Made by a program: the position numbers and the translations under genes
The notes under the pieces: model-generated
The model's input: only the letters and a program-made list of their open reading frames with translations
What the model was told of the DNA's origin: nothing
Databases searched by the model: none
Part shown: positions 1 through 64,000 of the stretch, piece by piece
How positions within the stretch are numbered: the stretch's first letter is position 1
How the letters are laid out: every line of letters starts with the position of its first letter
Source of the DNA: Vallitaleaceae bacterium 9-2
GTDB lineage: Bacteria; Bacillota; Clostridia; Lachnospirales; Vallitaleaceae
Direction: 5' to 3'
Length of the DNA: 64,000 bases
Assembly (NCBI GenBank): GCA_038396585.1
Contig: CP121691.1
Coordinates: 2,480,001-2,544,000, forward strand

Positions 1-923
1 TGCAACTTATTAATCACGTCCTCGATATCGCGACTTAGATTTCGCATGGAGCGATGAATATGGTCATAATTTCTTTGCTGTTGCTGTGCATCTAAGTAAT
101 GTTCATAACGAAGTTCAAGAACTTCTGAGCTGTTTACTTGGTATTTTTCATATTCAAAATCAAGAAGTTGCTGATTACGAATATACTTTAATTTTGTTTT
201 ATTCAACAGCTTGACGGCACGTTCTTGTAGGAGCTGATTCTTCTTAATTTCATGGACACAGTAGCGTCTAAATACAAACCCCCATATAAATAAAAAGGAT
301 ACTGTAACAATACTAATTAATGCTGGTAAAAACACATTCTCATTATAGACAACGACCAGTGTTGACAATACAATTCCTACGATCAGTGTAATAAAAACCA
401 ACGCCAGCATAAAATACTTTAAAAAAGAAAGGGCACGTCTTAAGTTTCCAAAATGAAAGAGTAAACTTTGCTTTTCTCCTTCTAAAATATCCAAATCTTT
501 TTTTACCATGTTTTGATTTTCTTCATGTTCTTTTAATACATGTATCGCTTTGGCAATATCTTTTGATACCAAGCGAATATGCGGGTTCTCTCGATTTTTT
601 GCCTGGGTGTTTTTTGTTTCTGCTTCTTTTATGGCGACTTTGTATTCAGATAACTGACGGCACAAGTCATGCAAATAACTTTTCGTATCTTCATGGGCCA
701 TTTTTATTCGTTCTACGACAATAAACTGATTCATCTGCTGATGATATTGTTGTGATAGTTCTTGTAATCTCACATCATTATCCCGTAGCATATCTTTTAT
801 TTTTTCATTCTTATAGGGGTCCTTTAAAAGTGTCTCCACATCCATCCCAAGCAATAGCTCTTCTTCATAAGGCTTAAATCTTGACTTGAGTTTTCCGATT
901 TTTTGTATGATTTTTTTAAACAT
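1..923 (-). CDS. Two-TM coiled-coil membrane protein, 3' end beyond window
   Basis: Partial gene of at least 307 codons running off the left edge. The start is ATG at 923-921 preceded by an AGGAGC ribosome site. Residues 1-165 are charged, Gln/Glu/Lys-rich and likely coiled coil. Two hydrophobic segments follow (about 171-193 and 198-218), then a second charged helical stretch up to the edge. Both long helical arms would therefore lie on the same side of the membrane. It is the last visible gene of the Hsp70 operon, 31 bases after its neighbour, so it could tether that machinery to the membrane (inference). No enzymatic motif seen and no family recognised. Confidence 0.8.
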   Translation of the reverse strand, partial: MFKKIIQKIGKLKSRFKPYEEELLLGMDVETLLKDPYKNEKIKDMLRDNDVRLQELSQQYHQQMNQFIVVERIKMAHEDTKSYLHDLCRQLSEYKVAIKEAETKNTQAKNRENPHIRLVSKDIAKAIHVLKEHEENQNMVKKDLDILEGEKQSLLFHFGNLRRALSFLKYFMLALVFITLIVGIVLSTLVVVYNENVFLPALISIVTVSFLFIWGFVFRRYCVHEIKKNQLLQERAVKLLNKTKLKYIRNQQLLDFEYEKYQVNSSEVLELRYEHYLDAQQQQRNYDHIHRSMRNLSRDIEDVINKL

Positions 924-954
924 AAGCTCCTATTCCATTCTATAATATTACACC

Positions 955-1881
955 CTACTGTTTATCCAACGTATAAAATCGTATGGCGTATGCTTGTATT
1001 TCTTTTTTGATATAGCGTTCGCGCTGCTTCCATTCATGCACTAACGCTTCCAAATAATGTGTCTCTCTCTGAAAATCCGACCCGACTTCTGCCAGCTTTG
1101 CCATATGATAATACGCAAGTACACGTTCTTGGTCAGAAAGTTGTTCCAATAGAATCCTATTTGCCGCTTCAACTGATGATATGATTTGATTCATGGAATA
1201 ATACGCAAGCGATTGATACAACGCATAATCTGAATTATTATCCGTATACTCTATGACAAATGCATAGGATGAACAGTCTAAATGTGCGCCTAGCAATGCT
1301 TTTGTATAGACTTCCGGATATTTTTCTTTTAGATGCTTAATCATGACTTCTGCATATATATCTTTTCCAATACCAATCATATATGCCAGGTAGTAACGTA
1401 GCCATTTCAACTGATTTTTTTCGTCTTTTAATTGTAAAAATGCCGTTATGCTATGTTCTGTCTCACCCATAAACTGATAATACCAAACCAGAAAATCAAA
1501 TGCATCTTCATCCGGGTGATGAGCGATTTTGACAATATACTGATCAATATTTATTGTATCTTCCCATCCAAACACCAGCATACATTTGATATATACATAG
1601 AGTACTTTGGGTGATTGATTGTTCTTATATCCATGAATAATACATTGTTGTCCTTCTTGTTCAAAACCATATCTTAAAAGTAAAATCCCCATATTAATCA
1701 GTGCTTCTTCATCTTTGTGAAGATATGCTTGCCAATATGCATTAAATCCATAATCGGATCGTTGGGTATCAAATAAATAATCACCAAGATAATGCCAGCG
1801 CTTAGCCTGTTGTTCTTCTATTTGCTCAGGATACACAAGGTCACTACCGGCTGGGTTATGTCGGCACAAAAATACCCCCAT
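955..1881 (-). CDS. Helical-repeat (TPR-like) hypothetical protein of the Hsp70 island
   Basis: 308 residues, mostly helical, with repeated Tyr/Leu/Ala-rich helix pairs such as DYGFNAYWQAYLHKDEEALI and a later YALYQSLAYYSMNQI stretch, consistent with a TPR- or Sel1-like solenoid. The start at 1881 lies 3 bases from the stop of the Hsp70-vWA gene, which implies translational coupling. No signal peptide or membrane segment, so it is probably cytoplasmic. Such solenoids commonly bind peptides or partner proteins; here it may be an adaptor for the Hsp70 proteins (inference). An HPD tripeptide at residues 122-124 is not in a recognisable J-domain. No specific family recognised. Confidence 0.75.
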   Translation of the reverse strand: MGVFLCRHNPAGSDLVYPEQIEEQQAKRWHYLGDYLFDTQRSDYGFNAYWQAYLHKDEEALINMGILLLRYGFEQEGQQCIIHGYKNNQSPKVLYVYIKCMLVFGWEDTINIDQYIVKIAHHPDEDAFDFLVWYYQFMGETEHSITAFLQLKDEKNQLKWLRYYLAYMIGIGKDIYAEVMIKHLKEKYPEVYTKALLGAHLDCSSYAFVIEYTDNNSDYALYQSLAYYSMNQIISSVEAANRILLEQLSDQERVLAYYHMAKLAEVGSDFQRETHYLEALVHEWKQRERYIKKEIQAYAIRFYTLDKQ

Positions 1882-1884
1882 ATC

Positions 1885-3975
1885 TTACTCCTTCTCCACA
1901 CGTACGAGCTGTGCAAGCTTATTAGCTATCGCATCAAGAATATCATAAAACGGTTCATCCATAGAATAATAGTGTCCATATTCTCCTACTAAAGGTGAAT
2001 AGGCTAAGAGACTATCCGGATCTTTTTTTGCAACAACATAACAGATAACGCCTGCATCATTCACTGTTTTTATAGCGTCCTCCAAACCTCGACCATTGTG
2101 GGTAGGTATATGTGGCGGAGCATCCGTTATCACAATAAATGCTTTGTATGCATTGGCTACAGGGCGTTTTTTTAGATACTCAACCCCAGTTTCTACCGCT
2201 TCAAGGGTTGACTCTGGAATATCACCGCCATAATTTCTCGGCAACTTCTTCACATTTTTACGAAATCGTTCTATATCTTTTGTCCATTTGTATTTTTTAG
2301 GCTTTTCACGTTCCCCTAAGTCTCCATAGCCAATTAATCCCAACTGATAGTCAATGCCTTTTTGATGGAGCTGATTTGAAAATTCAATAGCTTTTTCTTT
2401 TACTCCGTCTATATACACATCCATACTGCTTGTTGTATCAATGATAAAAACAATGTCCATCCCTGTTATATCCGGTGCAGTTTTTGCCAGCGAATGGTCA
2501 ATAACCGGAGCACTCTTTGTTCGATCAAAAGCTTGACAGACTTGATGTCCGCTAATCTTGTCCACGACTTCTACTTCAAATAAATTATCTCGGTCAATTT
2601 GATAGGTAATGGATAACTGGCTGTCATCGGTAATATTTTCTAAAACGACAGACCCTATATACTTACTCGTCTGTTCATGTCCTTCTTCCCACTGAAAGCA
2701 GTCAATCGAAACAGCATGAGCTCCACGCGTCACTTTAAAGCCATCTTCCGTTGCAGTTGATGGAATCTCTGTTCCCATCTTAAGGATAGGAATAAGTGCT
2801 TTTTGTCCGGTTGCTTCATTTATAATTGCTCGCGTTCCTATATGCTGACGCATAATTTGTCCAATCTCAACGCTGCTATTTGGCAAATGCATCAGATAAT
2901 TATAGATAGCCGCTCCCATTGCTACACTTTTTGCCGGATCTTTGGCACGGTAGGGTTCTTTTATATGCCCTGCAATAATACGCTTTACCATAGGCACAAG
3001 TGTTGATCCGCCAACTAATATCACTTTATCAATCGTCTCCTTTGTCTCACCAGAACGTTCCAGCGCCAATTCAACCACGTCCATACTTCGCTCAATATAT
3101 TCACGAATAAGCTCTTCAAACTGATCCCTTGTAATGTCAAAAGTTAATTGATATGGAATGCCATCAACAATAGTGATTGGATGAATATTGACACTCATTT
3201 TGTTTGCCTCAGATAGCCCTCGCTTTGCCCGTTCTGCTTCAATGCGTATTTTTTGCATCATTTGTTTTTGTTCAAGCTCTTCAAACTGACAGATGCTTAC
3301 TCCATGTTGTTTTTCAAAAGCTTCTACCATCGCTTGTACTAACACTTCATCAAAATCATCGCCGCCCAGCTTCATATCACCTACATCCGCCAACTCTTGA
3401 AATGAATTGTTCCCATATATATCTTGGGCCACGGATAACACACAAGCATCAAATGTACCTCCGCCCAAATCATAAATCAGAATTTTTTGTACGTAACTTT
3501 GCTTATATCCATACTCAATAGCTGCCGCCAGCGGTTCACTTAACAGATGGACTATCTCAAATCCTGCAAGCATACCGGCTTTTTTAGTGGCATATATCTG
3601 GCGATCATTAAAATATGCCGGATGGGTTATAACCACTTCAACAATAGGCTCTCCTATTTGTTCTTGGGCTGCGTCTTTTATCTTTTTTAGGATTTCGCTA
3701 CTAACTTCCTCTGGTAATAGCTCGTATCCTCCCACAGTAATCGCTTCTTCTTGACCCATTTTACGCTTAACTGAAAAAATAGTCTCTTCCGAGTAAATCA
3801 CCGCACTATTTTTAGCCTCTGTTCCAACCAATATCTCATCCTCAAGATAACAAACGACCGATGGCAGCACTTCTTGTGCACCGTCTGTTTTGACAACATC
3901 CATTAAGTCTGTCCGATCATCATAAAGCATTCCTACTGTATTGGTTGTTCCTAAATCAATCCCTAAAAATGCCAT
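1885..3975 (-). CDS. Hsp70 fused to a C-terminal von Willebrand A domain
   Basis: 696 residues. Residues 1-~375 are an intact Hsp70 nucleotide-binding domain: phosphate-1 motif GIDLGTTNTV near the N-terminus, phosphate-2 motif IYDLGGGTFDACVL, adenosine motif VILVGGSTLVPMV. A short beta region resembling the Hsp70 substrate domain follows (~390-490). From residue 507 there is a vWA domain: FIIDTTSSM (MIDAS DxTxS, D513), a later GGDIPEST Thr position and VITDAPPH. The helical lid is missing. Family knowledge: Hsp70s hydrolyse ATP to bind and release clients, and vWA domains bind proteins through a metal. Joining them suggests an ATP-controlled, metal-dependent client or adhesion module (inference). 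It sits 6 bases after the second Hsp70 gene. No signal peptide. Confidence 0.93.
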   Translation of the reverse strand: MAFLGIDLGTTNTVGMLYDDRTDLMDVVKTDGAQEVLPSVVCYLEDEILVGTEAKNSAVIYSEETIFSVKRKMGQEEAITVGGYELLPEEVSSEILKKIKDAAQEQIGEPIVEVVITHPAYFNDRQIYATKKAGMLAGFEIVHLLSEPLAAAIEYGYKQSYVQKILIYDLGGGTFDACVLSVAQDIYGNNSFQELADVGDMKLGGDDFDEVLVQAMVEAFEKQHGVSICQFEELEQKQMMQKIRIEAERAKRGLSEANKMSVNIHPITIVDGIPYQLTFDITRDQFEELIREYIERSMDVVELALERSGETKETIDKVILVGGSTLVPMVKRIIAGHIKEPYRAKDPAKSVAMGAAIYNYLMHLPNSSVEIGQIMRQHIGTRAIINEATGQKALIPILKMGTEIPSTATEDGFKVTRGAHAVSIDCFQWEEGHEQTSKYIGSVVLENITDDSQLSITYQIDRDNLFEVEVVDKISGHQVCQAFDRTKSAPVIDHSLAKTAPDITGMDIVFIIDTTSSMDVYIDGVKEKAIEFSNQLHQKGIDYQLGLIGYGDLGEREKPKKYKWTKDIERFRKNVKKLPRNYGGDIPESTLEAVETGVEYLKKRPVANAYKAFIVITDAPPHIPTHNGRGLEDAIKTVNDAGVICYVVAKKDPDSLLAYSPLVGEYGHYYSMDEPFYDILDAIANKLAQLVRVEKE

Positions 3976-3981
3976 ATTTAC

Positions 3982-5613
3982 CTACCTTTCGCTTTGTACC
4001 ACTGTTGTTTGATGTCGTTTTGGTATGAACATCTGCTTAAACCCTGAGGGGGAATAGTTTTGTCCATAACCTAAGTCTTCAACTTCTCCCTGAATTGTTC
4101 CTGTCTCTTCATCTATCGACAACGTTACTTTTATCTGTGTTTGACCACGAGGTCTACGTGGTAAGCCGGCAACTTCTACATCACCTATGACACTACATCC
4201 ATCCACACCCTTATCCTTATGGATGCGCTCAAGTATTCGCACCGATAGATGTGTCATATCCTCTTGCGTCTCTCCATCAATCGTAAATATTTGGGCACGA
4301 CGTGCTAATCGATATGGAGTCCCTCGACTAATCATTGTATAGAATGTTCTAACTGCATCCACTTCAATCTCAAAACCTATATCATGAGGTACGCACACTT
4401 CAAAATTCATATATTGTCGTCCTGTTGTAAGCTCCGTTTGCGTATGCACGCCCATTTTCATCGCTGCATAAATAGTTGCTCCCAAGGATATATCTAACGC
4501 GGGACGGTCTGTAACATAAATTTTTTCTTGATCTTGAAAAAGATGAATCATCATTTTTTTGATCCAAGGCATTTGAGAGGAACCACCTGTCAAAAGAATC
4601 CGATCAACATCTTCTGGCTTTATGGCTCCTTGATACGCTTCTTGTAATGTTTTTACAACAAACAGTTTCGTCTTATCTATAAAGGCTTGCCCAACCCTCT
4701 CTAAATCTTCTCGCGTCATACTCAGTACAAAAGGAGGTACACAAAATGCAAAGGGTACACGTACTTTTTGAGTGCCTGATAATCGTTCTTTTGTCTCACG
4801 AGCACGCATCTTTATTTCCGCATGATTTTCCTTGGAAAGCGTCTCTATTGGATGCCCTTTATCTCGAATACACTGCAAGAAATAGTCATACAAAAGCGCA
4901 TCAAGAATATCTCCACCGTGCTTAGCTTGTCCTCCTTCACTCAGCACTTTTAGTGTTTGCTCACGCGCACTTACCTGCTCAACACCAAACAACGTAATAT
5001 CCAGCGTTCCACCGCCAAAATCAAAAACCATAACCTTCTCTCCTGGATTAAACGGATGGTGATAGCTATAGGTCAATGCCGCCGCTTTAGGTTCTTCAAT
5101 TAGACATATGAGTTCATCTTGAATCCCTGCAAGTTGACACGCACTAATCGTTGCCTTCTTTGCCGCATCGTCAAAATCATACGGTACGGAAACAACAATT
5201 CCGGCTATTGAACTTTTAGGGTTCATACTTTTTATTTGATTAAAAAGCGCACGTAGAACCATGGCTGATAATTCTTCTGGGGAAAACGATTGACTATTGA
5301 GCACGATGGGTTGATTGGTTCCCATAAAACTTTTAATGGACATTGCTGTTGCTTCTGGAAAAATGACATAGGTATTGAGCGCTTCTGTCCCAACAATCCA
5401 CTCCTCATCTAACTCTTCTTTACGATACTGAATAACACAAGGTAAGGGAATTTTTCCAAAACCATTACTCATATCTATCGGTTCAGGTGTATGCTTTTGT
5501 TGGTGCCAATAACTAATCACAGAGTGTGTCGTTCCCAAGTCAATACCCAGTATATATAGATCTTCATCTAATCCTTGTTCTTCAATTATTTTTTTATACT
5601 GTTCAATACTCAT
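3982..5613 (-). CDS. Hsp70-family chaperone-like ATPase (second paralogue)
   Basis: 543 residues. The nucleotide-binding domain is complete: GIDLGTTHSVISYW near residue 24, VFDFGGGTLDITLFGV, and ILLTGGSSQMPWIKKM. A beta-rich segment (~400-530) fits an Hsp70 substrate-binding beta domain (GLPRRPRGQTQIKVTLSID resembles the conserved GIPPAPRGxPQIEVTF strand), but there is no helical lid and no EEVD-like tail. About 20 residues precede the first motif. The start overlaps the end of the degenerate Hsp70 gene by 11 bases, indicating coupled translation. Divergent from DnaK, so probably a specialised paralogue rather than the housekeeping chaperone (inference). Cytoplasmic. Confidence 0.93.
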   Translation of the reverse strand: MSIEQYKKIIEEQGLDEDLYILGIDLGTTHSVISYWHQQKHTPEPIDMSNGFGKIPLPCVIQYRKEELDEEWIVGTEALNTYVIFPEATAMSIKSFMGTNQPIVLNSQSFSPEELSAMVLRALFNQIKSMNPKSSIAGIVVSVPYDFDDAAKKATISACQLAGIQDELICLIEEPKAAALTYSYHHPFNPGEKVMVFDFGGGTLDITLFGVEQVSAREQTLKVLSEGGQAKHGGDILDALLYDYFLQCIRDKGHPIETLSKENHAEIKMRARETKERLSGTQKVRVPFAFCVPPFVLSMTREDLERVGQAFIDKTKLFVVKTLQEAYQGAIKPEDVDRILLTGGSSQMPWIKKMMIHLFQDQEKIYVTDRPALDISLGATIYAAMKMGVHTQTELTTGRQYMNFEVCVPHDIGFEIEVDAVRTFYTMISRGTPYRLARRAQIFTIDGETQEDMTHLSVRILERIHKDKGVDGCSVIGDVEVAGLPRRPRGQTQIKVTLSIDEETGTIQGEVEDLGYGQNYSPSGFKQMFIPKRHQTTVVQSER

Positions 5614-6841
5614 AGTTCACCTCTTTGATCTGTCCTTCAATACTGATCTCCAACGTCATCGTTACATATGTTGTCGCATGCTTTGGATATATATATAAAT
5701 TAAACAGATGGGATTCTTGCATATTATCATCATATTTTACAAAAGGGACACTTCGTTGATAATCGGTCAAAATCAGTTCAATAACATAACGCTTTTGATA
5801 TATCTGTCCCGGTCGAATAAAAACAATACGTCGTCTATCTTGATCAATGATTCCATAGCCCCAATGTGTCTTTGTGCTCGTACACAAATCGCCGTTATGT
5901 GTATCTCGATAATTCAAGAATGCTTTAGCCCCTATAAAAAGCATATGTTCATCATATTGGTATCTTCCATCATCCATGAGTTTTTGCCAAAAAATCTCCT
6001 GGTTATATCCCCCACTAATGATGCTCTGGGTTAGCTCACTATTCAATGCTATTGTATTTTTTTGAACCCATTGTTCAAAAAACACAATAAACTCCGCATA
6101 CGTGATCGTTATCTTTTTGGGAGGATAATAAATGGATGTATATAAATTCACATCTTGCTTCGATTGAACTTGACGATATAAAAGCATCTTCTGATCATTA
6201 TATGTCTGCTCAATGCGCTGTAAATCAATCTCCTTTTTATATATCTTTCTATGTGCAGCTTGAATCGTTTGAAGATAGAACTGATCAATCGCTTCAAGTG
6301 CCGTGGGTCTTTGTATTATTTCATCGACATATTCTTTCTCCAAATCGTCTTTTACAAAGTGAAAATGCATACTTTTTGTACTATTAAAATAGGTCAGCCA
6401 GGCATCGTTAAGGCCTTGATCGTAACCATAACCTACAAGTGCTTGTTTTAAAGAAATCCATTGAATTTGTATGCTATTTTGCTCTGCTAATTTTTTTTGA
6501 ACACTTTGACAGTGTTTTGCAGAAAATCCAGCGCCATTCATGAGAATAAGGGAGGTTACTATATCTCCATGATATTGTTGCAAGATTTTATAAAGACAGT
6601 GCTGAATAAAATCAGCCGTCCATTCAGGGGTAAGCCCTGCCCAAACCGCATTATCAAACGTATCTGCTTCTTCTCCACAAACGACTGCATCTTCATCTTC
6701 AATATACGCTATTTTAAGAGGGATCTGCATTGATCCATATCCACCGGTTAAATCGATATATTCTAAGTTCTCCCCAAAATAATCACCAATAGCGAATGCG
6801 CTTTTGTTCTCGCCCAATTCCATCCATACTGTAACCTTCAT
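5603..6841 (-). CDS. Degenerate Hsp70/actin-fold protein lacking nucleotide motifs
   Basis: 412 residues that can be laid by eye onto the neighbouring Hsp70s but without the ATP-site residues. The N-terminal VWMELGENKSAFAIGDYF replaces GIDLGTTNSV. GGYGSMQIPLKIAYIEDEDA then CGEEADT follows the Hsp70 pattern of Pro-Ser-Val strand and VGxEA. TQSIISGGYNQEIFWQKLM matches the VGGSTxxPxVxxxI adenosine helix region, and FIGAKAFLNYR matches the GAA helix. The phosphate-2 DLGGGTxD motif is replaced by LTYFNSTKSM. ATP binding is therefore probably lost, suggesting a structural or regulatory pseudo-Hsp70. From memory only, it may match the uncharacterised DUF5716 family of Clostridia. It starts 8 bases after the GrpE-like gene. 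Confidence 0.75.
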   Translation of the reverse strand: MKVTVWMELGENKSAFAIGDYFGENLEYIDLTGGYGSMQIPLKIAYIEDEDAVVCGEEADTFDNAVWAGLTPEWTADFIQHCLYKILQQYHGDIVTSLILMNGAGFSAKHCQSVQKKLAEQNSIQIQWISLKQALVGYGYDQGLNDAWLTYFNSTKSMHFHFVKDDLEKEYVDEIIQRPTALEAIDQFYLQTIQAAHRKIYKKEIDLQRIEQTYNDQKMLLYRQVQSKQDVNLYTSIYYPPKKITITYAEFIVFFEQWVQKNTIALNSELTQSIISGGYNQEIFWQKLMDDGRYQYDEHMLFIGAKAFLNYRDTHNGDLCTSTKTHWGYGIIDQDRRRIVFIRPGQIYQKRYVIELILTDYQRSVPFVKYDDNMQESHLFNLYIYPKHATTYVTMTLEISIEGQIKEVNYEY

Positions 6842-6849
6842 ATCATCTC

Positions 6850-8574
6850 CTATTTTGCTGCGACAACACTTGCACGTGTGATAATACGATCTTGTATTGA
6901 AAAACCACTATTTTTAGTGCGTATAATCTGACCTTTGTTAAAGTCAGAGGATTCTTCAACAAGTATAACTTCATGTATCTTCCCATTGAATTTTTCTCCA
7001 GCTTGAGGATAAATTCTCTCAATTTGATACTTTTTTAAGTCCCCAATCATTTTGTCAAATAATTGACAGATTTGTATTCCAAAAGTCTGGACTAACTCCT
7101 GTTCGTCTTCCATAATACGAGTAATAGACTGCTCTATAATATCTTCAAAACTTTTGATTTCGAACAAGATGTCTTTATTTAAATGTCTGATTTCACCTTC
7201 ATAGGCTTCATCCATGGTCTGTAAAACCATTTTATCAAACCGTGCTTGAACTCGTTCAAAGTCCTTACTATCGCCTTGTATTGCTTCTTCTAAGTAATCT
7301 GCACATTTTTTTTCAAATTCTTTTCGAAATCCGAGCATCCTATTGGCCACGTCCAGCTGATTGGTTTTTCGCTCCATTTGAAAATCTTCGTTTTTTTCTT
7401 TGATGACATCATACTTAAGCATTAAAGTATCAATGACCCCTTTAATAATATTTTGATGATGCTCTGTTTGAACCTGATCATAGTCTGTCGCTTGTATTTT
7501 AGCTAATGTAGTTCCCATGTGTTCAATTAATCGAAAACAAATAAGCTCAAACGGATGGCTGATACGTTTAAAATCATTGATTGCTTTTGTACTGACTTTG
7601 ACTAGTTCATCGTTGACATGCATTAAGAACAAATCAATCGTATTTTGCTTATTCGCTTCAACACCATCCATCAATGTTGACAATTTGGAATTATTCATAA
7701 TATTTTTTTCGATAATATTTTCAATGTTTTTTATTATAAAATTGTATTCAACTTCATCGCATTGTTTAATCGATTGTTCACTTTCTTCTATCGCTTCACA
7801 AATGGACGTATAGGTATGGCGAAGTGGCCAAATAAATTGATGGGTCAGTGTCTCTAACGGTTTTTGCGAATCATCTAAATCACTATTTGATTCATTATTT
7901 GAGTCACTGTTCGAGTCAATATTTAGGTCAATATGAATAAAACTTTCAAGTATATTTTTTTGCTCCTGAAGGATTTTTAGATACTCTATTAGATCTGACC
8001 GCTTTTCATAATTATTGATCTCTTTTGCATGGTTTTCTACGATGCGTTTTAGGTTATGTTGCATCCCCGAATACGCATCTAGAACAAATGCTTTTAAAAT
8101 ATTTTTGTAGTCATTATATGTACTTATGGGAAGTTTAAACTCTTTAATCGCCTCATCACGTAAACTCTTTAGGGCTTCTTGTGATTTTAGCAAAACCAGC
8201 GATTCAATTAATGTACGTTCATATTCCAAAGGATTTTCACGTTCAACAAAAAAAGATTCTCTCTGATCTTCCAATACATCATAAATCATTTTAATAATTT
8301 CAAGGCTTTCCATATCTTCAATAGGGTCTAAGTTTTGTGTCAAATAGGTTGTATAACATGATTTTATCTCTTGTATGACATCGTATACTTTTTCCGTGTT
8401 TTTTAGCTGGTTAATATTTTCTATATAGAGTTTAACCTGAAGTAATATTCGTGATATCATTTGATCAAAAGCTACCTTAAGGACATCTATGCATCGATCT
8501 TCCATTTGATTATGGTTTAAGACATATTCTAATACAACTTTTTCAATTTGTTTTTCTTCAATAAATCTATACAT
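6850..8574 (-). CDS. Long helical protein with C-terminal GrpE-like nucleotide-exchange domain
   Basis: 574 residues from the ATG at 8574, chosen because GAGG lies just upstream; the longest frame (8601) would overlap the Hsp70 gene and has no ribosome site. About 520 residues are helical and charged (Glu, Lys, Gln, Ile), coiled-coil like. The last ~50 match the GrpE beta domain: GEKFNGKIHEVILVEE corresponds to GxxFDPxxHEAVxxxE, and GFSIQDRIITRASVVAAK to GYxLxdRVIRPAxVxVAK. The helix before it (FDKMIGDLKKYQIERI) also resembles GrpE. GrpE drives ADP release from DnaK, so this is likely the dedicated exchange factor of the adjacent Hsp70s (inference). It is about three times the length of normal GrpE. 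Confidence 0.8.
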   Translation of the reverse strand: MYRFIEEKQIEKVVLEYVLNHNQMEDRCIDVLKVAFDQMISRILLQVKLYIENINQLKNTEKVYDVIQEIKSCYTTYLTQNLDPIEDMESLEIIKMIYDVLEDQRESFFVERENPLEYERTLIESLVLLKSQEALKSLRDEAIKEFKLPISTYNDYKNILKAFVLDAYSGMQHNLKRIVENHAKEINNYEKRSDLIEYLKILQEQKNILESFIHIDLNIDSNSDSNNESNSDLDDSQKPLETLTHQFIWPLRHTYTSICEAIEESEQSIKQCDEVEYNFIIKNIENIIEKNIMNNSKLSTLMDGVEANKQNTIDLFLMHVNDELVKVSTKAINDFKRISHPFELICFRLIEHMGTTLAKIQATDYDQVQTEHHQNIIKGVIDTLMLKYDVIKEKNEDFQMERKTNQLDVANRMLGFRKEFEKKCADYLEEAIQGDSKDFERVQARFDKMVLQTMDEAYEGEIRHLNKDILFEIKSFEDIIEQSITRIMEDEQELVQTFGIQICQLFDKMIGDLKKYQIERIYPQAGEKFNGKIHEVILVEESSDFNKGQIIRTKNSGFSIQDRIITRASVVAAK

Positions 8575-8581
8575 ACATTCC

Positions 8582-10261
8582 TCACTTTCCATACAATTCA
8601 TCGACAGTCAGTACAGTTGAAATTCCTTCTGTATCTACAGACCAAGCTTCAACCATTAACATATTGTCTTGATTTAATTTGAATTGAATACGGATTTTTT
8701 CCTCGCCTTTGGCTTTGGGTGGGATATTTCTTAGTGTTGTCCCTGTCAGGCGTCGCATACTTTGTTCATAGACAAACTTTCGCTTATTTTCATTGGGTTC
8801 TAGGTCTTCATATACAATAATAGCCATACTTGTTAATCCATCATAATTTGTCTCAAATGTGTAGGGTGCTTCAACAATGAGTCCGTCATCAGGTATCTCC
8901 ATATCACGTTGTATAATCTCAAGATAACGTCTCCCAGCCATTTCAATCCCTAATGAATGAATTGTCTTTTCATAAACTTTGGGTCCTTTTGTTGAAGGAA
9001 GCATAATTTGATGACAATAATGCGCCGCACCTTGGGATATGCTTAATGCCGGGCTTATCTTTGACCGATAAGGCTCTTGCTGAAAATATGCTTGGATTTT
9101 TTCTTCTACAATAGGCAATGCTGATGAACCGCCAACCAAAAAAATATCGGTGATGTCCGCTACATCAATATGTGCGTTAACCAAACACTTTCTCACACTG
9201 TCCATAGTACGTTCTACAAGCGTATGTACTGACACATCTTGCATGCGTTCAAATACATATGTTGAGTCATCTAACGGATGCTTACGCTGATGGGCATAAA
9301 ACATCTCCCGATTAATCTCAAACTGTATATTGACAGGCACGGGTGTTTGAATAAATGGTGCTAATACGACTTTTGCTTTTTGCGTTGTTGACAATTTTTC
9401 TTTAACTTGGTTTGCAACATGCTTCATGCGAATAATCGCCATTTTTTTGTCTTGAACCGCAAGTCCATCGTCTATTTCAAAGTTATATAAATCAATAGTA
9501 TGATGCGTTTGTTCTAAAAAATGTTCATAAATCAAATCCACCATGAGCTGGTCTATATCATTACCTCCCAAGTAATTGTCTCCATAAGTACTTAGAATGG
9601 AAATATTAGGTTCATCTTCCGATTCTTCTTGGCGAATATCTAAGACGCATGCATCAAAAGTTCCGCCTCCAAAGTCATAAACCAGCACTTTTTTACTTTT
9701 TGAGGATGTTGTGGCATATTGTATTGCAGCTGCTGCAGGTTCTAATCGTAAATACACATTATCTTCATCAAACCCTGCCATTACCGCCGCTTTTTTCATC
9801 TTTCTCTTTTGTTTATCGGTTGAGTTGGCCGGAACAGTAATAACACAACCTGAAAAAACTCCGAAAATATTTAATGTATCTCGAATATACTCGTCTGCTT
9901 GGGATTTTAAATAGCCAAGAATCTCTGCAACAATCGTTTCCGGCAAAAAACTATAACGGTCTTTATCACAATAAATCTCAATGGGTTCATCCGACTCCAG
10001 CTTACGCTTAATGGATGTTACCGTACTTTCGGGGTAAATTACAGCGGACTCTTTCGCTTCTAGACCAAATATTCGGTCAAGCTCTCCTGTTACTGCATTT
10101 TTTTCAAATTGAATAACCGAAGGAAACACGGTGTATCCATCAATTTTTAGGGTATGGACTTCGTCTTCATCATAATGGTATATACTCACAACAGAATTCG
10201 TCGTTCCAAAGTCAATGCCCATATATAACCCTTTATTAAGTTCTAAACTTAGGACTCCCAC
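8582..10261 (-). CDS. Hsp70-family chaperone-like ATPase (first paralogue)
   Basis: 559 residues. The longest frame starts with GTG at 10261-10259, 8 bases after GGAGG; an internal ATG at 10222 that gives MGIDFGTTNS is a possible alternative. ATP-site motifs are intact: GIDFGTTNSVVSIY, VYDFGGGTFDACVLDI and IFLVGGSSALPIVEEKI. Residues ~405-555 form a substrate-binding beta domain (HSLGIEMAG, LRNIPPKAKGEEKIRIQF, NMLMVEA). The alpha-helical lid is absent, and the hydrophobic DVLLLD interdomain linker of DnaK is replaced. First Hsp70 of the operon, just before the GrpE-like gene. Cytoplasmic ATPase; the client is unknown. Confidence 0.94.
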   Translation of the reverse strand: MGVLSLELNKGLYMGIDFGTTNSVVSIYHYDEDEVHTLKIDGYTVFPSVIQFEKNAVTGELDRIFGLEAKESAVIYPESTVTSIKRKLESDEPIEIYCDKDRYSFLPETIVAEILGYLKSQADEYIRDTLNIFGVFSGCVITVPANSTDKQKRKMKKAAVMAGFDEDNVYLRLEPAAAAIQYATTSSKSKKVLVYDFGGGTFDACVLDIRQEESEDEPNISILSTYGDNYLGGNDIDQLMVDLIYEHFLEQTHHTIDLYNFEIDDGLAVQDKKMAIIRMKHVANQVKEKLSTTQKAKVVLAPFIQTPVPVNIQFEINREMFYAHQRKHPLDDSTYVFERMQDVSVHTLVERTMDSVRKCLVNAHIDVADITDIFLVGGSSALPIVEEKIQAYFQQEPYRSKISPALSISQGAAHYCHQIMLPSTKGPKVYEKTIHSLGIEMAGRRYLEIIQRDMEIPDDGLIVEAPYTFETNYDGLTSMAIIVYEDLEPNENKRKFVYEQSMRRLTGTTLRNIPPKAKGEEKIRIQFKLNQDNMLMVEAWSVDTEGISTVLTVDELYGK

Positions 10262-10279
10262 ATTTACAACCTCCTTGTT

Positions 10280-13078
10280 TTAAATACGGAATATTTTTTT
10301 TATGTTATTACAATGCTCTAGGTATTCGTCAATGAGACCATATGTCCCCTGTCCATCTCCCACTTCCATTGCATATGCAATGAAATCCAACTGTTGCTTT
10401 GGAACTTGTTCATATACAATATCTGAAACAACAACAATCGTCTTATGCTCGGATATTTTTTTTGTAATATAATATTCCATATATTCTCCATAGAATACAA
10501 ATATCGGATGTACAAACAATCCATAAGCTATATGCACCATTTCTTGTCCATGAAACACTTCATCTTCAGCATATCTACAATAAATTTTTATCTCGTCAAA
10601 GGGCTCTCCATAATATTGTATACTAGTCTCCAATGTTTTTCCACTCTTTTTACATGCCCAAGGAATCAATATGTTGCGTTTTATAAGTTCGTCGCGACAA
10701 GGGTGTTCTGGAAATATTTTTAACAAGGCGAGCAATAACCCATTATCAGGATTTTGTTCATCCGCATAGCACCCTTGAAGAATCTGAGTCTCCTCTTGAT
10801 TAACACTAACATCGTCAATAAGTATTTGTTGACAAAGGTTTTGGCAAAGCAATGGGCGAACTAACCTTTGTTCTTCGAATCTCAAATGTGCATAAATCTG
10901 CATCAATTGTTCATGGGACCGGTTTTGAAGAATTCCTTCTAAAAACGCCGTCAACGACATCGTATTTTTCATGTTTGCCTTATATGTATCATTATCAAGG
11001 AAGATAGGCAAAGAAACCTTTGATTGTTCATACCATTGTCTAGCCGGAGCATATATTAACAGGATGCCTTCTGGCTTAATATTTGATTCTATACGTTCAT
11101 AGAGGGCCTTATTCTGCACTTGTGTTATGCTCTCAAGCGTCACTTGAATAAGATATTCTAAAACCGATTGGCCTGTTGACGTCGTATAAAGATATTGAAT
11201 AAACGTATCATCCAGCATCGCTTCTAATATATCGAAGTGTTCACCAAACATATGTGCATCGATGTGTGCAAGAATCTGTGTAGCTGCATACATATATTCC
11301 GTCTCATGGGTCATCTCTCGAAGATAAACTATGAGTTCTTGATATATTCTCGAAAATCGGCTAAAATCAATGACTTGCGCTTCTATCATCTTTCGATATA
11401 TATATCCTTTTGCTTTCGTCGATAAATCTTTTATAAACGTCATGTAACGCAACAGGCCAAAGTCAATCGGCTCGTCAAGTTGCGCTGCTGCTTCCACATA
11501 ATATCGGTCCAGATTTTTTATATATCGCCCTTCACCTAAGCCTACTTTATAGTATTCTAAAGCAAGACCGTCATAACGCTGCTCCTCCATTGCTTTCTCA
11601 CAACATAAGTCCACCAAAGAAGGCGAAGGATATGTCTTATACAGTTGCATCAATAGCCGACTTGATACATATTTGTTTTTACGTATCCACATCTTTTCCC
11701 GCCCTAAGAGACGATGCGCCCATTGCTTTCCCAAGCATTGTTGGTTTAACGCCCATTGAATACACACTGCATAAAATTGATCATCCACCTCCACAAAAAT
11801 CTCATGTTTGTTCAGGTAGTGCACTGCTTCAGCAAATAAAACTGCATATCTAGTTTTTTGTTCATATAACTGTCGATATATCAAATAACGATCAATTCCT
11901 TTTTCAAGGTAGCGGGTTTGAATTAATGTATTTAGACAATGACTGTCTTTTTTTATTTCATTCAATGTCAGATAGCGCTTACTGCTTTTCTTTTGTACTA
12001 TCGTTTCAAAGACTAAAAAAATCGGATAGTATGGATTTTTTTGAAAATATTCATCGTATTTTCGGATGTACCTGGCTTCTTGTTCATAAGAACGCATGTC
12101 CCCCATATCCACTAGTGCCCATAAATAAATTAAACGAAGATCAAAATCCAACTGATTAAAATTTAAGCAGCCTTTTATATGATTGGTAAAGCTAATCCAT
12201 TCTTTTTTTGGCATTCGCTCTGTAAGAAGCATCAAAAACTGTCGCATGCATTGCACTCGAAGTTGCCGATGCATTTTACGATTCAGAACATTAATGGAGG
12301 TCTCATATAAGGGATAGGCTGTAATTATTGTTTTTATCTTCCGTTGTTGGGAAGGCGTATTTTCCCCATCCAAATGAATCCGAAAAGCAATTTCTTCAAA
12401 TGGTGTCTCCTTAAAAACCACACGCCCAATAATTTTATCCCATGCCGTTTGCTGAATATACCATTCTTGAGTCCATATATCTTTTAGATAAAATTCCGTA
12501 TTTTTTGGGTGAATCAAATCATGGTCCGATTCAATCATAATACTTTTAAGTTCACCCGCTCCATTAAATAATCGCAACTCTATAGCTTCCTCCAGGCTAT
12601 AGGTCATCTTTTCAAAAAAAATAGCCACATCATTCGAATGCTGTGTTTTTGTAGACATATTAATAATCTTTGTCTGGTGTTGGATTGCTTGTGTCTGGGT
12701 CACCTCACCAAATCTATCTATACTTGCCTTGATTTGAAATTCAATGGTAGTGGCGCCTCCTGGATAGTATAGGGTCACTTCTTCTTCATAACTATACCCA
12801 GGAAAAAGTTTTCCTCCATCAATTTCATATTGTATATAATTTGATGTCGGTTTTTTATCCACTTTCAGTTTTATAATTCCTTTTAACGCTTCCATGTATA
12901 TCCATTGAAAAGATTCTAAATATGGACGCACGTAAAATTCACCATAAAAGATTTGACCATTGTTTATGACAATCTCATTTCTTTTTGGTTCTACTTGAAG
13001 TTCAAACTTGGGATGTTTTAATCCATAATTCGCAATGGCTAGCAAACATTCATCTTTTCTCATTCCACTCACATCCAT
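10280..13078 (-). CDS. Large beta-plus-solenoid protein opening the Hsp70 operon
   Basis: 932 residues. The N-terminal ~260 are beta-rich (alternating strands such as KFELQVEPKRNEIVINNG and GGATTIEFQIKASID), like one or two Ig-type sandwiches. Then ~550 residues of Tyr/Leu/Gln-rich helical pairs form an alpha-solenoid. A C-terminal beta segment follows (IQYYGEPFDEIKIYCRYAED). No ATPase motif, signal peptide or membrane helix. From memory it may belong to the uncharacterised DUF5717 family found beside Hsp70 genes in Clostridia; this is not verified. As the first gene of the operon it may be the scaffold or client-recognition subunit (inference). ATG at 13078 is used; an in-frame ATG at 13063 is an alternative. 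Confidence 0.8.
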   Translation of the reverse strand: MDVSGMRKDECLLAIANYGLKHPKFELQVEPKRNEIVINNGQIFYGEFYVRPYLESFQWIYMEALKGIIKLKVDKKPTSNYIQYEIDGGKLFPGYSYEEEVTLYYPGGATTIEFQIKASIDRFGEVTQTQAIQHQTKIINMSTKTQHSNDVAIFFEKMTYSLEEAIELRLFNGAGELKSIMIESDHDLIHPKNTEFYLKDIWTQEWYIQQTAWDKIIGRVVFKETPFEEIAFRIHLDGENTPSQQRKIKTIITAYPLYETSINVLNRKMHRQLRVQCMRQFLMLLTERMPKKEWISFTNHIKGCLNFNQLDFDLRLIYLWALVDMGDMRSYEQEARYIRKYDEYFQKNPYYPIFLVFETIVQKKSSKRYLTLNEIKKDSHCLNTLIQTRYLEKGIDRYLIYRQLYEQKTRYAVLFAEAVHYLNKHEIFVEVDDQFYAVCIQWALNQQCLGKQWAHRLLGREKMWIRKNKYVSSRLLMQLYKTYPSPSLVDLCCEKAMEEQRYDGLALEYYKVGLGEGRYIKNLDRYYVEAAAQLDEPIDFGLLRYMTFIKDLSTKAKGYIYRKMIEAQVIDFSRFSRIYQELIVYLREMTHETEYMYAATQILAHIDAHMFGEHFDILEAMLDDTFIQYLYTTSTGQSVLEYLIQVTLESITQVQNKALYERIESNIKPEGILLIYAPARQWYEQSKVSLPIFLDNDTYKANMKNTMSLTAFLEGILQNRSHEQLMQIYAHLRFEEQRLVRPLLCQNLCQQILIDDVSVNQEETQILQGCYADEQNPDNGLLLALLKIFPEHPCRDELIKRNILIPWACKKSGKTLETSIQYYGEPFDEIKIYCRYAEDEVFHGQEMVHIAYGLFVHPIFVFYGEYMEYYITKKISEHKTIVVVSDIVYEQVPKQQLDFIAYAMEVGDGQGTYGLIDEYLEHCNNIKKIFRI

Positions 13079-13110
13079 ACTAGATTTTTTTACCCTTTAT
13101 CGTTATAATG

Positions 13111-13139
13111 ATTATAGCATATTCACAAATTGTTTCCAA
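13111..13139 (-). promoter_or_regulatory. Sigma-A promoter of the Hsp70 island operon
   Basis: On the minus strand, -35 TTGGAA (13139-13134), 17-base spacer, extended -10 TGCTATAAT (TATAAT at 13116-13111). It lies about 33 bases before the first gene and overlaps the leader and ribosome site of the divergent aminotransferase gene, so the two transcripts may interfere. No CIRCE or heat-shock operator is visible near it. Confidence 0.75.
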
Positions 13140-13150
13140 AGGAGAACCTT

Positions 13151-14248
13151 ATGAAAGAACTGAATAATTTTCATGGTAGCGATGTTGAAAAAGTCGCAAA
13201 ATTTTATCATCTCGATGAAAAATCTATTATAAATTTTAGCGGCAATGTTAATCCACTTGGTTTATCTGAGCAACTACAAGAGAAGCTCATTGCAAATATT
13301 GATTTAGTTACCAATTATCCTGATCCAGACTATCACACATTAAAGGCAAGCATCTCTCAGTATGCCTCAACCCAAAGCGAGTATGTTTTATTAGGTAATG
13401 GAACAACTGAACTCATTGCCCATTATATTGATTATGTCCACCCTAAAAAAGCATTGATTATTGGACCGACCTACTCCGAATACGAAAAAAAAATCAGCAG
13501 TTGTGATGCCGGTGTTGTCTACTACCCTTTAAGTGAATCCAATGATTTTAAGATAGATATTGAAACCATTATCACGATGTGTACCACTGATATTGATTTG
13601 GTTGTTTTGTGTAATCCGAATAATCCTACCGCTTCCTTGATAACGTCTAAGGAGCTTACTCCCTTATTTGACCATCTTAAAGCACTTGGATTACATATCT
13701 TGATTGATGAAACTTACATGGATTTTATAGCAAATGCGGATCATATAAGTGCCATTAATCTTGTAGAGCGTTACTCTAACTGTATTGTTCTTCGTAGCTT
13801 TTCAAAGTTTTTCTCTGCGCCTGGACTTCGACTAGGTTATGGCATTACTAGTGATTTTAAATGTCATGAATCAATGGAAAAACAACGCCACCATTGGGCA
13901 ATCAATTCACTCGCTGCTTTTGCCGGCTCTGAATTAATGAAGGACAGCGCTTTTATTGAGCATACCCATCAATTTATTGAATCCGAGCGTATACGTGTTG
14001 GAACACTATTATCAACAATCAGCGCCTTAAAAGTTTTTCCAAATTATGGTAATTTCTTTTTTGTAAAAATTATTCATCCTCAATACACGACTCAAAAATT
14101 ATTTGACCACCTTATTAAAAGACATCTAATGATTCGTAACACCGCTTCTTTTCCATTTTTGCATGGTGAGTATTTCCGTTTTTCACTTTCTACTCGAGCA
14201 AATAATGATTTGCTCATTGATGCTCTCCAAGATTTCTTTACTCAATAA
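13151..14248 (+). CDS. PLP-dependent aminotransferase, CobD/HisC-like
   Basis: 365 residues from the ATG at 13151, directly after GGAG (13141-13144); the longer frame from 13130 has no ribosome site. Fold-type I PLP enzyme: NFSGNVNPLG at the N-terminus, CNPNNPTA, IDETYMDF (Asp that contacts the pyridine N) and SFSKFFSAPGLRLGYG holding the Schiff-base Lys. The opening motif and the HHWAINSLAA segment resemble L-threonine-O-3-phosphate decarboxylase (CobD) more than histidinol-phosphate aminotransferase, but the two families are hard to separate by eye. A cobU lies 23 kb away; no other cobalamin or his genes are near. Divergent from the Hsp70 operon. Confidence 0.75.
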   Translation: MKELNNFHGSDVEKVAKFYHLDEKSIINFSGNVNPLGLSEQLQEKLIANIDLVTNYPDPDYHTLKASISQYASTQSEYVLLGNGTTELIAHYIDYVHPKKALIIGPTYSEYEKKISSCDAGVVYYPLSESNDFKIDIETIITMCTTDIDLVVLCNPNNPTASLITSKELTPLFDHLKALGLHILIDETYMDFIANADHISAINLVERYSNCIVLRSFSKFFSAPGLRLGYGITSDFKCHESMEKQRHHWAINSLAAFAGSELMKDSAFIEHTHQFIESERIRVGTLLSTISALKVFPNYGNFFFVKIIHPQYTTQKLFDHLIKRHLMIRNTASFPFLHGEYFRFSLSTRANNDLLIDALQDFFTQ

Positions 14249-14258
14249 CTATACATGC

Positions 14259-14304
14259 AAAAAGCTGTTATACTAACCTCAGTTAATATAACAGCTTTTT
14301 TTTT
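14259..14304. terminator. Bidirectional intrinsic terminator
   Basis: Arms 14259-14272 (AAAAAGCTGTTATA) and 14287-14300 are perfectly complementary, with T-runs on both strands. It sits between the convergent aminotransferase and deoC genes and can end both. Confidence 0.85.
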
Positions 14305-14306
14305 AT

Positions 14307-14969
14307 TTAATAGTCGTCACTACTCGTTTGATTGGTCATAATTGCAACACCCGAGCTAGCCCCAATACGATCTGCTCCCGCTTCAATAACAGCCATAGCA
14401 TCATTGTAATCTCTTACGCCTCCAGATGCTTTTACCTTTGCATGACCTGCCACGGCTTCTTTCATTAGACGAACATCTTCAACCGTTGCTCCACCTGTAC
14501 TAAAGCCTGTGGATGTTTTGACAAAATCTGCCTTTGCTTTTACTGCCAAACGACATGCAATCTCTTTTTGTTCATCTGTTAATAAGCATGTCTCCAAAAT
14601 AACTTTGACCGTTGCACCCGCCGCCGCCTCAACAACAGCCTTTATATCTTCATAGACTTCTTCTTCAAGTCCATCTTTTAAAGCACCTATATTAATAACC
14701 ATATCAATTTCTTCGGCTCCATCCGCAATAGCCTGCTTTGTTTCAAAGGCTTTTACTTCTTTTGTAACCGCTCCTAGTGGAAAGCCAACAACTGTACAAA
14801 CCTTGACGTCTGATCCTTCAAGTTCTTTTTTTACCAAGGCCGTATTGTACTGATTAACGCACACCGAAGCAAAATTATACTTTTTAGCTTCTTCACAAAT
14901 TGTCTTGATTTGGTCTTTAGTTGTCTCCGGTTTTAAAATGGTATGGTCGATGTACTTTGCTAAATTCAT
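14307..14969 (-). CDS. deoC: Deoxyribose-phosphate aldolase
   Basis: 220 residues from the ATG at 14969, behind AAGGAGG; the longer frame to 15005 overlaps the upstream gene and has no ribosome site. Cleaves 2-deoxyribose-5-phosphate to glyceraldehyde-3-phosphate and acetaldehyde in deoxynucleoside salvage. Class I aldolase TIM barrel: [52 protein letters not shown] with the Schiff-base Lys, and KASGGVRD with the second conserved Lys. Length matches the family (~220). Second gene after a DUF4234 membrane protein. No other deo or pdp genes are adjacent. Confidence 0.95.
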
Positions 14970-14991
14970 AAATACCTCCTTAAAAATCTTA

Positions 14992-15354
14992 TTAGTAAAT
15001 GGCACTGTTTTGTTCTAATGCCCAAACTCTATTAATGCCTTCTTGCATAATGGCTGCTGATATAATTCCAAACTCTATAATCGCCAAAATCAAACATAAA
15101 ATACTGTCATCTTTTCCAGGCAAGCCAGCTGCTGTTTGAGCTTTTGCAATACGTTGAGCATATTTGTAAAACCAATACCAACGATAGGGAAATAATAAAA
15201 TACAAAGAACTAATTCTAATCCGCTATCCATATCTGCTTCACCTAAGTACTCATTAATATCTCGCATTGTAACATAAATCCAATAAAAATAATATATTCC
15301 GCATGTGATAATTGAATAAATCACAACAACTGCTGCACTTCTTTGTTGATACAT
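14992..15354 (-). CDS. DUF4234-type small membrane protein
   Basis: 120 residues from the ATG at 15354, six bases after GAGGAG (an ATG at 15360 abuts the ribosome site and is less likely). Hydrophobic segments near residues 8-28, 45-60 and 85-102 predict three to four TM helices. The opening [20 protein letters not shown] is typical of DUF4234, a family of unknown function common in Clostridia. It lies 22 bases before deoC and 20 bases after murD, so probably co-transcribed with both; no functional link is evident. Confidence 0.75.
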
Positions 15355-15374
15355 AGACATCTCCTCTTTATCCT

Positions 15375-16856
15375 TTATTTTCTTTGTCCTTCCTTGTGCA
15401 CACTGTCTTTAAAATGATCACCTCGTTCTTCAAAGTTTTTATAGCAATTGTAACTGCTTGCCGCAGGTGAAAGCAGGCAACTATACCCAACAGGCGTTAA
15501 TGCATATGCCAGTTTTACGGCTTCATCCACTGTTTGCACCTGATGCCATCTGTGCAGTACATGTTCTTGGTCGACTTCCTTTGCCCACTGATAAATTTTG
15601 TGTCCGGTATCGGGTAAACAAATAATATGCAGTTGCTTAAATGTTAATAGTTTTTTTGTAAAATCAACATAGTCAATCCCTCGGTCAAACCCTCCGATAA
15701 TCAGTGTTTTGAGTGTATCAATCGCTCCTATTGCTTGCAGTGTTGCTTCTGGGATGGTTGAAATTGAATCGTTATAAAATGTAATCCCTTGATAGGTTGC
15801 AACCTTTTCCAGCCGATGTTCTAATCCTTTAAAGGTTCCTATTAATTTTAAGATATCTCTTGACTTAACCTTTTGATAATCTAACTTTCCTTCTTGCTGT
15901 AAAAAGTGAATAATATTAATTACAACAAGGCTATTGAGTAAATTATGTTCCCCAATCAATTCTTTTTGAAACTCTTTGGTTCCATAACTTATCTTTTGAT
16001 TATGGGCATCCGTGTAATAAATCTGGCTGTCTTCCAGAAAAACTCCCGGATGATTGAGCACATTATTTTTTTTATATCCAAAGGTTTCAACTCTTTGATT
16101 TTTGTCAAAATCCATCTGTGCAACTCGCTCACGTAACAGTTGATTGTTGGAACCATAGATACACAAATCATTTCCATGCTCCAAAGCAGACTGTGCCAAA
16201 AAAAGCTGAAGTTTCGAGTCTTGATACGCTCTATAACTTTCATAGTTATTCAAATGTTCTTCAAAGAGATTTAAGATTACGCGTATATGTGGTCCATGGT
16301 GCAAAAACTCAGTTTGAAATGATGACATCTCATAAACGTACATCTGTCCATCTTTGTGATTGACGAGACACTCAAGTGCCGGATAACCAATATTGCCTAC
16401 AAGATTCACCTGAATCCCTAAACCGGATAATACATGGGCAATCAAGGAACTGGTCGTACTTTTGCCTTTGGTTCCTGTAACTCCAATACTATACGCCCCC
16501 ATATATTCCATAAAAAGATCTGCTTGCGATAAAATCTTATCTGATGCAATGGTCTTTAACAAAAAGCCTGGTAAACCTGGTGTCTTAAAAATCACATCAT
16601 ATGTATCGAGGTCTTTAAGATAATCTTCCTTTGAAAGAACAACTGTTGTCTCATCTTGTAGCGTTGCCAAAAACCCTTTGGCTGTCGTTGGTTCTTGATC
16701 CATAATATATAATTCATAAGGCATAGACAGTTTTTTCAAAAGCCTATATGTACTTATTCCTTCTCTGCCAAAACCTACTATTATAATTTTTTTTTCAAAA
16801 AATCGTTTTTCTAATGCCTGTTTGATGTCGTTCCATTGTGTATTGTTATTCGCCAC
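15375..16856 (-). CDS. murD: UDP-N-acetylmuramoyl-L-alanine--glutamate ligase (MurD/MurD2-like)
   Basis: 493 residues from a GTG at 16856-16854. The longest frame would run 63 bases further into the upstream gene; the GTG, with AAGGA about 11 bases before it and an 11-base overlap with the upstream stop, fits translational coupling. Mur ligase: N-terminal Rossmann motif IIIVGFGREGISTYRLL, ATP loop VTGTKGKST (about residues 126-134), central EMSSFQTE and LNLFEEHLNNYESY, and C-terminal IIGGFDRGIDY. It adds glutamate to UDP-MurNAc-L-Ala. Coupling to a MurL-like epimerase gene suggests it accepts L-Glu (MurD2 type) rather than D-Glu (inference). Confidence 0.88.
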   Translation of the reverse strand: MANNNTQWNDIKQALEKRFFEKKIIIVGFGREGISTYRLLKKLSMPYELYIMDQEPTTAKGFLATLQDETTVVLSKEDYLKDLDTYDVIFKTPGLPGFLLKTIASDKILSQADLFMEYMGAYSIGVTGTKGKSTTSSLIAHVLSGLGIQVNLVGNIGYPALECLVNHKDGQMYVYEMSSFQTEFLHHGPHIRVILNLFEEHLNNYESYRAYQDSKLQLFLAQSALEHGNDLCIYGSNNQLLRERVAQMDFDKNQRVETFGYKKNNVLNHPGVFLEDSQIYYTDAHNQKISYGTKEFQKELIGEHNLLNSLVVINIIHFLQQEGKLDYQKVKSRDILKLIGTFKGLEHRLEKVATYQGITFYNDSISTIPEATLQAIGAIDTLKTLIIGGFDRGIDYVDFTKKLLTFKQLHIICLPDTGHKIYQWAKEVDQEHVLHRWHQVQTVDEAVKLAYALTPVGYSCLLSPAASSYNCYKNFEERGDHFKDSVHKEGQRK

Positions 16857-18219
16857 TATTTTCAAGTTCCTTTCTAAGGCGATTAAGATAGTGCAAGGGC
16901 ACCCTATTGCCTTCTTCATAGTCTGTAGGTTGGTCTGAAAGTGCCGGTCCTTCTATATCAATATAATATTGAATTAATGGCGGGTAGGCTTTTTGAAGAT
17001 GCTTCATCTTTTGAATAAAAAGATTTAGGGCATGTCGAACTTCCCATATAGTTCCAACACACTCAAAAGGCTTGGTTTCTTTTATGCCGATAAGTTCGTC
17101 AAATATGTCTTTTAAGTCCATATCCGAAAAAAGTTCTTTTCCAAAATCATGCTCCAAACGTTCTATAGGAATATATGGACTCAAGATAATATAAACAAAT
17201 AGACATTTTGCGCATAGACCACACCATTTGTTTTCTTTTTTTCCACGATTACAACTACGATATACAGAATGATATTGGGTATATTTTGAAAACAATTGTC
17301 CGATTTCAAGTTCATATAAAGGCCGTAACAAACTAAAATATTCAATATCTTGGGTCAAGTATTGATTGAGGTATGTCGCAAAGTCCTCTTCAAACTCAAA
17401 GCTTTTCGAATATTGATGATTAAATGTCGTTCCTATCACACTCGGTTCATTGGCACTGCGTTCATTCGATAACGGGATATATTTTTTTTCAGATAAAAGG
17501 GCTCCAAAAGCAGCTATAAAAGCCAGAATCGCCGAAAAGGGAACATGTCCATTCAGATAGCCTTGTTGATTCATTTCAATTAATCGCGGGTCAAAGTACC
17601 GCTGCGCCTCTAGATATTCATGATAATGAGCGACCTCAATGCAATCATATGCGGCCTTTGGCGCACTCATGACAAAGGGAAGATTAATGGCATGTTCATC
17701 ATTTAATATCTCAAGCGTCACAACCGAGTCCTTGCCTCCACCAACAGGGATAAGGCTTCCTTGTGTATTAACATGTATTTGTTGATTCATCAGCGGCTGA
17801 TCCATTGCACTGACAAATTGAACAAAATTATCTTCTGTAACATATTCTGTCATCTTATTTAGGTAGATAAACTCCCCTAATCCATGATAGAACAGTTTTT
17901 TCCACCATCGTTCTTGCTCTTTAGTTAGTTGTCCACAAGCGATATAGATTTCCTTCGGACATGCAAGCTTATAATAGTTAATTGTCTCGATTAATCCAAT
18001 ATGAAAAATAAAATTAATATAGTTTTGAATTTGATTTTTTCGTAAATGTACATCGTTAGTTTCCACATAATAAGATACCCTATGTGTAAAGGGTATCTTC
18101 TGCGTATCGGATTCTAACTGATATGAATAAATCAATTCAATCTCTTCATCTTTGACACTATATTCATATGCCGTATATGTAAATCGCTTAAATTGTTGTG
18201 ATAACATTTTATAATCCAT
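16846..18219 (-). CDS. murL: MurL-like UDP-MurNAc-L-Ala-L-Glu epimerase
   Basis: 457 residues. Contains a PP-loop-like ATP motif PVGGGKDSVVTLEIL (158-165), then SANEPSVIGTTFNHQYSKS and a Cys cluster CNRGKKENKWCGLCAKC near 330-345, all cytosolic. Known: in Xanthomonas, MurL uses ATP to epimerise the terminal L-Glu of UDP-MurNAc-L-Ala-L-Glu made by MurD2, replacing glutamate racemase. My identification rests on length, the atypical GGGKDS loop and, above all, direct overlap with a murD gene (11 bases). Alternative: an uncharacterised ExsB/PP-loop ligase. Fairly but not fully sure. Confidence 0.68.
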   Translation of the reverse strand: MDYKMLSQQFKRFTYTAYEYSVKDEEIELIYSYQLESDTQKIPFTHRVSYYVETNDVHLRKNQIQNYINFIFHIGLIETINYYKLACPKEIYIACGQLTKEQERWWKKLFYHGLGEFIYLNKMTEYVTEDNFVQFVSAMDQPLMNQQIHVNTQGSLIPVGGGKDSVVTLEILNDEHAINLPFVMSAPKAAYDCIEVAHYHEYLEAQRYFDPRLIEMNQQGYLNGHVPFSAILAFIAAFGALLSEKKYIPLSNERSANEPSVIGTTFNHQYSKSFEFEEDFATYLNQYLTQDIEYFSLLRPLYELEIGQLFSKYTQYHSVYRSCNRGKKENKWCGLCAKCLFVYIILSPYIPIERLEHDFGKELFSDMDLKDIFDELIGIKETKPFECVGTIWEVRHALNLFIQKMKHLQKAYPPLIQYYIDIEGPALSDQPTDYEEGNRVPLHYLNRLRKELENSGE

Positions 18220-18240
18220 TTTATACCTTCTTTTCTCTAT

Positions 18241-18561
18241 CTATTGCGTTCTTTGGAAAAGTTCTTTTGTATGATGCATCCGCTTAACAACCTCTTCAAT
18301 ATCTGCCTGCACCTCAATACCATTCACTCGTTTAATCAGCTGGTTTAATTCATCAATCATCAGTTGATAGACAATATTCATGTCTTCATCTTCTGTCATC
18401 CTATTGGTTAACAATGTCTGAGACAAATCCATTACTTTTTGCTTTAATAGAGTACTCTTTGCTGCAATAGGATTGTGATCTACTGCATGTACCAATTCAT
18501 TTAATAAACAGTCGATTAACTTTTTATGCCGATGACTAAAAAAATCAAATAATAAGCTCAT
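18241..18561 (-). CDS. Small all-helical hypothetical protein
   Basis: 106 residues, predicted all helical with amphipathic repeats (KLIDCLLNELVHAVD, IVYQLMIDELNQLIKRV). No signal peptide, membrane segment, Cys pair or catalytic motif. It lies 21 bases upstream of the murL-like gene and is probably the first gene of the murL-murD-DUF4234-deoC run, so a role in cell-wall synthesis or division is possible but unsupported. No family recognised. Confidence 0.6.
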   Translation of the reverse strand: MSLLFDFFSHRHKKLIDCLLNELVHAVDHNPIAAKSTLLKQKVMDLSQTLLTNRMTEDEDMNIVYQLMIDELNQLIKRVNGIEVQADIEEVVKRMHHTKELFQRTQ

Positions 18562-18644
18562 ATCTCTTCGCCAAACAACAGCTGACCTCCTCTATCATTT
18601 AAATCTATTTTACCACAAATAAAAACAATCGAAAAGAACAAAAG

Positions 18645-18673
18645 AAGACACCTGTAAACTTTACAGATGCCTT
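18645..18673 (-). terminator. Intrinsic terminator after pyrE
   Basis: Inverted repeat AAGACACCTGTAAA (18645-18658) against 18660-18673, one G-U pair, followed on the minus strand by a T-rich run (TCTTCTTTTGTTCTTTT). It lies about 30 bases after the pyrE stop, closing the pyr operon. The hairpin loop must open the innermost A-T pairs. Confidence 0.65.
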
Positions 18674-18702
18674 AATTTTATAAACATTAACATATACTCA
18701 AC

Positions 18703-19377
18703 TTATTTTATACCATATATAGAATAGTATTCATCAATACGTTCTTTTATCTCATCGTCAATATAGATAACCCCATCAATAGGGCGGTTATATAAATACT
18801 CGATAACTTCTTCCATAGTCACGATGGCCTGAGCTTTTATTCCATATTCTTGTTCAAGCTCTTTTAAAGCACTGATTTCATTTTGTCCTTTTTCCATTCG
18901 ATCTACGGATATGATTAATCCGATAACATCAACATCCGCTTGCGCCTTTAACAAAGGAATGGTCTCTCGAATCGATGTTCCTGCAGTTGTGACATCTTCA
19001 ATCAACAATACTTTTTGTCCGTCTTTTAGCGGTCCACCCAAAAGTACTCCTGCATCGCCATGGTCCTTAATCTCTTTGCGGCTAGAACAGTATTGAACAT
19101 TAGATCCATAGGATATGCTTAATGAAATTGCTGTTGCAACACTTAACGGAATACCTTTATATGCTGGTCCAAATAACACATCAAATTCCGAGCCGAAATT
19201 ATCTTTTATTGCTTTTGCATAGTAGTCACCCAATCGGTTAAGTTGTCGTCCTGTTCGATAATTTCCTGTGTTAATAAAAAATGGAGTCTTACGACCACTT
19301 TTCGTTGTAAAGTCTCCAAACGTTAACACGCCTGATTCGACCATAAATTCTATAAAGTCCAGTTTGTATGCGTCCAT
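18703..19377 (-). CDS. pyrE: Orotate phosphoribosyltransferase
   Basis: 224 residues. Joins orotate to PRPP to make OMP. Type I PRTase signature VLLIEDVTTAGTSIRE near residues 120-135, plus FGPAYKGIPL and the flexible-loop region SRKEIKDHGDAGVLLGG (Lys and His that close on the substrate). FINTGNYRTGRQL precedes these. Last gene of the pyr operon, 25 bases after pyrD. Start follows AAGGGAAAG with a somewhat long spacing. Usual length is 210-225. Cytosolic. Confidence 0.96.
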   Translation of the reverse strand: MDAYKLDFIEFMVESGVLTFGDFTTKSGRKTPFFINTGNYRTGRQLNRLGDYYAKAIKDNFGSEFDVLFGPAYKGIPLSVATAISLSISYGSNVQYCSSRKEIKDHGDAGVLLGGPLKDGQKVLLIEDVTTAGTSIRETIPLLKAQADVDVIGLIISVDRMEKGQNEISALKELEQEYGIKAQAIVTMEEVIEYLYNRPIDGVIYIDDEIKERIDEYYSIYGIK

Positions 19378-19402
19378 TAAAATCTTTCCCTTCGTTTAAG
19401 TC

Positions 19403-20305
19403 TTACTCTATTATACCAACAATTTCATTAATGTCTAGTAAATTATATGATTTCATATAGTTTGTCATTCCATCAAGGACATTCATTGTCGCTCTTGGAT
19501 CCAGCAAATTAGCGGTTCCAACAGCAATTGCACTGGCACCTGCCATCATAAATTCAATAGCATCTTCTCCGGTCATAATACCACCCAGTCCAATAATAGG
19601 AAGATTACACGCTTTGGATACTTGATATACCATTCGCACCGCTACAGGCTTAATGGCAGGACCTGAGAATCCGCCTACTTTTCTTGCGAGCGTCGGCTTG
19701 CGTCGGTGAATATCGATTTGCATACCAATAAGAGTGTTGATTAGCGATAAACCATCGGCTCCTGCGCCTTCAACGGCTTTGGCAATCTCCGTTATATCGG
19801 TAACATTTGGACTTAATTTGACAATTAAGGGTTGTTTTGCCACCTTTTTTACTTCTGAGGTTACTAAGGCTGCCATCTTTGGATCCACACCAAAAGCGAC
19901 ACCACCTTCTTTGACATTAGGGCAAGATATATTCAATTCCAACATATCGACATCTGCATCGGACAACTTTTCAACCACATCACAGTATTCTTGAATAGTT
20001 CTTCCGGCTAGATTGACAATAATCTTCGTGTCATATTGACGTAAAAAAGGGATATCTTCTTTGATAAAAACATCTACACCCGGATTTTGAAGGCCAACTG
20101 AATTTAACATACCTCCATAAGTTTCTGCAATCCTTGGGGCCGGATTCCCTTTCCAAGGTGTACTGGCAACACCTTTTACAATCACTCCACCCACTTGGTT
20201 TAAATCAACAACCTCTGCATATTCCCTACCCGAGTTAAATGTTCCCGATGCTGTAAACACTGGATTTTTAAATTTTATGCCGCAAAATTCCACACCTAAA
20301 TTCAT
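19403..20305 (-). CDS. pyrD: Dihydroorotate dehydrogenase B, catalytic subunit
   Basis: 300 residues. FMN-binding TIM barrel oxidising dihydroorotate to orotate; family 1B, NAD-dependent with PyrK. Seen: FKNPVFTASGTFNSG at the N-terminus, ELNISCPNVKEGGVAFG with the catalytic Cys loop typical of class 1B, IVKLSPNVTDI, the GLSLINTL phosphate loop and GLGGIMTGEDAIEFM-AGASAIAVGTANL near the C-terminus. Its ATG overlaps the pyrK stop by four bases (ATGA), so the two subunits are coupled. Confidence 0.97.
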   Translation of the reverse strand: MNLGVEFCGIKFKNPVFTASGTFNSGREYAEVVDLNQVGGVIVKGVASTPWKGNPAPRIAETYGGMLNSVGLQNPGVDVFIKEDIPFLRQYDTKIIVNLAGRTIQEYCDVVEKLSDADVDMLELNISCPNVKEGGVAFGVDPKMAALVTSEVKKVAKQPLIVKLSPNVTDITEIAKAVEGAGADGLSLINTLIGMQIDIHRRKPTLARKVGGFSGPAIKPVAVRMVYQVSKACNLPIIGLGGIMTGEDAIEFMMAGASAIAVGTANLLDPRATMNVLDGMTNYMKSYNLLDINEIVGIIE

Positions 20306-21126
20306 GAAAAAATCACCTTTCTATAGTCGAATATCGGACCATCCTTACATACTTTCATATATTCAAAATCTTCATCCTGCTTTATCGCAACGACACACCC
20401 TACGCAACCGCCAAAGCCGCATCCCATGCGTTCTTCCAACGAGAACTCTCCTTGATAGTTTTGTCGGAGTCCAAAGGTTTGTAATCCTCTAAGCATAGGT
20501 GTCGGTCCACAAGCATATATATAATCAAAGGCTATATCTTTTTGTTCAAGTTCTTGTGCTTCCAGTAGACCAACTACATGACCGTGATAACCTTCTCGAC
20601 CGGAATCAGTAGATACATAGACTTTGCCATAGGCTCTAAACTCCTGGGCCAAATAGACATCATCTCGAAACCCAAGAATAATGGTTAAGTCCACCTTATC
20701 TTGATAGTTACGTTTTAAGGTCTTAGCCAGTTCAAGCAAAGGTGGCGTCCCTACACCACCGCCCACGATTAAAATTTTTGCTGCTTCCTCTTTTGCCTCC
20801 CAAGCATCTTCTAAACTAAATCCGTGTCCAAGAGGTCCTAAGACATCGATGGTCTCACCTTCAGACATGTGGGAAAACAGACGTGTTCCACTGCCGACAA
20901 CAGCATAAATCAAGCGCACCCAACCAGCTTGTTTATCCACCTCACAAATACTGATGGGGCGAGGCAGAAGCTTCGATTGATCCTTACAATACAAGTTAAC
21001 AAACTGACCCGGTTTTGCCAAGTGGGCAATCTCTGGTGCTTGAATCTGCATTTCATATATTGATGGTTGGAGCATCGTATTTTTAATAATGGTATATTTT
21101 TTTCGTTCTAACGGATTATAACACAT
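20302..21126 (-). CDS. pyrK: Dihydroorotate dehydrogenase B, electron-transfer subunit
   Basis: 274 residues. Carries FAD and a 2Fe-2S cluster and passes electrons from PyrD to NAD. Seen: PGQFVNLYC and LPRPISICEVD (FAD binding), GSGTRLFSHMSEGE, LIVGGGVGTPPLLELAK (NAD binding), YACGPTPMLRG and the C-terminal cluster ERMGCGFGGCVGCV followed by a further Cys in KVCKDGP. These four Cys are the expected 2Fe-2S ligands. It lies 3 bases after carB and overlaps pyrD by four. Confidence 0.96.
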   Translation of the reverse strand: MCYNPLERKKYTIIKNTMLQPSIYEMQIQAPEIAHLAKPGQFVNLYCKDQSKLLPRPISICEVDKQAGWVRLIYAVVGSGTRLFSHMSEGETIDVLGPLGHGFSLEDAWEAKEEAAKILIVGGGVGTPPLLELAKTLKRNYQDKVDLTIILGFRDDVYLAQEFRAYGKVYVSTDSGREGYHGHVVGLLEAQELEQKDIAFDYIYACGPTPMLRGLQTFGLRQNYQGEFSLEERMGCGFGGCVGCVVAIKQDEDFEYMKVCKDGPIFDYRKVIFS

Positions 21127-21129
21127 TGT

Positions 21130-24100
21130 CTATTCCCCCATATTGTAGACAGCCATTTTACTTTCATCGATTTTTGCTGCCAAAATTTTCAACATTCCTT
21201 TTGCCGTATCTAGAGACGTCAAAACTGGTACACTGGCTTCAATGGCTGCGCGTCGAATCATAAACCCTTCCCGCTTGGCATCATTGGCTTTTGTTGGTGT
21301 GTTAATAACCATCTGAATCATTCCGCTGCGAATGAGGTCTAGGACGTTAGGAACACCTTCACTAATTTTACGTGTTGTCTCCACTTCGATACCATTGGCA
21401 CGTAAAACTTTCGCCGTTCCTTCCGTTGCGACAAACTTAAAGCCAAGTTCAGCAAATCCTTTTGCAATCGGGACAAAGTCTTCTTGATCATAAGGCTTAA
21501 CGGTTGCCATAATGGTTCCTTTTTCTTTGATAACACCCATTCCTGAACCTACAAACCCTTTATATAGTGCTTCTTCAACTGTTTTCCCAATCCCTAGCAC
21601 TTCCCCTGTCGATCGCATTTCAGGACCTAAGCTCACTTCAACATCCGGTAATTTTTGGGTGGAAAATACCGGTACTTTAATTGCAACAAAGTCTGCTTCT
21701 TTATATAAGCCAGTTCCATACTTCATATCAATCAGTTTTTCTCCAAGCATGGCCCGTGTCGCCAGTTCAATCATCGGTACGCCGGTCACCTTACTGATAT
21801 AGGGCACTGTACGTGATGAGCGTGGATTCACTTCGATAATGAACAACTCTCCTTCATATTCAATGTATTGAATGTTGATCATTCCTGATACTTTCAGGGC
21901 TTTCGCCACTTTTGTGGTATCGCTAACAATCTGATCGACAATTTTTTGGGAGATATTTTGTGGTGGATAGATGCTGATACTGTCTCCCGAGTGAACACCT
22001 GCTTTTTCAAGATGTTCCATAATTCCGGGAATTAACACACTTTCACCATCGCAGATTGCATCTACTTCTATTTCACGTCCAATGAGGTAACGGTCAATGA
22101 GGACCGGATTCTTATGATCGCGTTCAAAGGCTTGGATTAAGTAGCGACGAAGCTGCTTTTCATCATAGGTAATCTCCATCCCTTGACCACCTAATACATA
22201 GCTAGGGCGAACAAGAACCGGATAGCCAAGTTTTTCAGCTTCGTCTAGCCCTTCCTCAAGCTTCCAAACGGCTTTCCCTTTAGGACGATTAATATTAAGT
22301 GCTTCCATTAAGGCATCAAACCGCTCCCGATCTTCTGCTTCATCAATCTGGTCCGGTTTGGTTCCTAAAATCGGCACTTGCATCTCATCTAAAAAGTTAG
22401 CTAGCTTAATCGCAGTCTGACCTCCAAACTGTAATATAACACCATCGGGATTTTCTTTTTCGATAATGTTAAGGACATCTTCTTCCGTTAATGGTTCAAA
22501 GTATAGCTTATCTGCCGTATCAAAATCCGTACTGACAGTTTCTGGATTATTGTTGGCAATAATCGTCTCAATACCGGCTTTTTTCAAGGCAATTATGCTG
22601 TGTACTGAACAATAGTCAAACTCGATCCCCTGTCCGATACGTATAGGACCCGAACCGATAACCAACACTTTTTTCTTGTCCGAAACCTGTACTTCGTCAA
22701 ATTCATCGTATGTTGAGTAATAGTATGGGCTAATGGCTTCAAATTCGCCACCGCAGGTATCTACCATCTTAAAGACTGCTTGGATATTCAGTTCTTTTCT
22801 CTTTTTATAGATATCAATGGGTGAACACTGCACAAAGTCCGCAATTGCCTTGTCGGAAAATCCTTTTTTCTTAAGCATGCGTAATTGATCGACATCAAGT
22901 TCTTCTAAAGAACTGTCTCTTAGTTGTTCTTCTAATTGAACGATACCGTCAATTTTTTCGATGAAGAAGGGATCCATTCCTGTAATCTTGCAAATCTTAT
23001 CTTTTCGATAACCACGGCGAAGCATCTCGGCAAGGTCAAACAGACGCTCATCATCCGGCACTTGCACTCGTCGCTTCAGTTCGTCCATTGAACGATTTTC
23101 CGCTTTTTTATGGTATAAGGAATATTGTCCGATCTCTAGGGACCGTACCGCTTTTAAAAGGGCTGCTTCAAGATTATTCCCGATGGCCATGACTTCACCT
23201 GTCGCCATCATTTTTGTCCCCAATGTCTTCTTCGCTCGGCGGAACTTATCAAAAGGCCACTTAGGTATTTTTACAACACAATAGTCAAGCGTTGGTTCAA
23301 AGCAAGCTTGTGTCTTTTTCGTTACTGCATTTTGGATCTCATCTAGACGAAATCCTAAGGCCAACTTGGCACTGACTTTGGCAATCGGGTAACCGGTCGC
23401 CTTACTCGCTAGTGCGGAAGAACGGCTCACGCGAGGGTTTATCTCAATGACCGCGTATTCAAAGCTTTCCGGATGCAGTGCCAGCTGAACATTACATCCA
23501 CCAATGATACCGACTTCATTGATAATGTCTAGGGATGCTTTTCGAAGCAACTGATATTCAACATCTGACAGGGTTTGTGAGGGTGCTACAACAATACTGT
23601 CTCCAGTATGGACACCAACCGGATCGATGTTTTCCATATTACACACCGTGATGGAGTTTCCCGCTGCATCACGCATGACTTCATACTCGACTTCTTTCCA
23701 CCCTTTAATGGATTTTTCTAGAAGGACTTGTCCAACGCGGCTTAGCTGTAAGCCTGTAGCTAAGATTTGCTTAAGCTCTTCCTTATCTTCAGCAATTCCT
23801 CCACCGGATCCTCCAAGCGTATAGGCCGGACGTACAACCACTGGATAGCCGATTTGATTGGCAAATTCAACGCCATCTTCTAAACTGGTGACAATCTTAC
23901 TTTCAATAACCGGTTGTCCAATACGTTCCATTAGCTTTTTAAAGTCGTCTCTGTCTTCTCCTTCTTTGATAGATTCAATGGAGGTTCCAATAACCCGTAC
24001 ATTATACTTTTCCAAAATACCTTTGTCATGAAGTTCAACCGCAATATTTAGTCCTGTTTGTCCGCCCATTCCGGCAATAACGCTGTCCGGTCTTTCTTCT

Positions 24101-24336
24101 TTAATCACCTTTTCTAAAAATTCAATAGTCAAGGGTTCAATATATATTTTATCTGCAACTTCTTTATCCGTCATAATCGTTGCAGGATTTGAGTTCACTA
24201 AAACAGTCGTCACACCTTCTTCTCGAAGTGCTTGACAAGCTTGGGTTCCTGAGTAGTCAAATTCTGCCGCTTGACCGATGATAATTGGTCCAGAACCGAT
24301 AACAAGAACTTTTTTTATAGATAAATCTTTAGGCAT
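21130..24336 (-). CDS. carB: Carbamoyl-phosphate synthase large chain
   Basis: 1068 residues, the normal length. Makes carbamoyl phosphate from ammonia, bicarbonate and two ATP. Two tandem ATP-grasp halves are visible, each starting with a [15 protein letters not shown] motif (near residues 8 and ~555). Each half has [12 protein letters not shown] or [12 protein letters not shown], the conserved active-site strands. The oligomerisation domain lies between and the MGS allosteric domain ([20 protein letters not shown]) at the C-terminus, where UMP inhibition or ornithine/IMP activation acts in homologues. Overlaps carA by 8 bases. Only one car pair is seen, so it may serve arginine as well (inference). 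Confidence 0.98.
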
Positions 24337-25399
24337 GATGTTCTCCTTTCATAAGTGCAACAAATTCATCAAAGATTGGGTCGGTGTCATGAGGACCCGG
24401 ACACGCTTCGGGATGAAACTGTATGGAATAGATTCGATTGCTGTGATCTTTCATTCCTTCAACCGTTTGATCATTGAGGTTGATATGGGTTACCTCAATG
24501 CCTTCTGGTAAAGTCTCGGCTTCTACAACGTATCCGTGATTTTGCGATGTAATCATCACTCGTCCTGTCTGAAGATCTTTAACCGGATGGTTAGCACCAC
24601 GATGACCAAATTTAAGTTTTGTGGTGTTGGCACCCATTGCTAAAGCCAAGATTTGATGACCTAGGCAAATACCCGTCATTGGTTTTTTCCCAATGAGTTT
24701 TTTAACTTCTTTGATGCCTTCTTCTAAGTCTTTTGGATCGCCAGGTCCATTGGACAAAAAGATACCGTCCGGGTTCTCCTTGAGAATCTCCTCTGCTGTA
24801 GCACTTGCCGGAAAAATTGTCATTGCACACTGGCGGCTTTGAAAAGAACGTACAATATTATTTTTCATACCGTAATCAATCATCGCTATATGAGGTCCTT
24901 CCCCCGGTATATGTGTTACCTCCGGTCGGCTCACTTCTGCAACTGCCCTTGTATTATTAAAACTTTCAATTTTACTTTTGATTTGACTTTCGGTCAGTTC
25001 TCGAACAGCAATGATTCCTCGCATGGTTCCAACATTACGAATAATTTTTGTAAGCGCTCGTGTATCGATACCTTCAAGACCAATAATCTTATTTTTTCGC
25101 ATATAGTCTTCCAGCTCAAATTCACATCGCCAGTTGCTAGGGTTCTTGCAGTTTTCTCGAACAATAAAGCCGCGAACTTTTACAGAGCTTGATTCGATAT
25201 CATCAATATTGATGCCATAATTTCCAATTAATGGATAGGTCATGGTTACGATTTGTCCATAATAAGAAGGGTCGGTCAACACTTCCTGATAACCTGTCAT
25301 CCCTGTATTAAAAACAACTTCTCCAATGGTTTCTTTCATATAGCCAAATGCTTTTCCATGAAATACCATGCCATTTTCTAAAATCAATTGTGCTTTCAT
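24329..25399 (-). CDS. carA: Carbamoyl-phosphate synthase small chain
   Basis: 356 residues. Glutaminase subunit delivering ammonia to CarB. N-terminal domain with [21 protein letters not shown]-terminal class I glutamine amidotransferase with nucleophile Cys in [13 protein letters not shown], oxyanion motif SNGPGDP, and HPEA in [13 protein letters not shown]. Also [12 protein letters not shown]. Overlaps carB by 8 bases and follows pyrF by 13. Length is typical. Confidence 0.98.
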
Positions 25400-25412
25400 A
25401 TATTGTCCTTTC

Positions 25413-26336
25413 TTATATAACCCGGTTCAAATCATTTTTCATATCAATAACGGCTTGCCGCGATGCCTTTGCAAAATCAACAACCGAAAAGTCCTTCTTG
25501 TATTTTGGATTATTGTAAGCTGCAATGATCCCGCGTGATGAATTTACAATTGCCCCTAATCCGTCCTTATTAAAGCATCCAGCCAAATCTTCTGCTGTTG
25601 CCCCTTGAGCTCCATATCCAGGAACCAAGAAGAAGGTATGTGGCATTTGTTTTCTTAATGCAATGCCTTGTTCTTTATGTGTTGCTCCCACAACCGCTCC
25701 AATTTTTGAAAATCCATAGTCGCCAATCATATCTTGTCCCCATTGGCTAACAAGTTGCCCCACATACTCATACATGTATTGGTCACCGACACGTAAATCC
25801 TGGATTTGACCACTGTTAGGATTTGATGTCTTAACCAAGAGGAAAAGGCCTTTGTTGCGATTTTTACATGCATCGAAGTAGGGTTCCACTGAGTCAATAC
25901 CTAAAAACGGATTCAAGGTGATAAAATCTTCCTTGTAGACTTCAAAGTGTTCTTCTTCAACTTGTACAAGCCCAATATGTCCTTGTGCGTAGGATGTAGC
26001 TGTTGAAGCAATATCACTTCGCTTAATATCTCCGATAATCACGAGGCCTTTTGATTTTGCATATTCAATGGTTTCTATATACGCTGCAATCCCTTCAGCA
26101 CCTAACTGTTCATACATGGCAACTTGAGGTTTGACGGCAGGAATCAGGTCATATACTTCATCGATAATGGCTTTATTAAACGCCAAATAGCTCTGTGCAG
26201 CTGCTTTTAAAGTTTTTCCGTACTTATCATAGGCCTCTTCTTTAATATGGTTTGGTACTAAATCTAATCGTGGGTCCAAACCAACCACCGTTGGGTTATT
26301 CGTTTCTTTAATTTTTTGAATCATTTGATCAATCAT
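25413..26336 (-). CDS. pyrF: Orotidine-5'-phosphate decarboxylase, type 2
   Basis: 307 residues, the longer (type 2) OMP decarboxylase form. Decarboxylates OMP to UMP. Seen: VVGLDPRLDLVP at the N-terminus, the catalytic VIIGDIKRSDIASTA (Asp-Lys-x-x-Asp), TLNPFLGIDSVEPYF, VKTSNPNSGQIQD, GAVVGATHKEQG and VPGYGAQGATAEDL (phosphate-binding). Second gene of the operon, 10 bases after pyrC. Ribosome site AAGGAGG lies before the ATG. Confidence 0.97.
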   Translation of the reverse strand: MIDQMIQKIKETNNPTVVGLDPRLDLVPNHIKEEAYDKYGKTLKAAAQSYLAFNKAIIDEVYDLIPAVKPQVAMYEQLGAEGIAAYIETIEYAKSKGLVIIGDIKRSDIASTATSYAQGHIGLVQVEEEHFEVYKEDFITLNPFLGIDSVEPYFDACKNRNKGLFLLVKTSNPNSGQIQDLRVGDQYMYEYVGQLVSQWGQDMIGDYGFSKIGAVVGATHKEQGIALRKQMPHTFFLVPGYGAQGATAEDLAGCFNKDGLGAIVNSSRGIIAAYNNPKYKKDFSVVDFAKASRQAVIDMKNDLNRVI

Positions 26337-26346
26337 AAGTGCCTCC

Positions 26347-27624
26347 TTAATCTCTATAAACTATTTTTCCATTGACAATTGTATATTTAATACGCCCATT
26401 GACTGTTTTGCCAATAAAAGGCGTGTTTTTGCTTTTGGATGCAATATCTTCTTCTTTAAAAACATACTCTGCATCAGGATCAATGATGGTGATATCCGCA
26501 ATGCTTCCTGGGGAAAGTGTTCCTTTATCTATACCAAGTATTTTGGCCGGATTATATGTAATCTTTTCTACAAACTGGGTCGGTGTCAACCAACCTTTTT
26601 TTACTAATTCAGTAATGCTTAAGGGAATCATAGTTTCTAATCCAATGATTCCATTGGGTGCCTGTGCATAAGCTTGATTTTTCTCATCTATATGATGCGG
26701 AGCATGATCGGTTGCTATAACACAAATAACATCCTCTTTGAGTGCCTGTTTGATGGCATCTACATCTTCTTGTGACCGAAGTGGCGGGTTCATTTTTGTA
26801 TAAGTATCTATTCCATCTACTGCTTGATCTGTGAGGGTAAAATGATGAGGACACACTTCTGCCGATAGGTCTGTTCCTTTTTCTTTAGCCGTGCGGATAA
26901 GTTCCACACTATTTTTTGTACTGACATGGCATAAGTGCAAACGGGCTTGAACCGCTTGTGCCAATTGAATATCCCTTGCTGTAATAATGTCTTCTGCTTC
27001 ATTAGGTATTCCTATAAGACCAAGTTTGTCCGCTTGTTCTCCTGCATTCATCGCCCCACCTGCTAGGGCTTCATCTTCACAATGGGACATGATCGGAATC
27101 CCTAGTTCCTTGGCAATAATCATGGCCTCCTTTAACAACTTACTATTCATAACGCTGCGCCCATCTTCGCTGATGCCACAGATGCCTGCTTCATGCATTT
27201 CTTTGATGTCTGCCAAGACATCGCCTTGTTGCCCTTGGGTAATCGCCCCGATTTGAAGAACATTTACGATTGCTTCTTTTTTCGCCTTCGCATATACGAA
27301 GTCAACCATTGCTTTATTGTCAATCACCGGCTTCGTATTTGGCATCGCACACACCGTTGTTACACCACCCTTTGCAGCACTAAGCGACCCGGTATGCATC
27401 GTTTCTTTGTATTCAAACCCCGGTTCTCGTAAATGTACATGTAAATCTATCGCTCCAGGTATAACCCAACAACCTTTGGCATCAATCACCTCATGAGACA
27501 CACTGTTTTTTTCTACTTCTAGGTTCTTATCAACCTTTATGATTTTTTCATCTTCAATAACTACATCCATTACTGTATCAATATTGTTTGCCGGGTCAAT
27601 AATACGTCCGTTTTTTATAAGCAT
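26347..27624 (-). CDS. pyrC: Dihydroorotase, class I
   Basis: 425 residues. Zn amidohydrolase closing carbamoyl-aspartate to dihydroorotate. Seen: PGAIDLHVHLREPGFEYKET (metal-binding HxH), PIMSHCEDEAL, LHLCHVSTKNSVELI, AEVCPHHFTLTD, KMNPPLR, and VIATDHAPHH with the catalytic Asp. Length and motifs fit the Gram-positive class I family. First structural gene of the pyr operon, immediately after the attenuator, with GGAGG before its ATG. No pyrB was found in the window although PyrC and PyrB are usually neighbours. Confidence 0.97.
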   Translation of the reverse strand: MLIKNGRIIDPANNIDTVMDVVIEDEKIIKVDKNLEVEKNSVSHEVIDAKGCWVIPGAIDLHVHLREPGFEYKETMHTGSLSAAKGGVTTVCAMPNTKPVIDNKAMVDFVYAKAKKEAIVNVLQIGAITQGQQGDVLADIKEMHEAGICGISEDGRSVMNSKLLKEAMIIAKELGIPIMSHCEDEALAGGAMNAGEQADKLGLIGIPNEAEDIITARDIQLAQAVQARLHLCHVSTKNSVELIRTAKEKGTDLSAEVCPHHFTLTDQAVDGIDTYTKMNPPLRSQEDVDAIKQALKEDVICVIATDHAPHHIDEKNQAYAQAPNGIIGLETMIPLSITELVKKGWLTPTQFVEKITYNPAKILGIDKGTLSPGSIADITIIDPDAEYVFKEEDIASKSKNTPFIGKTVNGRIKYTIVNGKIVYRD

Positions 27625-27644
27625 CTTTTCTACCTCCTGAACGA

Positions 27645-27686
27645 TTAAAAAGCAATAGAATCAACATACGTTGATACTATTGCTTT
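27645..27686 (-). terminator. pyr operon attenuator (intrinsic terminator)
   Basis: On the minus strand, arms 27686-27670 and 27665-27649 pair over 17 positions with one mismatch and a 4-base loop, followed by TTTTTAATC. It lies between the promoter and pyrC, about 240-280 bases into the transcript. U-rich stretches (27727-27714 and 27688-27710 region) precede it and could be UTP-dependent pause sites. Confidence 0.85.
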
Positions 27687-27845
27687 CATATATAATGGGA
27701 AAACTCCAAAGGAAGACATTGCATCTAAGAAAATAGATACTGCCTCTACTGTTTTTGTGCTTCCCATCTGTATTTTATTGTCGTTGTCTTTTTTCTTTTG
27801 CATACCATTTAGGGCATAACAAAAGCACGCACTGATGTCTCGCAT
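27645..27845 (-). CDS. pyr leader ORF (66 codons)
   Basis: Starts at ATG 27845-27843, seven bases after GGGAG (27857-27853), an excellent ribosome site; the frame extends further upstream (to 27878) but without one. The stop TAA (27647-27645) lies within the U-run of the attenuator hairpin, so a ribosome finishing this ORF would sit on the hairpin. The peptide has a Cys pair near the start, a Lys/Asp-rich middle and a hydrophobic, Ser/Phe-rich end; no family recognised. The arrangement resembles pyrL of E. coli pyrBI, where translation of the leader relieves termination when UTP is low. It could instead be a conserved small protein. Confidence 0.7.
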   Translation of the reverse strand: MRDISACFCYALNGMQKKKDNDNKIQMGSTKTVEAVSIFLDAMSSFGVFPLYMKAIVSTYVDSIAF

Positions 27846-27855
27846 CTGAATTCTC

Positions 27856-27887
27856 CCTTTCTGGTCTCTCTGTACCAAACTTAAAGG
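27856..27887 (-). promoter_or_regulatory. PyrR-loop-like hairpin over the leader ribosome site
   Basis: RNA from 27887 to 27856 can fold as lower stem CCUUU/AAAGG, an asymmetric 5-versus-1 internal bulge (5' AAGUU, 3' G), upper stem UGGU/ACCA and loop ACAGAGAG. The CAGAGA loop and purine-rich asymmetric bulge resemble PyrR-binding loops known from Firmicutes and mycobacteria. The lower stem includes two G of the leader ORF's GGGAG ribosome site, so a bound regulator could block leader translation. No pyrR gene is in the window. Confidence 0.5.
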
Positions 27888-27932
27888 TTGTTATGCATAC
27901 TTGCTTAATCTTTATCGTTTACATTTTTATCA

Positions 27933-27961
27933 ATACTATCATATGTAATTTCAAAAGTCAA
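27933..27961 (-). promoter_or_regulatory. Sigma-A promoter of the pyr operon
   Basis: -35 TTGACT (27961-27956), 17-base spacer, extended -10 TGATAGTAT (TAGTAT at 27938-27933). The transcript should start near 27926, giving a leader of about 300 bases before pyrC. Confidence 0.8.
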
Positions 27962-27976
27962 GCAAGTATCTTGGTT

Positions 27977-29188
27977 TTATTCTTCGATAGCGTCAAACAA
28001 CATTTCTTGTGTATCTATATTCTCGTAGAATAGTGCATTGTATGAAATATAACTCATCATACGACGTGTAAACATATCCGAACTATTTTCTGTATATGCA
28101 TACGCACGTACATCATCTGCATATAATCCTTCTTCAATCGCTTTTTCAATAGACGCATTCCATACAAAGTCGCCGTCTCGATCAGAATATCCAAGAGCTC
28201 TTAACACAAGTGTCGTATATTGAGCTTCTGTCATCTGAGCGCTGGCTCCATATAACGTATCTGATATACCATTAACTAATCCCATATGTTGAAGGTAGTT
28301 GATTGTATCTTCTGCCCATGCCGGAACATCTGAAAATCCAGATTCATAATTTGGGTTTTCTTGCGCAAAAGCTTTAATTTCATCTTCTAAACCAAGAAGT
28401 CTAGAATACATAATCGCTCCTTCTGTTCGTGTAAGCTCTCTATCAAGCTCTAATCCCAACTCTGTTCCTTTAAGATATCCCATTGCTTCTAATGCTTCTC
28501 CATGATAATCACGGCTTGTTAAGTCAAGGTCCAAAGACTCTTCTAACTCACGACGTAATGGGTTTTCACTTGGTGCTATCTCAACGCGAACTTCTAAAAA
28601 TCCAAACTGACGCTCTGGAGCCTCAGCAAAAATTTCTTCTGTAAAATCCCAAGTATACACATCACCATCAACATCGTCTGCATTGTGATTAATCACTTCA
28701 AAATCTGTTTCAAAGGAATAGACAAATGCGCCTCCCATAGCTTTAAACATTGTTGACATATCATCCATCTCTTCATTAGCCACCTCTTCATTAACTTCAC
28801 TAAGAGGAATCTCAAATCGATAAACGCCATCTCCTTGGTATGTCCAAGATAAATCTTCTGTTTGAGCAATTTCACTAAAAGCAATCAAAGCATCTTCAAA
28901 CGTAATTGTATATTCTTCTCCAACAAACAACATATCATCTTTGTAATACTCTAGTGGAATCATCTCCATTTGAGCATTCATATCATCCATTTGCGTGCTG
29001 TCAAAAAAATCTGATTCCATACCTGTTGTCTCTTCTTCACCCATAAGACTTTGGTTCACTGCCATTGCTACATTCATGCCGCCTGTTCCGTCTTGTTTTA
29101 GTGTAAATCCTAAGCGAACATCCATACATCCTGAAAACATCATCATTGCAACAAGTAGTCCAAATACTGCTATTAATTTTTTTTGCAT
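27977..29188 (-). CDS. SLH-repeat lipoprotein
   Basis: 403 residues. Lipoprotein signal MQKKLIAVFGLLVAMMMFSGC with lipobox Cys at 21, so likely lipid-anchored outside the membrane. Residues ~25-215 form a beta-rich domain beginning MDVRLGFTLKQDGTGGMNVA, like the LppM-type lipoproteins. The C-terminal ~180 residues hold SLH-like repeats: LTRTEGAIMYSRLLG, FSDVPAWAEDTINYLQHMGLVNG and LYGASAQMTEAQYTTLVLRALG. SLH repeats bind secondary cell-wall polymers, so this may bridge membrane and wall (inference). Acidic overall. Monocistronic or grouped with the two genes upstream; no specific function recognised. Confidence 0.8.
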   Translation of the reverse strand: MQKKLIAVFGLLVAMMMFSGCMDVRLGFTLKQDGTGGMNVAMAVNQSLMGEEETTGMESDFFDSTQMDDMNAQMEMIPLEYYKDDMLFVGEEYTITFEDALIAFSEIAQTEDLSWTYQGDGVYRFEIPLSEVNEEVANEEMDDMSTMFKAMGGAFVYSFETDFEVINHNADDVDGDVYTWDFTEEIFAEAPERQFGFLEVRVEIAPSENPLRRELEESLDLDLTSRDYHGEALEAMGYLKGTELGLELDRELTRTEGAIMYSRLLGLEDEIKAFAQENPNYESGFSDVPAWAEDTINYLQHMGLVNGISDTLYGASAQMTEAQYTTLVLRALGYSDRDGDFVWNASIEKAIEEGLYADDVRAYAYTENSSDMFTRRMMSYISYNALFYENIDTQEMLFDAIEE

Positions 29189-29248
29189 AATTTACCTCTT
29201 TCCTTTATTGTATTATCATCTCCACTTGTCATTATAATATGGATACGG

Positions 29249-29920
29249 CTAAAAATCTATAATTTTATTTTTATTTATCGCTTCAATATTAAAGTTTTTT
29301 ATTGGTCGAATTGTCCCGTTAAAAGTGATTATTTTGTCCATCTGTATTTCCGCTGTAATGCTACGTATATTGCCCCATCCATCCACCACCAAGGTATAAT
29401 CCACTATTATTTTTTGGGCCTGTATGGTGTGCACACTACTGCCGGTCACCACATAACCTCCAACCAGACGCTGGTTAATTGTCATAAGTTTAAATTGGGG
29501 TTCATTCCATTGTTCAACCTCATCGAGTAAACTGTTCAGATCCAAGTTTTGAATTTCATCTTCTTGCTGTCCCAAATCCATTCTATAGACTTGTGGTATA
29601 ACATCCCCCATCTGTATATATAATCCATTGTCTTGCACCATCCCATGGATATGGATAAGTTCTACTTCAAGCTGATCGGATGTGACCATCCCTTTGAATC
29701 TATGCTCATCATCTTGTTGAAGCCACTCATAGCTTCCCTCCACCTGCATTCCTTCATAATCTAGAGTATAATCAATCTCTAGCCCTTCATAAGATTGTAT
29801 TGTACTGATTATATATCTTATTCGCTCTTCATCATCAAGCATCCATGGCAAGAATCCTATAAGATAAACCAACGTCATTGCTAACATTAAAAGTGACAAT
29901 AAACCTATGCCTTTTTTCAT
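29249..29920 (-). CDS. Membrane-anchored hypothetical protein
   Basis: 223 residues with one N-terminal hydrophobic segment (GIGLLSLLMLAMTLVYLIGFLP) acting as a signal anchor; the rest is predicted extracytoplasmic and beta-rich (GLEIDYTLDYEGMQVEGSYEW, GLYIQMGDVIPQVY). No Cys lipobox. Start overlaps the stop of the prepilin-peptidase-like gene by four bases, so the two are coupled; it might be a pilin-associated or substrate protein, but there is no direct evidence. No family recognised. Confidence 0.65.
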   Translation of the reverse strand: MKKGIGLLSLLMLAMTLVYLIGFLPWMLDDEERIRYIISTIQSYEGLEIDYTLDYEGMQVEGSYEWLQQDDEHRFKGMVTSDQLEVELIHIHGMVQDNGLYIQMGDVIPQVYRMDLGQQEDEIQNLDLNSLLDEVEQWNEPQFKLMTINQRLVGGYVVTGSSVHTIQAQKIIVDYTLVVDGWGNIRSITAEIQMDKIITFNGTIRPIKNFNIEAINKNKIIDF

Positions 29921-30525
29921 GATACCATCACCTCACCGAATAAATATATGATAAAACTTAGGGTCATTGCCGGCATAAACGGTATTTGCGTATGTTTGCC
30001 CACCCGTCGACATGCAAATAGTACTACGCAAAAAACTCCATTTAAAACAAAGCTTGTAAATACAATGAGCATGGCTACCTCTACTCCTGTCCACAAAACA
30101 AGTAGGCCACACATAATCATATCTCCATATCCAATAACATGGTTAAGGTATCTTTTGACAATCCAAGTGCATAATACAATAGTAATGAATACTACAATAT
30201 CCATCGTCCGTATTGTTGTCCGTAAAACGCTATGATAAATGATAATAATTGGCGTCAATGCTATAATGGGAAGTATGAGTATTTGTCTGCTAATCATATC
30301 CGATATTAATTCAAAAATAATTAATGTAAATAAAATATACATCATTAAATCTTGAGAATCTATATATGAATCCACTATAACAAAACGCAAAACTGCTACT
30401 ACCATGTAAAATACAATAATATAGTATTTCTTAGTGTTGTGACGCCCTTCTTTATCGATTTGTGCAAAACTCGCTAGAATACATAGTGCCGATAGAATAA
30501 TCGACATTAGAAAAAAAATAGTCAT
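29917..30525 (-). CDS. Prepilin peptidase-like (A24) membrane protein
   Basis: 202 residues, about six TM helices. Two aspartates sit where the A24 family needs them: ISDMISRQILILP (family: IDxxxxxIP) and HVIGYGDMIMCGLL (family: GxGDxxL). The C-terminal IPFMPAMTLSFII resembles IPFGPxLxLG. The N-terminal methylase domain with Cys pairs is missing, as in short TadV/archaeal-type prepilin peptidases. It would cleave leader peptides of type IV pilin-like proteins, though no pilin or pil gene is seen here. GGAGGG before the ATG. Coupled to the downstream membrane-anchored gene. Confidence 0.72.
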   Translation of the reverse strand: MTIFFLMSIILSALCILASFAQIDKEGRHNTKKYYIIVFYMVVAVLRFVIVDSYIDSQDLMMYILFTLIIFELISDMISRQILILPIIALTPIIIIYHSVLRTTIRTMDIVVFITIVLCTWIVKRYLNHVIGYGDMIMCGLLVLWTGVEVAMLIVFTSFVLNGVFCVVLFACRRVGKHTQIPFMPAMTLSFIIYLFGEVMVS

Positions 30526-30613
30526 TATCTCGCCCTCCCGATTAGAGTCTAACAGACTTAAAATCGTTCAGCAAGAGAAAATGACTGTTTGTGCATAATA
30601 TAGGTCTAAGTCC

Positions 30614-31174
30614 TTATACTGTTACATAACCTGTGCGCCGTAATATGGGTATAACATAGGTAGCAGAATATGCCGCTAACATTACTAAAACCAAATCCTT
30701 AATCATATATGGAAACATAATAACAAAAACTTGAGAAAATGCTATCCCAGATTCACTGAACCATTGAAGTATCCAGTAAAAGTAAATATTTCCGATAAGA
30801 TATGCCGCAGCATATCCGGCAAGTACAACACCCATTATTGATTGAAAGCGAATACTTCGCAGCTTTTCAATCCCGAGCCCTATAATAGATGCACAAACCA
30901 TGAAACCAAGAATATATCCAAAGGTACTTTTAAAAATATACTGCACTCCTCCTCCAAGCGAAAACACCGGCATTCCCGCAAGTCCTATAAGGATATAAAT
31001 AAACTGGGATAAAAATCCTTTTTTGGCTCCAAGTAAAATCCCCGCATATACCGCAAAAAATAATTGGAATGTTAACGGTACTCCAAAGGGTGTTGGAAAG
31101 CTTAACTTTGCCCCAACAACCATTAAAGCAGTAAAAAGTCCTATCAAAAGCATATCTCGAGTCGTTAATTTCAT
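30614..31174 (-). CDS. bioY: Biotin ECF transporter substrate-binding subunit
   Basis: 186 residues, six TM helices. S component that captures biotin for an ECF module (EcfA/EcfA'/EcfT, not in this window). Seen: TTRDMLLIGLFTALMVVGA, FGVPLTFQLFFAVYAGILLG, GMPVFSLGGGVQYIFKSTFGYILGF with the conserved G-rich loop, and AAYLIGNIYFYW. Start follows AGGAGG. Its promoter overlaps a BirA-type operator, so repression by biotin-bound BirA is expected. Monocistronic. Confidence 0.95.
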   Translation of the reverse strand: MKLTTRDMLLIGLFTALMVVGAKLSFPTPFGVPLTFQLFFAVYAGILLGAKKGFLSQFIYILIGLAGMPVFSLGGGVQYIFKSTFGYILGFMVCASIIGLGIEKLRSIRFQSIMGVVLAGYAAAYLIGNIYFYWILQWFSESGIAFSQVFVIMFPYMIKDLVLVMLAAYSATYVIPILRRTGYVTV

Positions 31175-31202
31175 ATACGTTCCTCCTATAAATTATAGGG
31201 AT

Positions 31203-31231
31203 AGTATACGTCCTCTTCGCTCAATTGTCAA
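31203..31231 (-). promoter_or_regulatory. bioY promoter
   Basis: -35 TTGACA (31231-31226), 17-base spacer, -10 TATACT (31208-31203) on the minus strand. The -35 lies inside one half-site of the BirA-type operator. Confidence 0.85.
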
Positions 31232-31254
31232 CCTTTTTATTTTAAGGTTAACAA
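31225..31254. promoter_or_regulatory. BirA-type biotin operator
   Basis: Half-sites TTGTCAACC (31225-31233) and GGTTAACAA (31246-31254) form an inverted repeat with a 12-base spacer; one position deviates from symmetry. This matches the TTGTwAACC-spacer-GGTTwACAA form bound by BirA in Firmicutes. It covers the bioY -35 box. Confidence 0.85.
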
Positions 31255-31599
31255 TTAACCATATATTTCATTGATGATAAGAATTTTCCCTCCAGTAGAT
31301 TGAATCTCCATAGCTAAGTGAGGTGTCTCTTGTTTATATGTCTCGGTATAATTATCCAGTAAAGACAAGCTCATTTTTCCTTTTACCTTTACATACCACT
31401 CTTTAGGTACTAGTACGCGAACATTACTGCCTTTAACTGTTAATTTAAGTTTACATGGGCTATTGCCTTTTTTCACATGTCGATAATCTAGTGTTATATT
31501 ACTTAGGCACACGGATGTATCCACATTGGTATCGACAGGTTTTAGATGGAGATGTTCATGCTTAAGACATTTTTTTATTTTTTTTTGCATTGTCATCAT
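31255..31599 (-). CDS. Small beta-rich hypothetical protein
   Basis: 114 residues, no signal or membrane segment. The middle (KLKLTVKGSNVRVLVPKEWYVKVKGKMSLSLLDN) is a run of short strands like the C-terminal beta-helix of LiaF/DUF2807-type proteins, which is the closest resemblance I see. Two adjacent ATGs follow TAGGAG. It starts 6 bases after the DUF523-PrdX fusion gene, so they are co-transcribed, and its stop abuts the bioY operator. Function unknown. Confidence 0.6.
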   Translation of the reverse strand: MMTMQKKIKKCLKHEHLHLKPVDTNVDTSVCLSNITLDYRHVKKGNSPCKLKLTVKGSNVRVLVPKEWYVKVKGKMSLSLLDNYTETYKQETPHLAMEIQSTGGKILIINEIYG

Positions 31600-31605
31600 T
31601 TTCTC

Positions 31606-32511
31606 CTAACATAGTTTATATGTGTGACCAGAGCTAATCATAAATTTTTCAAAATCCGGAAATGTTATCTCAAGGGTTTCATCATTTTGATTTGGATGAA
31701 ACGAAATATTTTGCTCATGATCAAAATCTCGGTCAATATAGACTTCGACTTCATGGTTAACATCATTAATCAAAGCAAATGCGCTTACAGAGCCTGGTTC
31801 AACCTGTAAATAGTTGTTTAAGCGTTTGGGTGAAGCAAAAGATAAGCGCCCTAAATCATTGTCTTGTCCAAATTGCTTTAAATTAAATGGACGGTTATGT
31901 TCCAGAATAACGAGAAAATGCCTGTCCCCTTTTTTATTCCGTAAAAAAAGGTTTTTGCATTGTTGTGCTTGAATATTAATCTCCATTTTATTGGCCTCTT
32001 CCACCGTAAAGACCGGTTCATGTTCATGCTTAGTAAATGCAATTCCATGACTTCCAAGAAAATCATATACTTTGATCTTTTTATAAGGCGCTGTCTCTGA
32101 AGAAAATACTTGAATCCCATTATCTGACAATAGTTTTGCCGTAATTCCCATACCTGAAATTAACTGACTGTCAAAAAAACCGCTGTATATATATTGGCTT
32201 CCACATGAGGGGCTTTTATCTTTTAGTATTGCATATGCAATGTTATGCTTCTTACAAAGGTTAAGCGTCTGCTTTGCCCCTTCGCTAAACTGTGCAGTAA
32301 AATCATTTCCATCTTTTGAATATACATTTTTATGTGCACCCTCGTCTTTTATTTCCATAGGTATCCTTGGTGTAGGCAATCCCGCTATAACCTCCGGACA
32401 GACTTTAAGTATTTTGGACGTGGCTAATTCACGTACTGCTTCTTCATTGATCGCTGCCTTACCATCATAGCGGCAGGGATTTCCCATTATACAACTGCTA
32501 ACAAGAATCAT
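31606..32511 (-). CDS. DUF523 domain fused to PrdX-like aminoacyl-tRNA deacylase domain
   Basis: 301 residues in two parts. Residues 1-~140 are DUF523: VSSCIMGNPCRYDGKAA, CPEVIAGLPTPRIPMEI and LKDKSPSCGSQYIYSG, with four conserved Cys that may bind metal or a cluster. Residues ~147-300 are YbaK/PrdX-like: FTVEEANKM, LFLRNKKGDRHFLVIL with the conserved Lys, LSFASPKRLNNYLQVEPGSVSAFALIND. PrdX-type domains hydrolyse mischarged Ala-tRNAPro in trans. The two halves usually occur as separate proteins; the joined role is unknown. Cytosolic. Ends the flavoprotein-DUF523 pair and is followed by a small beta-rich gene. Confidence 0.85.
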   Translation of the reverse strand: MILVSSCIMGNPCRYDGKAAINEEAVRELATSKILKVCPEVIAGLPTPRIPMEIKDEGAHKNVYSKDGNDFTAQFSEGAKQTLNLCKKHNIAYAILKDKSPSCGSQYIYSGFFDSQLISGMGITAKLLSDNGIQVFSSETAPYKKIKVYDFLGSHGIAFTKHEHEPVFTVEEANKMEINIQAQQCKNLFLRNKKGDRHFLVILEHNRPFNLKQFGQDNDLGRLSFASPKRLNNYLQVEPGSVSAFALINDVNHEVEVYIDRDFDHEQNISFHPNQNDETLEITFPDFEKFMISSGHTYKLC

Positions 32512-32520
32512 ACTTTTCTC

Positions 32521-33123
32521 CTAACTCTTTGATGTTTTTCTATTTTTTCCTTTTTGTTTTTTCTTTTTTTGAACCGAATATCCGAACTTTCCAAGCGCTT
32601 CCCCTAAGCCAAAATACTGACCATGACTATATACTATAGGTTTCGCATGATCCAAATGAAACTTATTATGCTCATCCAAATATTTTTCATCTACATGTAC
32701 ATTAACGACTTTTGCTAAAAACATATGATGGGATCCCAGTTCTTGAACATCCACCGTTTGACACTCAATATTTACCGGACTATCTTTTAGCAAGGGCGCT
32801 TTAATAATATCCCCAATATCATACTTTAACCCCAGCACACTTAATTTATCTTCATGACTTCCACTGCGAACTCCACAATAATCTGTAGCAAAAGCCATAT
32901 CCTGGGTTGTAAGGTTTATTACAAATCCACCTTGTCTTTTGATAATGTCATAAGAGTGTCGTGAGGGTCGAACGGAAATATACGTCATCGGTGGGTTTGT
33001 ACACACCGTTCCTGTCCAGGCTATGGTTAATCCATTATATTCAGTTTCATTTTCTCCACACGTAACGATTACTGAGGGTAGTGGATATAACATATTTCCC
33101 GGTTTCCAAGTTTGTTTACTCAT
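32521..33123 (-). CDS. Flavin reductase-like FMN-binding protein (flavoredoxin family)
   Basis: 200 residues. Split-barrel flavin reductase fold: PLPSVIVTCG at the N-terminus, NGLTIAWTGTVCTNPPMTYISVRPSRHSYDII which forms the FMN site, FVINLTT, and a C-terminal HGQYFGLGEALGKFGYSV typical of the DIM6/NTAB/flavoredoxin proteins of anaerobes. The last ~20 residues are Lys-rich. It probably carries electrons or reduces flavin with NAD(P)H; partner unknown. Lies 9 bases before the DUF523-PrdX gene. Confidence 0.85.
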   Translation of the reverse strand: MSKQTWKPGNMLYPLPSVIVTCGENETEYNGLTIAWTGTVCTNPPMTYISVRPSRHSYDIIKRQGGFVINLTTQDMAFATDYCGVRSGSHEDKLSVLGLKYDIGDIIKAPLLKDSPVNIECQTVDVQELGSHHMFLAKVVNVHVDEKYLDEHNKFHLDHAKPIVYSHGQYFGLGEALGKFGYSVQKKKKQKGKNRKTSKS

Positions 33124-33146
33124 CTATTACCTCCTAGAATTCTAAA

Positions 33147-33181
33147 AAGCTAGACATTCATAACCAATGAAAGTCTAGCTT
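33147..33181 (-). terminator. Intrinsic terminator
   Basis: AAGCTAGAC (33147-33155) pairs with GTCTAGCTT (33173-33181), extended inward after a mismatch by TTCA/TGAA, and is followed on the minus strand by TTTTTAGA. It ends the transcript of the 79-aa gene and aminotransferase upstream of it. Confidence 0.8.
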
Positions 33182-33212
33182 TATTAATGAATGTTCGTGA
33201 CGATGTCAATAA

Positions 33213-33452
33213 CTAGTTAATTTCTTCACGTTGAATAAAAGCAGTTGCACGTTCTTCAAATAGAAAAAAAGCAATAGCATCTTTAGGTTCTGCTTTAAAC
33301 CCACCTTCTTGTGCAATAATTTTCATAAGCGCAAGAATTTCCATCTGCAAAGTATCGGCTAACATACTAACCGAAAGCTTTTCTTCGTTTTCAACTGCAT
33401 ATACAATATATCCCACCGGTTCGTTTGAAATCTGATATTCTACCTTCGTCAT
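33213..33452 (-). CDS. Small acidic hypothetical protein
   Basis: 79 residues, acidic, mixed alpha/beta (EYQISNEPVGYIVYAVENEEK, MLADTLQMEILALMKIIAQEGG). No signal, Cys or catalytic motif. It starts 15 bases after the aminotransferase stop and is followed by a terminator, so the two make a two-gene transcript. No family recognised. Confidence 0.6.
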   Translation of the reverse strand: MTKVEYQISNEPVGYIVYAVENEEKLSVSMLADTLQMEILALMKIIAQEGGFKAEPKDAIAFFLFEERATAFIQREEIN

Positions 33453-33467
33453 ATAATCACTCCAAAT

Positions 33468-34652
33468 CTACTGATATCTTTGCCAAAGTTTTGTAAATGC
33501 AGGTAAGGAGTTTTTAACACGTTGATATGAAATGCAGTAAGCTATTCTTACATATCCTGGACAGCCAAAAGCACTTCCTGGGACTAACAACAAGTTATAT
33601 TCTTTTGCATCTATACAAAATTGTCGATCATCTTCAATCGGAGTTTTTACAAACAAATAAAATGCACCTTGTGGTTCTAGGCAATCAAATCCGGTTTTCG
33701 TTAAATGTTCAAAGAGCAAGTCCCTATTTTTTTTATAAATACTTACATCCACTTCCGAGCCTAATGTCTTGGCGATGACACGTTGAAACAGTGACGGTGC
33801 GTTGACAAATCCAAGAATACGATTCGCCACGTTTAAACCGCCTAGGGTCTCATCTACATGAGCCATTTGGGGATGAACTACAATATAGCCTATACGCTCT
33901 CCAGGCAGGGATAAGGATTTTGAATATGAATAACCGACAAATGTATTCTGATAATAGTTTAAGAGATATGGCACTTCTATATCATCATATACCAATTCTC
34001 TATACGGCTCATCTGAAATCAAATAAATTGTCGTATTGTATTGTTCTTGCTTCTCATTGAGGACTTTTGCCATTTGGGTAAGGGTCTGACTGCTATAGAT
34101 AACACCTGTTGGATTGTTTGGTGAATTAATAATCACAGCCTTTGTTTTGGGTGTGATTACTTCTCTTAGCCCTTCAATATCCGGTTGAAAGGTTTCTGTA
34201 TTTGGTGGAACCACAATAAGGTGTCCATCATAATTATTTACATAGTGTCCATACTCGGTAAAATACGGCGCAAATGTAATAACTTCTTCCCCAGGATTAA
34301 GTATGGTCTTAAGAATAATATTAAGTCCACCTGCGGCCCCCACTGTCATAACAACATGGCGTCCACTAACATCTGTATGATAGTTTTTATTTGTATATGC
34401 CGCAATTGCCTCTCGAACATCCTCAAAACCGGAATTGTTCATATATCCATGAACACGATTTGGGGATTCTTCATTGAGAATCTCTATAATTGCATCCTTG
34501 ACCTCTTTGGGCGGTTCAACATTTGGATTGCCCAAACTAAAATCATATACATTCTCTATCCCGTCACGTTCAGCTAAAAGCTTTCCTTCTTCGAACATGG
34601 CACGGATTAACGAACTGCCAGCAACCAGCTTTTTCATTTTATCTGAAATCAT
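33468..34652 (-). CDS. Class I/II aminotransferase (aspartate aminotransferase-like)
   Basis: 394 residues from the ATG at 34652, which has GGAGG eight bases before it; the longer frame to 34679 does not. Fold-type I PLP enzyme: YDFSLGNPNVEPP, VHGYMNNSGFEDVREAIA, MTVGAAGGLNIILK (PLP-phosphate turn), INSPNNPTGV, ISDEPYRELVYD (Asp and Tyr contacts), YSYSKSLSLPGERIGYI with the Schiff-base Lys, and VRIAYC near the end. Probably transaminates amino acids with 2-oxoglutarate; the exact substrate cannot be read from sequence. Downstream of a small gene-free stretch, upstream of the 79-aa gene. Confidence 0.88.
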   Translation of the reverse strand: MISDKMKKLVAGSSLIRAMFEEGKLLAERDGIENVYDFSLGNPNVEPPKEVKDAIIEILNEESPNRVHGYMNNSGFEDVREAIAAYTNKNYHTDVSGRHVVMTVGAAGGLNIILKTILNPGEEVITFAPYFTEYGHYVNNYDGHLIVVPPNTETFQPDIEGLREVITPKTKAVIINSPNNPTGVIYSSQTLTQMAKVLNEKQEQYNTTIYLISDEPYRELVYDDIEVPYLLNYYQNTFVGYSYSKSLSLPGERIGYIVVHPQMAHVDETLGGLNVANRILGFVNAPSLFQRVIAKTLGSEVDVSIYKKNRDLLFEHLTKTGFDCLEPQGAFYLFVKTPIEDDRQFCIDAKEYNLLLVPGSAFGCPGYVRIAYCISYQRVKNSLPAFTKLWQRYQ

Positions 34653-34707
34653 GAATAACCTCCAACGCACTTTTCTCATAGTTTATCATATTTTCAGATA
34701 ATTGTCA

Positions 34708-35685
34708 TTATGACTTTGTGGAAAGCACCTTTTCAAACGCCTCCAAAATCGTTTGAATATTATCAATATATTGTTCTGATAACGGTGCCACTTTAACCGT
34801 AGCGCCATTGATTTCTTTAGCAATAGTTTCCGCCTGTGAGCTATCAAACTCTTCTTGATAAAAAACAAATTTAATTTCATTTTCCTTCGCAAAATCAATA
34901 ACCTCTTCAATACGTTTTGCTGAGGCTTCTTTTCCGTTTTCTTCTATAGCAATCATGTCCAATTCATAATCATCTGCAAAATAACCAAAAGCAGGATGAT
35001 AAATAATAAATGGCTCATGTGCATACTCTGATAGAGTATCTTTAATTTGCGTATCCAGTCCTTCTAATTCACGAATATATTTTGCACCATTTTGAGCAAA
35101 TGTATCTGCATGCTCAGGGTATATCTTTGATAACTCATCAACAATCACCTCGATCATGACCATAACTCTTTTTGGTGATAACCAAATATGTGGATCTATG
35201 CCTTCATGTTGATGATCATGATCGTCTTCAACATGTTCATCTTCATCATGGTCGTCTCCGTCATGATTTTCTTCGTCATGTTCATCTTCGTCATGATCAT
35301 GCCCTGCGTCAAACTCCCTTGTTGGATATACTTTTGCAACTTCAGAACATAAATCAACCACTTGAACGTCTTCATTAAAGTCTTCTAATCTCGGCAATAT
35401 ATTTGCCTTTTCCGCTGTCACGCCAATGGCAAAATAGATATCCGCATCTGATAGACCTTGAAGTTCTTTTGGAGACGGTTGATAATTCGTCTCACTATAT
35501 CCTGGCGGAATCATCACAGTTACATCCACCAAGTCTTTTGCTACGGCCTCGACAAAGTCCTTTTGCGGTCCAATAGATACTGCTACAGAGGCTTTTTTTG
35601 CTTCCTCTTCTTGCGTACATCCTATTATTGCCATACTGAGTATGACGATTATTGTCAACAAACCAAATATTTTAAATTTTTCCAT
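34708..35685 (-). CDS. znuA: Zinc ABC transporter substrate-binding lipoprotein
   Basis: 325 residues from the ATG at 35685 after GGTGGAG. Lipoprotein signal with Cys in the AIIGC lipobox. Cluster A-I metal-binding protein: VAVSIGPQKDFVEAVA, IPPGYSETNYQPSPKELQGL, DIYFAIGVTAE, then an Asp/Glu/His-rich loop of about 45 residues (roughly 130-175), then GIDPHIWLSPKRV with a metal-binding His and IIYHPAFGYFADDY. The long His/Asp loop favours Zn(II) and may sense or gather it. No ATPase or permease gene follows, so the rest of the transporter is elsewhere. Divergent from a Fur/Zur gene, as expected for zinc control. Confidence 0.9.
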   Translation of the reverse strand: MEKFKIFGLLTIIVILSMAIIGCTQEEEAKKASVAVSIGPQKDFVEAVAKDLVDVTVMIPPGYSETNYQPSPKELQGLSDADIYFAIGVTAEKANILPRLEDFNEDVQVVDLCSEVAKVYPTREFDAGHDHDEDEHDEENHDGDDHDEDEHVEDDHDHQHEGIDPHIWLSPKRVMVMIEVIVDELSKIYPEHADTFAQNGAKYIRELEGLDTQIKDTLSEYAHEPFIIYHPAFGYFADDYELDMIAIEENGKEASAKRIEEVIDFAKENEIKFVFYQEEFDSSQAETIAKEINGATVKVAPLSEQYIDNIQTILEAFEKVLSTKS

Positions 35686-35710
35686 AAATCTACATCTCCA
35701 CCTTTCTAAT

Positions 35711-35725
35711 TGCAAGTCACTTGCA
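35711..35725. promoter_or_regulatory. Perfect palindrome in the znuA leader, candidate operator
   Basis: TGCAAGTCACTTGCA, a 7-1-7 perfect inverted repeat about 15 bases downstream of the znuA -10 and 25 bases before its ATG. The site is placed to block znuA transcription. It does not match the Zur consensus I recall, so the factor is unknown; the divergent Fur-family regulator is the obvious candidate. Confidence 0.5.
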
Positions 35726-35739
35726 TTTAACTTGTTTTT

Positions 35740-35767
35740 ACTATATCACATCTCTTTATTTTGTCAA
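35740..35767 (-). promoter_or_regulatory. znuA promoter
   Basis: -35 TTGACA (35767-35762), 16-base spacer, extended -10 TGATATAGT (TATAGT at 35745-35740) on the minus strand. The -35 is about 30 bases from a TATAAT (35791-35796 region) serving the divergent regulator. Confidence 0.75.
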
Positions 35768-35841
35768 GTTTCTTTTTTTGCGAAAACACAGTATAATAGG
35801 ACTATGACAACATTTAATAATTAAGCGAAAGGAGTTCTATC

Positions 35842-36267
35842 ATGGACTTTCAAAATATAAAGGACGTTCTGCAAAAAAATAACTTTAAAATCACAAAACA
35901 AAGAGAGTATATTCTTGATGTATTAATCACCAATCAACATACTCTCTTATCTGCCGAAACAATTTTAAATTCAGTTCGGGAAAAATTCCCTTCAATTAAT
36001 CTTACAACGATTTATCGAAATCTTGATCAACTCACGCTCCTTGGAGTGCTTGCTATGTTTGCAACCGATGATGGTATCGCACGCTACAAATTAACTTGCG
36101 CTGATCATCACCATCATCACATCATCTGCCAACACTGCGGCAAGGTAAAAATGATAGACTACTGCCCCTTAGAGACGTTATCTGCTCTAGCGTTAGAACA
36201 AGGCTTCCACCTAAGCGACCATAAGATTGAACTTTATGGGCTGTGCGATGAATGCTATACACGATAA
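35842..36267 (+). CDS. zur: Fur-family metal regulator, Zur-like
   Basis: 141 residues. Winged helix ITKQREYILDVLITNQH then SINLTTIYRNLDQLTLLGVL (recognition helix), and a metal domain with CADHHHHHIICQHCGKV and a C-terminal CDECYTR: two CxxC pairs form the structural Zn site. The His run in CADHHHHHIICQ is part of the sensor site. Fur, Zur and PerR cannot be separated with certainty, but position opposite znuA favours Zur. Ribosome site AAAGGAG. Its 3' end overlaps the convergent SatP gene by 13 bases. Confidence 0.85.
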   Translation: MDFQNIKDVLQKNNFKITKQREYILDVLITNQHTLLSAETILNSVREKFPSINLTTIYRNLDQLTLLGVLAMFATDDGIARYKLTCADHHHHHIICQHCGKVKMIDYCPLETLSALALEQGFHLSDHKIELYGLCDECYTR

Positions 36268-36851
36268 AAAGCTTTTCCTAGCGGTAGCACTGTTTTTTTG
36301 AACTGCGTATTAATAACAACTGCTGCTGATCCATAAAATGATAAAATAGCAATCAAAAATTCAGCTACTGCTGCCACCATATGCATCGTGTCATGCATAA
36401 TGCCTAGTGTTGATAAAGACAACCCTAAAAACAAGAAATCAATAAGAACAAAAATGAAAAACAAATTTTTATTTGTTGTTAATGCACCTATTGTCATATA
36501 CAATGTAAAAATCAGATACCCAATAAATGCAATGCCTAATTGCTTAGTATCCACAGTACTCATGAGCTTTTCCCCAAAGATTCCGGCTTGAATCATCCAA
36601 GAAAACGCAACACTATACCAAAAAAACGCATATGCTCCAAAGGCTGTGGCACCAAAGAGATTGTTCTTTTTCGCATCTTGAATGCAAGCATATAGCTGGG
36701 CGCTAGCTCCTAAAAAAATCGCCCAAGGAATAATAAATGAAACTCCCGATGTTAATCCTAATTTTTGAGAGGATGCCACAAGTGTTACCATTGCTAATCC
36801 AAACAATCCAATAGGTGTTGGATCCGCAACTACAATTTTTCTTTCTTCCAT
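36255..36851 (-). CDS. satP: Acetate/succinate transporter, GPR1/FUN34/YaaH family
   Basis: 198 residues from the ATG at 36851, six bases after GGAG; longer starts at 36863 (ATG) and 36872 (TTG) lack a well-placed ribosome site. Six TM helices. N-terminal VADPTPIGLFGLAMVTL matches the NPxPxGLxxF family signature, then IPWAIFLGASAQLYACI and FGAYAFFWYSVAFSWM. Family members export or import acetate, succinate or ammonium-linked weak acids by proton or channel mechanisms. Convergent with the Fur-type gene, overlap 13 bases. Confidence 0.88.
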   Translation of the reverse strand: MEERKIVVADPTPIGLFGLAMVTLVASSQKLGLTSGVSFIIPWAIFLGASAQLYACIQDAKKNNLFGATAFGAYAFFWYSVAFSWMIQAGIFGEKLMSTVDTKQLGIAFIGYLIFTLYMTIGALTTNKNLFFIFVLIDFLFLGLSLSTLGIMHDTMHMVAAVAEFLIAILSFYGSAAVVINTQFKKTVLPLGKAFYRV

Positions 36852-36916
36852 ATTCATCTCCATTCTACCCAAAGCGGTAGTTCATTTAGTATGATTCAAA
36901 AAATCATCCACAATGT

Positions 36917-36945
36917 AGTATAATGGCTTTATGTCCATAAATCAA
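36917..36945 (-). promoter_or_regulatory. satP promoter
   Basis: -35 TTGATT (36945-36940), 17-base spacer, -10 TATACT (36922-36917) on the minus strand, about 65 bases before the satP ATG. The remaining 115 bases up to the 67-aa gene are AT-rich and I see nothing else in them. Confidence 0.65.
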
Positions 36946-37061
36946 GACATATTGTTTTCATAGGGAAACTTTTTTCACTTTTTAGCAGCACAAAAAAAGA
37001 ACACAACTATACTCGCAATGGAATATAAATTCTGTTCTATTAATTCATAACATCATGTGTC

Positions 37062-37265
37062 TTAATTTAAAGCACTTTCACAATACATATTCATCCATAT
37101 CCTAGACAACTCGTGATCCAGTTCTTCTTCAGTCAGCATTTCAATGAATTCTTCACATGAATGATCTAAAATCGTGTACATATAATCACCTTCATAAAAG
37201 ATATCCACATTCAATTCATCATAAGCATATTCTACACGTTGTCGCATGTTTTTAAACGTTGGCAT
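37062..37265 (-). CDS. Small acidic hypothetical protein
   Basis: 67 residues, rich in Glu, Asp, Met and Tyr (NVDIFYEGDYMYTILDHSCE, MLTEEELDHELSRIWMNMY). No signal or membrane segment. A strong GGGAG site lies eight bases before the ATG and a good promoter upstream, so expression is likely. No family recognised. Confidence 0.6.
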   Translation of the reverse strand: MPTFKNMRQRVEYAYDELNVDIFYEGDYMYTILDHSCEEFIEMLTEEELDHELSRIWMNMYCESALN

Positions 37266-37309
37266 ATCATCGCTCCCTTATCAACAATGATTATTTTATT
37301 AATAGCTTT

Positions 37310-37338
37310 ATGATAGCATATACAATAGTAAATTACAA
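37310..37338 (-). promoter_or_regulatory. Promoter of the 67-aa gene
   Basis: -35 TTGTAA (37338-37333), 17-base spacer, extended -10 TGCTATCAT (TATCAT at 37315-37310) on the minus strand, about 45 bases before the ATG. Confidence 0.65.
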
Positions 37339-37364
37339 TTACTTTTGCACCTGATTAAAAAAAA

Positions 37365-37916
37365 TTAGGACTTTTTTCTTATGTACATAGGAATTCCACT
37401 AACCATTAAAATAACTTCATCGGCTTGACTAGCTAAAAATTGGTTTACCCGCCCCAAAACATCTGTGAACACACGTCCCAGCCGGTATTCTGAAATAAGC
37501 GCCATCCCTACTTCATTGGAGATAATGACTTGTCTTCCCGATTTTTTTTTCATGGCTTTGATGATTTCCTTAAAATATAGCAAAAGCTCCTTTTCCATTG
37601 CTTCTACTTGTTCTTCAGCTATGTTGTCCCAATCACTGTACTGATCAAACATCCAATTGGTAATAGTTGTCCCTACACAATCTAAAATACTACTGTCACA
37701 CTCTGCGGCTTCAATAGATGCATCCATCTGCTTATATCCTTCAACTGTAGTATAGCGTTGACCTCTTCGGTTTTTGTGATGTTCTACCCGACGTGCCATT
37801 TCATCATCTGTTATCTTAGCAGTGGCAAGGTAGAGAACCTTCTTCTCGCTCTCAAGTAGCTGTTCTCCATAACTGCTTTTGCCACTACGCGTACCCCCTG
37901 TAATAAATGTTATCAT
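37365..37916 (-). CDS. cobU: Adenosylcobinamide kinase / guanylyltransferase
   Basis: 183 residues. P-loop FITGGTRSGKSSYGEQLL at the N-terminus, LATAKITDDEMARRVEHH with the conserved His that becomes guanylylated, and NEVGMALISEYRLGRVFTDVLGRVNQ, the family signature. Phosphorylates adenosylcobinamide and adds GMP during assembly of the cobalamin lower ligand. No other cobalamin assembly gene is adjacent; the CobD-like gene lies 23 kb away. Usual length 170-190. Confidence 0.93.
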   Translation of the reverse strand: MITFITGGTRSGKSSYGEQLLESEKKVLYLATAKITDDEMARRVEHHKNRRGQRYTTVEGYKQMDASIEAAECDSSILDCVGTTITNWMFDQYSDWDNIAEEQVEAMEKELLLYFKEIIKAMKKKSGRQVIISNEVGMALISEYRLGRVFTDVLGRVNQFLASQADEVILMVSGIPMYIRKKS

Positions 37917-37962
37917 AGTCTTTCACTCCTTCACATATGGTTTTCTCTATTCGTATTAAAAA

Positions 37963-38044
37963 TTCTATGCTATAATCAGGTAACAGTTCTACACTGAGCA
38001 TAGAACAATGCGACGGTGTCATCACAACATCCGACTATGTCGCA
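37963..38044 (+). other. Structured leader before the phosphohexomutase gene
   Basis: Between a TGCTATAAT -10 (37971-37976, poor -35) and the gene lie two inverted repeats: TTCTATGC (about 37963) against GCATAGAA (about 37998), which spans the -10 region, and ATGCGAC against GTCGCAT (about 38010-38043) with an inner GGTGT/ACATC stem. This could be an operator or RNA structure. No known riboswitch recognised. Confidence 0.4.
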
Positions 38045-38089
38045 TCATAAAATCAAAAATCTATATTTTATTATTTAATGGAGGTTATT

Positions 38090-39580
38090 ATGTCATCCTA
38101 TTTAAAGCTTCAAAATGGATCTGACGTTCGCGGCATTGCCCTTGAAGGTGTCCCTGGCGAATCTGTCAATCTAACACATATCGAAACATATCATATTGCC
38201 ATCTCTTTTGCCAACTGGTTATCCACAAAGTTAAACAAACCTGCTGATGCTTTGAAGATTTCTGTCGGCTGTGATTCAAGACTCAGTGCCAAAAGCCTAA
38301 AAAAGGGTATTTTTAGTGGATTGGCATCTTGTGGTGTCACTTCATATGATTGCGCAATCACGTCAACCCCTTCGGTTTTTATGAGTACCGTATTTGAAGA
38401 AAGTCAATTTGACGGCGGTATTATGATTACAGCCAGTCACCTTCCTTTCAACAAAAACGGGATGAAGTTTTTCACACGAGAAGGTGGATTAAACAAAACA
38501 GATATTCATACATTATTGTCATCTATTGTACCAAAAACCTATGTTGAAGACACCACTAAAGTCAAGCACTTTAATTTAATTGAACGCTACAGTGAACATA
38601 TTGTACAACTGATTCGTGACGGCGTCAATGCAAGTGATTACAATCATCCTTTACAAGGTATGCATATTATTGTTGATGCCGGTAATGGCGCTGGCGGTTT
38701 CTTTGCCGAGCATGTCTTAAAACCTCTCGGTGCGCACACCGTTGGTAGTCAATTTTTGGATCCTGATGGTACGTTTCCTAACCATATCCCTAACCCCGAA
38801 GATGGACAAGCCATTGAATCAATCACCCAAGCCACATTAAAGACCAACGCAGATTTAGGTATTATCTTTGATACAGATGTTGACCGAGCGGCAGTCATTG
38901 ACCATGAAGGACAAGCTATTAATCGTAATAAGCTTATTGCTCTTATGAGTGCAATAACACTTGCTGAGCATCCAGGTACAACCATCGTCACAGATTCTGT
39001 AACCTCTGATGGGTTAGAGACTTTTATCAACGAATTAGGTGGACATCATCATCGCTTCAAACGAGGTTATAAAAATGTTATTGATGAGTCGATTCGCTTA
39101 AATAATGAAGGAACACCTAGCCACCTAGCTATCGAAACATCAGGACATGGAGCCTTTAAAGATAACTACTTCTTAGATGATGGTGCATATATTGTTACAA
39201 AAATCCTCATCATCCTTGCCAAGCTTCGTAAGGAAAATAAAAATATATCCGATCTGATTGCTTCACTAGAAGAGCCACAGGATGCAACAGAAATCCGTCT
39301 TACTATTGATAATGAAGACTTTAAATCCTATGGTCAAAAAGTCTTAGATGACTTCATGGAATATGTCTCAACAAACGCACATTATACTTTAGTCTCACCC
39401 AACCATGAAGGCGTTCGTGCCAACTACGATTTTGACGGTGTCAAAGGTTGGATTCTCCTTCGCCTCTCTTTACATGATCCGGTTATCCCGATCAATATTG
39501 AGTCTACAACCGATAATGGTTGCGAGGTGGCTCGTAAAGACCTCTTTACTTTTTTAGAAGCTTATACCCAACTACATTAA
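38090..39580 (+). CDS. Phosphohexomutase (phosphomannomutase/phosphoglucomutase)
   Basis: 496 residues from the ATG at 38090 after GGAGG; the frame also opens at 38078 without a ribosome site. Alpha-D-phosphohexomutase: catalytic Ser loop ITASHLPFNKNGMKFF, Mg loop FDTDVDRAAV, sugar-specificity loop ETSGHGAFKDNYFLDDGA, and the start GSDVRGIALEG. Interconverts hexose 1- and 6-phosphates. Substrate (glucose, mannose or glucosamine) cannot be read reliably. It could feed glucose-1-phosphate from the GH65 phosphorylase at 61-63 kb into glycolysis (inference). Convergent with the LysR gene, sharing 4 bases. Confidence 0.9.
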   Translation: MSSYLKLQNGSDVRGIALEGVPGESVNLTHIETYHIAISFANWLSTKLNKPADALKISVGCDSRLSAKSLKKGIFSGLASCGVTSYDCAITSTPSVFMSTVFEESQFDGGIMITASHLPFNKNGMKFFTREGGLNKTDIHTLLSSIVPKTYVEDTTKVKHFNLIERYSEHIVQLIRDGVNASDYNHPLQGMHIIVDAGNGAGGFFAEHVLKPLGAHTVGSQFLDPDGTFPNHIPNPEDGQAIESITQATLKTNADLGIIFDTDVDRAAVIDHEGQAINRNKLIALMSAITLAEHPGTTIVTDSVTSDGLETFINELGGHHHRFKRGYKNVIDESIRLNNEGTPSHLAIETSGHGAFKDNYFLDDGAYIVTKILIILAKLRKENKNISDLIASLEEPQDATEIRLTIDNEDFKSYGQKVLDDFMEYVSTNAHYTLVSPNHEGVRANYDFDGVKGWILLRLSLHDPVIPINIESTTDNGCEVARKDLFTFLEAYTQLH

Positions 39581-40455
39581 AGAATCTTTTGATTCGTCAT
39601 AAAATCAATAAATGTCTTTGATGCAATGGAAAGTGAATCGCCCTTTTTATAAAGCAAGCCAATACTTCTTGGTGATAAAGGTGGTTCAACTTTCCATTCA
39701 AAAAGACTTTTTTCTTCTAGTTCTTTCTGAACAAAGTCTTGGATAACTGCAGAGACCCCTAATCCAATTTTTGCAAACTCGATCAAAAACTCCATACTAC
39801 TAATTTCAATGTCGACATTAACATTACCTTGGTACTTTACAAAATGTTCATCATAGTGTTGGCGTGTTGAATTTTTCTTTTCGAGAAGCAACAGAGGATA
39901 TGTCTCTAAATCTTGAATAGAAAGTATAGGTTTAGGTGGTTTTATTTTTGCCACAAAGGTATCTTGAATTTCCATCAATTCATAATATCGATAGCGTTGA
40001 CGATCCCCTACCTCACTTATAATCGCACAATCTATCTTTCCGCTTTCTAGAAGTTCCAGCGTCTCTGGACTCGTGCGATTGACAATCTCGATTTTTAGTT
40101 TAGGATATCGCTCATGAAAAGTTTTTAAATGTGGTATAAAATAATATTTGCACAAAATATTACTTATCCCTATACGCACACTTCCATAGGTTCTTCCCTT
40201 TAATTGACGAATACGTTTTTCTCCCAGTTCAAGCTGCTCAAATGCCTCCTTTACATAATCATACAGCACTTCCCCTTCACGTGTTAATATTACTCCTTTG
40301 GGATTACGGATAAACAACTGAACTTCTAGCTCATTTTCCAATGTTTTAATTGATTTTGTCACCGCAGGTTGAGAAACAAACAATGCTTTTGCTGCTTTTG
40401 AAATACTTCCATGTTCAACAACTTTATAAAAAACCTTATATTGTTCTGTTGTCAT
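39577..40455 (-). CDS. LysR-family transcriptional regulator
   Basis: 292 residues. N-terminal winged helix-turn-helix: GSISKAAKALFVSQPAVTKSIKTLE, then VQLFIRNPKGVILTREGEVLY, then a helix linker and a periplasmic-binding-like effector domain (VRIGISNILCKYYFIPHLKTF, EIVNRTSPETLELLESGKIDCAI). GGAGG precedes the ATG. It is divergent from leuCD across 144 bases holding an inverted repeat of LysR type, so it likely controls leuCD and itself in response to a pathway metabolite (inference). Confidence 0.9.
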   Translation of the reverse strand: MTTEQYKVFYKVVEHGSISKAAKALFVSQPAVTKSIKTLENELEVQLFIRNPKGVILTREGEVLYDYVKEAFEQLELGEKRIRQLKGRTYGSVRIGISNILCKYYFIPHLKTFHERYPKLKIEIVNRTSPETLELLESGKIDCAIISEVGDRQRYRYYELMEIQDTFVAKIKPPKPILSIQDLETYPLLLLEKKNSTRQHYDEHFVKYQGNVNVDIEISSMEFLIEFAKIGLGVSAVIQDFVQKELEEKSLFEWKVEPPLSPRSIGLLYKKGDSLSIASKTFIDFMTNQKIL

Positions 40456-40472
40456 AACTCCTCCAATCTGTC

Positions 40473-40487
40473 ATAACCTTAAGTTAT
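40473..40487. promoter_or_regulatory. LysR-type operator between lysR and leuC
   Basis: ATAACCTTAAGTTAT: inverted repeat of the form TAAC-N5-GTTA, i.e. a T-N11-A LysR box, about 18 bases before the lysR start and ~113 before leuC. The rest of the 144-base gap is AT-rich; no strong sigma-A -35 is seen for leuC, consistent with activation. Confidence 0.55.
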
Positions 40488-40599
40488 ACACTTTATAATA
40501 TTTTATCATTTTATTTATATCTTTTTTTATTATACAATGGTTCTAAATCAATGTAAAGCCTTTGTCTAAAAAGGATTTATAAGGAAAGGATGAACGAAT

Positions 40600-42012
40600 A
40601 TGACTGGAAAAACACTCTATGAAAAAATATGGGCTAATCATCTCGTTGACCAAGAAGAAGGAAAACCCGGAATTATATATATTGACCTACACCTTGTACA
40701 TGAGGTAACCTCCCCTCAAGCTTTTGAAGGATTACGCCTTGCAAATAGACGCGTTCGGCGTCCTGAACTTACTTTTGCAACGATGGACCACAATGTCCCT
40801 ACCAAAGACCGCTATAACATTAAGGATCCTATCTCAAAAAAACAGATTGAAACATTAGAAGCCAACTGTGCTGAATTTGGTGTTACTTTGTTTGGGCTAA
40901 ACAGTCCACATCAAGGTATCGTTCATGTTATCGGTCCTGAGCTTGGATTAACCCTTCCCGGAAAAACTATCGTCTGTGGAGACAGCCATACAGCCACACA
41001 TGGTGCGTTTGGCGCACTTGCCTTTGGTATTGGAACCAGTGAAGTTGAACATGTCATGGCAACCCAGTGTCTTCAACAAAGTCAATCAAAAACAATGAAT
41101 ATCCGTCTTCTCGGTGAGTTGCCTCTAGGTGTCACTGCCAAAGACATTATCCTTGGAATTATCAGTCAATACGGTACGGATTTTGGTACAGGGTATGTCA
41201 TGGAATTTACGGGCGAAGCAATAAAAAAGACAACCATGGAAGAGCGAATGACTATTTGCAACATGGCAATTGAAGCTGGTGCAAGAGCTGGACTTATTGC
41301 TCCGGACGAGACAACTTTTACCTATCTTAAAGAACGTGAATATGCACCAAAAGGTGAAGCTTTTGAACAAGCCGTCGAACAATGGAAGCTACTTGCCTCA
41401 GACGCTGATGCAACCTATGATGCTGTCATTGACTTTGATTTGAATATATTAGAGCCTCAAGTGACTTGGGGAACTTCCCCTTCTATGGGTGCAAGTATTA
41501 ATGACTGTGTCCCCTATCCATCTGACTTTAGTACTAGTGATGAACAAAACTCATGTCAAAAAGCTTTGGATTACATGGGGCTTGAATCCGGAACGCCCAT
41601 GGATGCAATTCCTATTGATGTTGTTTTTATCGGCTCATGTACCAATGGACGTATCGAAGACCTGCGCGCCGCCGCAACCGTAGCCAAAGGGCGAAAAGTT
41701 AATCAAAATGTTACGGCACTTGTTGTCCCTGGGTCGCAAAAAGTTAAGCTTGCTGCTGAAGCTGAAGGCTTGGACCAAATTTTTATTGAAGCTGGTTTTC
41801 AATGGCGTGAATCCGGCTGTAGCATGTGTCTTGCCATGAATCCTGATTACTTGCAACCTAAGGAACGATGTGCTTCAACATCGAACCGTAATTTTGAAGG
41901 ACGCCAAGGACGTGGTGGTCGAACCCACTTAGTCTCTCCTGCGATGGCTGCAGCGGCTGCCATTGCAGGTCACTTTGTGGATGTAAGAGACCTTCGTCAA
42001 CTGGACGCATAA
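40600..42012 (+). CDS. leuC: 3-Isopropylmalate dehydratase large subunit (bacterial 470-aa type)
   Basis: 470 residues, matching the ~466-aa LeuC of Proteobacteria. Isomerises 2- to 3-isopropylmalate with a 4Fe-4S cluster. Seen: [73 protein letters not shown] with one cluster Cys, and GCSMCLAMN with the other two. Ends [24 protein letters not shown]. Ribosome site AAGGAAAGG; next gene leuD is 11 bases on. Divergent LysR gene. A second LeuC-type gene (54.9-56.2 kb) is of the shorter class. Confidence 0.95.
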
Positions 42013-42026
42013 AAAGGAGGACAATG

Positions 42027-42620
42027 ATGAAACCATTTACAAAAACTACCGGATTGGTGCTACCTATTGACCGTACAAATATAGATACTGATGCTATTAT
42101 TCCAAAACAATTTTTAAAACGCATTGAACGCAGTGGCTTTGGACAATTTTTATTCTATGAATTTCGCTATGATGAAAATGATCAACCCATTCCTCATTCT
42201 GTATTTAACCAAGAGCGCTACCAAGGTGCCTCTATTCTCATCTCACGAGCAAACTTTGGATGCGGTTCTTCCCGCGAACACGCGCCTTGGGCTTTAGAAG
42301 ATTATGGATTTCGTGTCATTATAGCGCCAAGCTTTGCCGATATCTTTTTTAATAACTGTTTTAACAACGGCATCTTGCCTATTCGCTGTTCAAACGATAC
42401 TATGGATATTATCTTTGAAAAAGTGGCCGCAACACCTGGATATATGCTGACTGTAGATTTAGAGGCACAAACTTTGTATGATTCAGAAGGTTTTAAAATA
42501 CCTTTTGAGATCAATGCATTCCATAAAAATAAGCTTCTAAAAGGTCTTGATGATATTGGACTAACCTTATTAAAAGCTGATAAAATTGATGCTTATGAAC
42601 ATAACCATGCCATAGTTTAG
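42027..42620 (+). CDS. leuD: 3-Isopropylmalate dehydratase small subunit (bacterial 198-aa type)
   Basis: About 197 residues. Starts at 42027, the second of two adjacent ATGs; GGAGG is six bases before this one and only three before the first. Swivelling domain of the isomerase: [64 protein letters not shown] with the substrate-site Gly-Cys-Gly-Ser-Ser-Arg. The final ~60 residues are the C-terminal extension of the long class. Co-transcribed with leuC. A terminator follows at 42640. Confidence 0.95.
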
Positions 42621-42639
42621 TATTATAATTCCTCCAAAG

Positions 42640-42687
42640 AATATGCAAAGCAAGCGATTATTTACTTTCGCCCTTTGCATATTTTTA
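42640..42687 (+). terminator. Terminator after leuCD
   Basis: AATATGCAAAG (42640-42650) pairs with CTTTGCATATT (42673-42683), loop ~22 bases, then TTT. The right arm lies inside the end of the convergent histidine kinase gene, so the last kinase codons double as terminator. Confidence 0.7.
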
Positions 42688-44224
42688 ATGTAACGGTTGT
42701 TCCTATATTTTTTTTCGAATGGATGGATAATCCATAGTCTTGTCCACAAAACAGTTGGATACGACGTTCTACATTTTGAAGGCCTATGCCACCTAACTTC
42801 GTTTTATGCGATTTATCTTTTTCTGTTTCTTCTATTTGCTCGTCATATCCAATGCCATCATCGCTAATAAGAATTTGTATATAGTCATTATAGCTTTTTA
42901 TGGTAATGTCAATTGTTCCTATCCCATCTTTATCTTTAATGCCATGGTAAATAGAGTTTTCAACAATCGGTTGCAAAATAATCTTAGGCACTAACACATC
43001 AAGAACCTCTTCATCTGCATGAACTGAATATTCAAGTTTATCTTGATAGCGTTGCTTTTGTATGTATAAATATTGTTGTACATGCTCAATCTCATCCCTT
43101 AACGTCGTAACTGCCTTACCTTGATTTAGCGATAGCCTAAAAAATCTTGCTAAGGATTTTGTAATGGCAATGACATCTTCTTTTTTGTTAAATTCAGCCA
43201 TCCATACAATGGCATCTAATGTATTATATAAAAAATGGGGATTGATTTGGCTATACATGGCCCGCATTTCATGTTGATATATTTCTTGTTCACGTTGTTG
43301 AATTTCTTTGGTCAACCCTTTAAGAATCATGCTCGTGACAATCACAACCACAAATATAATGGATATACCTATAACGACCGTTTCAAGAACTTGTCTTCGT
43401 AAAACTAGTAATGCATCTAATGAAGACACAGCAACCAGCGTCCAATCTGTATTCGCCATTTTATATTGATTTATAAGTATTTCTGTCTTTTTTTGATAAT
43501 TGCTCGTGTTTTCCATTAGCTCAACTAATGCTTTTCTTCGCTCCTCATCTTCATAGTATCTTTGGTCCTGATGAAAAACAACATCTTGGTTTGCATTCAG
43601 AATATACACAAATCCATCTTCTCCCAAGTGCAAATCCATTAAATACGTCTCTAATGCAGTATATGGAACATCAATAACCGCGACGCCAATATTGGCTCCT
43701 GTCGCATCAACAATTTCTTGACTCAAAGAAATCACCCACAAATCTTTATCCATGGAAAATTTTTGCATTCTTGCAGAAGTCAACGTCGGCATTGCATTAT
43801 GCATCGCTTCAATGTACCAAGATTCCTCCATCATATCTTCTGACATGGACATATCCAGATTTTTTTCATTTGAAAAAAGTTTTCCATCTTTTGATATAAG
43901 AATAACCGACTGTAAGGACGTGTCTGATTCCATCAGATTATCAATGAGACGATGTATTCTTTCTTCATAAATCTTAGGTTCAAAAACCATGTTCTCCCCA
44001 AAGTATTCGATGACATCTTGATTCGTCCTAAGGCTGTCGGATATTCCTTTTAATTTTTCAATATAAATCTCTAGGTATTTTCCACTTTGATTGACGGCTG
44101 TTTCTGTTGACATGATGGATTCATTGACCAGTACATTTGACAAAGAATAGTATAGTACAAATCCAACCAGCACAACACTTGCTATGCCAAAAACTAGATA
44201 AATCAATGTGATTTTTCGCTTCAT
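42662..44224 (-). CDS. YesM/LytS-type sensor histidine kinase
   Basis: 520 residues. TM1 at ~6-28, a large extracytoplasmic Cache-like sensor region (~30-272, with VISLSQEIVDATGANIGVAVIDVPY), TM2 (LETVVIGISIIFVVVIVTSMIL, ~273-297), then the kinase: phosphoacceptor YSQINPHFLYNTLDAIVWMA, N box IVENSIYHGIKD, G boxes DDGIGYDE and GGIGLQNVERR. Lacks an evident HAMP. Partner of the response regulator 33 bases upstream; together they end the ccdA-thioredoxin-msrAB operon, so may sense envelope oxidative stress (inference). Confidence 0.92.
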   Translation of the reverse strand: MKRKITLIYLVFGIASVVLVGFVLYYSLSNVLVNESIMSTETAVNQSGKYLEIYIEKLKGISDSLRTNQDVIEYFGENMVFEPKIYEERIHRLIDNLMESDTSLQSVILISKDGKLFSNEKNLDMSMSEDMMEESWYIEAMHNAMPTLTSARMQKFSMDKDLWVISLSQEIVDATGANIGVAVIDVPYTALETYLMDLHLGEDGFVYILNANQDVVFHQDQRYYEDEERRKALVELMENTSNYQKKTEILINQYKMANTDWTLVAVSSLDALLVLRRQVLETVVIGISIIFVVVIVTSMILKGLTKEIQQREQEIYQHEMRAMYSQINPHFLYNTLDAIVWMAEFNKKEDVIAITKSLARFFRLSLNQGKAVTTLRDEIEHVQQYLYIQKQRYQDKLEYSVHADEEVLDVLVPKIILQPIVENSIYHGIKDKDGIGTIDITIKSYNDYIQILISDDGIGYDEQIEETEKDKSHKTKLGGIGLQNVERRIQLFCGQDYGLSIHSKKNIGTTVTLKICKGRK

Positions 44225-44256
44225 CTGTCATCACCTTCTATACATATTGTCTGTAT

Positions 44257-45033
44257 TTACACTAATTTTCCCTTGTCTTTTTTTAGCATTTTTTTATAGC
44301 GATTGGGTGAATTACCATAGTGTTTTTTAAAAAGCGTCGAAAAGTAGTTTGCGTCACTAATCCCAACTTTATCCGCAATCTCATAGTTTTTTAGCTCGGT
44401 GGTCAGAAGATAAATTTTACTTTTTTCTAAACGTTCCCGAAGCAGGTATTCGCTAAAAGAAGTTCCAAATAGTTTTTTAAATAGAGTGCTTAAATAACTG
44501 TCGTTAAGGCCCATCATATCTGATAATCGCATCAAGGAAAACTCCGGATCACTGATATGTTCTTCAATGATGTTAATGATTTGCTTTTTATATCCTAGTG
44601 CGTCCTCTTCGTGATGATCAATTTTTTGGATGCTTTTATACACTTCTTTGACGGCTGCATCCTCGACTGTTTTTGCTATAAGTTTACCGATCACTTCCTG
44701 AACATCACTTTTGGATACCGGCTTTAGTACATAATCTTCTACGCCAATTTTTATCGCTTGTTTTGCATAATCAAAATAGTCATATCCAGTAATAATCGCT
44801 ATTTTTATCCAAGGCCAAGTGGCCTTCACCTCTTTTGCGAAGTCAAGACCATTGACCTTTGGCATATTAATATCGCACAAAATAATATCCGGTTCTTCAC
44901 GAGCAACGATTTCAAACCCTTGCTGTCCATTTTCCGCTTCAAAAATACTATCAATCCCGAGTTTTTTGTACGCAATCAGGGAGACAATCCCTTGACGAAC
45001 CAAAGGCTCATCATCAATGACAAGTAGTTTCAT
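44257..45033 (-). CDS. YesN-type response regulator with AraC DNA-binding domain
   Basis: 258 residues from the ATG at 45033 after GAGGTG; the frame opens at 45045, but there the Shine-Dalgarno would be inside the gene. Receiver domain: KLLVIDDEPLV (acidic pocket), ILCDINMPKVNGLDF with phosphoacceptor Asp, AIITGYDYFDYAKQAIKIG, and VLKPVSKSDV with the conserved Lys. C-terminal AraC/XylS double helix-turn-helix (SLMRLSDMMGLNDSYLSTLFKK, YEIADKVGISDANYFSTLFKKHYG). Nine bases after the msrAB stop, so co-transcribed. Likely activates the operon (inference). Confidence 0.93.
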   Translation of the reverse strand: MKLLVIDDEPLVRQGIVSLIAYKKLGIDSIFEAENGQQGFEIVAREEPDIILCDINMPKVNGLDFAKEVKATWPWIKIAIITGYDYFDYAKQAIKIGVEDYVLKPVSKSDVQEVIGKLIAKTVEDAAVKEVYKSIQKIDHHEEDALGYKKQIINIIEEHISDPEFSLMRLSDMMGLNDSYLSTLFKKLFGTSFSEYLLRERLEKSKIYLLTTELKNYEIADKVGISDANYFSTLFKKHYGNSPNRYKKMLKKDKGKLV

Positions 45034-45041
45034 AGAACACC

Positions 45042-46157
45042 TCATTTTTCAATCAAACCTATTAATTCGCCATAGCCTTCTTGTTCCATCTGCTCCAAGG
45101 CAACAAAGCGTATGGACGCCGAATTAATACAGTAGCGAAGACCGCCTTGCTCCTTCGGTCCATCTTCAAAGACATGACCCAAGTGGGAGTCTCCAACACG
45201 TGAACGTACTTCCACGCGTACCATATTAAAGCTTGTATCCGTTGTATAGTGAACCACTTCTTCTACAACCGGTTTTGTAAAGCTTGGCCATCCACAACCC
45301 GAGTCATATTTATCTGTCGATAAAAAGAGCGGTTCTCCGGTGACAACATCAACGTATAGTCCCGGTTCATAATTATCATAATATGCATTTGAAAATGCAT
45401 ACTCTGTGTTGTTTTTTTGTGTGACCTCATATTGAATCTCGGTTAATTGCTCTCGTAAAACCGCATCACTTGGTTTAGAATAATCCTCTGGATTAATAAA
45501 TACAACGTCTTCTTCAAGTTTTTTCATATCTACATGACAATATCCGTTGGGATTCTTTTTTAAATAGTCTTGATGATATTCTTCCGCCAAATAAAAATTG
45601 TCTAAGGGCAGATTTTCAACAACAATTGCTTTGGTATATTTTTTTTGTTCTAAGTCTTGTAGTTTTTCAATGATTGGTCGATCTTCTACTCTACTATAGT
45701 ATATACCAGTTCGATATTGATTGCCAACATCATTTCCCTGACGATTAAGACTTGTTGGATCAATAATTTTATAAAAATATCCAATCAATTGTTCCAAGGA
45801 TATTTGTGTTTCATCATACACCACTTTAACCGTTTCCGCATGTCCTGTTTTACGATAGATTACATCCTCATATGATGGATTTTCTGTGGTGCCGTTCGCA
45901 TATCCACTAACAGCATCATGTACTCCTTCAATGCGGGAAAAATATTCTTCTACTCCCCAAAAACATCCTCCGGCAAAGTAGATGGTTTGCAGATTTTTCT
46001 CTTTACCAAGGGCTGTATATATATTTGAATTCACCTCTGATACTTTCATGACTTCTGGTGCATTTGTCATCTCGTCTGAATCAGGCTGCCCTACACATCC
46101 TGCCGCAATAAGACCTATGACCATAAGTACGATTAACAAACTGTTTGTTTTCATCAT
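45042..46157 (-). CDS. msrAB: Lipoprotein peptide-methionine sulfoxide reductase MsrA-MsrB fusion
   Basis: 371 residues. Lipoprotein signal with lipobox AAGC (Cys ~21), so the enzyme acts outside the membrane. MsrA domain (~56-205): [20 protein letters not shown] with the catalytic Cys, [11 protein letters not shown]. MsrB domain (~225-365): [28 protein letters not shown] and [12 protein letters not shown] with the catalytic Cys. Repairs both S- and R-methionine sulfoxide in exposed proteins. The typical MsrB zinc Cys pairs are not visible. Third gene after ccdA and a thioredoxin lipoprotein that would resupply electrons. Confidence 0.95.
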
Positions 46158-46196
46158 ATCACATCCTTTATTCTTCTATGCACTAAAAAACATTTT

Positions 46197-46772
46197 CTAA
46201 TAAAATGTAGCTACTTTTTCTATGATTTCCTCATTGGATTTGTGCCCTGGTAATGCTTCTATAATTTTTCCATCGCTCCCTATAAAAACGGATGTTGGAA
46301 ATGCGCGAACATTCAATTCTTTTCCAAGTTCTGCCTCTGTATCAATAAGTACAGTTATATGCTCATACTCAAGTCCCTCAAACCATTCTCTAAAGTCTTG
46401 TTCCGACTGTTCTCCATTAGCTCCTGGAGTTACAACAGTAAACACCTTAAACTCTGTATCCATATTGCTTAACGCATCAATTTCTGATAGACCCGCTAAA
46501 CATATCGAACACCATGATGCCCAGTATTTCATATAGATTTTTTCACCTTCTAAATCTGACAATCGGTAGGTATTGCCTTGAAGGTCCTTAAGTTCAAACT
46601 CCGGCGCCATAACGCCTGAATTTTTTTCTACCATTGCGTTATCCTCTATCATGACTGATTCTGCATCCATGTTCTCGACTGTCTCTGTAGCTTCTTGTAC
46701 AGGTGCACAAGAGACTGTCACCATTGTTACAAGTATGATACTTGCTATCGTTTTATACATTGATTTTTTCAT
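46197..46772 (-). CDS. Extracytoplasmic thioredoxin-like lipoprotein
   Basis: 191 residues. Signal with lipobox VSC (Cys ~22), then an acidic linker to ~50. TlpA/AhpC-TSA fold: APEFELKDLQGNTYRLSDLEG, YMKYWASWCSICLAGLSEI (CSIC active site) and AFPTSVFIGSDGKI with the cis-Pro. Accepts electrons from membrane CcdA and passes them to MsrAB, as known for Etrx-CcdA-SpMsrAB2 of pneumococcus. AAGGAGG precedes the ATG; 14 bases after ccdA. Membrane-anchored, outside. Confidence 0.93.
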   Translation of the reverse strand: MKKSMYKTIASIILVTMVTVSCAPVQEATETVENMDAESVMIEDNAMVEKNSGVMAPEFELKDLQGNTYRLSDLEGEKIYMKYWASWCSICLAGLSEIDALSNMDTEFKVFTVVTPGANGEQSEQDFREWFEGLEYEHITVLIDTEAELGKELNVRAFPTSVFIGSDGKIIEALPGHKSNEEIIEKVATFY

Positions 46773-46785
46773 TTTATATTCCTCC

Positions 46786-47490
46786 TTAACGTAATAGGTT
46801 TTCCACCCATCGAACGATGACCATCAAATTATTTGTCATTAAAACAAGTCCCATAAAAATAATCAAAACACCTCCTGCAATACGGATTTTTTCTGTATGT
46901 TTATATAGCGCTTTGACCCGTTTTAAAAGAACATCTGAAAAAATTGCCACCAGCATAAATGGAATCATCAATCCAACAGAATATATAAACATAAGTAATC
47001 CTCCATACAGTGCACTGCCTTCACTTGCGGATAATCCAAGTACCGCTACAAGTACTGGTCCGACACATGGTGTCCAGCCAAAGCTAAAGGTTAACCCCAG
47101 CAGATATGCCCCTAAGAAGTCGGCTTTTGCAGAACGCGTCAGATGAAGTTTCTTTTCTCGATTCAGCCGTTGTATCTTTAATAGTCCCACTTGATGCAAT
47201 CCTAAAATAACAACGATGCCACCTGCAATACGGATAAAACCATCACTATATAACAAACTACCAAGTGCTCCTGCTCCAAACCCCAGCAGTACAAATGCCG
47301 TTGATAGGCCTAGAACAAAGATAGCTGCCTTGAGCATCGGCTTTGAAACTATTTTCCATTTGTATGTTTTCTCATCCGGATTGGCTTCAGCAAAATAGCC
47401 GATGTATACAGGGATAATAGGCAAAATACATGGATTAAAAAAAGACAATACTCCTGCGATAAACACGGTACTCATATATAAGCTTTCCAT
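46786..47490 (-). CDS. ccdA: CcdA/DsbD-type membrane electron carrier
   Basis: 234 residues, six TM helices. Moves electrons from cytoplasmic thioredoxin to outside thiol proteins. Seen: FIAGVLSFFNPCILPIIPVYIGYF (first conserved Pro-Cys) and FSFGWTPCVGPVLVAVLGL (second). These two Cys form the transfer disulfide. Length typical of CcdA. First gene of the operon. ATG at 47490 kept; an in-frame ATG at 47475 with GGAAAG upstream is an alternative. Confidence 0.94.
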   Translation of the reverse strand: MESLYMSTVFIAGVLSFFNPCILPIIPVYIGYFAEANPDEKTYKWKIVSKPMLKAAIFVLGLSTAFVLLGFGAGALGSLLYSDGFIRIAGGIVVILGLHQVGLLKIQRLNREKKLHLTRSAKADFLGAYLLGLTFSFGWTPCVGPVLVAVLGLSASEGSALYGGLLMFIYSVGLMIPFMLVAIFSDVLLKRVKALYKHTEKIRIAGGVLIIFMGLVLMTNNLMVIVRWVENLLR

Positions 47491-47550
47491 TAATTCTCAC
47501 ATCCTTTTTCGGTTTGGTATATTTTAATTATAGCTTTCCCTCTATGTTTT

Positions 47551-47565
47551 TGATATAGATTCTCA
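47551..47565. promoter_or_regulatory. Weak Fur-box-like sequence before the ccdA operon
   Basis: TGATATAGATTCTCA matches the 7-1-7 Fur repeat at about 12 of 14 informative positions when read on the minus strand. A -10 TATAAT (47532-47527 region, minus strand) lies downstream with a poor -35. Evidence is slight. Confidence 0.3.
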
Positions 47566-47611
47566 TTGCTATTTTCTTTAATCTCATTAGATACTCTACT
47601 GATTGTACAAA

Positions 47612-47643
47612 AAAAGCCATCCCTCGTACGAGGGATGGCTTTT
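47612..47643 (-). terminator. Perfectly palindromic terminator
   Basis: A 32-base perfect palindrome with 16-base arms (arm AAAAGCCATCCCTCGT), flanked by A-runs and ending TTTT. It ends the 86-aa membrane protein gene and may also stop transcripts from the other direction. Confidence 0.85.
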
Positions 47644-47663
47644 AATAATACTATATGTCTTAA

Positions 47664-47924
47664 TTAATAACTTGAAAATCCTGCCGCAATCGCAGCACCA
47701 AATAATATAAACACAACTATTTGAAGAACAATAAGTATTACAGTGAAAATCAATGAAGCTTTAAAGAAGTTTGCTTTACATGTAGGTGTTCCGCTACCAA
47801 ATGCCCATACAAACATCATAATAATGTTTACAATAGGAATAATCATAATGATCATTGAAAGAAACCATTCTCCAACAGTTACCTCTTGATGTTGAGCTCC
47901 ATTATAATGTTGCTGATTGTCCAT
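47664..47924 (-). CDS. Small two-TM hypothetical membrane protein
   Basis: 86 residues. Two TM helices: GEWFLSMIIMIIPIVNIIMMFVWAF-type segment (~18-42) and SLIFTVILIVLQIVVFILFG (~57-76), short polar ends with a Gln/His-rich N-terminus. The tail FWKAS-like motif is here ANFFKAS. Resembles small membrane proteins common in Clostridia, function unknown. AAGGAGG ribosome site; stand-alone with terminator. Confidence 0.7.
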   Translation of the reverse strand: MDNQQHYNGAQHQEVTVGEWFLSMIIMIIPIVNIIMMFVWAFGSGTPTCKANFFKASLIFTVILIVLQIVVFILFGAAIAAGFSSY

Positions 47925-47997
47925 ATTAAATACCTCCTTATATTTGTTCTATCATTATACAACATTAGAATGCAATTTTCTACTTTTTGTTTATTAT

Positions 47998-48588
47998 TCA
48001 TCGTGATAAAAATGGATGCCCTTTAATATAAAACCTCCACGGAACATCTTTATATTCTTGTGCATAGTCAATATTTATCCGTGGCCCTGAACACACTTCT
48101 ACTTTCGATTGCTCAAGCTCAACTACATATAGCTGTGTCCCCAAAATCATATTGCTCCCATTTAAAGACTTATCTACACCAAGCGCTTGACACAGTTTCC
48201 CTGGTCCATTAGTTAAATCTTCAAGCTTATTTGATTTTATTTTTCTATTTTCTTGAATATATTCTAATCCTTCTAGCGGTTCTACCGCTCGAATAAGCAC
48301 CGCTTCCGGTTTATCTTTTTTGGCTGCTACTACATTTAAACAATAATACATCCCATAAATAAGATAAATATACGCATGTCCCCCTTCTAAAAACATTGTC
48401 TCTGTTCGCTTTGTACGCTTATTATTATACGCATGGCACCCTTTATCTTCCGGTCCAATATATGCTTCGGTTTCAACAATTCGAGTAATAATTGTCCGCC
48501 CATCCATTTCTCGAACCAACCCTTTTCCTATAAGCTCCTTGGCCAACGTTAAAGCATCTTGTAAAAAAAACTCTTGCTCCAGTCGCAT
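47998..48588 (-). CDS. 3-Methyladenine DNA glycosylase (AAG/MPG family)
   Basis: 196 residues from the ATG at 48588 after GGAGGG (the longest frame from 48606 has its ATG before the ribosome site). Removes alkylated or deaminated purines. Seen: LAKELIGKGLVRE, ITRIVETEAYIGPEDKGCHAYNNKRTKRTETMF with the conserved catalytic Glu, GGHAYIYLIYGMYYCLNVV, VLIRAVEPLEG and DLTNGPGKLCQALGVDKSLNG. Length typical. Stand-alone, divergent from sodA. Confidence 0.93.
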   Translation of the reverse strand: MRLEQEFFLQDALTLAKELIGKGLVREMDGRTIITRIVETEAYIGPEDKGCHAYNNKRTKRTETMFLEGGHAYIYLIYGMYYCLNVVAAKKDKPEAVLIRAVEPLEGLEYIQENRKIKSNKLEDLTNGPGKLCQALGVDKSLNGSNMILGTQLYVVELEQSKVEVCSGPRINIDYAQEYKDVPWRFYIKGHPFLSR

Positions 48589-48693
48589 ACAATCCCTCCT
48601 TTGCATTTATCCTACCTATAAATACTTTTTTTTGCAAGGAAACTTTTATGACACCCTTGCATTTCCAATTAATGTATGTTATCATTCTTTTAT

Positions 48694-48712
48694 GATATTG
48701 ATTATCATTTTC
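48694..48712. promoter_or_regulatory. Fur-box-like operator before sodA
   Basis: GATATTGATTATCATTTTC matches 16 of 19 bases of the classic Fur box, with core TGATATTGATTATCA. It lies just upstream of a TATAAT (48714-48719), so binding would hide the promoter. AAAGGAGG then leads the sodA ATG. Confidence 0.6.
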
Positions 48713-48754
48713 ATATAATATATTACTCACATTTCATTAAAGGAGGAAATAACT

Positions 48755-49360
48755 ATGAACTTTGAATTACCTAAATTAAACTATGCATACGATGCATTAG
48801 AACCTCACATTGACAAAGCAACTATGGAAATCCATCATAGCAAGCACCATGCAGGTTATACAAATAACTTGAATGCGGCTCTTGAAGGAAAGAATATAGA
48901 TAAAAATATAGAAGAACTGTTAACCTCAATTCCATCACTTCCAAGCGATATTCAAACAGCCGTTATCAATAATGGTGGCGGATATTATAACCATAAGATT
49001 TTTTGGGAGATTATCGGTCCAAATGGTGGCGGCGAACCTAAGGGAGCCTTAAAAGAAGCAATTAATGCTACATTTGGTTCCTTTGAAGCCTTTAAAGACC
49101 AGTTTTCTAAAGCTGCTGCAACGCGTTTTGGTTCTGGATGGGCTTGGCTTACTTTTGCTAACGGTCAATTAGAGATTTCCTCTACGCCTAATCAAGACTC
49201 CCCTATTTCCGAAGGAAAAGAGGTCATTCTTGGTCTGGATGTCTGGGAACATGCATATTATCTAAATTATCAAAACCGTCGTCCAGATTATATTAAGGCT
49301 TTTTGGAACGTTATCAATTGGGACGCCGTTGAACGTCGTTATGAAGATGCTATAAAGTAG
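48755..49360 (+). CDS. sodA: Superoxide dismutase, Fe/Mn family
   Basis: 201 residues. Disproportionates superoxide. Metal ligands: His in [24 protein letters not shown] (two His), Asp and His in [22 protein letters not shown]. Also [16 protein letters not shown] and [24 protein letters not shown] favours Mn use but Fe or cambialistic use cannot be excluded. Strong AAAGGAGG ribosome site. Intrinsic terminator follows. A Fur-like box overlaps the promoter. Confidence 0.96.
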
Positions 49361-49371
49361 TATTAATCCTT

Positions 49372-49403
49372 TACCCCTCACCTAAAATATGAGGGGTATT
49401 TTA
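49372..49403 (+). terminator. sodA terminator
   Basis: TACCCCTCA (49372-49380) pairs with TGAGGGGTA (49390-49398), then TTTT. Confidence 0.8.
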
Positions 49404-49442
49404 TGTCACAGCTTATTAAACTATGAACATTCTGTAAATATT

Positions 49443-50245
49443 TGGGGACGGTACTTGAATTTTCTTTTATCTTCGTGTATGCTATAGATAATCCATAAAC
49501 AAAGAGGCTAAATAAAGTATGCACAAGGGGTGATGACATGGCAAGAACAGCACGAATTAAAGATGAATTTGGACGTTATTATATTAAACAACATGGCGGT
49601 CATAGCCGTTGTCTCTTTCAAACAGATGCAGATCGGTTACGGTTTGCCGATATCCTTAATGCATGTCAGGCAAAATACGGTTTCTTACTCCATGGATATT
49701 GTTTAAGTTCGGATAATACTTATGAACTTGTCGTTGATGTAAACGGCGGAGATATATCAAAGATTATGAAAAGCATCAACATCTCCTACGCTATGTATAC
49801 AAAATGTGAAGGACAATTGTTTAAAGATCGCTTCAAAAGTGAACTTATTGCCTCAGATGAAGATTTATCAAAAATTAAACTAAAGTTTAAACAGCGTCAA
49901 AACCATTTGGAGGGTAGACAGTTTACCGTATGTTTTGATAATACCCAAAGTACACCAAAGGAATTAACCTCATTTTATTTTGAGGATTGTCAAAATTGTA
50001 TTCGTTCCTTTGATTTAGCAAAAGACAAGCTTCAAACCATTACTATCGACCGAGGATTGTCCATAGATGAATTACTTAGAGACAAACCTTTACGCAACGA
50101 ACTCATTCGTTTATTTAGAAAACATTCAACATTATCATTAAAACAATTAGGACAGCTTTTTGGCAATCTATCTGAATCAACAATTAGCAAATTGTTAAAG
50201 TAACTTACAAAATGTGTATACGTCGGAATTCAAGTTCCGTCACCA
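49443..50245 (+). mobile_element. RAYT-type element with 19-base inverted ends
   Basis: TGGGGACGGTACTTGAATT at 49443-49461 and its reverse-complement counterpart at 50227-50245 agree at 17 of 19 positions and bracket the transposase-like gene. GGGGACGG-type ends of this kind are familiar around RAYT/Y1 transposase genes in Firmicutes. No target duplication is visible. Confidence 0.6.
49538..50203 (+). CDS. RAYT/Y1 transposase-like protein with degenerate HUH motif
   Basis: 221 residues. N-terminal ARIKDEFGRYYIKQHGGHSRCLFQTDADRLRF and YGFLLHGYCLSSDNTYELVV follow the REP-associated tyrosine transposase pattern, but the metal-binding HUH (usually MPNHVHLL) reads SSDNTYELV, with no His. The Tyr helix is kept: SINISYAMYTKCEGQLFKDRFKSE. 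The C-terminal ~60 residues are a helix-turn-helix (SLKQLGQLFGNLSESTISKLL). Probably inactive as a nuclease, perhaps domesticated (inference). Flanked by inverted repeats. Confidence 0.8.
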   Translation: MARTARIKDEFGRYYIKQHGGHSRCLFQTDADRLRFADILNACQAKYGFLLHGYCLSSDNTYELVVDVNGGDISKIMKSINISYAMYTKCEGQLFKDRFKSELIASDEDLSKIKLKFKQRQNHLEGRQFTVCFDNTQSTPKELTSFYFEDCQNCIRSFDLAKDKLQTITIDRGLSIDELLRDKPLRNELIRLFRKHSTLSLKQLGQLFGNLSESTISKLLK

Positions 50246-50260
50246 TAAGGAGGCAAAATT

Positions 50261-51277
50261 ATGACATCAAATTTCCAGTTTAACTTTGAGGGTTTTAGTA
50301 CAAACAAACCTCAAATCAATGAAGATACTCTCTATGATTTTTTGATTATTGGCGGTGGTCCTGCAGGTCTTAACGCTGCGCTTTATGCAAAACGCAAAGG
50401 ACTTGAGACTGCAATTATCACCAAACAAATCGGTGGACAGATTGTAAATACCTCTACCGTCGAAAATTACCTAGGCACACAAAAAGCTACTGGCGAAGAG
50501 TTAGTCAATGAATTCAAGTCCCATGTTCTTGAGCTGGAAGTACCTATCGCTGAATATAACGAAGTCGTTGAAATCATTCCCGGTACCTCTTCTCACAAAG
50601 TAGTTTTGGCTGATGGGCAAGTAATTCACGGGCGCACTCTTTTATTAGCTACTGGGACAAATCATCGAAAATTAAATGTTCCAGGTGAAGAACGGCTAGC
50701 AGGTCGTGGTGTTGCTTATTGCGCCATATGTGATGCTCCTCTATACAAAAACAAAAATGTTATTATTGCAGGTGGTGGTAACTCAGCTGTTGAAGCTGCA
50801 CTGGACTTATCCAAAGTTGCCAACCACGTAACATTGGTTCATCGTAGCCAGTTTCGTGCCGATAAGATTCTTGTCGATGAACTCTATCAAAATGACAAAA
50901 TTGATATTCACCTTGAGACACAAATATTAAGCATTGAAGGCGAAGACTTTTTGAGCCATCTTCATGTTCTTGACAAAAACACTCAGCGTGAATTCGACAT
51001 CGCCGGTGATGGTGTCTTTATTGAAATTGGGGTCGTTCCAAATAGTCAGTTGTTTATTGACCTTGTTGATATGAATGCATCCGGTGAAATTATTGTCGAC
51101 GAAAAAGGACAGACCAATGTTCCAGGAATCTTTGCCGCCGGTGATTTAACAACCGTCAGCTACAAACAGATTATAATTGCAGCAAGTGATGGTGCTAAAA
51201 CAGCTTTAGCCGCCAATGATTATATAAACCTATTAAACGCAAAAGAAAGGATGACTACTTATGAAAATGTTAAATAA
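50261..51277 (+). CDS. trxB: Thioredoxin reductase-like flavoprotein
   Basis: 338 residues. FAD motif LIIGGGPAGLNAALYAKRKG, redox pair YCAICDAP, NADPH motif IIAGGGNSAVEAALDLS with VTLVHRS, and IFAAGDLTTVSYKQIIIAASDGAKTAL. A ~20-residue N-terminal extension precedes the FAD site. Reduces thioredoxins with NADPH. Overlaps the next gene (two-thioredoxin-fold protein) by 17 bases, pointing to a dedicated reductase-partner pair. AAGGAGG ribosome site. Confidence 0.95.
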   Translation: MTSNFQFNFEGFSTNKPQINEDTLYDFLIIGGGPAGLNAALYAKRKGLETAIITKQIGGQIVNTSTVENYLGTQKATGEELVNEFKSHVLELEVPIAEYNEVVEIIPGTSSHKVVLADGQVIHGRTLLLATGTNHRKLNVPGEERLAGRGVAYCAICDAPLYKNKNVIIAGGGNSAVEAALDLSKVANHVTLVHRSQFRADKILVDELYQNDKIDIHLETQILSIEGEDFLSHLHVLDKNTQREFDIAGDGVFIEIGVVPNSQLFIDLVDMNASGEIIVDEKGQTNVPGIFAAGDLTTVSYKQIIIAASDGAKTALAANDYINLLNAKERMTTYENVK

Positions 51278-51905
51278 TGAACTTCAACAACAATTAAGAG
51301 AGGTATTTTCTCAACTACAAAACAAAGTGACTATCGCCTTATTTACTGATCAAAATGACTGCTCTACATGTAAAGAGACCAAAGAGTTTATGGAGGAGCT
51401 CCTCCCTTTAAGTGATAAATTAGAACTAAAAAATTATGACATCGATAATGACAGCAAATTGGCTCAAGAATATGATGTAAAAATGGTTCCAAGTATTGTT
51501 TTACTTGATCAAGAGGGTAACTACAAACGTATTAAATTCAATGGGATTCCTGCCGGACATGAAATCAACTCATTTATTCCTGCACTTATTGAAGTCTCTG
51601 GAGCACAAAGTGCACTACCTGAAGAAATGACAAAGGCAATCATGGCCATTAATAAGCCTGTTGATATCAAAGTATTTATCACTCTTGGTTGTCCACATTG
51701 TCCGGGTGCTGTACAAAAAGCTCACAAGTTAGCGCTGATGAATGAAAATATACATGCAGAAATGATTGAAGCTCAAACCTTTAATGAACTGTCAAATAAA
51801 TATAATGTATCCGGCGTTCCAAAAATTGTCATCAACGATACTCATGAGCTCGTAGGTAATCAACCTATTGAAGCTTTCTTAGAAAAAATCGAAAATATCG
51901 CATAA
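51261..51905 (+). CDS. Two-thioredoxin-fold disulfide oxidoreductase (PDO/AhpF-N like)
   Basis: 214 residues in two thioredoxin folds. First: IALFTDQNDCSTCKETKEFM (CSTC) with MVPSIVLLDQ cis-Pro. Second: VFITLGCPHCPGAVQKAH (CPHC) with GVPKIVIND. The tandem layout matches protein disulfide oxidoreductases and the N-terminal domain of AhpF. It is the likely substrate of the overlapping TrxB (overlap 17 bases) and would pass electrons to peroxidase or reductase partners. No peroxiredoxin gene is adjacent. Cytosolic. Confidence 0.9.
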   Translation: MKMLNNELQQQLREVFSQLQNKVTIALFTDQNDCSTCKETKEFMEELLPLSDKLELKNYDIDNDSKLAQEYDVKMVPSIVLLDQEGNYKRIKFNGIPAGHEINSFIPALIEVSGAQSALPEEMTKAIMAINKPVDIKVFITLGCPHCPGAVQKAHKLALMNENIHAEMIEAQTFNELSNKYNVSGVPKIVINDTHELVGNQPIEAFLEKIENIA

Positions 51906-51907
51906 CA

Positions 51908-51983
51908 ATAGACACCTAGGCTTCCCTCCAACTTTTAGACCTAAAAAATCTAAAAATTGGGGGACAAGTCACTAGGTGTCTAT
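51908..51983. repeat. Long imperfect hairpin between convergent genes
   Basis: Outer arms ATAGACACCTAG (51908-51919) and CTAGGTGTCTAT (51972-51983) are perfect. Inner arms CCAACTTTTAGA (51928-51939) and TCTAAAAATTGG (51949-51960) differ at one position, with weaker pairing between. About 76 bases in all. Acts at least as a bidirectional terminator; the right outer arm overlaps the start of the 190-aa gene's 3' end. The size is also like a small REP/MITE unit. Confidence 0.65.
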
Positions 51984-52552
51984 TTGTTTAAATTATAGTC
52001 AGTATAAAAATGCTGCATATATAAAGAATCGATGAGCTCATACTTAAATAAATTGGTCCCTTGAACACTTGTTATCTCACCTTGGTTAAATCGGTCTAGA
52101 AGTTCTTCAATAGGTATTAGACTTTCAATACCAATCATATAGTCATAGTAGCAAAGAAGCTGCTCAAACACATCATAATCTATGGTACCTTTGTCAAAAT
52201 AAAATGCCAGGTTGACCTCTTCTTTTTTTTCTGATTTTCCCATGGGTACGCCAAACATTTTTTTCTGCTTGTCTACATATTTATGACGCATGCTATTGGG
52301 AATATCTTTATTGACAAATAAACTTATGATACTATTTTGTCCATCTCTTGAGCCAAGCGGCAACTTATCTCGATCACTATTCATCTCAGCCGTTCCTAGT
52401 AACTCTGTATCCAGAACAACGAACATGTCATGTGATGCATTGATTTGTTGCAAGATTAAAAACCGTTCCGCTTTGACATCTTTGACACGAGAATACTCCA
52501 CAATGTACTTTCCTTCTTTTTTACGGTATCTGACCTTTACCTTTTTGTCCAT
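51980..52552 (-). CDS. Hypothetical protein
   Basis: 190 residues, cytosolic, no signal or Cys. Mixed beta then alpha (KVKVRYRKKEGKYIVEYSRVKD, FLILQQINASHDMFVVLDTELLG, then IDYDVFEQLLCYYDYMIGI). Middle residues are Lys-rich. It starts 17 bases after the ilvD stop, so it may be read from the ilvD transcript, but it is not a known pathway gene. No family recognised. Confidence 0.6.
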   Translation of the reverse strand: MDKKVKVRYRKKEGKYIVEYSRVKDVKAERFLILQQINASHDMFVVLDTELLGTAEMNSDRDKLPLGSRDGQNSIISLFVNKDIPNSMRHKYVDKQKKMFGVPMGKSEKKEEVNLAFYFDKGTIDYDVFEQLLCYYDYMIGIESLIPIEELLDRFNQGEITSVQGTNLFKYELIDSLYMQHFYTDYNLNK

Positions 52553-52569
52553 ATCACCAAATCCTTTTC

Positions 52570-54288
52570 CTAATCTGTAACCGCCCCACGATCTGCCGAT
52601 GTCACCAAGCGTATGTATTTATTTAACACACCACGTTGATAGCGATAAGGCGGTTCGACCCATTCTTTTCGTCTCTTTTCAAATTCTTCATCACTAAGAT
52701 TGACATAAATTGTATTTGTCGTTATATCTATAGTAATCATATCATAATTTTGAAGAAGTGCAATAGGTCCTCCAACTTGTGCTTCAGGGGCAATATGACC
52801 GATAACTAATCCATGACTACCTCCTGAATACCTTCCATCAGTAAGCATAGCCACTTTTCCACCTAAACCTTTACCGATTACAATCGCACTTATAGAAAGC
52901 ATTTCCGGCATTCCCGGACCACCCTTAGGACCTTGATAGCGAATGACAATAACATCATTCTCAACAATTTCATCCTTCATTAATGCCTCTGTCGCTTCTT
53001 CTTCCGAGTCAAAAACTTTTGCTGGCCCTGTCATCGTTTTTACTGGTACCCCTGACATTTTACATACAGCTCCATCCGGGGCAAGATTCCCTTTAAGAAC
53101 ATATAAGGGACCTTCTGGTTTTAATGGATGTTCAAAATCGCGAATGATTTCTTGGTGTACATCCAAATCAGGAAATTCTCGTAAATTTTCTTCCAATGTC
53201 TTTCCGGTCACTGTCAAGCATTCACCATGAAGTAATCCTTGACGTAATAATATCTTCATAACACCCGGCAGTCCTCCTACATTACTTAAATCCTGCATAA
53301 CATATTTGCCGCTAGGTTTTAAGTCTGCAAGATGAGGAACACGTTTGCGAATACGTTCAAAATCATCATAACTTAAATCAACATCCACTGAATGGGCTAT
53401 CCCCAATAAATGTAAAAATGCATTGGTCGATCCTCCAAGAGCCATAACAACTGTAATTGCATTTTCAAATGCTTTTTTTGTCATGATGTCTTTAGGATAG
53501 ATTCCTTGCTCTAGTAGTTTAATCACTTGAGCACCTGCCCGAGAGGCTTCATCCGATTTATGGCTATCAATAGCTGAAATGGATGCATTATAAGGTAAAG
53601 ACATACCCATGGCTTCAATGGCTGATGCCATGGTGTTTGCTGTATACATCCCACCACACGATCCCGGTCCCGGGCACGCATTACATTCAATTTCATGCAA
53701 TCGCTTTGCATCAATTTCCCCTTTGTTGTATTGCCCTACAGCTTCAAAAGCAGATACAATATCAATCGCCTCTCCATCTAATTTTCCTGGCTGAATTGTG
53801 CCTCCATATACAAATATAGCCGGGATATTTAGTCGACCTATTCCAATCATGCATCCCGGCATATTTTTGTCACAACCTCCAATAGCCACCAAGCCATCAA
53901 GACGCTCTGCCCCAACGACGGTTTCTATGGAATCTGCAATAACTTCACGACTCGGCAAAGAATAGCGCATACCTTCATGTCCCATTGCAATACCATCTGC
54001 AACCGTAATGGTATTAAAAATCATCGGTGCGCCTCCACCTTCTCTAGCTCCTTGTTTTGCATGAAGAGCTATCTGATCGATATGAATATTACATGGCGTA
54101 ACTTCACTCCATGTACTTGCTATTCCAATCATCGGCTTCTTAAAATCTTCATCCTTAAACCCAACCGCCCTAAGCATGGCTCTATTTGGGGTTCGGTTAA
54201 TTCCTTCACTTATATCGATACTATTTATTCTTAACTCTTTTTTTTCTAAGGTATGTTCACATTGTTTTTTATCTTGACAACAGCTCAT
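52570..54288 (-). CDS. ilvD: Dihydroxy-acid dehydratase
   Basis: 572 residues from the ATG at 54288, with AAAGGA before it; the longer frame to 54363 would contain the promoter. Makes 2-ketoacids for isoleucine and valine, using an Fe-S cluster. Seen: [30 protein letters not shown] and [19 protein letters not shown] with the cluster Cys, [38 protein letters not shown]. Length typical. Promoter carries a Fur-like box. Confidence 0.97.
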
Positions 54289-54334
54289 CAATATCATCCT
54301 TTCTAAAAATACACAGCGATTATTGTTGTATTCT

Positions 54335-54363
54335 ATTATGGACCAAATGATAATGATTGTCAA
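54335..54363 (-). promoter_or_regulatory. ilvD promoter
   Basis: -35 TTGACA (54363-54358), 17-base spacer, -10 CATAAT (54340-54335) on the minus strand, 47 bases before the chosen ATG. The upstream LeuD-type gene ends 8 bases away, so ilvD can be transcribed by itself as well as by read-through. Confidence 0.7.
54348..54362. promoter_or_regulatory. Fur-box-like operator over the ilvD promoter
   Basis: TGATAATGATTGTCA matches the 7-1-7 Fur consensus TGATAATNATTATCA at all but one position. It covers the ilvD -35 and spacer. IlvD holds an Fe-S cluster, so iron control would make sense. Confidence 0.65.
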
Positions 54364-54370
54364 TTAATGT

Positions 54371-54895
54371 TTAGTAGTTTTTATCTGCGTATCCAACCCA
54401 TCCTTCTGCTTCTACAAGTGCTCTGTCAAACCCTTCTAATTTAAAAGGATACACTTTATTGATCGTCTCCGATCGCAAGGTCAAGGTAGCGTTCTCAATA
54501 TCAACGATTGCTTCTGTTGCTTGCCCAGAAAAACTGTCAAACATGTCCTCAATCTCTTCTGCACTAAACTCTGCAGCCAACATACCACAGTTATACATAT
54601 TTTGTCGGAAAATCCGTGCAAAATCCACCGCAAATACTGCATTGATGTCATTGACTTCTAACGCCCAAGGTGCATGTTCTCTTGAAGACCCACATCCAAA
54701 ATTTGAACGCGTAATAATCACTTTTTTATCCAGGATATCTGTTGCTGGATCAAATCCTTCTAGGGTTAAGTCTTCAAGGAGATATGGTTTTAGGGCTTCT
54801 TTTGTAATCTCTGTCAAATATTTTGCAGGAATAATCTCATCTGTATTAATATCACTGCGATCTAAAAATAATACACTTCCGCTAAATGATTTCAT
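54371..54895 (-). CDS. Aconitase-superfamily small subunit (second LeuD-type)
   Basis: 174 residues, the short (HACN/archaeal-like) class. Seen: [59 protein letters not shown]. Partner of the adjacent large subunit, its ATG immediately after the latter's stop. Candidate reactions: 3-isopropylmalate isomerase, citramalate/methylmalate isomerase (isoleucine by citramalate) or homoaconitase; sequence alone does not decide. Lies just upstream of ilvD, which supports a branched-chain role. Ends 8 bases before the ilvD promoter. Confidence 0.85.
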   Translation of the reverse strand: MKSFSGSVLFLDRSDINTDEIIPAKYLTEITKEALKPYLLEDLTLEGFDPATDILDKKVIITRSNFGCGSSREHAPWALEVNDINAVFAVDFARIFRQNMYNCGMLAAEFSAEEIEDMFDSFSGQATEAIVDIENATLTLRSETINKVYPFKLEGFDRALVEAEGWVGYADKNY

Positions 54896-56188
54896 CTATT
54901 GTCCTCCTTCAAATAATGCCGAGTTCACAATAACACCTTCAATAGCCGTAGCTGCTGCAGTTGCAGGACTCATCAAGTGAACCATTCCTCCACGACCCAT
55001 ACGCCCGTTAAAGTTACGATTCGTTGTTGATGCACATGCTTCCCCTTCGGCTAACACACCGTTACTCATCCCAAGACACGCTCCACACGTCGGATTGGTT
55101 ACGCAAAAGCCTGCTTTCATAAATATATCAATAATGCCTTCCTCTAGAGCCATCTGATAAATAGCTGGTGTCGCCGGAGACAAAACACCGCGTAGTGTGT
55201 CACTTATCTTTTTACCTTCCAGTACTTTTGCAGCAATGCGTAAGTCTTCTATCCGCCCATTTGTACATGATCCAATATAAACTTGATCAATTTTTGTCCC
55301 TTGCATTTGCTCAACCGGTTTCACTTGATCCGGTTTATATCCAAACGTTACCATAGGGGTTAACTTAGATAAATCATAGGTATATACCGCTTCATATTGT
55401 GCGTCTTCATCGGATACCCACTGACTAAAATCTTCTAGTGCCTCTTCCTTTGATGTATAATCTTGTTCGATAAAAGGCCATAAATAGTTGACTGTCGTCA
55501 TATCCGGATGACATATACCCGACGTTCCTCCAGCTTCAATCGCCATATTACATAAGGTCATACGTGATTCCATGGACATCTCATCGACAATATTGCCTGT
55601 GAATTCCATAACACAGTTGGTTGCACCATTAACTCCTATTTGACTAATAATATATAAAATAGCATCTTTCGCATAAACACCTTTCGGTAATTTCCCTGTC
55701 AGTTCAAATTTCATGGTTTTGGGTTCTTTAAAAGAACATACACCTTTTAATATCCCAACTTCAAGATCTGTTGTCCCAACCCCTGCCGCAAAAGCCCCAA
55801 AAGCTCCATGGGTACATGTATGGCTATCTCCCATAATGATTGTATAGCCCGGACGTACAAAGCCTTTTTCAGGAAAAATCGCATGGCATACACCATTGCG
55901 ACCAATATCAAAGAAATCTTTAATCTTATGCCGTCTTGCCCAATCTCGTATAATTTTTCCTTGCTCCGCCGTTTTTGAGTCCTTTGCAGGCGTAACATGA
56001 TCTATAACTGCTTTAATCTTTGTCGGATCAAAAACACGGTCCATTCCTCTAGCCATTAAATCTGTAATTGCAATTGGCGTTGTAATTTCATGGCAAAATA
56101 CCGCGTCTAATTTTACAATTGTCGTATCTTCAAATGGCTTATCAATTTGATGTGCGTCAAATATTTTTTGTGCAATTGTTTTACCCAT
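54896..56188 (-). CDS. Aconitase-superfamily large subunit (second LeuC-type)
   Basis: 430 residues, the ~420-aa class distinct from the 470-aa LeuC at 40.6 kb. Seen: [78 protein letters not shown] and NPTCGACLGMSNG for the 4Fe-4S cluster, and TSTTNRNFNGRMGRGG near the end (ASTTNRNF). AAGGAG ribosome site. First gene of LeuC2-LeuD2 followed by ilvD. Substrate as for its partner. Confidence 0.85.
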   Translation of the reverse strand: MGKTIAQKIFDAHQIDKPFEDTTIVKLDAVFCHEITTPIAITDLMARGMDRVFDPTKIKAVIDHVTPAKDSKTAEQGKIIRDWARRHKIKDFFDIGRNGVCHAIFPEKGFVRPGYTIIMGDSHTCTHGAFGAFAAGVGTTDLEVGILKGVCSFKEPKTMKFELTGKLPKGVYAKDAILYIISQIGVNGATNCVMEFTGNIVDEMSMESRMTLCNMAIEAGGTSGICHPDMTTVNYLWPFIEQDYTSKEEALEDFSQWVSDEDAQYEAVYTYDLSKLTPMVTFGYKPDQVKPVEQMQGTKIDQVYIGSCTNGRIEDLRIAAKVLEGKKISDTLRGVLSPATPAIYQMALEEGIIDIFMKAGFCVTNPTCGACLGMSNGVLAEGEACASTTNRNFNGRMGRGGMVHLMSPATAAATAIEGVIVNSALFEGGQ

Positions 56189-56250
56189 AATTTTCTCCTT
56201 ATATTATATTGTAAACCGCTCTAATTCAACACTTTACCCAATCATAGTTT

Positions 56251-56286
56251 AAGTGGTTTACCTTGAGATGTCAAGGCAAACCACTT
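56251..56286. repeat. Strong hairpin without U-run
   Basis: AAGTGGTTT-A-CCTTGA (56251-56266) pairs with TCAAGG-C-AAACCACTT (56271-56286), one mismatch, 4-base loop. It lies 38 bases after the NlpC/P60 gene and upstream of LeuC2. No T-run follows on either strand, so it may be a weak terminator or an RNA-stability or operator element. Confidence 0.5.
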
Positions 56287-56324
56287 ATAATACAAGCATA
56301 TAATATAACTTTTATTTATACCCC

Positions 56325-57872
56325 TTATAATACACGTTTTGCACCAATAAAAGGTAATCGACTCATCCACCCAAAGGCCGGAGTAACACGTACGCCAGAA
56401 GTTGTTGTCGCATGGATAGACTGTCCATCTCCTATGTAGATCGCTACATGGGATACTCGTCCGGATTTTCCGTAAAATAATAAATCGCCAGGAATCAATG
56501 CACTCTTATCTACATAATCGCCCTGTAAGTATTGATCTCTTGAGGAACGATTAAGCTTCACACCAAATGGTGCATAGATTTGTTGTGTATATGAAGAACA
56601 GTCAATACCTTTAGTCAGACTTGTTCCTCCATAACGATACGGAGTTCCTATAAATTGTTTTGCATAAGCAATAAGCTGATCCACATCAGCATCGGATTTT
56701 TGCTCCATACTTTTTGTCATATTCAACTCTTCTTCATCTAAGATACGAATATAATCCTGATGGGCATATCCTTGAACTGCATTCTGCGTACGTACGAGAT
56801 ACCATTCGCCTTCTTCGCCTTGAATCGTTATACGCTGATTCAAAGTTAATTTTCCAATGATATTATCTGAATTCTCTAGGGATGGTGACGAACGCATTCG
56901 AAGGACTTCTGTCGTTACACTTCCAACCGTTTCTGATGAATTATTTGACGCTTTTGTTGTCTCATCTTTTATTGACTTGTCTATAGCTTCTTGCTCTAAA
57001 GCGGTAGCTCCAACAAATTCATTAATGTATTTTACAAGTTTCTTATTATTTTCAAATTGTTTAAACAAACGAAGGTTCAATATCAATGCTTCCTCTTTTG
57101 TACTTAACGTTTGCGGCTTTAAATAGATTCCTCCATCATCACTTTGTGTTCCACGGACCAATCCATTACTGATAGCTTTATTCATCGCTACCAATGCCCA
57201 ATCTGATATTTGTTCTTTATCTGTAAATTCAAACTTTGTCGGTGCATCCGATAATACCTCAACCTCTGCACGCAACTCAATCGCATCACTCAAACGAACA
57301 AAAATGACAATCATTTCTTCCCTTGTTATTTCCTGATTCGGATAAAAATATCCGTCATTACCTTGTATCAATCCTAAAATGTAGCCTTTAATCACAAACA
57401 GATTTTGTGTATCCTCAAATACATTTTCATCTTCTGTTACACTATCTAATGCTCCAAACATCTTTTCAAATGCTGTAACAACAAGCTCTATAAACTCTTC
57501 ACGTGAAATATTTTCATGTAAGTCATCATACAAATTCTGTGTAATATACCCTTTTTCTTTGGCTTCATCAAACTCACTAATCGCCCATGACGATGGCATA
57601 GACTCTGTAGCAAAAACTGGATGCGCAAATGCAAACACAAATAAGTGCAAACATAAAAAGAGTGGGATGGCTACCTTAAATTTCGCTTTTTTTGTTTTGT
57701 GACGAAAAAGCTGCATGCCTAATAAACCTCCTATCGGTCCTAAAAAAGCCCATAAAAGCAAGACTTTTTCAGGAATTCTATACTTGTTATTTATTGCCTT
57801 TACCTTGTCAATTCCATATATAAAGAAAGTAATTCCGTTTATTATTCCATATACAATTCCTATATCATTCAT
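56325..57872 (-). CDS. DUF1294 - SLH - SH3 - NlpC/P60 fusion
   Basis: 515 residues. Residues ~1-90 are a DUF1294 membrane module: YGIDKVKAINNKYRIPEK, LLWAFLGPIGGLLGMQLFRHKTKKAKF, then PLFLCLHLFVFAFAHPVFA as a last TM. Then about three SLH-like repeats (ISEFDEAKEKGYITQNL, REEFIELVVTAFEKMFG, WALVAMNKAISNGLVRG), a bacterial SH3 (~320-385, VLRMRSSPSLENSDNIIGKL) and NlpC/P60 (~405-515): GIDCSSYTQQIYAPFG with catalytic Cys, VSHVAIYIGDG with catalytic His. Hydrolyses peptidoglycan stem peptides outside. DUF1294 is normally a stand-alone protein. Confidence 0.9.
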   Translation of the reverse strand: MNDIGIVYGIINGITFFIYGIDKVKAINNKYRIPEKVLLLWAFLGPIGGLLGMQLFRHKTKKAKFKVAIPLFLCLHLFVFAFAHPVFATESMPSSWAISEFDEAKEKGYITQNLYDDLHENISREEFIELVVTAFEKMFGALDSVTEDENVFEDTQNLFVIKGYILGLIQGNDGYFYPNQEITREEMIVIFVRLSDAIELRAEVEVLSDAPTKFEFTDKEQISDWALVAMNKAISNGLVRGTQSDDGGIYLKPQTLSTKEEALILNLRLFKQFENNKKLVKYINEFVGATALEQEAIDKSIKDETTKASNNSSETVGSVTTEVLRMRSSPSLENSDNIIGKLTLNQRITIQGEEGEWYLVRTQNAVQGYAHQDYIRILDEEELNMTKSMEQKSDADVDQLIAYAKQFIGTPYRYGGTSLTKGIDCSSYTQQIYAPFGVKLNRSSRDQYLQGDYVDKSALIPGDLLFYGKSGRVSHVAIYIGDGQSIHATTTSGVRVTPAFGWMSRLPFIGAKRVL

Positions 57873-57914
57873 GCTTCCTCCTTATACAGCACACTGCTTA
57901 TATTATAACGTAAT

Positions 57915-57958
57915 ATAAAAAAAATTGTAAGACCATATGGTAAATACAGTCTTACAAT
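57915..57958 (-). terminator. Intrinsic terminator after the TIM-barrel isomerase
   Basis: ATTGTAAGAC (57924-57933) and GTCTTACAAT (57949-57958) pair perfectly; an 8-base T-run follows on the minus strand. The gap 57873-57983 otherwise holds nothing seen. Confidence 0.9.
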
Positions 57959-57983
57959 CGTGTTACAGCCCTTTATGATTATA

Positions 57984-58808
57984 TTATTTTAATAATTTTG
58001 TTAAAAATTCCTGACTTTTTTTAAGCCCAGAACCTGTTTGTCCTTCAATAATAATATCTAAGCCTGGTTTGTATTTTTGAATCATTGTTTTTATAAAAGA
58101 ATAATCCATGATTCCATCGCCAACAGGAACCTGAACTAATGTATTGTTTTCAACAATAAAGTCTTTGGCATGAAATACAGCTATTTTGTCACCATAAAGT
58201 TCAAAAGCTTCTTGAATAATTTCATTGCATCGGGTGTAGTTATCCATACACAAGAAGTTGTATGGGTCGAGTATGGCAAGAACATTCGTTGAATCCAGTG
58301 CATCAATTAATCGTTTGACTTGCTTTGGTGATCCCATTGCATGATGATATGCACCTTCGATTCCAACACACATTCCATGATGCTTGGCTACCTCAACAAG
58401 CTCTTGGAAGATTTTTAGAACTGATTGATAAGCTTTTTCCGAGTGATTATCCGGATGGTATGTCCAGTTCTTCATATAGGACCCCGTTTCTGTTCCTACA
58501 AGATATCCACCAAGTTCTTTACCATAGACAAGATATTCTTTAAATCGTGCCATCCCTTGTTCAACAACCTCTTCATCCAGTAAGTTAAAGTAACTTCCTA
58601 TGAGACCAATGTGGATATTGTGCTTTTTAAATGCCTGTCCAATTTTAAACGCCTTTCCTGCCGATAAAAACCCTGCTGTATCTGATACACCTTCAATAGA
58701 TTTATATGCAACCAGCTGTACCGATTCAAGGCCTTGAAGTTCAAGACGCGCTGCCAAGTCCTCTGCCGATACATTCTCTGCTATATCATGCCCACGTGTT
58801 CCAATCAT
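57984..58808 (-). CDS. Sugar phosphate isomerase/epimerase-type TIM barrel
   Basis: 274 residues from the ATG at 58808, nine or so bases after GAGAGG; the frame opens at 58829 with no ribosome site. AP-endonuclease-2-like xylose isomerase fold: LGLIGSYFNLLDEE, GTETGSYM, VGIEGAYHHAMGSPKQVKRLID, AILDPYNFLCMDNY, VFHAKDFI and IIEGQTGSGLKKS, which supply metal Glu, Asp, His and Glu. Epimerises or isomerises a sugar; substrate unknown. Lies after the alpha-glucoside operon's terminator, so it is a separate transcript, but a link is possible. Confidence 0.82.
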   Translation of the reverse strand: MIGTRGHDIAENVSAEDLAARLELQGLESVQLVAYKSIEGVSDTAGFLSAGKAFKIGQAFKKHNIHIGLIGSYFNLLDEEVVEQGMARFKEYLVYGKELGGYLVGTETGSYMKNWTYHPDNHSEKAYQSVLKIFQELVEVAKHHGMCVGIEGAYHHAMGSPKQVKRLIDALDSTNVLAILDPYNFLCMDNYTRCNEIIQEAFELYGDKIAVFHAKDFIVENNTLVQVPVGDGIMDYSFIKTMIQKYKPGLDIIIEGQTGSGLKKSQEFLTKLLK

Positions 58809-58856
58809 TATAAAAAACCTCTCTTTCATTCATTGTTTCAAATTACTATTATAGCT

Positions 58857-58900
58857 GAAAAAAATCAGAAAGTTAAGCTTTTTAAGTCAACTTTCTGATT
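58857..58900 (-). terminator. Intrinsic terminator of the alpha-glucoside operon
   Basis: AATCAGAAAGTT (58863-58874) and AACTTTCTGATT (58889-58900) pair perfectly over 12 bases; a T-run follows on the minus strand. It ends the transcript of the amylosucrase-like gene, 15 bases away. Confidence 0.9.
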
Positions 58901-58914
58901 TTTATGAGAATTGT

Positions 58915-60756
58915 CTATACCAACCATAAACTTTCATATGGAAAAAGTTTAAACTGCGCTTCATTCATTGTAACCATTTTATCTGTAATTAAGTCTGATA
59001 AAATAGTTTTATGCGTAATATCCCTAAGCTGATCCACTGAAAAATATTGATGATTTTCACTAAAATTGAATAAACAAATCATCGTTCGTTCCTTGGTCCG
59101 CTTAACAAATCCATATACATGTATATTATCAAAGGTCAATATCTCATATTCCGCTTTACTATTAAAAATAGGATGGCCCCTTCGAATTGCACTTATTTTC
59201 TTAACATACTGAAAAACACGTCCTTCGTCTGTATGTAAGTCATGACGTTTTTTTGCTCTTTTCCAATCAAACTTTGCACGATGAACCCATCGCCCTTCTG
59301 CCTGTTTATGCATATCTTTTTTATAGCTTTGATCATTCAGCGTCGCAATTTCGTCGCCGCTATATAGTAGCGGAATTCCCGGTTGGGAAAAAATCAGCGC
59401 CAAAATAAGTTTAATACGATAATGTGCAAGTTCGCGTTCCCGCTCATCATGACGCTCTTTGGCTATTTCAAGTCCTAACAGAGAAGCCAATGTTCCATTT
59501 GTGCGCGCATCATGATTCTTTGGATTATACTGATATATCTCTCCTTTGGAAAAGCTTCCTGCAAATCGCCCTGCATAAAAATCAATCAAAAATTGCTTAT
59601 GTAAATACGGATTCATTCCAAAATATTCAACGGTATCTTCATTAAATCCCCACCCGATATCATCATGACATCGTATATAGTTCATAAAGCATCCTGTTTT
59701 TGGAATATGGTAGCGTTGTGCATCGGATGTTAGCAGCCGTGTGTCTCTCGTCGCCAGTGAATTAAACAAGTCCACCATTAAATTTGCATTATATAAAACA
59801 CCGCACTCAATACGTTGGTGAACGCTTTGTTCCTCCACATGACCAAAATACTTAAAGATTTCATCCGGTTCAACAATGGCTTCTCCAAGTAATGCCACCG
59901 AAGGACATGCAATTTCTTTGACTAAATGGAATAGATGCAGTAATTCATGTGCCTGTTTTAAATTTCTACACGTTGTTCCCGGTTCCTTCCACATAAATGC
60001 AATCGCATCCAAACGAATCATATTTACACCCAAATTAGCAATAAACAGCATTACATCGACCATCTGTTCAAAAACATATGGATTCTTAAAATTCAAATCC
60101 CATTGAAATGAACTAAAGGATGTAAAAACCCACTTGTTTATTTTTTCTACATATGTAAAATTACCAGGGTTCTTATCGGGCAATACCTCCGGGACAAATT
60201 GGTCATAAATATCCGGTATTTCGCGATTGTCATACATAATGTACATATCCTGATATTTTTGATCTCCTTCTAAAGCCTTTAGCGCCCATTCGTGGGTGTC
60301 TGCTGTATGGTTTAGCACATAATCGATACACACATCAATCTCTTGTTCCCTAAAGGCACTAAGCACCTTTTTAAACTCTGTCAAAGAGCCTAAAGATGGA
60401 TCAATCTCTTTATAATTTTCTACCGCATATCCACCATCATTTTCTCCTTTTCTGGGCAATAGAAGTGGCATAAGGTGTACATAGGTGATGCCTAACTCCT
60501 TTAGGTAGTCTATCTTATCCACTAGCCCCATTAAGTTATCCGCAAACAAATCAACATACAGCATCATTCCAACCATTTTCTCACTCATAAACCAATCATG
60601 TTCTCTAAGGTCTAAGCGATGCAATTGCTTTGGACGGCTTTTCATACGGCTGACGATTGTATCAAACAATGCATTGAAACTCGCTTCGTCGCCACCATAT
60701 TCTCCATATATGGACAGATATTCTTCTTTTAAGTGTTTTACTGCTTCTAAATTCAT
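58915..60756 (-). CDS. GH13 subfamily 4 (amylosucrase-like) glucosyl enzyme
   Basis: 613 residues. Alpha-retaining (beta/alpha)8 enzyme. An N-terminal helical segment, then VHLMPLLLPRKGENDGGYAVENY, VCIDYVLNHTADTHEWA, nucleophile in NMIRLDAIAFMWKEPGTTCRNLKQAH, general acid in ALLGEAIVEPDE, and RCHDDIGWGF. LLYSGDEIATLNDQSY and EGRWVHRAKFDW also match amylosucrase. It would act on sucrose or alpha-glucans to build or transfer glucosyl units; close relatives include sucrose hydrolases. Operon with GH65 (12 bases upstream) and ABC transporter. No signal peptide, so acts on imported sugar. Confidence 0.87.
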   Translation of the reverse strand: MNLEAVKHLKEEYLSIYGEYGGDEASFNALFDTIVSRMKSRPKQLHRLDLREHDWFMSEKMVGMMLYVDLFADNLMGLVDKIDYLKELGITYVHLMPLLLPRKGENDGGYAVENYKEIDPSLGSLTEFKKVLSAFREQEIDVCIDYVLNHTADTHEWALKALEGDQKYQDMYIMYDNREIPDIYDQFVPEVLPDKNPGNFTYVEKINKWVFTSFSSFQWDLNFKNPYVFEQMVDVMLFIANLGVNMIRLDAIAFMWKEPGTTCRNLKQAHELLHLFHLVKEIACPSVALLGEAIVEPDEIFKYFGHVEEQSVHQRIECGVLYNANLMVDLFNSLATRDTRLLTSDAQRYHIPKTGCFMNYIRCHDDIGWGFNEDTVEYFGMNPYLHKQFLIDFYAGRFAGSFSKGEIYQYNPKNHDARTNGTLASLLGLEIAKERHDERERELAHYRIKLILALIFSQPGIPLLYSGDEIATLNDQSYKKDMHKQAEGRWVHRAKFDWKRAKKRHDLHTDEGRVFQYVKKISAIRRGHPIFNSKAEYEILTFDNIHVYGFVKRTKERTMICLFNFSENHQYFSVDQLRDITHKTILSDLITDKMVTMNEAQFKLFPYESLWLV

Positions 60757-60768
60757 CGAACCACCTCT

Positions 60769-63024
60769 TTATTTTGCCTCCATCGGATACCGAATATGGA
60801 TTTGATTTTCAACGCTATATCTTTGACCATAAACGATAATTTCAACGGGTTTTGATGTATGGAGTGTAATTTGGTCAGCCATAGTGATTGTCACCAGCGC
60901 TTGCTGATAGCGAAATCTAAACCGAAGCTTTTTCCACTCTCTAGGCATAATTGGATGAAGACTTATACCGTCTTCTTTAATACGCAAACCTCCAAATCCG
61001 TAGACAATGCTCATATAAGCGCCTCCGGCATTGGCAATATGCAATCCATCTTTTGTATTATGGTGCAAATTATCTAAATCCAAACGCACTGTTTTCATAA
61101 AAAACGTATAGGCTTTTTCCACTCTATTCAACTTTGCCGCCATGATACTGTGTACACATGGTGAGAGACTTGAATCGTGGGTTGTTAATCTTTCATAGTA
61201 GTCATAAGAACGCTCCATAATATCCAAAGGAACATTATCCAACAAAAAATATGCCAATAGCGTATCTGCTTGCTTCAAAACCCGATATCTATAGATAGTC
61301 AATGGGTGATAATGTAGTAGCAGCGGATATTTATCTTTAGGTGTATGTTCAAAATCCCAATCCGCCTTATCTTTGAAGGAATCATCTTGCCAAAAAATCC
61401 CTAGTTCTTCTGAAAAAGGCAGATACATTTGTTGATAGGCCTTTTCCATCATTCGTAGTTCTTCATTTTTTATCTGTAGACGTTTTTTGTACTCTTGAAA
61501 CCAGTCTGGATCTGTAATATTTAACTCATCGGCAAATTTTGTCGCCCAATACAAATGGTATCGTGCCATTGCATTTGTATAAAAATTATTATTCACAATT
61601 GCGCTATATTCATCAGGTCCTGTCACCGCCGGTATTTTGAACTGATTATCCTTGTCAAAATGACCGATTTCCAGCCAAATTCGAGCTGTCTCAAAAATAA
61701 CTTCAAAGCCCGCTTGTTTTACAAAATCTATATCCTTTGTGAAAAGATAATATTGAATATAGGCATAAGCTACATCTGCATTAATATGATACTGTGCACT
61801 TCCCGCCGGAAAATACGCCGAACATTCCGTTCCCGCAATGGTTCTCCAGGGTATCTTCGCTCCAGTTTTGTGCCCCATCATCACCGACCGTTCTCTTGCT
61901 TGATTTAACGTTTGATATCTAAATGCTAATAAGTTTTTAGCTATTTTAGGATGCGTTAGAGAAAAAAAGGGCAGCATATATATCTCTGTATCCCAAAAAT
62001 AATGCCCTTCATATCCTTCCCCACTTAATCCCTTTGCACAGATATTGGAGAACTTATCCCGACCAGCTGAGGCATATAACTGATATACACTGTAATTTAA
62101 TGCTTCTTCAACAGATTCATCGCCCTCAAGTTCAATCCTAGCCACTTCCCAAAAGGCTTCCAAATGCTTTTTTTGTTGGCTAAACCAATACGCACTCGAG
62201 TGTTGTATTGCCTTATGAATGATCTGTCTTCCACTTTCTTCATATACCGGTGTACGGATGCTATCTGTATATACAAGAAACTTTGAAAATGTCAGGGATT
62301 CCCCTTGCTTAATCGAAGCATGTTTAAATGCAACAACACTCTCTTCTTGAACTTCATAGTCCATGTCAATATCATGTGACATCGATGCTGTCACAAACAA
62401 ATTCGAATGACGCGTCTTACTCGTTATCTGGCCCAAGGCATTATTCTCCACATGCACCTGTTCAACCAATAGCCATCGTTCACGTTCAGAAGACACTCGA
62501 GGATCATTCTTATCTGCATAGTTATTGACATGTCCATTTAGCGTCGATAAAATAGAGATATCTCCCGAATAGTTCATCGATGTAATCATATACTCTATGA
62601 CAGCAAGTTCTAATTGTTCAAAAGATGCCATCTTTCGAATACGTATGACAATATGATGACCTTTTGGAGATATCCACTCTATGTGACGGACATTGTAACC
62701 TTCCATAATATTTAGCTTGCGTTCCAACATCACAACCTTTCCATCAAACAAAGAAAATTCTTCATCATCAATGCGCAGAATAATTGTCTGCCCATCTATT
62801 AGATTCAGCATTTTCTGGGCTGTCTTTGGAAATCCATAAGCGCTTTCTCCATACTTTATCTCAACATCTTCATAAAAACCATTGATATATGTTCCACGTA
62901 TCGTTTGAAAATCGCTAGGATATCCTTCTTCAAAGTTTCCTCGTAATCCAAGATATCCATTTCCAACAAATTGCAAACTTTCATCAACGAGTAACTGTTC
63001 ATTTGTTAACTTTGAATTTTTCAT
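60769..63024 (-). CDS. GH65 glycoside phosphorylase
   Basis: 751 residues from the ATG at 63024, seven bases after AGGAG; the longer frame to 63054 has no ribosome site. GH65 layout: N-terminal beta sandwich, linker, (alpha/alpha)6 barrel and C-terminal beta region. Seen: NGYLGLRGNFEEGY, FWDTEIYMLPFFSLTHP, GAKIPWRTIAGTECS, general acid Glu in AVTGPDEYSAIVNNN and NAGGAYMSIVYGFGGLR. Cleaves an alpha-linked glucose disaccharide with phosphate to beta-glucose-1-phosphate. Candidates: maltose, kojibiose, nigerose or trehalose; unresolved. Cytosolic. Follows an ABC permease by 36 bases. Confidence 0.93.
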   Translation of the reverse strand: MKNSKLTNEQLLVDESLQFVGNGYLGLRGNFEEGYPSDFQTIRGTYINGFYEDVEIKYGESAYGFPKTAQKMLNLIDGQTIILRIDDEEFSLFDGKVVMLERKLNIMEGYNVRHIEWISPKGHHIVIRIRKMASFEQLELAVIEYMITSMNYSGDISILSTLNGHVNNYADKNDPRVSSERERWLLVEQVHVENNALGQITSKTRHSNLFVTASMSHDIDMDYEVQEESVVAFKHASIKQGESLTFSKFLVYTDSIRTPVYEESGRQIIHKAIQHSSAYWFSQQKKHLEAFWEVARIELEGDESVEEALNYSVYQLYASAGRDKFSNICAKGLSGEGYEGHYFWDTEIYMLPFFSLTHPKIAKNLLAFRYQTLNQARERSVMMGHKTGAKIPWRTIAGTECSAYFPAGSAQYHINADVAYAYIQYYLFTKDIDFVKQAGFEVIFETARIWLEIGHFDKDNQFKIPAVTGPDEYSAIVNNNFYTNAMARYHLYWATKFADELNITDPDWFQEYKKRLQIKNEELRMMEKAYQQMYLPFSEELGIFWQDDSFKDKADWDFEHTPKDKYPLLLHYHPLTIYRYRVLKQADTLLAYFLLDNVPLDIMERSYDYYERLTTHDSSLSPCVHSIMAAKLNRVEKAYTFFMKTVRLDLDNLHHNTKDGLHIANAGGAYMSIVYGFGGLRIKEDGISLHPIMPREWKKLRFRFRYQQALVTITMADQITLHTSKPVEIIVYGQRYSVENQIHIRYPMEAK

Positions 63025-63060
63025 CTGCCCTCTCCTAAACTTCTTTTCAAACATTGATAT

Positions 63061-63921
63061 TTACTTGATTGATCCTGATACCATACCTTTAATAATATGT
63101 TTTTGTGCAAGTAAGAATCCGACAATGATAGGGATGGCTGCCATTAAAACCGCTGTCATAATTAAATCCCACTTTTTAACAAAGGATCCTGCAAAGGCCA
63201 TAATGGCAAGTGGAATCGTCTGAATATCTTGTCCGATACCAAGAATAAGCGATGGTAATAAGAAGTCATTCCAAATCCAAATACCATTTAAGATAATGAC
63301 TGTAACAAAAATAGGTTTTAAAATCGGTAAAATAATTTTGAAGAAAGTCTGAGGTTTTGTGCACCCATCAATCGTTGATGCTTCCTCAAGTTCAAGAGGA
63401 ACAGACTTAATAAATCCATGAAACATAAAGACAGACAATGGCGTACCAAATCCAATGTAAGCAAAAATCATTCCATGATAAGTTCGAAGCATTCGTAAGC
63501 CCGTAGCTTCATATATCATTCGAAACAATGCAACCAGTGGAAACATGACCACTTGAAATGGAATGATGAGTCCACTTAAAAAAAGTAAAAAGATAAATCC
63601 TGATACTTTTGTTTTTGTCCGCACCAAAACCCATGCCGCCATGGCAGAAAAAACTGAAATAGTCACCAAGGATCCAACAGTAATAACCACCGATGAAAAA
63701 ACACTTGAGGAGTATTCAATGCTTGGCCGACTCCAAATGTCTGCCATATTGATAAATAATTGACCCCAACGTTCTGGTAAGGCTATGGGATCTGTAATAA
63801 TCTCAAGAGATGCTTTTGCCGCATTAATAACAACAATAAAAAAAGGAAACATGGCAATTAAAAACATTATCAACGTTATAAATGTCAATACAATATTAAG
63901 GACTTTTCGTTTTTTAAACAT
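63061..63921 (-). CDS. Carbohydrate ABC transporter permease (MalG type)
   Basis: 286 residues, six TM helices. Binding-protein-dependent permease: LNIVLTFITLIMFLIAMFPFFIVV opening helix, EEASTIDGCTKPQTFFKIILP (EAA loop for the ATPase) and WIWNDFLLPSLIL. It would import an alpha-glucoside for the two enzymes downstream (inference). Its ATG overlaps the upstream permease stop (TAATG). No ATPase gene seen here; MsmK-like shared ATPases are common. Confidence 0.93.
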   Translation of the reverse strand: MFKKRKVLNIVLTFITLIMFLIAMFPFFIVVINAAKASLEIITDPIALPERWGQLFINMADIWSRPSIEYSSSVFSSVVITVGSLVTISVFSAMAAWVLVRTKTKVSGFIFLLFLSGLIIPFQVVMFPLVALFRMIYEATGLRMLRTYHGMIFAYIGFGTPLSVFMFHGFIKSVPLELEEASTIDGCTKPQTFFKIILPILKPIFVTVIILNGIWIWNDFLLPSLILGIGQDIQTIPLAIMAFAGSFVKKWDLIMTAVLMAAIPIIVGFLLAQKHIIKGMVSGSIK

Positions 63922-64000
63922 TATATTTCCACCTCTTTCTTCTTGTTATAATGCACTTGTGCCATAGACATAACGGACAATATGACAAAAAATACAATCG
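63921..64000 (-). CDS. ABC transporter permease (MalF type), 3' fragment
   Basis: The last 26 codons of a gene that enters from the right edge. They read a hydrophobic end followed by HYNKKKEVEI and a TAA whose last A is the first base of the next ATG (TAATG). Position before a MalG-type permease makes a MalF-type partner likely; the sequence alone is too short to identify. Confidence 0.6.
   Translation of the reverse strand, partial: IVFFVILSVMSMAQVHYNKKKEVEI

Follow-up and report, generated by a model that had tools for sequence, protein, structure and literature searches.

What does a bacterium do with four Hsp70-type proteins and a GrpE-type protein that are encoded together, in a unit that holds no gene for a J protein? 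The question is raised by a locus in a genome that consists of a single contig of 3.81 Mb. The window, i.e., the whole stretch of 64,000 nucleotides that was analysed, has its first 13 kb filled by eight genes on the minus strand, denoted A to H in the order of transcription. These genes and the features at the edge of the locus are as follows.

10280 to 13078, minus strand: gene A, 932 amino acids, DUF5717, with beta-strand-rich ends around a helical-repeat solenoid; putative scaffold
8582 to 10261, minus strand: gene B, 559 amino acids, Hsp70 without lid, ATP motifs intact
6850 to 8601, minus strand: gene C, 583 amino acids, long helical protein with a GrpE domain at its end
5603 to 6841, minus strand: gene D, 412 amino acids, dead Hsp70 with the nucleotide-binding and the beta substrate-binding part, assigned to DUF5716
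3982 to 5613, minus strand: gene E, 543 amino acids, Hsp70 without lid, ATP motifs intact
1885 to 3975, minus strand: gene F, 696 amino acids, Hsp70 without lid, fused to a vWA domain (residues 505-655) with MIDAS motifs
955 to 1881, minus strand: gene G, 308 amino acids, diverged TPR protein
1 to 923, minus strand: gene H, running off the window start to chromosome position 2479835; 362 amino acids when complete
13111 to 13139, minus strand: promoter-like site TTGGAA-17-TATAAT, with TG before the -10 element, upstream of gene A
13130 to 14248, plus strand: divergent class I/II aminotransferase (PF00155, E = 8.5e-51), the other edge of the site

According to these coordinates, successive genes from A to H are spaced by 18, -20, 8, -11, 6, 3 and 31 bases. 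The whole of H is found in the genome at L009:14835-15923 on the minus strand, and valS comes next. A sequence-only reading of the window had described the eight genes as one self-contained, chaperone-like machine. Open reading frames, Pfam matches and motifs agree that the genes are real and that its list of parts was right.

The Hsp70 proteins of the operon

The products of B, E and F match the HSP70 family (PF00012) with E values of 3e-64, 9e-54 and 3e-90, respectively. The second of them also matches DUF5716_C weakly (1e-5), and the third carries a vWA domain (PF00092, 2.3e-9), whose three MIDAS pieces were found by pattern match in 27, 35 and 35 of 36 copies. None of the three is a DnaK: when scored with the DnaK equivalog NF001413 they reach 232, 185 and 318 bits versus 648, far below the cut-off.

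The ATP-site motifs were read from an alignment to the genome's own DnaK, with the seven or eight commonest variants listed per motif. Phosphate-1, the catalytic lysine, phosphate-2 and the adenosine motif are kept in B (45 copies), in gene E (39 copies) and in F (36 copies, one of them a gapped fragment). D of the window has lost all of them, as have the most frequent variants on the list for 59 copies of D. The earlier count of three intact ATP sites and a destroyed one is thus borne out by the motif alignments.

In two further respects B, E and F depart from DnaK. The lid is missing: the median number of lid columns covered is 1 of 92 in B and 14 of 92 in gene E, and the residues of F that align there belong to its vWA domain. 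In addition, the DLLLLDV-type linker of DnaK is replaced in the consensus sequences of all three. The linker of DnaK carries the coupling to the J protein and its lid carries the trapping of substrate, and from the loss of both we infer that B, E and F may work in a J-independent mode. The beta substrate-binding part is retained, with PF00012 matches that reach profile positions 489, 476 and 492, and peptide binding and a chaperone role are for this reason possible for these proteins.

The nature of D follows from its orthologues, since D of the window has no Pfam match and DUF5716_C reaches its gathering score nowhere in this genome. The DUF5716_C model passes its gathering score in the D orthologues of loci L071 and L073 and in D of family f2, where the protein in the position of D is a DUF5716 protein with an E value of 9e-107. 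The orthologue in L073 matches DUF5716_C (1.5e-26) and HSP70 (1.4e-17) together, and DnaK is matched over positions 11-481 of 497 by a profile built from 15 D proteins (E value 6.5e-19). These three results taken together show DUF5716 to be a catalytically dead Hsp70.

Putative scaffold and helper proteins

Protein A matches the N part of DUF5717 (PF18984) with 46.1 bits and the C part (PF18983) with 38.7 bits, both against a cut-off of 25 and over parts of each model. The helical-repeat nature that had been proposed for this 932-residue protein is supported by a profile of 23 A proteins, which matches designed PPR/TPR repeat proteins with an E value of 1.4e-11. AF2 models of A and C were built with two seeds on alignments of three rows, i.e., the proteins of the window, L011 and L012. 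The model of A is poor overall (pLDDT 47.5), with helical pairs at residues 461-670, where pLDDT is 65-81, and strands near both ends. Foldseek found no match to it at an E value of 0.001 or better, and the best VIA-align result, Z = 10.2 against generic helical-repeat proteins, is under the level that the tool advises for repeats. Outside families f1 and f2, a separate gene of some 290-470 codons, a homologue of the DUF5717 N part, stands in front of most A genes, and in L073 and L094 this gene and A form a single gene for 1326 amino acids.

Protein C ends, as had been noticed from the sequence, in a GrpE-type domain: PF01025 matches residues 427-582 with 55.3 bits against a gathering cut-off of 25.8, and such a tail is present in 41 of 43 copies of C. 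Its AF2 model (pLDDT 44.5) is too poor for use. G of the window has no significant Pfam match; its orthologues in L073 and L063, tied to it by a profile, match TPR_2 with E values of 5e-26 and 4e-14, and G is read on this ground as a diverged TPR protein.

Regulation and the canonical chaperones

The absence of a J domain and of a CIRCE element, both recorded by the sequence-only reading, stands: none of the eight proteins matches a J domain of Pfam at E values up to 1, and a search of the window for CIRCE elements that allowed 3 mismatches found none. As a control, the CIRCE pattern matches exactly once near the genome's canonical dnaK genes (L139). A stress chaperone under CIRCE control is therefore not how we read genes A to G. 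Upstream of A, at a distance of 33 bases, there is a promoter-like site; the whole scan gave 48 such sites versus 57.5 in shuffled sequences, and the site is suggestive only.

The genome has one canonical dnaK-grpE-dnaJ set elsewhere, and two further J-domain proteins are encoded outside the dnaK operon (L119 and L120). One of these has an N-terminal membrane part and a C-terminal J domain, the other an N-terminal J domain. Both are possible partners in trans of the A to G proteins. Hence only one half of the claim that the machine is self-contained holds: its genes travel together, as will be seen below, and the genome has the canonical set and the two J-domain proteins elsewhere.

Consider now a specialised chaperone that folds a client, in which the beta domains of B, E and F bind peptides, J proteins act in trans, C exchanges nucleotide, and A and G deliver the client. 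With DnaK-DnaJ-GrpE the operon shares the nucleotide-binding and beta substrate-binding parts of Hsp70 as well as the GrpE domain, and it is these retained parts, together with the two J-domain proteins beside dnaJ, that speak for such a chaperone. Unlike DnaK-DnaJ-GrpE, however, the operon has several divergent Hsp70s and a long GrpE protein; B, E and F no longer have the linker motif and the lid of DnaK, which are either lost or replaced; and there is neither a J gene among the eight nor CIRCE control. We place this explanation on the unlikely side.

Gene order and distribution

Is the operon conserved beyond close strains? In one relative, a metagenome-assembled genome, protein A is 97% identical to that of the window, and a first scan of genome contigs found L011 and L012 only. 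A broader comparison comprised 74 loci, i.e., 73 other stretches and the window, drawn from families f1, f2, f5, f90, f91, f92, f93, f94, f95, f100, f102, f105 and f106 of one order, which we take to be Lachnospirales, with f2 presumably being Lachnospiraceae. All of A to G are present in 34 of these loci, and the order A to G is the same in all 34, in some with unrelated open reading frames in between. Another 19 loci are reduced, with A and G and without B, C and E (18 from f2 and one from f94), and in the remaining 21 the contig or the stretch read ends within the locus, or some of the genes lie elsewhere.

The distribution over genomes is confined in a similar way. Among 391 genomes of the class, the C part of DUF5717 occurs in 16, all of the window's order, of which 3 further listed genomes have no match. 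Within 246 genomes of the order, A (as DUF5717-C) is found in 121 and F (E value 1e-150) in 84. A shorter actin-like protein in L042 that had been taken for F (331 amino acids, 38 bits) was left out of the F count. With relatedness ignored, 82 genomes have both A and F, 39 have A alone, 2 have F alone and 123 have neither. DUF5716_C is found in 117 of the 246, which is not an independent count of D, since the model also picks up gene E weakly. In a sample of the phylum F was detected at a strict 1e-180 in 1 of 398 genomes, the window's own, at which level a more distant Hsp70-vWA fusion would escape. The A and F profiles found no relatives in viral contigs.

The presence of A in 82 of the 84 genomes with F, together with the conserved order of A to G in many families, means that the genes travel together, and the conservation of the neighbourhood that the earlier reading had proposed to check does extend beyond close strains. 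To exemplify how far this goes, eight genomes of f91 carry A without B to F on the stretch read, and F is found elsewhere in all eight (in G515 as a partial match).

Unrelated genes that differ from locus to locus sit between the operon members in L085, L090 and L101. By eye they are metallo-beta-lactamase-like proteins in L085 and L090 and three similar lipoprotein-like proteins in L101. When the inserted genes of these and other loci were read for effectors, no common theme was found. In genus g2 of f2, a Pfam scan that covered L032 among L030-L034 showed genes for a MoxR-type AAA+ protein and a DUF58 protein a few genes downstream of a reduced operon of A, D, G and H, with purine and folate genes in between (L032:3865-9818). 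Among the eight operon proteins of the window there is no MoxR AAA+ protein of the kind found in MoxR-vWA ternary systems.

The chromosomal site and its neighbours

In f1 the order is valS-H-G-F-E-D-C-B-A-aminotransferase. Three genomes without A (L124, L135 and L137) have valS-H-aminotransferase, in two of them with a short open reading frame between valS and H; L136 has H-aminotransferase, and in L121 three other genes lie between. The sites of f2 are exemplified by L041, with valS-H-G-A-aminotransferase, where D is masked by an overlapping open reading frame in the gene calling, and by L038, with valS-G-D-A. Genes A to G thus occupy a fixed, housekeeping-like chromosomal site between valS-H and the divergent aminotransferase. 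A position by valS and the aminotransferase is common to f1, f2 and other families. The genes are present in a single copy, and the stretches read show no sign of mobility.

The site bears on whether the operon belongs to a conflict or immunity system, such as the one predicted for neighbourhoods centred on a GAP1-N2 GTPase, in which HSP70, GrpE, a second HSP70 and FNIII-DnaJ or FNIII-TPR proteins occur together (PMC7159879, section 29). This is the closest printed list of parts to A to G. The two have in common an HSP70 with GrpE, a second HSP70 that lacks parts, a beta-sandwich protein with TPR (or DnaJ), vWA domains in related themes, and membrane links (PMC7159879). That A, C, D and G evolve fast, as described in the next section, also fits a recognition role in a conflict, and PADLOC gave matches to PDC-M61B, with E values of 3.2e-9 for gene E and 9.1e-5 for gene F. 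These, however, are matches that any Hsp70 may give: they amount to 34 and 19.3 bits and cover a section of the Hsp70 domain, and none of the described anti-phage systems gave a specific PADLOC match. Moreover, unlike the neighbourhoods in PMC7159879, the operon has no TRAFAC GTPase, no GAP1 and no DnaJ fusion, where the search of the eight proteins for a GTPase or GAP1 went to E values up to 1; it has three ATP-competent Hsp70s and a dead one, with the vWA domain fused to an Hsp70; and among the genomes sampled it occurs in a single order, where it keeps its fixed site in single copy and acquires inserted genes that vary by locus. An immunity system of this kind is distinctly unlikely. A defence island ranks low in view of the fixed site, the vertical pattern and the unspecific PADLOC matches, and the suggestion that the machine could serve defence is weakened to this extent. 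CoCoNuT systems (PMC11090510) resemble the operon in that their large operons combine vWA genes with Hsp70-like domains; they differ from it by an McrB GTPase, a nuclease and a coiled-coil McrC partner.

Gene H, which encodes two membrane segments between coiled coils, had been assigned to the machine as its membrane anchor. This assignment does not hold for H as a defining part. With a profile that excludes neighbours other than H, e.g., the NAGPA protein L073:772-2232, H is found in 145 of the 246 genomes, and 46 of these 145 are without A, in keeping with the valS-H-aminotransferase sites above. Conversely, 99 of the 121 genomes with A have H, and 22 have none at an E value of 1e-8. H is an old neighbour of the valS site, which may or may not cooperate with A to G.

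A different protein, X, precedes A or other DUF5717 genes in 21 loci, e.g., L082:126-1433. It has three membrane segments, first one and then a pair, followed by a long coiled coil, and is unrelated to H; none of the 21 loci carries H on the same stretch, although several of the genomes have H elsewhere. Eight copies scanned gave no Pfam family above the cut-off. X was considered as a proton-channel subunit and rejected, since its matches among solved structures are confined to the coiled coil, where chains of ZorA and of MotA/TolQ/ExbB domains appear beside apolipoproteins and keratins.

With H and X at hand, one may picture a membrane or envelope module, in which one or the other anchors A to G at the membrane and the whole organises the envelope or a cytoskeleton-like structure. 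H adjoins G in f1, f90, f93 and 15 of 18 f2 loci, X stands before A in its 21 loci, all without H on that stretch, and the co-occurrence of A and H is above chance when relatedness is ignored. The genomes that have one of A and H without the other point the opposite way, and H may simply be there as the old neighbour of valS. We regard a module of this kind as unlikely.

The reduced form and its descent

In f2 all 33 genomes with A have DUF5716_C, i.e., D, and none of the 33 has F. All 18 loci read there are of the reduced form A(-D)-G(-H), without B, C and E, and an HSP70 scan of the 18 genomes revealed no Hsp70 cluster by A. Seven f2 genomes contain 12 extra Hsp70s (two fragments in G279 left out), whose scores are better with DnaK than with B, E or F and fall far short of those of orthologues. 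One f2 locus (L147, G605:C9:156500-162000) has a long Hsp70, 1469 amino acids when read through one stop, about 10 kb from a DUF5717 gene; it, too, is nearer to DnaK than to B, E or F. Outside f2, G403 (f100) and G539 (f94) have A and D, and their only Hsp70 match is of DnaK type. From the reduced form in 18 of 18 f2 loci follows that the scaffold part can work without this set of ATPases.

A tree of 33 A proteins, unrooted and with long branches, requires at least 2 changes between full and reduced form; the 22 rows labelled full include stretches that end early (L070, L082, L101) or that lack E and F locally (L095). The full locus of f90 groups with the reduced rows of f2 and f94 (100/100), and the reduced L078 of G403 pairs with L095 (100/100). 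The f90 locus looks frayed, with F and G each in two open reading frames and a C of only 279 amino acids. Loss of B, C, E and F in the reduced forms would be a simpler reading than gain.

In a tree of 48 operon Hsp70s and DnaK, B, D, E and F are each split off by one branch (100/100, 100/100, 95/96 and 100/100, respectively), and subgroups recur among them, judged by eye: L077 with L084, L072 with L073, and the window's own locus with L062. The four clades with their matching subgroups suggest joint vertical descent. The rates differ greatly, with D the fastest: the branch leading to the window is 3.06 for D versus 0.28 for B, 0.31 for gene E and 0.26 for F. With the closest relative set aside, the proteins B, E and F of seven loci share 53-68% identity with those of the window, and A, C, D and G share 21-33%.

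A strict vertical pattern at one site is also what would be seen if there were no common machine and the neighbours were held together by descent and shared expression alone. Such an explanation leaves unaccounted for that a split operon, as in the eight f91 genomes, still has its parts in the same genome, that f2 and, separately, G403 lack B, C, E and F all at once, and that four Hsp70 paralogues and a GrpE protein share one unit. We consider it very improbable.

Discussion

A seven-gene order that is conserved over many families of one order points to a chaperone-derived machine without prior description. A literature search, mostly beyond subscription journals, returned no description of the A to G operon or of a role for DUF5717 or DUF5716. 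Both families are entered in Pfam without a stated function. A belongs to DUF5717, D joins DUF5716 by profile, and the two are adjacent in f2; unlike the Pfam entries, the present analysis gives DUF5716 a nature, that of a catalytically dead Hsp70.

The reading that we prefer is that A to G are a vertically inherited, J-independent and nucleotide-switched assembly on a DUF5717/DUF5716 scaffold. A would be the scaffold, and the dead Hsp70 D would dock permanently on it. B, E and F would, depending on the nucleotide that is bound, attach to A or release it, or do the same with a partner that the vWA domain of F holds as a partner-binding arm; and C would reset B, E and F by nucleotide exchange through its GrpE domain. 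The Hsp70s would then be nucleotide-gated clamps or assembly subunits rather than a classical refolding chaperone, a role suggested by the missing lid, the missing DnaK-type linker and the lack of a J protein in the operon. The likely task of such an assembly would be to build or remodel one particular large cellular structure or client. For this mechanism we count the order in 34 of 34 loci, the co-presence of A and F (also in the eight f91 genomes), the four Hsp70 clades, the ATP motifs, the GrpE tail of C, the dead Hsp70 D, the slow evolution of B, E and F beside the fast one of A, C, D and G, the reduced form in f2, and the lack of CIRCE; against it count the two J-domain proteins outside the dnaK operon, the beta substrate-binding part that has been kept, and the fit of fast-evolving A, C, D and G with recognition in a conflict. 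On balance it comes close to an even chance without reaching it.

In its boldest form the proposal is a new class of Hsp70 machine, where three lidless, J-independent ATPases and a dead Hsp70 on a DUF5717 solenoid, reset by a dedicated long GrpE protein, constitute an ATP-timed assembly switch, and where this switch has been lost in one large family, in which the dead Hsp70 (DUF5716) and the scaffold work alone. This we put forward tentatively, as possible rather than probable.

The common view of Hsp70 proteins is that they depend on a J protein, a lid and a linker. Four Hsp70 paralogues that occur across an order with a GrpE of their own and none of these three would be a test case of what the Hsp70 ATPase is capable of in their absence. 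If the proposal is true, the family without the ATPase switch is a natural dissection of an Hsp70 machine, and its scaffold-only genomes are a ready comparison for experiments. Two unnamed Pfam families would, at the same time, become parts of one system, with DUF5716 as the dead Hsp70 and DUF5717 as its scaffold.
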